Source: Myxococcales bacterium (GTDB taxonomy: Bacteria > Myxococcota_A > Polyangia > Haliangiales > Haliangiaceae). Taken from it: a stretch of DNA of 37,215 nucleotides. Made by a program: the position numbers and the translations under genes. The notes below the pieces were generated by a model, which searched no databases, was not told the DNA's origin, and worked only from the letters and a program-made list of their open reading frames with translations. Shown here one piece after another: positions 1 through 37,215 of the stretch; position 1 is the stretch's first letter; the number at the start of each line of letters is the position of its first letter. The stretch spans positions 1-37,215 of the forward strand of contig JAEUJY010000158.1 in the NCBI GenBank assembly GCA_016794525.1. Reading direction: 5' to 3'.

Positions 1-140
1 GCGACGGCGTGCCGTTCGCGTGGCCCAAGGGCTTCGAGCCGATGCCGACGGCGGCGCCGCAGACCTGGCTCATGCAGGGCGGCTGGAAACGCGGCGGCCC
101 GCCGCCCAGCCTGTGGGAGCGGCCGGGGCCGCTGGCGTGA
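1..140 (+). CDS. C-terminal end of an unidentified protein (cut by window edge)
   Basis: An open frame enters from the left edge (first full codon at base 3) and ends with TGA at 138-140. The visible 45 residues are rich in Pro, Gly and Trp and finish with SLWERPGPLA. I see no domain or motif that allows naming it. It converges on the next gene, with 94 bp between the two stop codons; that gap shows no clear hairpin plus T-tract. Coding status rests on the open frame and its fit to the local codon pattern (C or G at third positions). Confidence 0.45.
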   Translation, partial: DGVPFAWPKGFEPMPTAAPQTWLMQGGWKRGGPPPSLWERPGPLA

Positions 141-234
141 GGCACCACGGCGCGCGCGGACGGTCGTCACCGCGCCGCGTGAACCTCCAAGGCTCGTCGG
201 GGACGTCGGGCGAAGCCGGGACGCGTGGCGCTCG

Positions 235-1626
235 CTACTCGGGCACCTCGCCGGTGGTCATCTCCTCGGCGAGCTCGCGGCCGTGGGTGACGGCGTAGAA
301 CAGGCCCTCGAGCAGGAGCCGCATCGACGCGAGCACGTCGTCGCGGCCGCGCAGGCCGCGGCGGGCGGTCAGCGGCGCGAACAGCCGCTGCAGCGCCGGC
401 TCGTCGAGCGACCACGCGTAGCGCAGGTGCGGCCGGGCCGGGCCCGCGAGGGCGTCGAGGAAGCGGTCGATCAGCGCGCCGGCCTCGGCGGCGAGCTCGC
501 GCTGGTAGGCGACGAGCGCCGCGCGCTTGGCCGGATCGGCCTCGGCCTCGGCCAGCGCGTGAGCGCGCTCCATGCGATCGATCACGTCGGCGATGGCGCC
601 GGCGCGGTCGCGGACCTGATCGAGCTTGCTGTTGAGCGTCGCGCGCACCAGGCCCAGCCGCGCCTCCCAGCCCAACGCCACGGTCTCGTACATCAGCTTC
701 AGGTACTGGTAGCTGAGCGTGAGCATCGTGCCGCTCATCGCCAGCCCGGCGCCCCAGCTCGCGCCGCCCAGCTCGCCGAGGCTGCCGACCAGCTGCATGC
801 CGTTGGTGATCACGCCGCGGGCGCCGTCGATCTTGCTCATCGTCGACGTCTCGCTCGAGAACAGGTCGAGGGCGCCCTCGACGATGCCGACCGCCGCCGC
901 CAGCCCGCCGATCGTGCCGTTGAGCTTGCCCGAGGCCTCGTCGAGCACCAGCGCCGCGGCGTGGCGCTTCGCCGCGTCGGCGCGCTCGAGCAGCTGATCG
1001 AAGATGAACACCGTCTTGGCCTCGAGCACGTCGACCGCGGTCCCCAGCGTGCCGACGCCGGTGTCGCTGGTGGTGCTCTTGCCGTTCCACAGCTGGTCGT
1101 GGACGGTGGGGCCAGCGCCCAGCCCGGCCAGCTGCTGCAGCGCCGCGAGGCTGGCCGACAGCCGCGCGCTCGCCGCCTGGGGATCGGCGGCGTCGACCAC
1201 CTCACCGCCGATGAACCCCGAGCGCTCGACCCGCAGGCGCTGCTGGTGGGCGATCAGCTTGGCCTGCTCGCGCGCGAGCAGATCTTCGATCCGCTGCGCG
1301 CGCTGGCCGCCACCCTCCTCGAGGGCGAGCTGGTGCAGCGGCCGGCGCAGCAGTCCGCGCACCCGCACCAGCAGCTCGAGCCGCTCGCTGGGGTCGCCGA
1401 GCTCGTCGACAGCCAGCCGCAGCAGCTCGCCGATGTCGGCGAACTCGTCGGGGCACGCCGCGAGCACGGCCGGCCGGCGCTCGGTCAGCACCGACTCGGT
1501 CATCATGGCCAGCTGATCGACCGCGTCGCGCTCGAAGTCGGAGTAGTCGGTCGCGACCTCGTCGCGCTCGTACGATGGAGTCGGAGCGCCGGGCGCCGGG
1601 GCGTGGACGTGCTTGGGAGAGGCCAT
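235..1626 (-). CDS. Large alpha-helical protein of unknown function with central hydrophobic helices
   Basis: The product is 463 residues, starting MASPKHVHAPAPG. I do not recognise the family. The first ~40 residues are Pro-rich and polar. Residues ~45-215 look like amphipathic helices rich in Leu, Glu and Arg. A central zone contains two hydrophobic Gly/Ala-rich stretches, around GTIGGLAAAVGIVEGAL and GAGLAMSGTMLTLSYQYLKL. Long charged helices follow to the C-terminus, which ends TTGEVPE. No signal peptide is visible. Two hydrophobic helices between long amphipathic helices resemble the general plan of alpha-helical pore formers, but that is shape only, without sequence evidence. The gene is divergent from dnaE2, sharing the 159-bp upstream region with its palindrome. 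The frame stays open far upstream as a shadow, so the ATG was chosen for its protein-like N-terminus. Confidence 0.72.
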   Translation of the reverse strand: MASPKHVHAPAPGAPTPSYERDEVATDYSDFERDAVDQLAMMTESVLTERRPAVLAACPDEFADIGELLRLAVDELGDPSERLELLVRVRGLLRRPLHQLALEEGGGQRAQRIEDLLAREQAKLIAHQQRLRVERSGFIGGEVVDAADPQAASARLSASLAALQQLAGLGAGPTVHDQLWNGKSTTSDTGVGTLGTAVDVLEAKTVFIFDQLLERADAAKRHAAALVLDEASGKLNGTIGGLAAAVGIVEGALDLFSSETSTMSKIDGARGVITNGMQLVGSLGELGGASWGAGLAMSGTMLTLSYQYLKLMYETVALGWEARLGLVRATLNSKLDQVRDRAGAIADVIDRMERAHALAEAEADPAKRAALVAYQRELAAEAGALIDRFLDALAGPARPHLRYAWSLDEPALQRLFAPLTARRGLRGRDDVLASMRLLLEGLFYAVTHGRELAEEMTTGEVPE

Positions 1627-1747
1627 CGCCGCGAGCCATCGCAACCGGCGCGCCACCGCGCGCAGCGCGCGGACCGCCGGATTCGCCGCGCGCGCTGCGC
1701 AGGGCCGGCGCAGTGAGCAGTTCGTGCTCGCGGTGTCGCCGAGGAGG

Positions 1748-1776
1748 TTGATCCCTTTCGATACTGAGCATATGTT
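1748..1776 (+). promoter_or_regulatory. Predicted dnaE2 promoter
   Basis: TTGATC at 1748-1753 (four of six matches to the sigma70 -35) is followed after 17 bp by TATGTT at 1771-1776. The -10 lies in the centre of the palindrome at 1759-1784, so a bound repressor would cover it. Transcription from here would begin about at the GTG at 1786, leaving almost no leader. Prediction from sequence only. Confidence 0.45.
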
Positions 1777-1784
1777 CAGTATCG
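1759..1784. promoter_or_regulatory. Near-perfect 26-bp palindrome, probable LexA operator
   Basis: Twelve of thirteen base pairs are symmetric; only 1768/1775 mismatches. The core ACTGAGCATATGTTCAGT ends in GTTCAG, which resembles the LexA box I recall for Myxococcus (ending GTTCAG, with CT about 11 bases before it). The palindrome ends one base before the dnaE2 start codon and overlaps the predicted -10. DnaE2 is an SOS gene in most bacteria that carry it, so LexA is the natural candidate. The site could also affect the divergent gene at 1626. Confidence 0.6.
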
Positions 1785-1785
1785 C

Positions 1786-4700
1786 GTGTCCGCCCCGTAC
1801 GTCCCGCTGTGGTGCAAGACCAGCTTCTCGTTCCTCGAGGGCGCGAGCCAGCCCGACGAGCTGATCGAGGAGGCGCACCGCCTCGGGCTGACCGCGATCG
1901 GGGTGGCCGATCGCGACGGCGTCTACGGCATGGTGCGCGCCCACGTGAAGGCGCGCGAGCTGGGCGTGCAGCTCCTGCCCGGCGCGACGCTGACGCTCGC
2001 CGCCGCCGGCGCGACGCTGGTGCCGTCGCCGGTGGGCGCGCCGCGGCCGGCCGGGCTGCACGCCACCGCCGAGGACGACGGCGCCGACGCCGCGATGAGC
2101 CTGGCCCGCCGCGGCCGCACCCGCCGCGCGCCGCGCAAGCGCCCGGCGTCGACGCCGACCACCGGCGAGCTGTACGGCGCCGCGACGCCGGCGCCGGTGG
2201 GTGGACCGACGACGATCGTCGTGCACGCCGCCGATCACGACGGCTGGCGCAACCTGACCCGGCTGATCACCGCCGGCCGCCGCCGCGCGCCCAAGGGCAC
2301 CGCGCTCCTGGCGTGGGACGAGCTGGCCGCCAACGCGCGCGGGCTGATCGCGCTGTGGGGCGGCGACGGCAGCCTGATCGCCGACGGCGACGACGCCGCG
2401 TGGCAGGCCAGCGCGACCGCGATCGGCGGGCTGCGCGAGGCGTTCGGCGATCGGCTGTACGCGCTGGCCACCCGCCACCGCCGCGCCGCCGAGGTGCCGA
2501 TCGAGGCGCGGCTGCGGGCGCGCGCCGCGCAGCTCGGCCTGCCGATCGCCGCCGCCACCGAGGTGCTCTACCACACCCGCGCGCGGCGCCCGCTGCAGGA
2601 CGTGCTCACCTGCATCCGCCACGGCGTCACGCTGGCCACCGCCGGGCGCCGGCTGCGCGAGAACGATCTGCACGAGCTCAAGGCGCCGTACGCGTTCACC
2701 AAGCTGTGGGCCGACGACCCGGCGGCGGTGGCGCGCACCGGCGAGATCGCCGCGCGCTGTCGCTTCGACCTCGGCCAGATCCGTTACCGCTACCCGCTCG
2801 AGAAGCTGCCCAGCGGCGCCACCACCAGCGAGCACCTGCGGGCGCTGACCTGGGCCGGCGCCCGCGGCCGCTACGGCGGCGAGGTGCCGGCCGACGTCGG
2901 GCGCCAGCTCGCCGCCGAGCTGGCGCTGATCGAGGAGCTCGACTACGGCGGCTACTTCCTGACGATGTACGAGATCGTCCAGTTCTGCCGGCGGTCGAAC
3001 ATCCTGTGCCAGGGCCGCGGCTCGGCGGCCAACTCGGCGGTGTGTTTCTGCCTCGGCATCACCGCGGTCGATCCGGTGCGGATGGGCCTCTTGTTCGAGC
3101 GGTTCCTGTCGCGCGAGCGGGCCGAGCCGCCCGACATCGATCTCGACATCGAGCACGAGCGGCGCGAGGAGGTGATCCAGCACGTCTACCGCGCCTACGG
3201 CCGCGACCACGCCGCGATGGTGTGCAACCTGATCCGCTACCGGCCCAAGAGCGCGGTGCGCGACGTCGGCAAGGCGCTGGGCCTGCCCGAGACCGCGCTC
3301 GATCGCGCCGCCAAGCTCTTGTCGTCGTGGGGCGACGTCGAGCCGACCGCGATCGCCCAGGCGCTGGGCCCGGGCGGCGGCACGCTCGAGCTCTTGGCCA
3401 AGCTGGCCAGCGAGATCCTCGAGTTCCCGCGCCACCTGTCGATCCACCCCGGCGGCTTCGTGCTCGGCCACGAGCCGGTCCACGACCTGGTGCCGATCGA
3501 GAACGCGAGCATGCCCGGGCGCACGGTGATCCAGTGGGACAAGGACGACCTCGAGAGCCTCGGGCTGTTCAAGGTCGACCTGCTGGCGCTGGGCGCGCTG
3601 CACCAGCTCCACCGCTGCTTCGATCTGATCCGCGATCACCGCGGCGTCGAGCTGTCGATGGCGACGATCCCGCCCGACGACGTCGACACCTTCGACATGA
3701 TGTGCGCGGCCGACACCGTCGGGGTGTTCCAGATCGAGAGCCGCGCGCAGATGGCGATGCTGCCGCGGCTGCGGCCGCGCACGTTCTACGATCTGGTGAT
3801 CGAGGTCAGCATCGTCCGGCCGGGGCCGATCACCGGCGGCATGGTCCACCCGTACCTGCGGCGGCGCCACGGCGAGGAGGAGGTGATCTACCCGCACGCC
3901 TGCCTCGAGCCGGTGCTGGCCAAGACGCTGGGCGTGCCGCTGTTCCAGGAGCAGGTGATGCGGCTGGCGGTGGTCGCCGCCGACTACACGCCGGGCGAGG
4001 CCGATCAGCTGCGCCGCGACATGGCGGCGTGGCGGCGCTCGGGGCGCATCGAGCAGCACCGCGAGCGGCTGATCGAGCGGATGCAGGCCAAGGGCATCGC
4101 GGTCGAGTTCGCCGAGCGGGTGTTCGAGCAGATCAAGGGCTTCGGCGAGTACGGCTTCCCCGAGTCGCACGCGGCCAGCTTCGCGCTGATCGCCTACGCG
4201 ACGTCGTACCTGCGCCGCCACTACCTGCCGGAGTTCACCGCCGGGCTGCTCAACGCGCAGCCGATGGGCTTCTACATGCCGGCGACGATCGTCGGCGACG
4301 CCCAGCGCCACGGCCTCGAGGTGCGGCCGATCGACGTCGGCGCGAGCGCCTGGGACTGCACGCTCGAGCCGGCCGCCGGCGGCGACCTGGCGGTGCGGAT
4401 GGGGCTGCGCTTCGTCACCGGCCTGACGCTGGGCGACGGCGAGCGCATCGCCGCCGAGGCCCGGCGCGCGCGGTTCGCGTCGGTCGAGGACTTCGTGCGC
4501 CGGCTGCGGCTCGACGATCGCGCCTACGCCGCGCTGGCCGAGTGCGGCGCGCTGGCCGCGCTGATGCCGGGCCAGGATCGCCGCGACGCGCTGTGGCAGG
4601 TGCGCGGCTGGGCCCGGCGCCAGGACGACGCGCTCACGGTCACCGCCGCCGAGCCCGACGTGCAGTTCGCGCGGCTGTCGCGGCTGGAGACGATCGGCTG

Positions 4701-5097
4701 GGACTACCGCGCCAGCGATCACTCGACCCGCGGCCACCCGCTGGCGCCGATGCGCGACTACCTGCGCCGCCGGCGCTGGCTCGACGCGCGCACGCTCGCC
4801 GCCGGCAAGCACGGCGCCCGGGTCGACCACGTCGGCCTGGTGATCTGCCGGCAGCGGCCGTACACCGCGGCCGGCGTCACGTTCATGACGCTCGAGGACG
4901 AGACCGGCTTCGTCAACCTGGTGGTGTGGAGCCAGGTGTTCGAGCAGCACACGCTGATCGTCAAGAGCGCGGTCCTGCTCGGCGTCACCGGCCGCCTGCA
5001 GGTGCAGGAGGGCGTGGTCCACCTGGTCGCCGAGACGCTGTGGATCCCCGAGCTGCCAGCCGCGGTGGCCACCGCGCCCAGCCGCGACTTTCACTGA
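1786..5097 (+). CDS. dnaE2: Error-prone DNA polymerase III alpha subunit DnaE2
   Basis: A 1103-residue C-family polymerase, about the family's usual length. It performs damage-induced translesion synthesis, normally with ImuA/ImuB. The N-terminus ([20 protein letters not shown]) is the DnaE2 form of the PHP domain, without the first metal-binding His. Residues ~85-145 form a low-complexity Arg/Ala/Pro insertion in that domain. The palm has PDIDLD with Asp450 and Asp452, and the third catalytic Asp is Asp598 (FKVDLLALG). [20 protein letters not shown] precedes the C-terminal OB fold (residues ~1010-1085, [18 protein letters not shown]). GTG at 1786 is the only start after the in-frame TGA at 1765-1767 that keeps the PHP motif, and it has no Shine-Dalgarno. 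No imuA, imuB or lexA is adjacent. The 3' end overlaps the convergent gene by 7 bp. Confidence 0.96.
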
Positions 5098-6162
5098 GCC
5101 GGCAGCGGGACGCGGTGCAGGCTCGGGGGTGCGGCGTCGGCGGCGATCACGACCAGCAGCGCGTCGGACGTGCTGGCCAGCTCGAGCGCGGGCGCGTCTA
5201 GCACGAAGGTGGTGAGCGTGCCGTCGCGCTCGACCCGCCACAGCGTGGGCGAGGCGGCGAGCACGCCGCCGGTCGGCCGGGCCGGGCCGGCGATCATCCA
5301 CAGCGCGCCGCCGGCCGCGGTCAGATCGTGGGCCGGGCCCGGCAGCGCGGCGATGACCGTCGCCGCATCACCAGCGTCGGCGGCCCGCGGATAGCCGAGC
5401 ACGCGTGCGGGGGCGCCGGCGCCGCCGTTGTCGACCACGACGATCCGATCGTCGGTGACCGCGAGCCCGCCGCGGTCGGCGATCGTGGCGCCGACCGGGC
5501 GCTGAGCCGTCGGCGCGGCCAGCGGAACCTGCACGAGCTGGCCTTCGTCGATGCGCGCCGCCGTCGTCGTCAGCACGAACGCCTCGTCGCCGACGACGCG
5601 CGGCTGCTCGACCGGCAGGTCCGCCAGCTCCCCGACCGGCTCGCGCGCGTCGGTCGCCAGCGCGAAGCGCGTGAGCGCGGTCGTCGGGGGCCCCGTGGTC
5701 TCGGCCACGGTCATCGCCAGCACCTGCCCGTCGCGCAGCTCCAGCGGCGCCGCGCGGCACGCGCTGCCATCGGACAGGAACGGCACCGGCATCGGCGGCG
5801 CGCCGACGCGCAGCCAGCGGCTGTGGCCGCAGCCCAGGAGCGAGGTGCCGAGGCCCCAGATCAGCTCGTCGCCGTCGGCGACGACGAACGGGCCGCGCTG
5901 CTCGATGTAGTAGTCGGGCAGCGTGTCGAGCGTCGTGGTCGCGCCGGCGTCCCCGCGACGCAGCCGCAGCGATGGCGCGGTCTCGCCCGACGCCGCCTGC
6001 ACCACCTCGATCCAGTACGGGTGCGTCGCCGACCACCTGCACCGAGCGCGGCAGCAGGTCCGCGCCGATCGCGTCCCCGGCCGGCAGCGCGCGTGGCGCG
6101 GTGTCGGTGCACGCGGCCAGCCCGGCGGCGAGCGTCGCGATCGGGATGAGCCGGGTGCGCAT
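5091..6162 (-). pseudogene. Frameshifted secreted lipoprotein, possibly beta-propeller-like
   Basis: The lipoprotein signal (MRTRLIPIATLAAGLAAC, Cys as lipid site) begins at ATG 6162 and its frame reads sensibly to about base 6030. The remaining ~310 residues (THPYWIEVVQAASGE... to LHRVPLPAQ) are in another frame, with no credible start of their own. One extra base around 6021-6035 joins the two. The body has repeating short strands with LxxxDGQVLAM and DDRIVVVDNGG patterns, like a propeller or sequential-strand beta protein. No family is recognised. It may be a recent pseudogene, a sequencing error, or a site of frameshifting. ATG at 6174 is an alternative start. It overlaps the dnaE2 end by 7 bp. 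Confidence 0.6.
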
Positions 6163-6343
6163 CGTCGGCGACATGCATATGCAGGCGCCGGGCCATCGCA
6201 ACTGTGCAGAAGCGCGGTGCGGCGGGCCGCAACCGAGTTGGCAGTCGCCAATCGGCGGCGGCAGGCGTGGGTGATGTCGCCGCGATGTCGTGGTCGCGCG
6301 GGGTGGGCCCGTAAGAGGGGCAGACCGTCCAGGAGAACTGCCC

Positions 6344-6739
6344 GTGAAGACCATCCCTAGCCTGCTCGCCGCCCTCTGCATCGCCGCCGCCGTCCCGGTC
6401 GCGCTCACCGCCTGCACCGACGACGCCTGCGCCGGCGACTCGTGCGTGTGCTCGGCCGAGAGCGACTGCGCGCGCACCTGCGGCAGCGGCGCCGACTGCA
6501 ACGTCGCCTGCAACGGCGCGCCGAGCTGCGACGTGACGTGCACGGCCGCGGCGAGCTGCGACGTCAACTGCGCCACCTCGGATCGCTGCACCGTCGCCTG
6601 CCCCGACAGCGGGTGCTCGGTGGCGTGCCCGGCCACCGGCTGTGTGGTCGACAACTGCCCGGACCCGTCGACCTGCACCGTCACCTGCGGTGGCGGCGGC
6701 GTCGCCACCTACGACGGCACCAACGCGACCTGCCCGTGA
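6344..6739 (+). CDS. Small cysteine-ladder lipoprotein
   Basis: A 131-residue exported protein. GTG at 6344 has AGGAG at 6331-6335, eight bases upstream. The signal (KTIPSLLAALCIAAAVPVALTAC) ends in a lipobox, so it should be anchored in the membrane. The mature part has about two dozen Cys in a ladder of C-x-V-x-C units every 9-10 residues (CNVAC, CDVTC, CDVNC, CTVAC, CSVAC, then CTVTC). Regular spacing of this kind suggests stacked short strands cross-linked by disulfides or a metal-binding surface; neither can be told from sequence. I know no named family. It is divergent from the broken lipoprotein at 6162, and 44 bp separate its stop from the FHA gene start. Confidence 0.8.
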   Translation: MKTIPSLLAALCIAAAVPVALTACTDDACAGDSCVCSAESDCARTCGSGADCNVACNGAPSCDVTCTAAASCDVNCATSDRCTVACPDSGCSVACPATGCVVDNCPDPSTCTVTCGGGGVATYDGTNATCP

Positions 6740-6772
6740 CCGCCGCGGCTACCACCGCGCGCGCCGGCTCCG

Positions 6773-6778
6773 TATCAT
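6773..6778 (+). promoter_or_regulatory. Predicted leaderless -10 element (FHA gene)
   Basis: TATCAT ends five bases before GTG 6784, with no Shine-Dalgarno between. The same TAnnnT-to-start geometry recurs at other genes in this window. Confidence 0.45.
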
Positions 6779-6783
6779 GGGGC

Positions 6784-7773
6784 GTGGACGCGCCGCGCAT
6801 CCGCTGCCAGCTCGTGCTCGCCGACGGCGTGGCGCGGCGGGTGGGGCCCGCTGGGCTCACCATCGGTCGGCAGCCCGACTGCGATCTGGTCACCGACGAT
6901 CCGGTGGCCAGCCGGCGGCACGCGCTGGTCCGCCTCACGATCGCCGGCGCCGAGGTGGTGCCGCTGGGCAAGGGCCCGGTCGAGATCAACGGCGTCGCGA
7001 CCACCGCGATCACCGCGCTGGCCGACGGCGATCGCCTGGTGGTGCCGGGCCTCGCCGTCGCGGTGCAGGTCCGGATCGCGCGGCCCAACCCCGACGCCGG
7101 CGCCGGGTTCCAGCTGACCCGGCTGCGCGGCGGCAGCTTCGGCCTCGGCCACAGCCCGTTCGTGGTCGGCGGCGGCGCCGGCGACGACCTGGTGGTCAAG
7201 CGCTGGCCGCCCGGGGCGCTGCGCCTCCACCAGATCGACGGCGAGCTGTACGCCGAGGCCGTGGTCGGCGGGATCACCGTCGACGACGCGGCGCTCGCGG
7301 TCGGCGAGGTCGAGCCGGTCGCGCCGGGGGCGCAGCTCGCGCTCGCGGGCGAGGTGTTCGTGGTGGCGGCGCCGCCGGCGGCGCTGCCGGTGACCGCCGA
7401 GGCCGCGGCGCGCGGCCTGCCGACCGCGGTCGCGATCGAGACCTTGCCCCGCGGCGGCCGGGTGGTGTTCACGCTTGCCGACGGCGCGCGCGCGGTGTTC
7501 CTCGCCGATCGCCGGCTCGACCTGCTGGTGGCGCTGGCGCGGCCGCCGGGCGGCTACGGCGCCGGCGACTTCATCCCCGACGACGTCGTGCGCGGCGTGG
7601 TGTGGCCACGCAACCTCGGCGTCTCGCGGCAAGAGATCAACATGCTGATCAGCCGGTGTCGGCGCGACCTCGTCGAGGCCGGCCTGCCCGGTGCCCGGCT
7701 GCTCGAGCGCGCGCCGGGCGGCGGCGGCACGCGCCTGGCGCTGGCCGTCGGCGCGGCCGTGAGCATCACCTGA
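6784..7773 (+). CDS. FHA-domain protein with C-terminal winged-helix-like domain
   Basis: 329 residues. Residues ~5-95 are an FHA domain, a phosphothreonine reader, with the motif residues Gly28-Arg29 (TIGRQPDCDL) and Ser43, Arg44, His46 (ASRRHALV). Residues ~115-200 (SPFVVGGGAGDDLVV to AGEVFVVA) look like a second, degenerate FHA-type sandwich lacking the binding residues. Residues ~220-329 (FLADRRLDLLVALARPPGGY to TRLALAVG) resemble the OmpR/PhoB-type winged helix. Together they suggest a DNA-binding regulator recruited by a phosphorylated partner; the kinase gene 47 bp downstream is the obvious candidate. GTG 6784 was preferred because of the TATCAT five bases before it; GTG 6736, overlapping the upstream stop, is also in frame. 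Confidence 0.82.
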   Translation: MDAPRIRCQLVLADGVARRVGPAGLTIGRQPDCDLVTDDPVASRRHALVRLTIAGAEVVPLGKGPVEINGVATTAITALADGDRLVVPGLAVAVQVRIARPNPDAGAGFQLTRLRGGSFGLGHSPFVVGGGAGDDLVVKRWPPGALRLHQIDGELYAEAVVGGITVDDAALAVGEVEPVAPGAQLALAGEVFVVAAPPAALPVTAEAAARGLPTAVAIETLPRGGRVVFTLADGARAVFLADRRLDLLVALARPPGGYGAGDFIPDDVVRGVVWPRNLGVSRQEINMLISRCRRDLVEAGLPGARLLERAPGGGGTRLALAVGAAVSIT

Positions 7774-7820
7774 CCGGCCCGCGGCCCAGCCGCCACCGGT
7801 CGCGCGCGCGGGAGGTTACG

Positions 7821-9452
7821 ATGAGCGCGTTGTCCAGCCGGCCCGATCACGCCGTGCGCCTCGGCCGCTACCAGCTCCTGACCGAGCTCGGGCGGGGCGG
7901 CATGGCCGAGCTGCACCTCGGCCGGGTCCACGGCGCCGGCGGCTTCGCGAAGGTGGTGGCGATCAAGCGCATCCACCCGCACCACGGCCGCGACGCGCGC
8001 TTCGTCGAGATGTTCCTCAACGAGGGCCGCATCGCCGCGCAGCTGGCGCACCCCAACGTGTGCCAGGTCCACGATCTGGGCGAGGTCGACGGCGAGCTGT
8101 TCCTGGTGATGGAGTACCTCGAGGGCGTGTCGTGGGAGGAGGCGATGGCGGCGCTGCCGCGCGCCGGCGACGGCAGCGACCTGCGCTTCATCGTCGGCGC
8201 GTTCGCACAGCTGTGCGAGGGCCTGCACTACGCGCACACGCTGCGCGCGCCCGACGGCCGCGCGACGCCGGTGATCCACCGCGACGTCTCGCCGCAGAAC
8301 CTGTTCGTCACCACCGCCGGCGTGGCCAAGGTCCTCGACTTCGGCGTCTCGAAGGTGCTCACCGAGGATCGCGTCACGCGGTCGGGGGTGGTGAAGGGCA
8401 AGCTCACGTACATGCCGCCCGAGCAGCTGGCCGATCAGCCGCTCGATGCGCGGGTCGACGTGTTCGCGGCGGGCACCGTGCTGTGGGAGGCGATCACCCG
8501 GGCCCGCCTGTTCAAGCGCGAGACCGACTACCTGGTGTGGAAGGCGATCACCGAGGAGCCGATCCCGCCGCCCAGCGCGCACCGGCCGGAGCTGCCGCCG
8601 GCGCTCGACGCGGTGCTGGCTCGGGCGCTGGCCCGCGATCGCGACGCGCGGTTCCCGTCGACGATCGAGCTGGCGCGGGCGCTGCGGGCGGCGACGGTCG
8701 GCCTGGGGCCGCCGCTCGATCAGGCCGAGCTGGGCGAGGCGGTGCGGCGCCACTGCGCGACCACGCTCGCGACCCGGGCGGCGCAAGTGAGCGTGGCGCT
8801 CACCGAGCCGGACGGCGATCCCGATCCCGACGCTGCGGCGACGATCCGGATGCCGACCGGCCCCGGCACCGAGGCCACCAAGCCATCCCGGCCGCGGGTC
8901 GTCGCGCCGACCGCGTCGGTGGCGCTGCGCGACGCGTCGGTGGCCAGCGCGCCGTCGGCGCTCCCGCCGCCGCGGCGCGGCGTGACGGCGCTGGTGATCG
9001 TCGGCGCGCTGATCGCCGCGGGCGGCGCGGTCGCGGTGGCGGCGCGCGGCTGTGGCGGCGCGCCGCCGGGGGGCGCGGCCCCGGGTGCCGCGGCGGTGGT
9101 CGATGCGGGCGCCGCGGTGGCGGTCGACGCGGGTGCCGCGGTGGCGGTGGCCGTCGACGCGGGCGCCGCGGTGGCGGCGGTGGTCGACGCGGGCGCCGCG
9201 GTGGCGGTCGACGCGGGCGCCGCGGTGGCGGTGGTGGCGCCGCGGCCGGCCGGCTCGCTGACGATCGACTCCGATCCGTACGCGACGATCTACCTCGACG
9301 GCCGACGGCTCGGCGACACGCCGCTGTTCCGGCAGCCGGTGCCGGCCGGTCGCCACCGGGTGCGCGCGGTGCGGGCCGACGGCGCGGCGCGCACCTTCAC
9401 GATCTCCGTCGCGCCGGCCAAAGAACTATCCTACGGACAGATCGCATGGTGA
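7821..9452 (+). CDS. Membrane Ser/Thr protein kinase with PEGA domain
   Basis: 543 residues. The kinase domain spans ~17-310: Gly-rich loop LGRGGMAELHLG, Lys49 (VVAIKRI), catalytic Asp155 in IHRDVSPQN, metal-binding Asp173 in DFG, and PPEQL in the activation segment. A Pro/Ala/Thr-rich linker follows, then one membrane helix (~388-410). Next come VDAGAA repeats (~427-473) and a PEGA domain (~478-525, DPYATIYLDGRRLGDTPL), a surface-associated beta fold common after myxobacterial kinases. The layout is a cytoplasmic kinase with an extracytoplasmic sensing or binding tail. GGAGG at 7811-7815 supports the ATG. Its stop overlaps the start of the next gene (ATG 9446 before TGA 9450), implying coupled translation. 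Substrates are unknown; the upstream FHA protein is a likely partner. Confidence 0.95.
   Translation: MSALSSRPDHAVRLGRYQLLTELGRGGMAELHLGRVHGAGGFAKVVAIKRIHPHHGRDARFVEMFLNEGRIAAQLAHPNVCQVHDLGEVDGELFLVMEYLEGVSWEEAMAALPRAGDGSDLRFIVGAFAQLCEGLHYAHTLRAPDGRATPVIHRDVSPQNLFVTTAGVAKVLDFGVSKVLTEDRVTRSGVVKGKLTYMPPEQLADQPLDARVDVFAAGTVLWEAITRARLFKRETDYLVWKAITEEPIPPPSAHRPELPPALDAVLARALARDRDARFPSTIELARALRAATVGLGPPLDQAELGEAVRRHCATTLATRAAQVSVALTEPDGDPDPDAAATIRMPTGPGTEATKPSRPRVVAPTASVALRDASVASAPSALPPPRRGVTALVIVGALIAAGGAVAVAARGCGGAPPGGAAPGAAAVVDAGAAVAVDAGAAVAVAVDAGAAVAAVVDAGAAVAVDAGAAVAVVAPRPAGSLTIDSDPYATIYLDGRRLGDTPLFRQPVPAGRHRVRAVRADGAARTFTISVAPAKELSYGQIAW
9099..9237 (+). repeat. In-frame VDAGAAVAV repeat in the kinase linker
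   Basis: Five imperfect copies of a 24-30 bp unit encode V-D-A-G-A-A-V-A-V in the stretch between the membrane helix and the PEGA domain. All units keep the reading frame. Copy number could vary between strains, changing the length of the tether. Confidence 0.85.
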
Positions 9453-10525
9453 CCTCACGTCCGGTCCGTCGTTGTCTCGCCGCGCTGGTCGCGGTCGCGT
9501 TGAGCGCGCCGCTGGTGGCTCGGGCCGACAGCCCGGCGCTGGCCGAGGCGCGGCTGGCGATCCGCCAGGTGAAGTACGATCGCGCGCAGGCGCGCCTGGT
9601 CGAGGCGCTGCACGAGGGCGGCCACGCGCCGGCCGAGCTGCGCGAGATCCTCCAGCTCGCTGGCACCACGGCGATCGTCCTCGGCCAGCGCGAGGTCGGC
9701 GACCAGTACTTCCGGCAGCTGCTGGCGCTGGCGCCCGACGCCACCTTGCCGGCCGGGGTCGCGCCCAAGCTGCGCGACGCGTTCGTCGCGGCGCAGGCGG
9801 CGATGGCCGCGCTCGGCCGGCTCACGGCGCGCGCGCGGATCGACGCCGACGGCGCGCTGGTGGTCGAGGTGACCGCCGATCCGTTGCACCAGGCGGTCGC
9901 GATCGACGTGGTCACCGGCGGCGGCATCGAGGGGCGGCCGCTCCGCGCCGGCGCCGCCACCGGGCCTGGGCCGACCGAGCTGACCGATCTGATCGAGGTG
10001 CGCGTCCTCGACGGCTACGGCAACCAGCTCCTGGTCATCGCGGCCGACGTGATCGAGCGGCCGGCGCCAGCGACCGTGACGCCGCCCCCGGCGGCGGTGG
10101 CGACGCCCGCCGGGGTCGCGGTGCCACCGCTCGTCGGGGCGACCGGGCCGAGCGACGGTGTCGGCCCACGGCCGGCGCCGCCGCCCACCGCGCGCCCGCG
10201 CTGGCGCCGCTGGAGCACCTGGGCGATCCCGACGGTGGTCGGCGCCGGCGTCGGCGTCGGCTTCGCCATCGGCGCCGCGGCCGCGCGCGACGAGCGCGAT
10301 CGCCAGCTCGGCGAGCCGGCTGGTCAGTTCAGCGACGCGTACGCCGAGGCGGTCGCGGACGCGCACGACCGCCAGCTGGTCAGCAACCTGGCGTTCGTCG
10401 CGACCGGCGTGATCGCGGTGACCGGCGCGGTGATGGTGCTGACCTGGCAGCCGCCGGCCCGGGTCACCACCGCGCTGCGCGTCGACGCCGACGGCGCTGG
10501 CGTGGTGGTCTCGGCCCGCTGGTGA
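9446..10525 (+). CDS. Exported protein with TPR-like N-terminus and C-terminal membrane helices
   Basis: 359 residues. A signal peptide (VRRCLAALVAVALSAPLVARA) precedes a helical region (~27-115, LAEARLAIRQVKYDRAQARL then REVGDQYFRQLLALAPDA) that looks like one or two TPR-type helix pairs. A strand-rich part follows (~120-200), then a Pro/Ala linker, and two hydrophobic helices near the C-terminus (around WAIPTVVGAGVGVGFAIGAA and LAFVATGVIAVTGAVMVLTW). It starts inside the kinase gene by 7 bp, so the two are probably made together. Pairs of PEGA kinase and exported TPR-like protein fit a sensor complex at the envelope. That role is inference; no specific family is recognised. Confidence 0.82.
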   Translation: MVTSRPVRRCLAALVAVALSAPLVARADSPALAEARLAIRQVKYDRAQARLVEALHEGGHAPAELREILQLAGTTAIVLGQREVGDQYFRQLLALAPDATLPAGVAPKLRDAFVAAQAAMAALGRLTARARIDADGALVVEVTADPLHQAVAIDVVTGGGIEGRPLRAGAATGPGPTELTDLIEVRVLDGYGNQLLVIAADVIERPAPATVTPPPAAVATPAGVAVPPLVGATGPSDGVGPRPAPPPTARPRWRRWSTWAIPTVVGAGVGVGFAIGAAAARDERDRQLGEPAGQFSDAYAEAVADAHDRQLVSNLAFVATGVIAVTGAVMVLTWQPPARVTTALRVDADGAGVVVSARW

Positions 10526-10608
10526 GCGGGCGGCCGGCACGCGCTGGCAAACGCACGCCGGTGCGCGACGGCGCGATACGTCGGGCGGGGTGGGCGCTCT
10601 AGCAGGGC

Positions 10609-11847
10609 ATGACGAAGACGACGATGAAGACCCTCGGTATCTCGCTCCTCATGCCCGCGCTGCTGGCGGGTTGCCTCGACGACGGCACCACCGACGCGCC
10701 GATCGCGACCCCGACCACGCCGGCCGTCGCCCCCAGCGCCGGCCCGGTCCAGCCCACGCTGCGGCTGCTCGGCAACTACACGCCGTCGGCGCTGTCGGAA
10801 GACGCCGCCGCGTGGGAGCCGCAGCCCACCGCCGAAGGCCCGAGCCGGGTCGAGACCGACCCCGAGCTGGTGGCCCTGGCCGACAGCCGCGACGGCCGGT
10901 TCGGCGTCGTGCAGGTCGACTTCGCGGCGCGCGCCGAGTACGTCGCCAGCTACGACCTCGAGGCGCTGGCCGCGGTCGCGCCCGAGCTGATGCGGCGCGG
11001 CCTCGCCGACGCCAGCAAGGGCCCCGAGGACCCGATGCCGGTCGTCGCCGACGGCTGGTCGAACAACATCGACAACCGCATCTCGTTCCAGGACTGGTCG
11101 CTGACCCACTCGACGTTGCGCAAGGTCGGCCGCGTCGGCGGCGGCTGCACCGGCGCGCTGTTCGGCAACCGGCTGGTGCTGACCGCCGCGCACTGCATCT
11201 TCGACAAGTACGGCGCGTACCAGCAGATGGTGAGCTTCCAGGCGCGGCGCAACGGCAGCGAGCTGCCGTACGGCACCGTCACCTCGCAGGGCGCGGTCTA
11301 CCCGATCGCGTTCAAGAACGACGGCTGCCACACCGAGGCCGGCTACACCGGCGCGTGCGTCAAGAACGACTGGGCGATCCTGGTGCTGCCGCCCAGCCCG
11401 TGGGCCAGCTCGCCCAACGGCTCGCCGGGCTACTTCGGCGTGTGGTGGGCCGGCGACAGCACCGTCGCCAGCTGGAGCGTGCGCAACATCGGCTACGCCG
11501 GGTGTTCGAGCGGCATGGCCCCGGCCGGCTGCGTCTCGAACGTGGCGTACGGTGACCTCGCGTGCGCGGGCGTCGCGCCCCGCCTGAGCAGCCCCGACGA
11601 CCGCTGGCCGCTGTACGGCGACAACGGCAAGATGGACACCGGCTGCGACACCAACGGCGGCCACAGCGGCGGCCCGATCTACTCGTACGACCCGGGCGCC
11701 AACGGCCCGTACATCGTCGGCAACACCGTCTGGAACCAGTGCTACATGGGCTCGTGCGACTCGACGACCCAGTACTCGTCGGCGGGCATCCGCATCAGCG
11801 AGACGCTGGCCGGCTACATGATGAACCTGCGCGCCTCGTACCCGTGA
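10609..11847 (+). CDS. Trypsin-fold serine protease lipoprotein
   Basis: 412 residues. The signal (TLGISLLMPALLAGC) ends in a lipobox, so this is a lipid-anchored secreted protease. The triad is visible: His195 in LTAAHCIF, Asp254 in KNDWAILVL, Ser353 in NGGHSGGPIYSY. The chymotrypsin-like domain spans ~165-405. The ~135 residues before it (rich in acidic residues and Ala) could be a propeptide. The oxyanion motif is GHSGGP rather than GDSGGP, so trypsin-type primary specificity should not be assumed; V8-like enzymes vary here too. Several Cys (CTGA, CHTE, CSSG, CDTN, CYMGSC) could form disulfides. 83 bp separate it from the upstream gene. No strong Shine-Dalgarno is visible. Confidence 0.93.
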   Translation: MTKTTMKTLGISLLMPALLAGCLDDGTTDAPIATPTTPAVAPSAGPVQPTLRLLGNYTPSALSEDAAAWEPQPTAEGPSRVETDPELVALADSRDGRFGVVQVDFAARAEYVASYDLEALAAVAPELMRRGLADASKGPEDPMPVVADGWSNNIDNRISFQDWSLTHSTLRKVGRVGGGCTGALFGNRLVLTAAHCIFDKYGAYQQMVSFQARRNGSELPYGTVTSQGAVYPIAFKNDGCHTEAGYTGACVKNDWAILVLPPSPWASSPNGSPGYFGVWWAGDSTVASWSVRNIGYAGCSSGMAPAGCVSNVAYGDLACAGVAPRLSSPDDRWPLYGDNGKMDTGCDTNGGHSGGPIYSYDPGANGPYIVGNTVWNQCYMGSCDSTTQYSSAGIRISETLAGYMMNLRASYP

Positions 11848-11866
11848 CCGCGGCGCGACTCTGGCG

Positions 11867-11896
11867 TTGATCCCCGCGTGCGACGATCGCTAAGAT
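11867..11896 (+). promoter_or_regulatory. Predicted promoter of the CAP-domain lipoprotein
   Basis: TTGATC at 11867-11872 is followed after 18 bp by TAAGAT at 11891-11896, which ends six bases before ATG 11903. The same TTGATC hexamer is the -35 candidate of dnaE2. Transcription would start at or next to the ATG, giving a leaderless message. Confidence 0.5.
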
Positions 11897-11902
11897 CGTC
11901 GC

Positions 11903-12370
11903 ATGCTGCGTTTCGGCTGCGCGTCGATGCTCCTCCTCGGCCTGGGCGCGTGCGGCGGCGACGGCGGCGACGACCCGGTCACCGCCAGCGCCCGCGACGT
12001 GTGCTTGCAGATGACCAACCAGTTCCGCGCCGACAACGGCAAGCCGGCGGTGGTCCACGCGGCGGCGCTCGAGGCCTACGCCGACGAGGGCGCCGCCTAC
12101 GACTTCCACCATCCCGACCCGCCGCACGCCCACTTCCGGCTCGACAGCGGCGGCGGCATCGCGTTCGCCGAGAACCAGTGTCCGCGCTGGGACCTGGCGT
12201 TCGGCGGCGGCGACCTCGCCCAGCTGGTCGGCGCCTGCATGCAGGCGTTCTACGACGAGGGGCCGGGCGGCGGACACTACGACAACATGATGGGGAACTA
12301 CGGGACGCTGGGGTGTGGCCTGTACCAGGAGGGTACCGAGGTGACGATCATCCAGGACTACGGGCGCTAG
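11903..12370 (+). CDS. CAP (SCP/PR-1-like) domain lipoprotein
   Basis: 155 residues. A lipobox signal (MLLLGLGAC) is followed by a Gly/Asp spacer and a compact CAP domain from ~30. It starts with VCLQMTNQFRADNGKPAV, where family members have a hxxxNxxR helix. HAHF, AENQC and GGHYDNMMGNYGTLGCGLY match the CAP signature blocks, including His and Glu of the cavity. CAP proteins are secreted and functionally diverse (lipid binding, protease-like or unknown activities), so no reaction is assigned. It has its own predicted promoter and lies between a protease and a membrane protein gene on the same strand. Confidence 0.88.
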   Translation: MLRFGCASMLLLGLGACGGDGGDDPVTASARDVCLQMTNQFRADNGKPAVVHAAALEAYADEGAAYDFHHPDPPHAHFRLDSGGGIAFAENQCPRWDLAFGGGDLAQLVGACMQAFYDEGPGGGHYDNMMGNYGTLGCGLYQEGTEVTIIQDYGR

Positions 12371-12403
12371 CACGTCGCCTACTTGGGCTACGATCGTCGC
12401 TCG

Positions 12404-13915
12404 ATGCGTCGGGCGTTCGTGACCTCGCTCCTGTTCGCGTTCGTCGGCTTCGCGCTCCTGTTCGGGACCGAGTTCTTCCTCGAGTGGCGCGCCGCCGGCT
12501 ATCCCGGCGTCCACGACATGAGCTGGGCCGGCGAGAACAACGCCAAGCTGGCCGACGTGCTGTCGCCGATGGCGCGCGCGTACAACAACGTGCTGGCGAT
12601 GCTGCTGGCGACGATCGGCCTGGCGATCCCGCTGACCGCCAACATGCACACGCCGAAGCTGATCGATCTGTTCCTCCGGGACCGGATCAACCGCGTCGTG
12701 CTGTCGTTCATGGCGCTGGGCGCGGCCCACGTGCTGTTCGTCGTCTACATCATCGGCCCGCGGTTCGCGCCGCTGTGGTCGGTGCGGATCGCGGTGCTGG
12801 CCGCGCTGGTCGGCTGGGCGATCTTGATCCCGTACTTCTTCTACGTGGTGCGGTTCCTCGACCCGTCGCGGGTGGTGCGGCGGCTGAGCGAGGAGGTGGT
12901 CCACCACCTCGAGGGCGTCGCCGCCGGCAAGCGCGAGCCGGCCAGCACCCAGGAGCAGGTCGCGGCGCGGATCGACCAGCTGGGCACGCTGGTGATGAAG
13001 TCGCTCGATCGCGGCGACCGCGGCATCGCCCGCGAGGGCATCTGGGCGCTCAAGCAGCTGATCGACCAGCACGCCAAGCACAAGGCCAAGATGCCGCGGG
13101 CGTGGTTCCGGGTCGACCGCGCCGACTTCGTCGGGCTGTCGACCGAGGCGCTCGACATGATCTACGACGACCGCACCTGGTTCGAGATGAAGTGCGGGCT
13201 GCAGCTGGCCCACGGCTACCAGGTGGCGCTGCACAAGGCGTCCGACGCGGTGTCGAGCATCTCCGACGCCAACCGGGTGATCGCGGTGCGGGCCGCCGAG
13301 CGCGGCGACCACGAGGCGCTGGCGCTGGCGGTGCGTTTCTTCAACAACTTCCTGCGCGAGGCGATCAAGGGCAAGAACGTCCACGCGGTCTACGACGTCT
13401 TCCACCAGTACCGCCTGCTGGCCAAGGACGTGTGCGACCGGCCGGCGCTGATCAAGCAGATCGCGCGCCACTTCGTCTACTACGCGACGATGGCGCGGCA
13501 GTACGGCCTGGTGTTCGCCCCGCAGCTGGCGATCTTCGATCTCGGCTACATCGTCCGCCGCGCGTACGAGGCCAACGCCGCCGCCGCGCCCGATCTGCTG
13601 ACCAGCGTGCTGGCGCTGCCGCACCACACCCGCGGCGACCTCCACTCGATGGCGGTCAAGGCCAAGCTGATCCTCGGCGCGTTCTTGCTGGGCAACCGGC
13701 TGGTGCCGGAGGCGGCGCGGGTGCGGGCCAACCTGCTCGACGTGCCGCGGCTCGAGATCGAGCACGCCACCGAGGAGCTGCTCGCCGCCGAGCGGGTGTT
13801 CTTCGAGGTCACCGACCACCAGATCAACCTCGAGTACGTGCCGCCGGAGCGCCGCGAGCCGCTCCGCCAGTTCTCGGCCGAGCTGCTGGCCGACATCGGC
13901 GAGCGGGGGCACTGA
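12404..13915 (+). CDS. Membrane protein with four N-terminal helices, distantly DUF2254-like
   Basis: 503 residues. Four hydrophobic helices fill the first ~150 residues (RAFVTSLLFAFVGFALLFG, MLLATIGLAIPLTAN, VVLSFMALGAAHVLFVVYI, AVLAALVGWAILIPYFFYVV). About 350 soluble, mostly helical residues follow. SLDRGDRGIAREGIWALKQLID loosely recalls the FGLRQLVD region of DUF2254 membrane proteins, but the match is weak. TACGAT at 12389-12394 lies nine bases before the ATG; an in-frame TTG at 12383 is less likely. Its stop codon overlaps the cyclase start by one base (TGATG), so the soluble domain may act in the same signalling unit. Confidence 0.82.
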   Translation: MRRAFVTSLLFAFVGFALLFGTEFFLEWRAAGYPGVHDMSWAGENNAKLADVLSPMARAYNNVLAMLLATIGLAIPLTANMHTPKLIDLFLRDRINRVVLSFMALGAAHVLFVVYIIGPRFAPLWSVRIAVLAALVGWAILIPYFFYVVRFLDPSRVVRRLSEEVVHHLEGVAAGKREPASTQEQVAARIDQLGTLVMKSLDRGDRGIAREGIWALKQLIDQHAKHKAKMPRAWFRVDRADFVGLSTEALDMIYDDRTWFEMKCGLQLAHGYQVALHKASDAVSSISDANRVIAVRAAERGDHEALALAVRFFNNFLREAIKGKNVHAVYDVFHQYRLLAKDVCDRPALIKQIARHFVYYATMARQYGLVFAPQLAIFDLGYIVRRAYEANAAAAPDLLTSVLALPHHTRGDLHSMAVKAKLILGAFLLGNRLVPEAARVRANLLDVPRLEIEHATEELLAAERVFFEVTDHQINLEYVPPERREPLRQFSAELLADIGERGH

Positions 13916-15189
13916 TGGCCGGCGCGCCGCTCGCCAGCGACGAGCCGCACACCTGGACGCTGGCGTTCGCCGATCCGACGCGCGAGGCGGCGTTCCTCGA
14001 CGACTACGCCCGCGAGATCCGCGGCTTCTACCGGATCGCGCTGGTGGCGGTGCTGGCGCTGTGGTCGGCGTCGGTCGGCTTCGACCTGCAGGCCGACGCC
14101 GCCGATCGCACGCCGCTGTTCGCGATCCGCTTCGGCGCGGTGACGCCGGTGCTGGTCGCGGCGCTGGCGGTCGGGTTCTTGCCGTGGCCGTGGTTCCGGC
14201 GGCTGTGGCCGCTGGCGGCGACGGTGGCCTACGCCGCGGTGCAGGCCGGCGTGATCGGGCTGGTGATCTACGCGCCGGGCGAGATGAGCCAGCTGGTGGT
14301 CGGCGGGTTCTTGCTGACCGTGCTGATCGGCGCCGCGATGGATCTGGCGCGCGCGGTCCGCATCGTCGGCATCGCCAGCGTCGGCGCGGTCGGCATGGGG
14401 GTCGCGCTGGCGCGGTCGCCGTCGGTCGGCACCCGCGCGCTGTGGATCGATCTGCTGTGGATCGCGGTGGCGGTGGTCGGCGCGGCGGTGGTGGCGGTGC
14501 GCTTCGAGCAGGCGCGCCGCCGGCGCTGGCTCGACCGCGGCATCATCGAGCGCGAGCGCGATCGCACCGAGGCGCTCCTGGCCAACCTGCTGCCGCCGCC
14601 GATCGCCGAGCGGCTCAAGGACGGCCACCGGGTGATCGCCGATCGGCTGTCGGAGGTGACCGTGCTGTTCGCCGACCTCAAGGGCTTCTCGGGGCTGTCG
14701 ACCCGGGTGCCGCCCGATCAGCTGGTGTCGCGGCTCGATCGCGTGTTCTCGGCGTTCGACGAGCTGGCCCGCGAGCACGGCCTCGAGAAGATCAAGACCA
14801 TCGGCGACGCGTACATGGCCGTGGCCGGCGCGCCGGCGGCGCGCGCCGACCACGCGACCGCGGCGGCGGCGATGGCGACCGCGATGATCGCGCGGCTGCG
14901 CGAGGTCGAGCCCGCGCTCGAGCTGCGGGTGGGGCTGGCCTCGGGGCCGGCGGTGGCCGGCGTGATCGGGCGCTCGAAGTACAGCTACGACCTGTGGGGC
15001 GAGACCGTCAACCTCGCCAGCCGGATGGAGTCGCACGGCGTCGCCGGGCGGGTGCAGGTGGCGGCGCGGACCCGCGAGCTGCTCGGCGACGCGGTGGCGT
15101 GCGAGGCCCGCGGCACGATCGAGGTGAAGGGCCTGGGCGCGATGCCGACCTACCTGCTGGGCGCGGGCGACCCCGATCCGGCCGCTTGA
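13915..15189 (+). CDS. Membrane class III adenylate cyclase
   Basis: 424 residues. Five or six membrane helices (~42-205) lead into a cyclase catalytic domain (~235-415). A signalling helix (RGIIERERDRTEALLANLLPP) joins the two. Metal-binding Asp254 (VLFADLKGFSGLS) and Asp298 (KTIGDAY) are present. The Lys of EKIKTIGD and Asp of YDLWGETVNLASR are the usual adenine-selecting pair, and the Asn and Arg of VNLASR stabilise the transition state. All catalytic positions are therefore intact and the product should be cAMP. The membrane part resembles the six-helix sensor modules of other bacterial cyclases and may read membrane state or a ligand. Translation is coupled to the upstream membrane protein by a one-base overlap. 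A tetR promoter begins within its last codons. Confidence 0.94.
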   Translation: MAGAPLASDEPHTWTLAFADPTREAAFLDDYAREIRGFYRIALVAVLALWSASVGFDLQADAADRTPLFAIRFGAVTPVLVAALAVGFLPWPWFRRLWPLAATVAYAAVQAGVIGLVIYAPGEMSQLVVGGFLLTVLIGAAMDLARAVRIVGIASVGAVGMGVALARSPSVGTRALWIDLLWIAVAVVGAAVVAVRFEQARRRRWLDRGIIERERDRTEALLANLLPPPIAERLKDGHRVIADRLSEVTVLFADLKGFSGLSTRVPPDQLVSRLDRVFSAFDELAREHGLEKIKTIGDAYMAVAGAPAARADHATAAAAMATAMIARLREVEPALELRVGLASGPAVAGVIGRSKYSYDLWGETVNLASRMESHGVAGRVQVAARTRELLGDAVACEARGTIEVKGLGAMPTYLLGAGDPDPAA

Positions 15190-15213
15190 CAATACGAACG
15201 GTCGTACTATTCT
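15186..15213 (+). promoter_or_regulatory. tetR promoter with embedded operator
   Basis: TTGACA at 15186-15191 (perfect -35) and TATTCT at 15208-15213 are 16 bp apart. Between them lies ACGAACGGTCGT (15194-15205), a palindrome with ten of twelve symmetric positions, typical of TetR-family operators. A repressor bound here would block RNA polymerase, giving autoregulation. A 22-bp stretch (15190-15211) reappears inverted at 15864-15885. Confidence 0.72.
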
Positions 15214-15225
15214 GCCCATCGTGAA

Positions 15226-15813
15226 GTGGCTATCGTGAAGAAGGGCGAGACCACCCGCCAGCTGATCCTCGACCGCGCCACCGAGCTGGCGCGGACCGCG
15301 GGGCTCGAGGGCGTGTCGATCGGCCGGCTGGCCGACGACCTGGGGCTGTCCAAGAGCGGCCTGTTCGCCCATTTCGGCTCCAAGGACGCGCTGCACCTGG
15401 CCGTGGTCCAGCACGCCCGCGACGAGTTCGTCGCCGACGTGATCGCGCCGGCGCTCAAGGCCGCGCGCGGCGAGCCCCGGCTGCGCGCGATGTTCCAGCG
15501 CTGGACCGCGTGGGGCGGGCGCCCCGGCGGCTGCGTCTTCGTCGCGCTGTCGGCGGAGCTCGACGATCGGCCCGGCCCGGCGCGCGACGCGCTGGCCGCC
15601 GCGCTGCGCGACTGGCTCGACACGCTGGCCACCGCGGCCAAGATCGCCGTCGACGAGGGCCACCTCCGCGACGACACCGACCCCGGGCAGCTCGCCTTCG
15701 AGGCCTGGGGCATCATGCTCGCCACCCACGACGCCGGGCGCCTGCTCGGCGATCCCAAGGTCGCGGTCCGCAGCAAGCGCGCGTTCGACGCGCTGCTGGC
15801 GCGGCACCGCTAG
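15226..15813 (+). CDS. TetR/AcrR-family transcriptional repressor
   Basis: 195 residues. The N-terminal HTH (VSIGRLADDLGLSKSGLFAHFGSKDALHLAVV) matches the TetR family closely. The helical C-terminal ligand domain, with GGCVFVALSAELDDRPGPARDAL, resembles the YxaF/LmrA-like branch. Its ligand is unknown. GTG 15226 and GTG 15235 are both possible starts. A five-codon open frame from GTG 15221 ends in a TGA that overlaps GTG 15235, so coupled initiation there is possible. It is cotranscribed with the hydrolase 29 bp downstream, and probably binds the operators at 15190-15211 and 15864-15885. Confidence 0.93.
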   Translation: MAIVKKGETTRQLILDRATELARTAGLEGVSIGRLADDLGLSKSGLFAHFGSKDALHLAVVQHARDEFVADVIAPALKAARGEPRLRAMFQRWTAWGGRPGGCVFVALSAELDDRPGPARDALAAALRDWLDTLATAAKIAVDEGHLRDDTDPGQLAFEAWGIMLATHDAGRLLGDPKVAVRSKRAFDALLARHR

Positions 15814-15842
15814 CCGTTCGCAACCCCGGCAGGAGGACTCCG

Positions 15843-16733
15843 ATGGCCACCGTCCGCTCAAATAATAGCACGAACGTTCGTATTGGAAGCCTGCTCGACG
15901 GGTTCCTGCGGCCGCCCGCCGTCGACCGCCCGTCCCGCGAGCGCGCGCTGCTCGAGGTCGCCGACGAGGCGGTGGCGCTGCCCGACGGCGTGCGCGCGTG
16001 GGCGTGGGGCCGGGGCCCGACGACGCTGGTGGTCCACGGCTGGGGCGGCCGCGGCGCGCAGTTCGCGGCGCTGGTGGCGGCGCTGGTCGAGCGCGGCCGG
16101 CGGGTGGTGGCGTTCGACGCGCCGGCCCACGGCGACACGCCGGGCGCCCACGCGACCCTCGACGACTTCGCGCGGGCGCTGGCGGCGGCCGCGGCCTGGG
16201 CCGGCCCGCTCGAGGCCATCGTCGCGCACTCGTTCGGCGCGGCCGCGACGACGATCGCGCTGGGGCGCGGCGTGACCGCCGGGCGGGTGGCGTTCGTCGC
16301 GCCGTTCTTCCAGCTCGCGGTGTCGCTGCAGCGCTTCGCGGTCCACGCGCGCCTCGACGCCGACGGCCAGGCCGCGTTCCTGGCGGCGCTGACCGACGCC
16401 AACCACGGCCACGGCGTCGACGCGCTCGACGGGCCGCGGCTGGCGCCGGCGCAGCGGGCGCCGCTCCTGGTGGTGCACGACCGCGACGATCGCGAGGTCA
16501 GCCACCGCGACGGCGCGACCGCCGCCGCGACCTGGCCCGGCGCGCGGCTGGTGACCACCGTCGGCCTCGGCCACACCCGCATCCTCGACGACGTCCACGT
16601 CGTCGGGCTGGTGCGCGACTTCGTCACCGGCGCGGCGGCGCCGGCCAGCTTCGTGCTCGACGAGGGCTGGCGGATCGAGCGCGAGCTGGCCGACCGCACG
16701 CTGCGGCCGCGTCCGGGCGCGCGTCCCGCGTGA
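15843..16733 (+). CDS. Alpha/beta hydrolase under TetR control
   Basis: 296 residues. Fold motifs appear in order: LVVHGWGGRGAQF (oxyanion region), VVAFDAPAHGDT, the nucleophile elbow IVAHSFGAA with Ser130, LLVVHDRDD with candidate acids Asp213-Asp216, and GLGHTRIL with His244. The acid-His spacing fits the family. The substrate is unknown; hydrolases paired with TetR repressors often act on the inducing ester, which is inference. ATG 15843 has AGGAGG six bases upstream (15831-15836). The first 14 codons are oddly AT-rich for this genome because codons 8-15 carry a second copy of the tetR operator. Confidence 0.9.
   Translation: MATVRSNNSTNVRIGSLLDGFLRPPAVDRPSRERALLEVADEAVALPDGVRAWAWGRGPTTLVVHGWGGRGAQFAALVAALVERGRRVVAFDAPAHGDTPGAHATLDDFARALAAAAAWAGPLEAIVAHSFGAAATTIALGRGVTAGRVAFVAPFFQLAVSLQRFAVHARLDADGQAAFLAALTDANHGHGVDALDGPRLAPAQRAPLLVVHDRDDREVSHRDGATAAATWPGARLVTTVGLGHTRILDDVHVVGLVRDFVTGAAAPASFVLDEGWRIERELADRTLRPRPGARPA
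15864..15885 (-). promoter_or_regulatory. Second, inverted copy of the tetR operator inside the hydrolase gene
   Basis: On the minus strand this matches the 22-bp operator at 15190-15211 at 20 of 22 positions. Its core ACGAACGTTCGT (15870-15881) is a perfect palindrome, better than the upstream copy. The -10-like part (TATTAT on the minus strand) is also kept, with CTTCCA at the -35 position. It may serve as a roadblock or looping site, or as a repressed antisense promoter pointing back at tetR. Confidence 0.68.
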
Positions 16734-16759
16734 GCTCGGAGCGTTGATCCAGATGCCGA

Positions 16760-17512
16760 TCAGGGGTTGCGGCCGGTGGCCAGCGCGTGGGCCCACTCGG
16801 GGCGTCCGCCGGCCTCGGCGCGCCGCGCCGCCGCGCCCCAGTCGTACGCCACCGCGCGCAGCGTCACGTCCCAGCCGGCGGCGCCGCGCTCGACGATCGC
16901 GTAGCGGGCGTGCGGGCTGCCGGTGGCGACGCCGGTCGTCGGATCGTCGTCGTCGCGCCACGCCGGCAGGCCGACGCTGCCGGGGTTGACGATCGTCGTC
17001 GCCGCGTCGAGCGCCACCACCCGCGGCACGTGCGAGTGGCCGCACACGACGAGCGTCGCGCCGGCGGTGATCGCCGGCCGGGCTCGCGCGCCGACCTCGG
17101 CCGCGGTGGCCGCGCGCACGCCGCCGGCGGCGGCGCGGTCGAGCGTCTCCAGCCACATCGTCAGGTCGTCGTCGGGCGTGCCGTGGCACAGGTGGATGTC
17201 GTCGAGGCGGTGCGCGGCCGGCAGCGCCCGCAGCCACGCCCGCTGCGCGTCGTCGAGCTGCGCCGCCGCGAACGCGTCCGACGGCCCCAGCCGCGGCCCG
17301 CCGGCCAGCACCTGCCGCTCGTGGTTGCCGGCGATCGTCGGCAGCGCCAGCGGCATCAGCCGCGCCAGCGTCTCGCGCGGCCACAGCGGCCCGCTGGCGA
17401 TGTCGCCGAGGTTGACCGTCGCGTCGACGGCGTGGCGCGCGACGTCGGCCAGCACCGCCTCGAGCGCGGGCAGGTTGCCGTGGATGTCCGACAGCACGGC
17501 GAGGCGGGGCAT
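16760..17512 (-). CDS. Calcineurin-like metallophosphoesterase
   Basis: 250 residues, a compact two-metal phosphoesterase of the YfcE/MJ0936-like type. Metal-binding motifs are in order: SDIHGNLPALEAVL at the N-terminus, NLGDIASGPLWP, AGNHERQ, CHGTPDD, VVCGHSHVPRV and VNPGSVGLPAW. All ligand residues are present, so it should be active on a phosphodiester or phosphomonoester; the substrate cannot be told. It is cytoplasmic (no signal). It converges with the hydrolase gene across 26 bp. TAGCCT (minus strand, 17519-17524) ends six bases before the ATG, predicting a leaderless transcript. Confidence 0.93.
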   Translation of the reverse strand: MPRLAVLSDIHGNLPALEAVLADVARHAVDATVNLGDIASGPLWPRETLARLMPLALPTIAGNHERQVLAGGPRLGPSDAFAAAQLDDAQRAWLRALPAAHRLDDIHLCHGTPDDDLTMWLETLDRAAAGGVRAATAAEVGARARPAITAGATLVVCGHSHVPRVVALDAATTIVNPGSVGLPAWRDDDDPTTGVATGSPHARYAIVERGAAGWDVTLRAVAYDWGAAARRAEAGGRPEWAHALATGRNP

Positions 17513-17518
17513 GGCGCG

Positions 17519-17524
17519 AGGCTA
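17519..17524 (-). promoter_or_regulatory. Predicted leaderless -10 element (phosphoesterase)
   Basis: Minus-strand TAGCCT, six bases before ATG 17512, with no Shine-Dalgarno. A perfect 6-bp hairpin (CCGCCG-GCG-CGGCGG) lies just upstream at 17531-17545 and may end transcription from the preceding minus-strand gene. Confidence 0.45.
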
Positions 17525-17586
17525 GCCAGGCCGCCGGCGCGGCGGAAGGGCCAGTCCGCGCACGTCGGCTAGACCAGCGCGCGGCG

Positions 17587-18036
17587 CTACCGCGGCGCGA
17601 AGTTGCCGCTCACCAGCGCCGCGACCGACACCGCGGCCAGGTAGCAGCCCAGCCCGGCGGCGACGAACACCGCGGCGATCGACAGCAGGTGCTGCTGGCG
17701 GTTGCGGCGCTCGATCACCACCACCGCGGTCTCGATCAGATCGTCCTGCAGCTCCTGGCTGACCCAGCGCAGCGCGGTGATCGTGCGGATGCACACGACC
17801 AGGCCGATCATCACCAGCGCGATGCCGGCGACCATCAGCCCCGCCGAGATCGAGCCCGATCGGATCATGTGCGCGCCCGAGAAGCCGGTGACCGTGACGG
17901 TCAGGCCGCACAGGCCGACCAGGATCTGCGCGTAGGTCTTCACCGTCGCGATCTGCCCCGACAGGAACTGCACCAGCTGGGTCGGCTGCGTGGCGAACAG
18001 CGCGTGCAGGCGGCGGGCTTCTTCGCGGACGTCCAT
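17587..18036 (-). CDS. Small membrane protein, three helices, unknown function
   Basis: 149 residues. A polar N-terminal helix (DVREEARRLHALFATQPTQLVQF) is followed by three membrane helices: around YAQILVGLCGLTVTVTGFSG, ISAGLMVAGIALVMIGLVVCI and LLSIAAVFVAAGLGCYLAAV. A charged loop (LRWVSQELQDDLIETAVVVIERR) separates the last two. I do not recognise the family. TAGCGT (minus strand, 18047-18052) lies ten bases before the ATG and is the promoter candidate. The gene is separated from the next minus-strand gene by the structured repeat at 18112-18194. Confidence 0.75.
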   Translation of the reverse strand: MDVREEARRLHALFATQPTQLVQFLSGQIATVKTYAQILVGLCGLTVTVTGFSGAHMIRSGSISAGLMVAGIALVMIGLVVCIRTITALRWVSQELQDDLIETAVVVIERRNRQQHLLSIAAVFVAAGLGCYLAAVSVAALVSGNFAPR

Positions 18037-18111
18037 CCGACCACCCACGCTACACGACGGCGTGGGCCGGCGACAGTTTGTCAGGTTTCGGACCAGCACA
18101 GGTCGACGCGT

Positions 18112-18194
18112 CGGGAGTCTCGCGTCGCGGGGGGAGGCTCGGCGGGGGCATGACCCCGCCGAGGGGGTTCGGCGACGAGCCCCCTGGAATTCAG
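18112..18194 (-). repeat. Post-stop structured repeat, copy 1 (probable terminator)
   Basis: It begins at the TGA of the gene ending at 18191. The outer 30 bp (18112-18141) are identical to copy 2 at 34337-34366. The inner hairpin has 10-bp perfect arms, CTCGGCGGGG (18138-18147) and CCCCGCCGAG (18154-18163), with a 6-nt loop. The side nearest the stop codon shares CGGCGACGAGCCCCCTG with copy 2. Hairpin arms differ between the copies beyond the first four bases but remain self-complementary. It likely ends transcription of the upstream gene. Confidence 0.72.
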
Positions 18195-18592
18195 AACTGG
18201 GTATCGAAGCCGAGCACCTGGTACAGCGGGCAGTAGCCGGTGGCGGCGGTGGCGAACGGCACCGCGGAGACGCCGAGCAGCACGCCGCTGGTGGTGTCGC
18301 TGAGGTCGCCGGTGGCCAGGCCGTAGACGCCGGTGCCGGCGAGGCCGAGGCCGATGACCGTGCGCACGACGCGATCGACCGTGCCGACGTTCTTGGGCAG
18401 CCCGAAGATCGTCGTCTCGCGCCCCGGCCCCGGCTCGGGCATCGGCGCCAGCTGGGTCTCACCCGGCACCGGGTCGGCGGCGGCGGTGCGCAGCGGGCGC
18501 GGCCGACCGAAATCGACGTGGTCGTCGGCCAGCGCGGGCGCGGCGACGGCCAGGGTGGCGAGCGCGGTCAGGGCGAGCGTCGAGCGAGACAT
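18191..18592 (-). CDS. DUF2892 (YgaP-like) membrane protein with signal peptide
   Basis: 133 residues. A signal peptide (STLALTALATLAVAAPALA) and a polar Pro-rich stretch precede the DUF2892 domain (~66-130). NVGTVDRVVRTVIGLGLAGTG, a second hydrophobic hairpin (LLGVSAVPFATAATG) and CPLYQVLGFDTQF match the family's NVGxxDRxxR and GxCPLY signatures. DUF2892 is also the membrane part of the YgaP rhodanese; here it stands alone, and the added export signal is unusual. Function is unknown. AAGGAG precedes the ATG with good spacing. Its stop codon opens the structured repeat. Confidence 0.87.
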   Translation of the reverse strand: MSRSTLALTALATLAVAAPALADDHVDFGRPRPLRTAAADPVPGETQLAPMPEPGPGRETTIFGLPKNVGTVDRVVRTVIGLGLAGTGVYGLATGDLSDTTSGVLLGVSAVPFATAATGYCPLYQVLGFDTQF

Positions 18593-18675
18593 CGCGAACT
18601 CCTTGGTGGTCATGCCTCCCAGGAGCCGCGGGGCCGCGCGGTGATTCGCGCCGTGGGTGTGGCGTACGGTCGCGG

Positions 18676-19131
18676 TCAGCGCTTCCGCGGCGGCCGGGCC
18701 GCGATCATCGCGACCGCGCGGGCGATGCGGCGCGCGCGGGTCGCCGGCTGCTTGGCGCCGCGCACCGCCTCGGCGTGCTCGCGCTGGTGGGTGAAGGCCA
18801 GCTCGCGCCAGCGGTCCCACGCTGGCGGCGTGGCCTTGAGCGCGCGCGCCAGGTCGGCCGGCGGGCGCACGGTGCGCGCGGCGGTGTCGAGCGCCAGCGT
18901 GACGGTCACGCGCTCGTCGCCGGCGAGGCCCGCGGCCTCGCGGTTGCTCCGCCGGAGCGGCACCCAGTAGCCGCCCATCGACGCGATCGTCGAGCGGTAC
19001 GAGTAGCCGTCGATCGTCACCGTCACCGGCGCGCGGGCCTTGCCGAACACCTCGCGCGGATCGAACGGCACGGGGATGGCGCACATCGGCCCCTCGCGCC
19101 GGAGCTGGGTGCGGTAGGTCCGCGCGGTCAT
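18676..19131 (-). CDS. DUF1905 / YdeI-OmpD-associated domain protein
   Basis: 151 residues. The first half (~18-95) is DUF1905: VTVTIDGYSYRSTIASMGG, YWVPLRRSNREAAGL and RVTVTLALDTAARTVRPPADL. The second half (~98-148) is the YdeI/OmpD-associated helix pair: LAFTHQREHAEAVRGAKQP and TRARRIARAVAMI. The biochemical role of this family is not settled. The start overlaps the stop of the peroxiredoxin gene by 4 bp (ATGA), so the two are translationally coupled; the peroxiredoxin comes first. Confidence 0.88.
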   Translation of the reverse strand: MTARTYRTQLRREGPMCAIPVPFDPREVFGKARAPVTVTIDGYSYRSTIASMGGYWVPLRRSNREAAGLAGDERVTVTLALDTAARTVRPPADLARALKATPPAWDRWRELAFTHQREHAEAVRGAKQPATRARRIARAVAMIAARPPRKR

Positions 19132-19778
19132 CGCCGCTTGGTCGCCGCCTTCGCGGGCTTCTTCGCGGGGGCGGGCTTCTTGGCGGCGGGCTTCTTCGCG
19201 GCGGCGGCGGGCTTCTTCGCAGCGGCGGCGGGCTTCTTGGCGGCGGCGGCGGGCTTCTTGGCGGCGGCGGGCTTCTTCGCCGCGGGGGCCGGCGCGGCGG
19301 CCGCGCCCTGGCCGCGCGCGGCGCGGACCGCGGCCAGCACCTCGTCGGCGTGGCCCTTCACCGACACCTTCGGCCAGTGGGCGAGCACGCGGCCGTCCTC
19401 GCCGATCAGAACCGTCGAGCGGATGATGCCGAGCATCGGCTTGCCGTACATGACCTTCTCGCCCCAGGCGCCGTACGCGGTCAGCACGCCGCCGTCGGCG
19501 TCGCTGAGCAGCGGGAAGTTCAGGCGGAACTTGTCGCGGAACTTGCAGTGCGACGCGATCGAGTCCTTGCTGACGCCGAAGATGCGCGCGCCGAGCTTGG
19601 CGAACGCGGGGCCGGCGTCGCGGAACGCCTCGGCCTCGATGGTGCACCCGGGCGTATTGTCGCGGGGGTAGAAGTAGACGACGACCAGCGAGCCGCGCAG
19701 CGACGCGAGCGACACGGTGTCGCCGTCCGACGACGGGAGCGCGAAGTCAGGGGCGAGTTGACCGACGGAGAGGGCCAT
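19128..19778 (-). CDS. bcp: BCP/PrxQ-type peroxiredoxin with Lys/Ala/Pro-rich tail
   Basis: 216 residues. Residues 1-146 are a peroxiredoxin of the BCP group, which reduces peroxides with a thiol donor: PDFALPSSDG, VVYFYPRDNTPGC with peroxidatic Cys45, then FGVSKDSIASHCKFRDKFRLNFPLLSD. The usual resolving Cys five residues later is Glu50; Cys78 is the remaining candidate. Residues ~150-216 are an AAKKPAA repeat tail like histone H1 or bacterial H1-like proteins, strongly basic and likely disordered. Such tails bind DNA or other polyanions elsewhere; here that is inference. TACCCT (minus strand, 19786-19791) ends seven bases before the ATG. Confidence 0.93.
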   Translation of the reverse strand: MALSVGQLAPDFALPSSDGDTVSLASLRGSLVVVYFYPRDNTPGCTIEAEAFRDAGPAFAKLGARIFGVSKDSIASHCKFRDKFRLNFPLLSDADGGVLTAYGAWGEKVMYGKPMLGIIRSTVLIGEDGRVLAHWPKVSVKGHADEVLAAVRAARGQGAAAAPAPAAKKPAAAKKPAAAAKKPAAAAKKPAAAAKKPAAKKPAPAKKPAKAATKRR

Positions 19779-19785
19779 GGCCGCG

Positions 19786-19838
19786 AGGGTAGCACCGGCG
19801 ACGCCGCGGTTGAGTCCACCCGGCCCCGGTGCTACCAC
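19786..19838. promoter_or_regulatory. Mirror-image divergent promoters of the peroxiredoxin and HMA lipoprotein genes
   Basis: GGTAGCACCGG (19788-19798) and CCGGTGCTACC (19826-19836) form a perfect 11-bp inverted repeat. Each arm carries the -10 for its own gene: TACCCT facing left (seven bases before ATG 19778) and TACCAC facing right (six bases before ATG 19845). TGC before the TA in both arms looks like an extended -10. Confidence 0.5.
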
Positions 19839-19844
19839 TGCGGC

Positions 19845-20330
19845 ATGCGCATCGTGCTTGGCCTGGTCACCGCGCTGGCGCTCGCCGCCGGCTGTCAGAA
19901 GGACGCGTCGCCGGAGGCGTCGTCCGCCGCGCCCGCGCCCACCGCCGCCCCTGCCACCCCGACCGCGGCCGCGCTGCCGGCCGCCACCGCGCCGATGGCC
20001 GCGATGGGCGACCACGCGTCGTGCGGCGGTTCGTGCGGCGGCATGTGCGGCAACCAGGCGTGCGGCGGTTCGTGCGGCGGCGGTGCCGAGGTCGCGACGC
20101 CGGTGGCGCCGGCCGACGCGCAGTGGACCGCGCTCCACGTCGCCGGCATGCACTGCGGCGGCTGCGTCAAGCGGGTCAAGAACGCGCTGGCCAACGTCGA
20201 CGGCGTGCTCGGCGTCGAGGTCGATCTCGGCAAGGCCGAGGTCCGGGTCGCGACGGCCAAGGGCAGCGACGCTCGCGCGATCGCGAGCGCGCCGATCACC
20301 GCCCTCGGCTACCAGGTGCTGGCCAACTGA
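19845..20330 (+). CDS. HMA (heavy-metal-associated) domain lipoprotein
   Basis: 161 residues. The lipobox signal (GLVTALALAAGC) is followed by a Pro/Ala/Thr spacer and a Cys/Gly patch (CGGSCGGMCGNQACGGSCGG). A C-terminal HMA domain (~96-160) has the metal site GMHCGGC with Cys104 and Cys107, then VKRVKNALANVDGVLGVEVD and KAEVRVA. HMA domains carry Cu(I) or similar soft metals between transporters and targets. As a lipoprotein this one would act outside the inner membrane. The extra Cys patch may store metal; inference. Its stop overlaps the next start (TGATG). Confidence 0.9.
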   Translation: MRIVLGLVTALALAAGCQKDASPEASSAAPAPTAAPATPTAAALPAATAPMAAMGDHASCGGSCGGMCGNQACGGSCGGGAEVATPVAPADAQWTALHVAGMHCGGCVKRVKNALANVDGVLGVEVDLGKAEVRVATAKGSDARAIASAPITALGYQVLAN

Positions 20331-20680
20331 TGCGGCGGCCGGCCGCGCTCGCGCTGGCGCTCGCGCTCGCCGCGTGCGGCGGATCGCGCGCGTCGGGACC
20401 GGCGTGGCCCAAGAGCGCCGGCACCGTCGAGAACACCGATCCCGCGGCCGACGGTGGCGAGAGCCTCGAGCCGCGCTCGACCGAGCACCCGGCCGCGGCC
20501 ATCGAGATCAGCGAGGAGCCGACGGTGGCGGCGGTGGTGCCCGACGCGCCGGCCGCCGCGGCGACGCCGACGCCCACGCCGACGGTGACGCCGACCCCGC
20601 CGGCGCCGACCGGCGAGACGATGGAGATCCAGGTCGAGGAGATCACCATCACGCCGGGCGACATCCAGGTCGATCCCTGA
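20330..20680 (+). CDS. Small Pro/Thr-rich lipoprotein
   Basis: 116 residues, coupled to the HMA lipoprotein by a one-base overlap. The signal (PAALALALALAAC) ends in a lipobox. The rest is low-complexity Ala/Pro/Thr/Glu with TPTPTPTVTPTP, closing with an acidic strand-like segment (EIQVEEITITPGDIQVDP). No domain is recognised. Acidic residues in the tail and the neighbour suggest, weakly, a role in envelope metal handling. Its last 32 bp overlap the convergent minus-strand gene. Confidence 0.75.
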   Translation: MRRPAALALALALAACGGSRASGPAWPKSAGTVENTDPAADGGESLEPRSTEHPAAAIEISEEPTVAAVVPDAPAAAATPTPTPTVTPTPPAPTGETMEIQVEEITITPGDIQVDP

Positions 20681-21335
20681 GCGCGGCCAGCGCGGCGGTG
20701 ACCGCGGCCGGATCGATCGGCGCGGCCAGCGCGGCGGCCAGCGCGGCGACCTGCGTCGGGTCGGCGCCGGCGGCGCGCACGTCGGCCAGCGCGGCGGTCG
20801 GGTCGCGGCGCCCGGCGACGATCCACGCGACGCGGCCGTAGGGCACGCGGGCGATCGTGCGGCGGCCCTGCCACCACGGCACCGCCAGCGCCGGCAAGAC
20901 CAGCAGGTCGGTGCGGTCGACGTAGATCTGCGCGTCGCGACCGAGCATCGACGCCACCGCCGCCGCCGCGTCGGGCGACAGCTTGGTCGCGGCCACCGCC
21001 GCCGCGGTCAGCGCCAGCGCGAGGCCGAGCTTCCACCGGCGCAGCGTCCAGTCGACCGGCGCGCCCAGCCGCGCCGCCGCGCGCAGCGCCAGCGCCAGCC
21101 CGGCGGTCAGCACCAGCGGCAGCGCGATGACGCCGCCGACGTCGCTGAGCTTGCCGGTCCAGGCGTCGGGCAAGGTCGCGTGCGGCTTCCACCACCAGTC
21201 GTTGATCGCCACCAGCGCGATCGCCGCCAGCGGCGCCGGCGCCAGCAGCTCGGCGCACGGCAGGCCCGGGCGTAGCCCGTCGGCCCCGGCCAGCCAGCGC
21301 CACGCGCGATCGTGGGCGCGGCGGGCGCGGCTCAC
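20649..21335 (-). CDS. Polytopic membrane protein of unknown function
   Basis: 228 residues starting at GTG 21335, which overlaps the TGA of the upstream gene (GTGA). Four hydrophobic segments are visible: around APLAAIALVAINDWWW, GGVIALPLVLTAGLALALRA, LGLALALTAAAVAATKL and LLVLPALAVPWW. A W-W-W-K-P and TGKLSDVGG motif sits between the first two. The C-terminal ~70 residues are Ala-rich and helical (ALADVRAAGADPTQVAALAAAL). No family is recognised. Overlap with the IgGFc-like gene suggests the two are expressed together. Confidence 0.7.
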   Translation of the reverse strand: MSRARRAHDRAWRWLAGADGLRPGLPCAELLAPAPLAAIALVAINDWWWKPHATLPDAWTGKLSDVGGVIALPLVLTAGLALALRAAARLGAPVDWTLRRWKLGLALALTAAAVAATKLSPDAAAAVASMLGRDAQIYVDRTDLLVLPALAVPWWQGRRTIARVPYGRVAWIVAGRRDPTAALADVRAAGADPTQVAALAAALAAPIDPAAVTAALAALRDRPGCRPA

Positions 21336-23221
21336 TCGACGATGGTGATCGGTTCGAGGTCGAGCCCGGCCGGCGTCGCGTACGAGGTGTAGCTGCCGAG
21401 GCCGTAGGCGATCACGCCGAACGGCATGGCCGCGGCGATGTGGTGGGTGCCTCCGTCGAGCAGCGCCACGCCGATCTCGCGGCCGCCGATGGCCTGGAAG
21501 GTCGCCGTCAGCGGCGCGCCGTCGAGCGTGATCGCGAGCCCCGGCGGCCGGATCACCATCAGGTGGTTCTGGCCGTTGGTGCTGGCGTTGTACGAGGTCG
21601 GCATGATGAACGTGTAGTCGCTGCGGTACTGCTCGGCGGGGATCAGCACCGTCACCGCCGGGTCGCCGCGGGCGGCGGCCGGCGTCGTCGTGTTCTGGCC
21701 GACCATGTACTGCGCCACCATCACCGCGTGGGTCGCCTCGACGCGGAACGGCGTCGTGGCGTCGAACTGCAGCACCTCGCCGGCGTTGAGGGCCCCGCCG
21801 CCGACGCCGCCCTGCGGCGGCGTGACCGTGACGGTGGTGCCGTCGAAGCCGCCGACGACCCGCACGATGTTGGTGCCGACCAGGCCGCCGTCGCCGAGCG
21901 GCGCGCCGACGTAGTCGGTGCCCCAGGTCTCGACCGGCGGCAGCTGCTCCTCGAGGTGATCGCAGGCCTGCGCGTAGTAGGGCGCGTAGGCGCAGGTGTG
22001 GCCGCCGAAGACCTCGATCGGCCCTGAGGCGGTGATCCGCGTGCCGGTCAGGTCGTGCTCGGTCTCCTCGCAGGTGTCGAACATGTCGCAGGTCTGGCCG
22101 AAGATCGGGATCGTCTCGCACTCCTCGACGTGGTGGAACCCGGGGCGGCCGGCGACGCACTCGGGCGGCGGCGCCGCGGTGACGTGGGCGACCTCGCCGC
22201 GGCCGATCGTGAACGTCAGCGTGCCGCCGCGCGGCGTCGCGGCGATCCGCCCCGACACGTCGGCCTGGATCGCGCCGGCGGCGGCGAGCGTCACCGTGGT
22301 CGGCGTCGGCGACACGCCGACGATCGCCAGGTAGCCCGGGTAGCGGACGCTCGAGTAGTCGCTGCCGGCCCAGTTGACGGTGCCGGTGCGGCGCGACAGC
22401 GGCACCCAGCTCATCCCGACGTAGCGCCCGGTCAGCGCGTGGGCCGGCAGCAGCAGCGACGCGTCGTTGGTGTAGCTGAAGGTGTCGGCCACCATGTACT
22501 CGAACGGGTTGTACTGGGTGGCGATCACCGGCACGTCGGAGCGCAGCCGGTACGCGCCGTCGGCGACCAGCAGGCTGGACCAGCTGCCCTGGCCGATCGC
22601 GAACGACTGGCCTTCGATCCACGGCAGCACGATCGCCTCGAGACCGCCCGGCGGGATCGTGGCGTCGGCGACGGCGGCGCCGCCGCGGGTGACGTGGACG
22701 GTGGCGGCCTGCGGCGACGGGTTGGCGACGACGACGCGGAAGTCGAAGGTGGTCGACGACAGCTCGGTGGTGTTGGCCAGCGGCACCGGCCAGTACTCGC
22801 AGCCGACGTTGGACGCGGAGCGCTCGGCCTCGGCGCACAGATCGGCGCAGAAGCCGTCGCTGCTGCACCCGACGTTCCAGTCGGCGCAGTCGCGACCGAA
22901 GCCGAGGCCGGTGCCCTCGGCGTTGCACACCATCGACACGGTGCCGTCGCACTGGCGCGAGCCGGGCACGCAGGTCACGCACCCGAGCAGCGGGTCGCAC
23001 GCCTGCGGGCAGGTGACCGGGTCGAGGTGGGTGCGGCCGTCGGCGGCGCACTCGTAGTGGACCGCGCCCTCGCAGCCGCCGGCGCCCGGCGTGCAGGTGC
23101 CGGGCTGGGTGCCGTCGCTCCCGCCGTCGTCGTCGTCGCCGCCGCCGCCCGACGTGGTGGGCCCGCAGGCGGCGAACGCGGTGGCGATCAGGGCGCTCAG
23201 GATCAGCCGGGCGGGGCGCAT
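21332..23221 (-). CDS. IgGFc-binding-protein-like lipoprotein
   Basis: 629 residues. The lipobox signal (SALIATAFAAC) is followed by a Gly/Asp-rich linker (GGGGDDDDGG). A Cys-rich segment (~43-135) contains repeats like CVPGSRQCDGTVSMVC. The long beta-rich domain (~165-625) matches the IgGFc-binding N-terminal family seen in human FCGBP and in many myxobacteria: FDFRVVVANPSPQAATVHV, VPVIATQYNPFEY, YLAIVGVSPTPTTVTL, HTCAYAPYYAQACDHLEEQLPP and RVEATHAVMVAQYMVGQNT. The human protein is a mucin-like secretory protein; bacterial roles are unknown, probably surface adhesion. TAGCTT (minus strand) six bases before the ATG predicts leaderless transcription. Confidence 0.9.
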   Translation of the reverse strand: MRPARLILSALIATAFAACGPTTSGGGGDDDDGGSDGTQPGTCTPGAGGCEGAVHYECAADGRTHLDPVTCPQACDPLLGCVTCVPGSRQCDGTVSMVCNAEGTGLGFGRDCADWNVGCSSDGFCADLCAEAERSASNVGCEYWPVPLANTTELSSTTFDFRVVVANPSPQAATVHVTRGGAAVADATIPPGGLEAIVLPWIEGQSFAIGQGSWSSLLVADGAYRLRSDVPVIATQYNPFEYMVADTFSYTNDASLLLPAHALTGRYVGMSWVPLSRRTGTVNWAGSDYSSVRYPGYLAIVGVSPTPTTVTLAAAGAIQADVSGRIAATPRGGTLTFTIGRGEVAHVTAAPPPECVAGRPGFHHVEECETIPIFGQTCDMFDTCEETEHDLTGTRITASGPIEVFGGHTCAYAPYYAQACDHLEEQLPPVETWGTDYVGAPLGDGGLVGTNIVRVVGGFDGTTVTVTPPQGGVGGGALNAGEVLQFDATTPFRVEATHAVMVAQYMVGQNTTTPAAARGDPAVTVLIPAEQYRSDYTFIMPTSYNASTNGQNHLMVIRPPGLAITLDGAPLTATFQAIGGREIGVALLDGGTHHIAAAMPFGVIAYGLGSYTSYATPAGLDLEPITIVE

Positions 23222-23227
23222 CGCCCG

Positions 23228-23233
23228 AAGCTA
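23228..23233 (-). promoter_or_regulatory. Predicted leaderless -10 element (IgGFc-like gene)
   Basis: Minus-strand TAGCTT ends six bases before ATG 23221; the spacer CGGGCG is not a Shine-Dalgarno. Confidence 0.45.
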
Positions 23234-23274
23234 CCGCAGGCGCGCGGCGCTGGACGCGCGATCGCTGCGGCCGA

Positions 23275-23814
23275 TCACCGCGGCGGCGGCAGCGCGACGA
23301 ACGCCTTGGCGCGCGGCGACCAGCGGTGGAGGGTGGTCGCGGCGTCGGGGCCCGACACCATCGCCACGACGCGGCGGCGGATCGTCAGGTCGGTGATCGG
23401 CGTGCCGGCGGGGAGCTCGCCCAGCCGCGCCAGCGCCCCGCGGCGCCACGCGTAGACGACGACGTCGGTGCCGACCGAGGGCTCGGCGCGCCCGCCGGTC
23501 CACGTCGCGCGCTCGACGACGACGAACGCCTCGGGGCGGCGATCGCCGTCGAGGTCGGCGTAGTCGACCGACACGATCCGGGTCGAGATCGTGTCGTGCG
23601 GCTTGCCGAGGTCGCTGTACAGGTGGACCTCGCTGTGGCCGTCGACCAGCCGGCCCTTCCAGCCCAGGCCGTCGAGGCTGCACCAGTCGACCGCGGTGAT
23701 CGCCCGCGGCGGCGCGGCGGGTGGCGCGCCGCAGACCAGCGGCGTGGGCGGGGCGGCGTGGGCGGTCGCGGCGAGCAACCCGAGCCCGAGCGTCGCCGCG
23801 ATCGTGCGTGCCAT
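23275..23814 (-). CDS. Secreted protein of unknown function with an Asp-rich FG-GAP-like segment
   Basis: 179 residues. A signal peptide (ATLGLGLLAATAHA) leads into WCSLDGLGWKGRLVDGHSEVHLYSDLG. VDYADLDGDRRPEAFVVVER resembles an FG-GAP/VCBS calcium-binding repeat (D-x-D-G-D-x-x-P-E). VVVYAWRRGALARLGELPAG follows, then two further strands to the C-terminus. One such repeat alone does not make a propeller. No enzyme motif is visible. It has its own -10 candidate (TACGCT, six bases before the ATG). It lies between two surface lipoprotein genes of the same strand. Confidence 0.78.
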   Translation of the reverse strand: MARTIAATLGLGLLAATAHAAPPTPLVCGAPPAAPPRAITAVDWCSLDGLGWKGRLVDGHSEVHLYSDLGKPHDTISTRIVSVDYADLDGDRRPEAFVVVERATWTGGRAEPSVGTDVVVYAWRRGALARLGELPAGTPITDLTIRRRVVAMVSGPDAATTLHRWSPRAKAFVALPPPR

Positions 23815-23820
23815 GCGGTG

Positions 23821-23826
23821 AGCGTA
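23821..23826 (-). promoter_or_regulatory. Predicted leaderless -10 element (secreted FG-GAP-like gene)
   Basis: Minus-strand TACGCT ends six bases before ATG 23814, without a Shine-Dalgarno. Confidence 0.45.
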
Positions 23827-23849
23827 GCGCGGCGCGCCGCGTGGCGCCG

Positions 23850-24773
23850 TCAGAACGCGATGCTGTTGATGCAGAACTTCGGGCCGGTCGCCGGGAAGAA
23901 GTAGCCGACCGCCATGCACATCTCGTCGGTCTCGGCCGACGAGCCCTCGGTGACGGTGCGGTTGGTGGTGTTGTTGTAGTTGCAGCGGTAGGTCAGCGAG
24001 CCCGACGCGAACGAGTAGAACGGCTCGGCCGCCCAGTCGACGGTGCCTGGGTGCTCCCAGTCGTCCGACTGGAACACCATCGCGGCGCCGTCCTTGACCT
24101 CGGTGTGGATCGCCTGCTTGTGGGCGTGCGTCGACATGCTGAAGAACTTGGCGCCGGCCGGGACGGTGCAGGTGCCGCCGGCGGTGCCCATCGAGTTCGC
24201 CGGGATGTTGATCTGCGTGTTGTAGGTGATGAACGCGGCGGCCGGCGTGTAGGTCTCGCTGGCGGCGTAGGTCTCGGCGTCGATCACGACGTGCGCCGCG
24301 ATGTCGGCGTCGCCGGCGTTCAGGTAGTGCATCTGCACGTAGACCTTCTGGCCGGCGGGCACGGTCATGCCGACGCCGGTGGGCATGATCGCCTCGTTGG
24401 TCGGGGTCTGCGCCGAGTAGGTCCAGTACGGGACGCCGCCGCCGGCGCCGATGCCGCCGCAGCTCTGGTCGATCGTGCCGTCGGCCTTGCCCGAGTCGCC
24501 GAAGAACAGGATCAGGTGGTGGCTGCCCGGGGTCATCGTCGACGACCACCGCTTGACGCCGAGCGTCTCGGTGGTCGGGATGGTCGTGTAGTAGCAGTAC
24601 GTGACCTCTTCGCCGGCGTGGATCGTGATGTCCGGCGTGGTGATGCGGAAGGTCGAGCCAGGCGGGTTGGTGGCCGCGTCGACGGCGACGTCGTCGCCTC
24701 CCTGGTTGTCGCTGCCGCAGGCAACGAGGGCGATGGCGAGTGGAGCAGCGGTCAAGAAGCCAAAACGACGCAT
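23850..24773 (-). CDS. Copper type II monooxygenase-like lipoprotein (PHM/DBH family)
   Basis: 307 residues. The lipobox signal (PLAIALVAC) anchors it outside the cytoplasm. All six copper ligands of peptidylglycine alpha-hydroxylating monooxygenase (PHM) have counterparts in order: His85-His86 (PGSHHLILF) and His149 (VQMHYLNAGD) for CuH; His216 and His218 (STHAHKQ) and Met285 (DEMCMAVGYFFP) for CuM. Gaps are 63, 67 and 67 residues, against 64, 70 and 70 in rat PHM as I recall it. DEMCMAVGYFFP parallels EEMCVNYVHYYP of dopamine beta-hydroxylase. Family members hydroxylate C-H bonds with ascorbate as reductant; the substrate here is unknown. GGGGAGG stands four bases before the ATG, so this gene has a normal leader. 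Confidence 0.9.
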   Translation of the reverse strand: MRRFGFLTAAPLAIALVACGSDNQGGDDVAVDAATNPPGSTFRITTPDITIHAGEEVTYCYYTTIPTTETLGVKRWSSTMTPGSHHLILFFGDSGKADGTIDQSCGGIGAGGGVPYWTYSAQTPTNEAIMPTGVGMTVPAGQKVYVQMHYLNAGDADIAAHVVIDAETYAASETYTPAAAFITYNTQINIPANSMGTAGGTCTVPAGAKFFSMSTHAHKQAIHTEVKDGAAMVFQSDDWEHPGTVDWAAEPFYSFASGSLTYRCNYNNTTNRTVTEGSSAETDEMCMAVGYFFPATGPKFCINSIAF

Positions 24774-24903
24774 GGAGCCTCCCCGGCGAAGATTGCGTGC
24801 GGCAAAAGGTAGCAGTACGCGCGGCTCCGCCGTCAACGGCGAATGGCTCGCGTTGGGCTCGCGTTTCTGCGCGGTGCCGCGAAATTCGCGAGCGATCGCG
24901 GCA

Positions 24904-24994
24904 GGTTGGGACCCCGGATCCTGTCCCTTTCTGCGACGCGGTGCGGCCGAAAAGGTGTTTGATCGCGAGGGGTTGGGACCCCGGATCCTGTCCC
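24904..24994. repeat. Two direct copies of a 24-bp element beside nspC
   Basis: Identical 24-bp copies occupy 24904-24927 and 24971-24994, 67 bp apart. Each reads GGTTGGGACCCCGGATCC then TGTCCC. GGGAC and GTCCC arms flank GGATCC, so each copy can form a small hairpin. The right copy lies two bases past the nspC stop codon. No transposase frame is present in the 223-bp gap. It may be a terminator, a REP-like element or the footprint of a miniature mobile element; similar strings occur as dispersed repeats in related genomes as far as I recall. Confidence 0.7.
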
Positions 24995-24996
24995 CG

Positions 24997-26180
<1,184 letters not shown>

Positions 26181-26184
<4 letters not shown>

Positions 26185-27374
26185 GCCGGGCGCTCCTCGA
26201 CGTGCCACGGCAGGCCGCGGGCGGCGACGTCGGCCAGGAACGGATCGGGATCGAGCTGCTCCATGTTCCAGACGCCGGGCTGGTTCCAGATGCCCTTGGC
26301 GATCATCACCGCGCCCGACACCGCCGGCACGCCGGTGGTGTACGAGACCGCCTGGGCGCGGACCTCCTGGTAGCAGGCGGCGTGGTCGCAGATGTTGTAG
26401 ACGAACACCTTGCGCGGCTTGCCGTCCTTCTTGCCCGAGACCAGGCAGCCGATCGAGGTCTTGCCGGTGTAGCCGGGCGCCAGCGACGCCGGGTCGGGGA
26501 GCAGCGCCTTCAGGAACTTGATCGGCACCACCGGCGTGCCCTGGTAGTCGACCTCGTCGATGCGGGTCATGCCGACGTTGCCCAGCACCTCGAGGTGCTT
26601 GAGGTAGCTCTCGCCGAACGTCATCCAGAACCGGATGCGCTCGAGGCCCTTGAGGTTGAGCGCCAGCGACTCCAGCTCCTCGTGGTAGAGCAGGAAGCTC
26701 TTGCGCTCGCCGACGCCGGGGTAGTCGAACATCATCGACACCGACAGCGGATCGGTCTCCTTCCACTCGCCCTTCTCCCAGTACCGGCCGCGGGCGGTGA
26801 TCTCGCGGATGTTGATCTCGGGGTTGAAGTTGGTGGCGAAGGCCTTGCCGTGCGATCCGCCGTTGCAGTCGACGATGTCGACGTACTGGATCGTGTCGAA
26901 CAGGTGCTTCTGCGCGTGGGCGCAGTACATGTTGGTGACGCCGGGGTCGAAGCCCGAGCCGAGCACGGCGATCAGGCCGGCCTTCTCGAACCGCTCCTTG
27001 TACGCCCACTGCCACTTGTACTCGAACTTGGCGACGTCCGGCGGCTCGTAGTTGGCGGTGTCGAGGTACGGCGTGCCGGTCGCCAGGCACGCCTCCATGA
27101 TCGACAGGTCCTGGTAGGGCAGCGCGACGTTGATGACGACCGCCGGCCGCTCGCGCTCGAGCAGCGCCGCGGTGGCCTTGACGTCGTCGGCGTCGATCGC
27201 CGCGGTGCGGATGGTCTTGCCCTGCAGCTCGGCGATCTCGGCCGCGATCTTGTCGCAGCGGGACTTGGTCCGGCTGGCGAGCAGCACCTCGCCGAACACG
27301 TCCGAGGCTTGCGCGCACTTGTGGGCGACGACGCCGCCGACACCGCCGGCACCGATGATGACGACCTTCTTCAT
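26181..27374 (-). CDS. Carboxy(nor)spermidine dehydrogenase (saccharopine dehydrogenase family)
   Basis: 397 residues. The Rossmann motif VVIIGAGGVGGVVAHKCAQ begins at residue 4, and the central part (DTANYEPPDVAKFEYKWQWAY, GSGFDPGVTNMYCAHAQKH) matches the LYS1-like enzymes that join aspartate semialdehyde to putrescine (or diaminopropane) with NAD(P)H. True lysine-pathway saccharopine dehydrogenase is less likely because nspC follows at once with a 4-bp overlap. No signal peptide; cytoplasmic. TAGGTT (minus strand, 27384-27389) lies nine bases before the ATG and is the likely -10 for the two-gene operon. Which triamine is made cannot be decided from sequence. Confidence 0.93.
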
Positions 27375-27488
27375 GGGGGCGGCAACCTAGCACAGCCGGC
27401 GGTGGCGGCGATGTAACCCGGGGCCGGCGGGGTGCGTCTCATGGCCGCCGCGATCGGGTCGGGCGGCAAGCGAGGAGCACCGTCGAGC

Positions 27489-28082
27489 ATGTCCGTCCGC
27501 ATCACCGCCGCGACCGCCGCCCTGGCCCTGGCCGCCTGCTACACCGACGCCGCCGAGCCGGCGGCGCCGGCCCCGACCCCGACCGCCGCCGATCCGACCC
27601 TGGGGCCGCCCCCGGCCGGCGACACCGTCGACCGGGTCGAGGTCGCGCAGTACGTCGGCACCTGGTACGAGATCGCCACGATCCCGCAGGGGTTCCAGGC
27701 GCGCTGCGCCGCCACCACCGCGACCTACGAGCCGCTGGACGCCGCCAGCGTCTCGGTGTGGAACCGCTGCCGCCTCGACACCGTCGACGGCGCGCCGATC
27801 GAGATCCGCGGCACCGCGCGGGTGGTCGAGCCGGCGTCGAACGCCCGGCTGGAGGTCGACTTCGGCTTCGCGCGCGCGCCGTACTGGATCGTCGATCTGG
27901 GCGTCGCGGCGTCGGGTGAGCCGTACCCGTGGGCCGTGGTGTCCAACCCGGATCGCTCGGCGCTGTGGATCCTGGCGCGCACTCCGAAGATTCCCGACGC
28001 GCGGTACCAGGCGCTGATCGACCGCCTGACGGCGCGGGGGTTCGAGCCGGCGCGGTTGCGGCGCACCGCGCAGACGCCCTGA
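27489..28082 (+). CDS. blc: Blc-type bacterial lipocalin (lipoprotein)
   Basis: 197 residues. The lipobox (ALALAAC, Cys17) is followed by a Pro/Ala linker (~20-47). The lipocalin barrel has GTWYEIATIP (residues 57-66), the first conserved region, then VWNRCRLDTVDG, YWIVDLG and PWAVVSNPDRSALWILART, as in outer-membrane lipocalin Blc. It probably binds lysophospholipids or fatty acids in the outer membrane. The linker is longer than in E. coli Blc. ATG 27489 was chosen for the signal peptide; the in-frame ATG 27432 would add a polar leader. It is divergent from the polyamine operon. Confidence 0.92.
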   Translation: MSVRITAATAALALAACYTDAAEPAAPAPTPTAADPTLGPPPAGDTVDRVEVAQYVGTWYEIATIPQGFQARCAATTATYEPLDAASVSVWNRCRLDTVDGAPIEIRGTARVVEPASNARLEVDFGFARAPYWIVDLGVAASGEPYPWAVVSNPDRSALWILARTPKIPDARYQALIDRLTARGFEPARLRRTAQTP

Positions 28083-28107
28083 GCCACCGCCGTTGCGCTG
28101 GTCGTTG

Positions 28108-28113
28108 TATCGT
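28108..28113 (+). promoter_or_regulatory. Predicted leaderless -10 element (histidine kinase)
   Basis: TATCGT ends six bases before GTG 28120. The identical hexamer has the same placement at 33288 (minus) and seven bases before 33347 (plus). This geometry decides in favour of GTG 28120 over TTG 28093, which would lie upstream of the -10. Confidence 0.5.
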
Positions 28114-28119
28114 GACCCG

Positions 28120-30021
28120 GTGACCGCGGGGGAACGCGTCCCAGACGCCGTGCTTTCGGCGATCGCCGCGTTCGTCGCGGGCGACGACGGCGACGACGCG
28201 CGCCTGGCCCGCGCGGCGGCCGCCTGGATGCCGGCGCTGCTGGTGGTGATCGATCCCGCCGGGCGGTTCCTGTGGGTCAACCGGACCATCCCCGGGCTGT
28301 CGCGCGCCGACGTGCTGGGGCGGTCGATCTTCGACTTCACGCCCGAGGACGATCGCCCGCCGGCGCGGGCGGCGCTCGAGCGCGTGCTCCGCACCGGCCA
28401 GCCCGATCGCTTCGTCGGCTACGGCCCCGGCAAGCGCGGGCCCCGGTCGCGGTACCAGAACTGGATCGCGCCGATCGCGTCGGACGGCGCGGTCGTCGCG
28501 ATGGTGATGATCACCCGCGACGTGTCGGAGGACTGGGAGCTGTACGACGCGCTGCGCGACCGCGAGCAGCGGCTGTCGCTCGCGCTCGACGCCGCCGGCA
28601 TGGGGACGTGGCGGTTCGATCTGGCGACCGCCGCGCTCGAGCTCGACGACCGGGCCCGGGCGATCTACGGCGTGGCGGCCGGGCGGGTCGACGGCCGCGC
28701 CTTCACCGCCTCGCACATCCACGTCGACGATCGCGCGGCGGCGCAGCGGGTGGCGCTCGACGCGTTCGGCACCCGCCGCAGCTACAGCGCCGAGAACCGG
28801 ATCATCCGCGACGACGGCACGGTGCGCTGGGTCGCGATCACCGGCTCGCCGGTCATCGACGAGGCCGATCAGGTCGTCGCGCTGATGGGCACGGTCACCG
28901 ACATCACCGTGCGGCGCGAGCACGAGGCGCGGGCCCGGCAGGCGCAGCGGCTCGAGGCGGTGGGGCAGCTCACGGCCGGCATCGCGCACAACTTCAACAA
29001 CATGCTGGCGGCGATCATCCCGGCGCTGGCGATGGTCGAGCGCGAGGTGTCGCCGCCGCTGGCCCACCTGATCCGCGGCGCGTCGACGGCGGCGACCCGG
29101 GCCGCCGAGCTGGTGCGCGAGCTGATGACGCTGGCCGGGTACCGCCGCGAGGCGCGGCGCGCGGTCGAGGTGCCGGCGACGATCGTCGAGCACACGCTGC
29201 AGCTGTGCCAGTCGACGTTCGATCGCGCGATCGCGATCGTCGTCGACGTCGCCGCGGGCCTGCCGGCGGTCGAGGTCGACGCCGGCCAGATCGAGCAGGC
29301 GGTGCTCAACCTGTTGCTCAACGCCCGGGACGCGGTGCGCGGGCGGCCCGAGCCGATGGTGGCGATGCGCGTCGGCCCCGGCGTCGACCCCGACGCGCCG
29401 GGCCGGCCGATGGTGGCGTTCATCGTCGAGGACAACGGCCCCGGCATCGCGCCGGCCGACGTCGAGCGGGTCTTCGATCCGTTCTTCACGACCAAGGAGG
29501 TCGGCGCCGGCACCGGGCTGGGGCTGTCGACCGCCTACGCGATCGCCCGCGAGCACGGCGGCGCGCTGCGCTACGAGCCGCGGCCCAGCGGCGGCGCGCG
29601 CTTCGTGATGACGCTGCCGGTGAGCGCGACGCCGCCGACGCCGGTCGCGGTGGTGCCGGCGGTGCGCGCGACCGGGCGCGGCACGGTGCTGGTGGTCGAC
29701 GACGAGGCCTATCTGCGCGACGCGGTGTGCGCCGTGCTCACCAACGCCGGCTTCGCCACCGCCGGCGCCGACCGCGGCGAGGCGGCGCTGGCGGCGCTGG
29801 CCGAGCGCCCGGCGCAGGTCGTGCTGCTCGACGTCAACATGCCGGGGCGGCCGTGGCGCGAGCTGGTGGTGCAGCTGCGCAGCCGGCACCCGACCGTGAA
29901 GATCGTCGTCTTCACCGGGGCGGCGCTGGCCCCCGACGAGGCGCTGGTCGACGGCTGGCTGGCCAAGCCGGCGACGCCCGACGAGATCATCGGCGCGCTG
30001 GCCCGCGTGCTGGAGCGGTGA
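28120..30021 (+). CDS. Hybrid histidine kinase with two PAS domains and receiver
   Basis: 633 residues, soluble. PAS 1 (~30-140, PALLVVIDPAGRFLWVNR) and PAS 2 (~145-265, YSAENRIIRDDGTVRWVAI) are sensors. The His-containing helix has His290 in LTAGIAHNFNNML. The ATPase boxes follow: NLLLNARDAV, VEDNGPGIAP, VFDPFFTTK and GTGLGLSTAYAI. A receiver domain (~515-633) has the acidic pair in VVDDEAYL, phosphoacceptor Asp571 (LLDVNMPG), VFTGA and Lys in LAKPA. The HNFNNML block puts it with kinases of the NtrB/FixL-like group. No membrane helix is seen, so it senses a cytoplasmic cue. No separate response regulator gene is adjacent; the output may pass to a distant partner. Confidence 0.94.
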   Translation: MTAGERVPDAVLSAIAAFVAGDDGDDARLARAAAAWMPALLVVIDPAGRFLWVNRTIPGLSRADVLGRSIFDFTPEDDRPPARAALERVLRTGQPDRFVGYGPGKRGPRSRYQNWIAPIASDGAVVAMVMITRDVSEDWELYDALRDREQRLSLALDAAGMGTWRFDLATAALELDDRARAIYGVAAGRVDGRAFTASHIHVDDRAAAQRVALDAFGTRRSYSAENRIIRDDGTVRWVAITGSPVIDEADQVVALMGTVTDITVRREHEARARQAQRLEAVGQLTAGIAHNFNNMLAAIIPALAMVEREVSPPLAHLIRGASTAATRAAELVRELMTLAGYRREARRAVEVPATIVEHTLQLCQSTFDRAIAIVVDVAAGLPAVEVDAGQIEQAVLNLLLNARDAVRGRPEPMVAMRVGPGVDPDAPGRPMVAFIVEDNGPGIAPADVERVFDPFFTTKEVGAGTGLGLSTAYAIAREHGGALRYEPRPSGGARFVMTLPVSATPPTPVAVVPAVRATGRGTVLVVDDEAYLRDAVCAVLTNAGFATAGADRGEAALAALAERPAQVVLLDVNMPGRPWRELVVQLRSRHPTVKIVVFTGAALAPDEALVDGWLAKPATPDEIIGALARVLER

Positions 30022-30070
30022 GGCGCCCCGCGGCGGTGCCCGCGGCGGCGCGCTCGTGCGACAGTGCGGC

Positions 30071-30643
30071 ATGACCGACGAGCCCGACGACGAGGCCCCC
30101 AGCCGCCGCCAGCTGGCCCGCAAGGCGCGGCGCGACGACGGCGATCAATCGTCGCGGCTGGCGCGGGCGCTGATGGAGATGTCGAACGCCGCGCTGGGGC
30201 GGCTCGGGCTCGACGAGGCGCTGCGCGGCGAGGTCGACCGCGCGCGCCGCATCACGGCGCTGGTGGCGCGGCGGCGCGAGGAGCGGCGGCTGGCCGGCGT
30301 GATCCGCCGGGTCGACGCCGACGACCTCGAGGCGCGGCTGGCCAAGGTCCGCGCCGGCGGCGACGCCCACAACCGGCCGTTCCACCAGGGCGAGGCGTGG
30401 CGGGCCCGCCTGCTCGACGAGGGCGCGCCGGCGCAGGCCGAGTTCGTCGCCGCCCACCCCGGCGTCGATCCGATCCGGCTGGCCAAGATGGTGGCCGACG
30501 CGATCAGCGAGCGCGCGACCGAGCGGCCGCGCGGCGCCGGGCGGGCGCTGTTCCGCACGGTGATGGCGGCGCTGACCGCGGTGGCGCCGGAGGCCGACGC
30601 CGACGCCGCGGACGACGATGACGCCGAGGCCGACGCCACCTGA
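30071..30643 (+). CDS. darP: Ribosome-associated protein DarP (YjgA / DUF615)
   Basis: 190 residues. The helical core matches YjgA: SRRQLARKARRDDG, RLGLDEALRGEVDRARRI, RREERRLAGVIRRVDADDLEARL, then HQGEAWRARLLDEGAPAQAEFVAAHPGVD and the family end AGRALFRTVMAAL. In E. coli this protein binds 50S precursors and helps late assembly. The C-terminal acidic Ala/Asp tail (EADADAADDDDAEADA) is extra. Start at ATG 30071, with GACAGT five bases upstream as a weak -10 candidate; GTG 30056 is in frame but less likely. 49 bp separate it from the kinase gene. Confidence 0.9.
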   Translation: MTDEPDDEAPSRRQLARKARRDDGDQSSRLARALMEMSNAALGRLGLDEALRGEVDRARRITALVARRREERRLAGVIRRVDADDLEARLAKVRAGGDAHNRPFHQGEAWRARLLDEGAPAQAEFVAAHPGVDPIRLAKMVADAISERATERPRGAGRALFRTVMAALTAVAPEADADAADDDDAEADAT

Positions 30644-30669
30644 CCGCGGGTGCGTGGCATGCTGCCGCC

Positions 30670-31032
30670 ATGCGCAAACGAGGCTCGGTGGTCGCGCTGG
30701 CGATGCTGATGGCGGCGGCGGCCTGCGGCGGCAAGGGCAAGGAGGGCGCCCAGGGCGGCGGCGAGGCCGGGCTCGCGTCGTGCAACTCGCCCAAGTTCAG
30801 CGAGTGCAAGCAGTACAACCAGGCCAACCGCGCGCTGGGCGACGACATGCTGAAGAAGCTGTGCGTCGACTTCGAGGGCACCTTCGCCACCGTCGGCTGC
30901 GCCACCGCCGACCGCGTCGGCGCCTGCAAGAAGGACGAGGGCACCAGCGTCTTCTACAAGGGCCACCTGATGCCGCCGGCCGATCTCGAGGCGATGTGCG
31001 CGAGCACCGGCGGCGTGTGGCAGAAGCCGTGA
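30670..31032 (+). CDS. Small Cys-containing lipoprotein
   Basis: 120 residues. The signal (VVALAMLMAAAAC) ends in a lipobox, followed by a Gly/Lys linker. The mature domain has six Cys (SCNSP, SECKQ, KLCVDF, VGCATA, GACKK, AMCAS), probably three disulfides, and ends with GGVWQKP. FEGTFATVGC and CKKDEGTSVFYK recall small secreted domains common in myxobacteria, but no family is named. CATGCT six bases before the ATG is a weak -10. It is followed after 19 bp by the YkgJ-like gene. Confidence 0.78.
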   Translation: MRKRGSVVALAMLMAAAACGGKGKEGAQGGGEAGLASCNSPKFSECKQYNQANRALGDDMLKKLCVDFEGTFATVGCATADRVGACKKDEGTSVFYKGHLMPPADLEAMCASTGGVWQKP

Positions 31033-31051
31033 GCGGACGGGCGGCCCGGCG

Positions 31052-31762
31052 ATGAGCAAGCGCACCCGTCCCAAGCCGCGGCCCGAGCCGGTGCTCGGCC
31101 CCGAGCACGGCCCCACCTTCGCCGAGGTGATCGAGCGGATGGCGCTGGTCGACAAGACCTCGGGCCTGACCCGCGAGCTGATCGCCGACATCAACACCGC
31201 CGCCGCCGAGCACGCGCGCGTGACCCTGGCGGTGGTGTCTTGCTACACCTGCGACGCGCCCAAGGCGTGCTGCTCGCTGCTCACCAGCTGTTACCTCTAC
31301 GAGGCGGTGCCGATCGCCGCGCGGTTGATCCGTGAGGGCCGCGACACGCCGGAGCTGCGGGCGCAGCTCAAGCAGCGCGCCCACGCGATGGAGACGACGC
31401 CCAAGAAGGACTACAAGCTGCCGTGCCTGTTCCTCGGCGAGCGCGAGCTGTGCACGATCTACGAGGACCGGCCCAGCGTGTGCGGCAGCCACCTGGTGAC
31501 GTCGCCGGCGTCGGACTGCAGCGACCACACCACCGTCAAGATCACCAAGCTGGCGCACCCGAGCCAGACGACGGTGCCGCCGCAGGTCGACGAGGTGTTC
31601 CGCCAGGAGGTCGGGCTGCGGCCGCTGGGCGAGAGCTACCGCGGCGCGCTACCGCGGATGGTGCTCCTGTGTCTCGAGGCGTGGCACCGCCGCGACTACG
31701 CGGCGTTCCTCGCCGAGCGCGTGCTGCCGGCGTCGCACCGCTTCGAGTGGGCGGTCAAGTAG
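31052..31762 (+). CDS. YkgJ-family (CxxCxxCC-type) metal-cluster protein
   Basis: 236 residues. A Cys cluster occupies residues 64-80 (CYTCDAPKACCSLLTSC). The second half of the family signature is LPCLFLGERELCTIYEDRPSVCGSH, where family members read CxFL...G.C.IY..RP..CR. Proteins of this type (PF03692) bind iron or zinc, but their reactions are largely unknown. Spacing in the first cluster is C-x2-C-x5-C-C-x5-C, longer than the canonical form. A C-terminal ~80-residue helical part (VDEVFRQEVGLRPLGESY) is additional. No signal peptide. The gene follows the lipoprotein at 30670 and may share its message. Confidence 0.87.
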   Translation: MSKRTRPKPRPEPVLGPEHGPTFAEVIERMALVDKTSGLTRELIADINTAAAEHARVTLAVVSCYTCDAPKACCSLLTSCYLYEAVPIAARLIREGRDTPELRAQLKQRAHAMETTPKKDYKLPCLFLGERELCTIYEDRPSVCGSHLVTSPASDCSDHTTVKITKLAHPSQTTVPPQVDEVFRQEVGLRPLGESYRGALPRMVLLCLEAWHRRDYAAFLAERVLPASHRFEWAVK

Positions 31763-31858
31763 CGGCGCCGCCGCGTCCACGGCGCGCGACACGGCCGCGG
31801 TGGCGATCCACGCGGCTGGACGCGGGGCCGCGCGGGCGCGCGTGGCGCGAGGTCGGCG

Positions 31859-32338
31859 ATGGCATCGCGCGTGCACGGTGCGGTCGACATGACCGCTCAA
31901 GAAAAGAACAACCTCGTCGAGATCGCACGGCAGCTGATGACCACGGCGATGGCCTTGGTCGCTGCCGAGGTCTTCTCCGGCCTGTCCCAGGGCGCGGCGC
32001 TGCTCGGCGTGGCGTCGGCGATGCTGCGCCAGGCCGGCGATGACCCTGACGCCGACGCCGCCGCGGTGCGCGCCGCCGAGTGCGCCGGCATCCTGGCGAT
32101 CCCGTGGCCGTTCATCTACATCGGCAGCAACGCGTGGATCGCCGCGGTCCGGCAGCTCCGCGACGGGCTGCCGCAGTTCGTCGACCTCGAGCCGGTCGCG
32201 CGCGGCCGCGCAGCGACCGACGCCGCGGTGGCGCGGCGCGCCTCGGCCGCCGCGCGGTGGGAGGCGTTGCCCGAGGCGCAGCGCCGGGCGCTGACCGACC
32301 TCGGGCTCGGCGCCGAGCGCCTGGCCGGCCTGGGCTGA
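31859..32338 (+). CDS. Small protein of unknown function
   Basis: 159 residues from ATG 31859, or 149 from ATG 31889 (MTAQEKNNLVEIARQLM). A mildly hydrophobic helical stretch (MTTAMALVAAEVFSGLSQGAALLGVASAM) is followed by an acidic turn. A second hydrophobic stretch (AGILAIPWPFIYIGSNAWIAAV) comes next, then an Ala/Arg-rich helical tail. It may be membrane-associated through the second stretch. No family is recognised. 96 bp lie between it and the YkgJ-like gene. It converges with the CHAD gene, 8 bp apart. Confidence 0.65.
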   Translation: MASRVHGAVDMTAQEKNNLVEIARQLMTTAMALVAAEVFSGLSQGAALLGVASAMLRQAGDDPDADAAAVRAAECAGILAIPWPFIYIGSNAWIAAVRQLRDGLPQFVDLEPVARGRAATDAAVARRASAAARWEALPEAQRRALTDLGLGAERLAGLG

Positions 32339-32346
32339 GTCCCGGA

Positions 32347-33288
32347 TCAGTCGTCGGCGTCGCCGGGATCGTGCTGCGCGGGATCGGCGACCGCGGCGTC
32401 GGCGGCCAGCGCCGAGGTCACCTGGTCGCGCAGCTTGCGCGGCTTGAGCTTGAACAGCCCGCGGCTGGCCTTGCGCGCGGCGTCCTTGCCGGCCAGCAGG
32501 CGATCGTGGACCGCGCCGAGCAGCGCCGCGGTGTCGTCGGCGCCGCCGCCGTACAGCCGGACGTAGTCCTTGGTCATCAGGTGATCGACCACGGGGCTCA
32601 GCTGATCGTCGAGCGTGGCCAGCGCCTCGCGCCACGCCGCCGCGTCGGGCACCGCGTCGAGGATCGCCAGCTGGTAGCCGAGCTCCTTGGTGCGCCGGCG
32701 CCAGCGGTGGACCGCGCGATCGGACTGCTTGGCGCGCTTGCGGGCGTTGCGGGCGCGGCGGTAGGTGCGGGCCAGGCCGCGGGCCAGCTTGCGCGGGCGC
32801 AGCGTGTCGGGCAGCGCCGCGGTCAGCGCGTCGACGTGGGTGGCGGCCTCGGCGACGGCGCGCTCGAGCTCGGCCACCAGCGCCTCGGGCGCGACCTGAT
32901 CGGGGGCGGCGCTCGCGTGCAGCGCGGTCGCGGCCGCGCCCAGCTCGTGCTGCGCGGCCACGCCGTCGACCACCGTGCGCGCGACGTGCTGGTCGCGGGC
33001 CGGGCCGAGGGCCCGCCGCGCGTCGCCCAGGCCGCGGGCGATGTCGACGCGATCGCGCTTGGGCAGCGCGCGGCCGACCAGATCGACCAGCGCGCGCAGC
33101 TTGCGCAGCGCCTTGCGGACGGCGTGGGTCGCCTCGTGCGGATCGGCGGCGGCGGTGGTCAGCGCGCCGCGGGCCTCGGTCAGCGCGGCGGCGGCGGCGC
33201 GCACGACGCGGGCGCGCAGGCTGTCGTCGGTCGCGATCGGCCCGAGGTGCGAGGTGTCGGGATGGGCGTCGGGCGGTGGCGCGGACAT
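32347..33288 (-). CDS. CHAD-domain protein
   Basis: 313 residues, cytoplasmic. CHAD is an all-helical, strongly basic domain that binds polyphosphate. Its two half repeats are visible: EATHAVRKALRKLRALVDLV (~53-72, with the conserved His and Arg/Lys row) and ...RKRAKQSDRAVHRWRRRTKELGYQLAIL (~190-220, HxxRxxxKxLxY pattern). The C-terminal tail is basic then acidic. Next to a PPK2 gene transcribed the other way, a role in polyphosphate granules or in controlling polyphosphate is likely. No CYTH triphosphatase domain is fused. Minus-strand TATCGT ends six bases before the ATG. Confidence 0.9.
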   Translation of the reverse strand: MSAPPPDAHPDTSHLGPIATDDSLRARVVRAAAAALTEARGALTTAAADPHEATHAVRKALRKLRALVDLVGRALPKRDRVDIARGLGDARRALGPARDQHVARTVVDGVAAQHELGAAATALHASAAPDQVAPEALVAELERAVAEAATHVDALTAALPDTLRPRKLARGLARTYRRARNARKRAKQSDRAVHRWRRRTKELGYQLAILDAVPDAAAWREALATLDDQLSPVVDHLMTKDYVRLYGGGADDTAALLGAVHDRLLAGKDAARKASRGLFKLKPRKLRDQVTSALAADAAVADPAQHDPGDADD

Positions 33289-33293
33289 GGCGC

Positions 33294-33340
33294 GACGATA
33301 CCAAGCCGCGCCCCCATCCGGATCGCGGCGGGGTATCGTC
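33294..33340. promoter_or_regulatory. Mirror-image divergent promoters of the CHAD and PPK2 genes
   Basis: GACGATACC (33294-33302) and GGTATCGTC (33332-33340) form a perfect 9-bp inverted repeat. Each holds a TATCGT -10, ending six bases before the CHAD ATG (33288) and seven before the PPK2 ATG (33347). The two genes thus have the same core promoter and should respond alike. Confidence 0.55.
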
Positions 33341-33346
33341 ACGACA

Positions 33347-34237
33347 ATGTCACGCGACGAGTTCCCCGAGCCGGTGGCGAGTCCGTACCTGGTGCCGTTC
33401 GATCAGCCGTTCGACGCCGGGCGCGCGCCGACCCGGCCGCCCAAGGGCGGTCCCGACAAGAAGGACAACCAGGAGGCGCTGGCCGCGGCGATCGCCCGGC
33501 TGGCCAAGCTGCAGGAGCTGCTCTACGCCGACGACCGCTACTCGCTCCTGTGCGTGTTCCAGGCGATGGACGCCGCCGGCAAGGACGGGACGGTGCGCGC
33601 GGTGATGTCGGGCATCAACCCGGCCGGCTGCCAGGTGTTCGCGTTCAAGGCGCCGACCGCCGAGGAGCTCGACCACGACTTCCTGTGGCGGTGCCAGCGC
33701 GCGCTGCCCGAGCGCGGCCGGATCGGCGTGTGGAACCGCAGCCACTACGAGGAGGTGCTGGTGGTGCGGGTCAACCCGAAGTTCCTGGCCGGCCAGCGGC
33801 TGCCGCACGGCGCCGACGACCTCGACGGGTTGTGGGCGCAGCGCTACGAGTCGATCCGCGACTTCGAGCGCCACGCCGCCCGCAACGGGACGGTGATCGT
33901 CAAGTTCTGGCTGAACGTGTCCAAGGACGAGCAGCGCGATCGCTTGATCGAGCGCATCGACGAGCCGGAGTCGAACTGGAAGTTCAACGCCGGCGATCTG
34001 GCCGAGCGCGGCAAGTGGGACCAGTACATGGAGGCCTACGGCGCGGCGCTGGGCGCGACCTCGCGGCCGTGGGCGCCGTGGTACGCGGTGCCGGCCGACT
34101 CCAAGTCGTTCATGCGGCGCACGATCGCCGAGATCCTGGTCGACACCCTCGAGCGCCTGCCGATGGCGTGGCCCGAGGTGAGCGCGGCCAAGCGCGCCGA
34201 GATGCAGGCGCTGCGCGCGCAGCTCGCCGCCGAGTAG
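33347..34237 (+). CDS. ppk2: Polyphosphate kinase 2 (PPK2 family)
   Basis: 296 residues. PPK2 transfers phosphate between polyphosphate and nucleotides. Walker A is DAAGKDGT (residues 75-82); Walker B is in RIGVWNRSHYEEVLVVRV; NVSKDEQRDRLIERIDEP and KWDQYMEAYGAAL are further family blocks. YAVPADSKSFMRRTIAEIL closes the domain. The N-terminal LVPFDQPFDAGRAPT PPK extension is typical of the single-domain class III type, which can use AMP or ADP; the class is inferred. Predicted leaderless. The 100 bp after its stop hold GC-rich inverted repeats (for example CCCCGTCGGGG) before the structured repeat. Confidence 0.94.
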   Translation: MSRDEFPEPVASPYLVPFDQPFDAGRAPTRPPKGGPDKKDNQEALAAAIARLAKLQELLYADDRYSLLCVFQAMDAAGKDGTVRAVMSGINPAGCQVFAFKAPTAEELDHDFLWRCQRALPERGRIGVWNRSHYEEVLVVRVNPKFLAGQRLPHGADDLDGLWAQRYESIRDFERHAARNGTVIVKFWLNVSKDEQRDRLIERIDEPESNWKFNAGDLAERGKWDQYMEAYGAALGATSRPWAPWYAVPADSKSFMRRTIAEILVDTLERLPMAWPEVSAAKRAEMQALRAQLAAE

Positions 34238-34336
34238 CCGCGGCCGCTGGGTTGATCCAGATCCCGGTCCGCGCGGTGGGCTCTCGCGTTTCGGGTTGGG
34301 GCCCCGTCGGGGTGTCCCCCTCGACGGTTGTCGCGC

Positions 34337-34421
34337 CGGGAGTCTCGCGTCGCGGGGGGAGGCTCGATCCCGGCTTTGCCGGGATCGAGGGGGCGGCGGC
34401 GACGAGCCCCCTGAAACTCAG
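34337..34421 (-). repeat. Post-stop structured repeat, copy 2 (probable terminator)
   Basis: Starts at the TGA of the antiporter gene ending at 34418. The 30 bp at 34337-34366 are identical to copy 1 at 18112-18141. The hairpin arms are CTCGATCCCGGC (34363-34374) and GCCGGGATCGAG (34378-34389), 12 bp, perfect, with a TTT loop. The stop-proximal flank again has CGGCGACGAGCCCCCTG. Placed between convergent genes, it could end transcription from both sides. Confidence 0.72.
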
Positions 34422-35722
34422 TGGCCGCTGGTCGCGGGGCCGGGGCGCTTGCCGGCCTCGCCGCTCTTGAGCAGCGCGATGCGCAGCGCGATCGGCGCGG
34501 TGAGCTCGTTGGTCGCGACCACGCCGATGACCAACGCGAACGCCGCGTCGCCGAACGACGGGAACGCGCGCCGGACCAGCTCGGCCAGCGCCAGCGCCAG
34601 GCCGGCCTGCGGCACCAGCCCGATCCAGGCCAGCCGGCGCACCAGCGGGTCGACGTCGGGGCCGCGGGTGCCGATCCGGCTGCCGGCGTAGAACGACGAC
34701 GCGCGCACGACGACGATGATCAGCACCGGCACCACCAGCGCCGACAGCGCGACCAGGTCGAGCTTGGCGCCGGCCAGCGCGAAGAACACCAGGTACACCG
34801 GCAACGACGCCGCCTCGAAGCCGTCGAGCAGCTTGTGGGTGTCGGCCTTCGACACGTTCTCCAGCCACAGGCCGGCGGTCAGCGCGATCACCAGCGAGTC
34901 GAGGTGGACCGCGTTGCCGACCTCGGCCAGCACGAAGCACAGCATGATCGCGAACAGGCCGACGCCCTGGCCGACGTGGAGGATGAACCGGCCGAGGATG
35001 ACGCCGACGAAGATGCCGACGCCCATCGAGCCGAACACCTCCCAGGCGATGCCGCCGATCGCGGCCTTGACGTCGACGTTGCCGCCGATGATCGCGGTGG
35101 CGAGCGACGACGCGACGCCGAACGTGACGATGACGGCGAGGTCGGCGACGATCACCAGCGCCAGGATGGTCTTGGTCAGGACGCCGTCGGCGCGGGTCTC
35201 GCCGATCATCGCCATGACGACGGCCGGCGACTGCGCCGACAGCGCGACGCCCATCGTCAGCGCCACCGCGGCGGCGTGCTCGAGCGGCATCGCCGCCAGG
35301 AACGGCACGAGCGGACGCAGCGCCAGCAGCGTCGCGGTCAGCATCAGCATCGTGCCGAACACCGCGAACACCGAGATCCGCCGCACCGTGCCGAGCAGCG
35401 GCCGGACCTTGCGCAGGTTGAGCTCGGCGCCGGCGTTGAGCGCGAGGATCGCGGTGGTGATGCCGCTGACCAGCTTGAGCTGGCCGGTCATGTGCTTGTC
35501 GACCAGCGCCAGCACGTAGGGCCCGACGATGATCCCCGACGCGATGTAGCCGGTGAGCTTGGGCAGGCCGATCCGGCTGACCAGCTTGCCGGTGAAGTAC
35601 GCGGTGAGCAGCAGGAAGCCGAACGCCAGCTCGGTGCCGCCGGCGTGCAGCGCCTCGGGCGCGAAGCTGCGCGCCGCCTCCATCAGGCCGGCCAGCGCCA
35701 GCAAGACCAGGAGCGGGATCAC
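34418..35722 (-). CDS. Sodium/proton exchanger-family (CPA2-like) antiporter
   Basis: 434 residues, about 12-13 membrane helices. Family marks: GKLVSRIGLPKLTGYIASG and IIVGPYVLALV near the N-terminus (PF00999), then SAQSPAVVMAMIGE and a helix with LVIVADLAVIVTFG, the region of the ion-binding acidic residue. KSGEAGKRPG is a short cytoplasmic tail; no RCK/TrkA domain is attached. Ion specificity (Na+, K+) is not decidable. GTG 35722 overlaps the TGA of the upstream gene (GTGA) and gives a first helix IPLLVLLALAGLM. The two antiporter-like proteins are coupled and might work as a pair. Confidence 0.9.
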   Translation of the reverse strand: MIPLLVLLALAGLMEAARSFAPEALHAGGTELAFGFLLLTAYFTGKLVSRIGLPKLTGYIASGIIVGPYVLALVDKHMTGQLKLVSGITTAILALNAGAELNLRKVRPLLGTVRRISVFAVFGTMLMLTATLLALRPLVPFLAAMPLEHAAAVALTMGVALSAQSPAVVMAMIGETRADGVLTKTILALVIVADLAVIVTFGVASSLATAIIGGNVDVKAAIGGIAWEVFGSMGVGIFVGVILGRFILHVGQGVGLFAIMLCFVLAEVGNAVHLDSLVIALTAGLWLENVSKADTHKLLDGFEAASLPVYLVFFALAGAKLDLVALSALVVPVLIIVVVRASSFYAGSRIGTRGPDVDPLVRRLAWIGLVPQAGLALALAELVRRAFPSFGDAAFALVIGVVATNELTAPIALRIALLKSGEAGKRPGPATSGH

Positions 35723-37215
35723 GCCGGCCCTCGCTCGTCGTCCGCGTCGTCGCGGTAGGTCGGCCCGGTGGCGGCGTCCTCGTCGTCGAGCTCGTCGATC
35801 GTCGGGGCGGCGGCGTCGATCGGGCCGGCGGCGCCGCTGGCGGTGGCGGGGCGGCCGGTGGGCGGCGTCGTCAGCTGGACCGCGACCTCGGTCATGATCG
35901 CCCCGCCGATCACCACCGTGACCAGCCACGCGCTGGGGGCGCCGCCGGCCGAGCCCTGGAGCGACACGACGAGCGCGATCGCCAGCGGCGACAGCGGCGA
36001 CACCAGCACGCGCTGGTCGGCGTAGCCGCGCGGCAACAGCGCGCCGACCGTCGACCGCGCGGCCAGCACGCCGAGCGACTTGCCGATCACGCGGGCGACG
36101 ACGAACGCCGGCACGATCACCCACGGCTTGGACGCGGTCACGTCCCAGGTGGCGCCGGCGACGATCAGGAACAGGAGGTGGATCGGTCGCTCGAGGTGGT
36201 TGAGGATGCGGAAGATCGCGTCGCGCTGGTCGCACGGGAAGTTCACCACCAGCGCGCCGGCGATGAAGCAGATGACGATCGGCGACAGGTACAGGTAGCC
36301 GGCCAGCCCCGCGCCCAGCGCCACCGAGCCCAGCACGACCGCGAGGAACTCGCCCTCGCTCTGCGGCACCCGCACCATCGCGAAGATCAGCACGCCGACC
36401 GCGACGCCGAGGCCGATCGCGACGAACAGCCATCCGGTGCCGGGCAGGGCCCAGCCGGCGGCGCCGGCCGGGCGGAAGTACGCGGCCACGAACAACAGGC
36501 CGATCACGCCGACGATCTCGTCGAGCTGCGACAGCAGGTGGTCGACGCTCTTGCCCTCGCGCCACGCGCCGGAGGCGAAGCCGCGGAACCGGCGCGGCGC
36601 GGTCATCGCGCCGGCGGCGCCGATCACGATCGCGTCGCGCCAGAACTCGGGCTCGCGCCAGTCGGCCAGCCCCAGCGCCAGCGCGAGGCCGGCGGTGGTC
36701 GCGGCGACCGCGGCGAACGGGCCGAGCGCCTCGACCACGACCAGGTAGCCGGTGCCGCGCGGCACCCGATCGAGCAGGCGCACGTCGAGCTGCGCGCCGA
36801 TGATGAAGCCGAGCCACCCGAGCCCGAAGTGCAGGATCGGCTCCATGCGATCGAGCACGTCGCCGGTGAGGATGCCGATCGCCGGCTGCCGGATGATCAC
36901 GCCGAGCGCGACGAACGGGAAGCCGGCGGCGATCACGCCGCTGATGCCGAGCCGGCGCTCGAGCGCGACGACCTTCTTGTGGCCGCCGAGGTACGCGAGC
37001 GCGAACACCGCGGTGAGGCCGAGGACCAGCCGCAGCACGACGCCGGTGCGATCGTGCGGCTTGGCCGGCGGCGTCGCGCTCGGGGGCGCGGCGGCCGGGG
37101 CGGGGCCGGCGTCGAGCGTCGTCGGGGCGGGGCCGGCGTCGAGCGTGGCCGGGGCGGGGCCGGCGTCGAGGCCCGCGGTGCCCGCGGCGGCCGCGGCGTC
37201 GAGCGGGGCGGGGCC
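35719..37215 (-). CDS. Antiporter-like membrane protein with repetitive N-terminal linker (5' end outside window)
   Basis: The frame is open to the right edge. From Leu after 37038 the protein has about 12 membrane helices: VLGLTAVFALAYLGG, GVIAAGFPFVALGVII, ILHFGLGWLGFIIGAQL, DAIVIGAAGAMTAPRR and more. The layout, including LDEIVGVIGLLFVAAYF, resembles sodium/proton exchanger-type (PF00999) proteins, though the family motifs are weaker than in the downstream gene. GTG 37038 could be the start, but another 59 in-frame residues upstream are a coherent Ala/Pro linker with LDAGPAP repeats, so the real start probably lies outside. The C-terminal ~60 residues are acidic (DELDDEDAAT). Confidence 0.82.
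   Translation of the reverse strand, partial: GPAPLDAAAAAGTAGLDAGPAPATLDAGPAPTTLDAGPAPAAAPPSATPPAKPHDRTGVVLRLVLGLTAVFALAYLGGHKKVVALERRLGISGVIAAGFPFVALGVIIRQPAIGILTGDVLDRMEPILHFGLGWLGFIIGAQLDVRLLDRVPRGTGYLVVVEALGPFAAVAATTAGLALALGLADWREPEFWRDAIVIGAAGAMTAPRRFRGFASGAWREGKSVDHLLSQLDEIVGVIGLLFVAAYFRPAGAAGWALPGTGWLFVAIGLGVAVGVLIFAMVRVPQSEGEFLAVVLGSVALGAGLAGYLYLSPIVICFIAGALVVNFPCDQRDAIFRILNHLERPIHLLFLIVAGATWDVTASKPWVIVPAFVVARVIGKSLGVLAARSTVGALLPRGYADQRVLVSPLSPLAIALVVSLQGSAGGAPSAWLVTVVIGGAIMTEVAVQLTTPPTGRPATASGAAGPIDAAAPTIDELDDEDAATGPTYRDDADDERGPA
37097..37170 (-). repeat. 27-bp tandem repeat coding for LDAGPAP units
   Basis: Three copies of a 27-bp unit begin at 37097, 37124 and 37151, with an identical 20-bp core, and a partial unit reaches the right edge. 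Each adds nine residues (L-D-A-G-P-A-P-x-x) to the linker before the first membrane helix of the antiporter-like protein. The frame is kept in all copies. Confidence 0.85.

Follow-up and report, generated by a model that had tools for sequence, protein, structure and literature searches.

REPs lie near stop codons, and those within 15 nt of a stop can stall ribosomes (PMC12306157). TnpA_REP cleaves at a CT beside its hairpins (PMC8266576), and other insertion sequences (ISs) use REPs as targets (PMC2817692). Further families of stem-loop repeats are found at gene 3´ ends, including ERIC, NEMIS, Bor, Ype and Efa (PMC1590033). How REP-like repeats move, and why they occur at stop codons, is an open question, and the element described here bears on both parts of it. 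The element is genuine and occurs in many copies, its mobility is supported, and its anchoring to gene ends is unusually precise. No earlier report of the repeat in myxobacteria was found in the open-licence literature.

Two copies of a double-hairpin element

The window, that is, the whole stretch of 37,215 nt analysed, is contig C40 of a genome assembly of 9.8 Mb in 177 contigs (G000). Inspection of its sequence reveals two copies of the element, both on the minus strand behind unrelated genes and both with the same order on that strand: a TGA stop, six bases, hairpin 1 (HP1), hairpin 2 (HP2), a C-rich tail and the block GCGACGCGAGACTCCC. On its 5´ side, copy A is bounded by the TGA of a YgaP-like gene (DUF2892; Pfam PF11127) at 18191–18193. 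HP1 (GGGGGCTCG-TCGC-CGAACCCCC) follows at 18163–18184 with one C-A mismatch, and HP2 (CTCGGCGGGG-TCATGC-CCCCGCCGAG), the hairpin reported in the first-pass annotation, at 18138–18163; the tail with the GCGACGCGAGACTCCC block occupies 18113–18137, and weaker similarity continues to 18087. Copy B starts at the TGA of a Na+/H+ antiporter gene (PF00999) at 34418–34420 and comprises HP1 (GGGGGCTCGTCGCCGCCGCCCCC; 34389–34411), the 3´ arm of which is degraded, HP2 (CTCGATCCCGGC-AAA-GCCGGGATCGAG; 34363–34389), and the tail and GCGACGCGAGACTCCC block at 34338–34362, with similarity on to 34325.

Re-inspection confirmed that the outer 30-bp block and the stop-proximal 17-bp block are each identical in the two copies, as first noted, and that the arms of the central hairpin (10 and 12 bp) differ between the copies, yet are complementary within each. 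The original placement of the element was correct but too short, since blastn similarity extends about 13–25 bp past the outer end then proposed (18087–18192 and 34325–34419). Similarly, the description of one hairpin between two conserved flanks was right for HP2, but it missed HP1 between the stop and HP2, because HP1 is imperfect in both window copies; the 17-bp block contains the 5´ arm and loop of this hairpin. The window has no Rfam match above the gathering score; the best sub-threshold match to an Rfam family scored 20.5 bits against a cut-off of 70. Other repeats in the window are two 58-bp direct repeats at 24870–24994, which are 67 bp apart and end in GGTTGGGACCCCGGATCCTGTCCC, and 18–21-bp unit repeats (GCGGGCTTCTTCGCGGCG) on the minus strand at 19147–19320, which would translate on that strand into a Lys/Ala/Pro-rich repeat resembling a histone-H1-like tail.

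Read in sense, the family unit is CTGARYTNCA, HP1, HP2 (CTCG..CGAG) and CCTCCC..GACGCGAGAC, and measures about 80 bp, with extended forms of about 110–140 bp. The stem of HP1 is mostly 8–11 bp with a conserved loop of TCGC, TCAC, TTCC or TCGA, and that of HP2 mostly 9–12 bp with a consensus foot that is usually CTCG..CGAG. The tail after HP2 is of the CCTCCC type and is followed by GACGCGAGAC; such type-1 tails extend further in some copies only, and a second tail type (GACGGCTGTCCGC..) continues for about 60 nt at >80% identity. Hairpins number two, sometimes three, in a fixed order, and HP2 types combine with different HP1 types across copies. At L010, L016, L036 and L309 (G000:C72) the element is longer, with an additional conserved segment (AGGTGGAGGCAGGTGGYTCACC..) that separates the two hairpin regions.

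Dispersal of the family and its position at gene ends

That the element is dispersed, as the annotation proposed from two copies, is borne out by at least 143 copies in G000 (R1 and R2 loci combined, a lower bound with the true number probably higher, since each model search scored 150 candidates). The outer flank as a 29-mer with up to three mismatches has 18 matches in G000 and none for a reversed control, and a 108-nt consensus gives 43 blastn matches. A covariance model of HP1, HP2 and flanks built on alignment A2 (R1) finds at least about 92 copies at E near 0.001 or better; in the retrieved G000 loci it gives 101 matches, or 100 once one duplicate is dropped. The first 12 positions of R1 include CTGAGTTCCA, the flank with CTGA, and are a source of position bias. 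A core-only model without flanks (R2), made to remove this bias, finds at least 137 copies, of which 43 were new and were retrieved and read.

Occurrence is patchy. In the search across congeners, G000 and G006 give about 94–97 copies each, with at least about 97 in G006, many of them as tandem arrays; at the same threshold, one of the other five congeners has two copies and four have none. Under a strict threshold, G000 and G006 provide the sole matches among 377 genomes of the phylum. Two-hairpin relatives with different stems and tails occur in G023, G026, G027 and G031, diverged relatives being confined to other Myxococcota among the genomes scanned, and of 84,980 species searched by pattern, only MAGs labelled Myxococcales, Deltaproteobacteria or Labilithrix gave matches. 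The phage records searched with the element gave no match. Tandem units in G006 measure about 70–125 nt and are in direct orientation (loci L217–L247; e.g., six units in L234), and some arrays sit at contig ends, where the assembly probably breaks. In L081 (G023) and L101 (G027), at about 1350–1750, diverged elements lie between two partial copies of one gene end, as if the last 50–100 bp or so of the gene had been duplicated around the element.

The stop codon of an upstream gene on the same strand falls within −13 to +3 nt of HP1 in 78 of 100 R1 copies, compared with 67 of 3959 random positions (1.7%), upstream gene ends being called with a codon-usage score trained on G000. Because R1 itself contains the CTGA flank, the position test was repeated with R2 copies, and 33 of the 43 new copies in this flank-free set lie at −12 to +2 from HP1. 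The fusion to stop codons first noticed in the window is thus a property of the family; roughly one copy in five lies away from any scored stop codon. The element is nearly always in sense relative to the upstream gene, TGA, TAG and TAA are all represented among the anchoring stops, and the first unit of the G006 arrays, where scorable, is usually at a stop again. Three copies lie about 9–11 nt past the 3´ ends of tRNA-Asn, tRNA-Gly and tRNA-Gln, implying that translation itself is not needed for anchoring. The next gene is tandem or convergent at about equal frequency, and at least 150 nt of non-coding-looking room is present beyond the element in 30 of the 78 stop-anchored copies, so the position is not forced by a shortage of space. 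Among the 47 copies with a spacing of −6, 42 have a C immediately before TGA, compared with 46 of 115 control TGA genes (Fisher p=3e-9), which argues that C|TGA belongs to the element or to its target. However, the CTGA edge is missing from several copies, TAG and TAA cases included; these begin further on by a few bases but are still at the stop, so that a CTGA target can account for only part of the pattern.

Orthologous sites without the element are available for comparison. In six congeners, antiporter orthologs end at or near the same residue and are without it; in G006, the closest (83% identity), about 28 nt separate the stop from that of an apparent convergent gene, compared with about 180 nt in G000. 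The G006 orthologs of the rhodanese-type, FtsX-type and YgaP-like genes have the same end position, with TGA, TAG and TGA stops, respectively, and again no element. The L075/L259 pair, a mis-pairing, was excluded from this comparison. Judged from these alignments, in which the diverged orthologs do not define the 3´ junctions, the element is an addition at the native stop and the host gene's own stop is kept, because the G006 orthologs end at the same residue without it. No flanking duplication was seen by eye at the copies, and no new insertion event was observed in the genomes compared. Mobility of the family is supported by its patchy occurrence, by orthologous sites that lack it and by the near-identity of copies that follow unrelated genes.

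Maintenance of the stems and possible routes of movement

In alignment A2, 96% of stem cells are paired and 37 stem cells have changes on both sides, compared with nine in shuffles; pairing falls to 53–58% when the partner is slid by one base. In a set of 192 distinct rows drawn from G000, G006 and class-level relatives, pairing is perfectly Watson-Crick in 166 of 180 HP1 stems, which have 60 different 5´ arms, and in 153 of 172 HP2 stems, which have 49. The covariation that the annotation read from one pair of hairpins therefore extends to compensatory changes throughout the family, with pairing kept. Neither two isolated copies nor copies at random positions with broken stems, the findings it had set against its reading, describe the family. 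If selection acted on RNA from the sense transcript, G-U intermediates should exceed A-C. No such wobble bias is seen: the mismatches of both hairpins comprise 6 G-T/T-G and 11 A-C/C-A, small counts from a hairpin finder that scores Watson-Crick pairs only. Because G-T mismatches do not exceed A-C, the pairing appears to be maintained at the DNA level, and a folded single-stranded DNA substrate, or correction from arm to arm in replication, fits at least as well as selection on RNA. Of the two readings offered by the annotation, a selected structure or a mobile terminator-like repeat, mobility has gained from dispersal, empty sites and patchiness, and selection on a transcript structure is not clearly supported. 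The C-rich tail is complementary to the 5´ arm of HP1 slightly beyond expectation (mean shared match 5.02 compared with 4.54, sd 0.08, in shuffled pairings); this lends weak support to a switch in which the tail pairs alternatively with that arm, and shared descent can explain the signal.

Genes with Y1_Tnp matches number 17 in G000 and none in G006, and element sequence adjoins them at about 8 of the 17 G000 loci; a constant match about 320 nt into the Y1 region, probably due to flanking sequence in the query, was left out of this count. An IS-like unit of about 1.5 kb with a Y1 transposase and inverted ends of about 25 bp (CTGATCATTCATCACATCTCCACGG) lies inside or directly beside the repeat at L176 (G000:C143), L248 (C47), L250 (C113), L253 (C51), L255 (C67), L256 (C106), L272 (C95) and L296 (C127), with remnants in G006 at L223 and L224. 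The IS end is often directly after the element's ..RAC; other junctions interrupt the HP1 loop or HP2, and at L176 a 10-bp repeat, CCCCCGCGAC, is present on both sides of the Y1 IS. Where both sides are seen (C143 and C47), the element parts flanking the Y1 gene are in direct orientation. The Y1 protein matches REP-associated transposases distantly (28 bits, cut-off 80), and Y1 number does not track element number across congeners. Most simply, the repeats would serve the Y1 IS as targets, in the way that REPs serve other ISs; it may also mobilise the repeat.

We consider it probable, though by no means assured, that the element is a mobile palindromic repeat of a REP-like, non-autonomous type with its anchor at gene ends, and that its mover may be a Y1 (HUH) transposase. 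The mobile form would be a folded single strand of DNA, which such an enzyme, of the IS200/REP type and acting in trans, would cut at C|T(GA). Insertion would take place in a single orientation without target duplication, placing the 5´ edge of the repeat at the stop or a few bases from it, or just past a tRNA, and leaving the host gene intact. Its arms may stay perfect through the folded DNA being the substrate, or through one arm templating repair of the other. In the transcript, a hairpin would lie within about 13 nt of the stop; the analogy of E. coli REPs suggests that it should delay ribosomes at termination or shield the 3´ ends of mRNAs, either incidentally or as a use acquired later. 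Against a Y1 enzyme as the mover stand the roughly 97 G006 copies alongside no Y1_Tnp match, and the variable junctions of the Y1 IS, one with a 10-bp flanking repeat, which suit an IS that targets the repeat. More tentatively, insertion may be directed to the ends of protein-coding and tRNA genes, which would allow harmless spread in a dense genome by way of a folded strand in which any stem sequence serves if it pairs.

Selection for function at the RNA level would give a different account, in which the double hairpin ends or protects the mRNA or acts on the terminating ribosome, and working copies at stops are retained. The strict sense orientation and the tight spacing to gene ends, tRNAs included, even where 150 nt or more lie beyond, would be expected of such an element, as would the compensatory stem changes, and REPs within 15 nt of stops can stall ribosomes (PMC12306157). 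The mismatches without wobble bias speak against it, as do the missing T-tract, the orthologs that manage without the element, and native gaps of only about 30 nt at two orthologous sites; we regard this account as unlikely but not negligible. Improbable to a greater degree is a dedicated machinery that targets insertion to gene 3´ ends, so that anchoring reflects targeting and not selection. It would explain the same anchoring at all three stop codons and tRNA ends with variable element edges, and the like behaviour of diverged type-2 and G006 copies, but no candidate enzyme was found and about a fifth of the copies are away from a scored stop. Old terminator hairpins residing at each gene and homogenised by gene conversion could produce identical blocks in otherwise different copies and the combination of HP2 types with different HP1 types; empty orthologous sites, and zero to two copies in most congeners, make this highly improbable.

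With more than 100 copies, natural empty sites, an orientation-locked CTGA junction and about 60 stem versions, the mobile repeat offers a data set for separating targeting from selection, and for asking whether an HUH enzyme reads the loop and foldedness, not the stem sequence. Should its hairpins act on ribosomes at termination, the 3´ ends of well over 100 genes in one species would be subject to retuning by a mobile repeat.

Comparison with known repeat systems

An intrinsic terminator also has a GC-rich hairpin after the stop, but the element has conserved flanks, dispersed near-identical copies and no T-tract; the annotation's statement on the latter agrees with the finding of no site with a hairpin followed by a T-run, and this identity was rejected. 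Integron attC sites also follow stop codons, and the copies of the element are dispersed singly behind unrelated genes.

The element resembles REP/BIME/REPIN systems with RAYT (TnpA_REP) in that its extragenic palindromes are short, GC-rich and numerous, show compensatory changes and concentrate at gene 3´ ends, as well as in the fraction within 15 nt of stops, in serving as IS target and in a CT beside the hairpin. It differs in having two (sometimes three) ordered hairpins over about 80 bp, which start from the stop and read in the same direction as the upstream gene, and in its tandem direct arrays. The REP tag, unpaired at the palindrome foot, is rare or absent in the 5´ flank of 100 copies (GTAG in 3, CTAC in 6, GTGG in none), and at the Y1 loci examined a Y1 gene was never between two inverted element copies. 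The element thus has in common with the GTAG super-family a large number of extragenic palindromes at the 3´ ends of genes and, failing the tests of tag and flanking transposase, is a new REP-like variant and not a REP member. CGTC-tagged REPs (PMC3733652) likewise have no dedicated transposase next to the repeats. CGTC is found on the complementary strand of the tail (GACG) in 76 of 100 copies, and HP1 would be compatible with their format (8–9-bp stem, loop of 4–5) in the lengths of its stem and loop. However, this CGTC is about 10 nt from the stem and not at the hairpin foot, the stems do not start with A-T pairs, and the hairpin is double.

MITEs and palindrome-associated elements derived from IS200/IS605 share hairpins and may share a fixed 5´ flank without target duplication, given the C before TGA in most copies at −6, with TAG and TAA copies differing, and the lack of an evident duplication; they differ in that no parent with matching ends was identified for the element. 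ERIC, NEMIS, Bor, Ype and Efa are similar as repeated stem-loops close to the 3´ ends of coding regions; the element differs from them in sequence and architecture, and its orientation lock and exact anchoring at stops are stronger.
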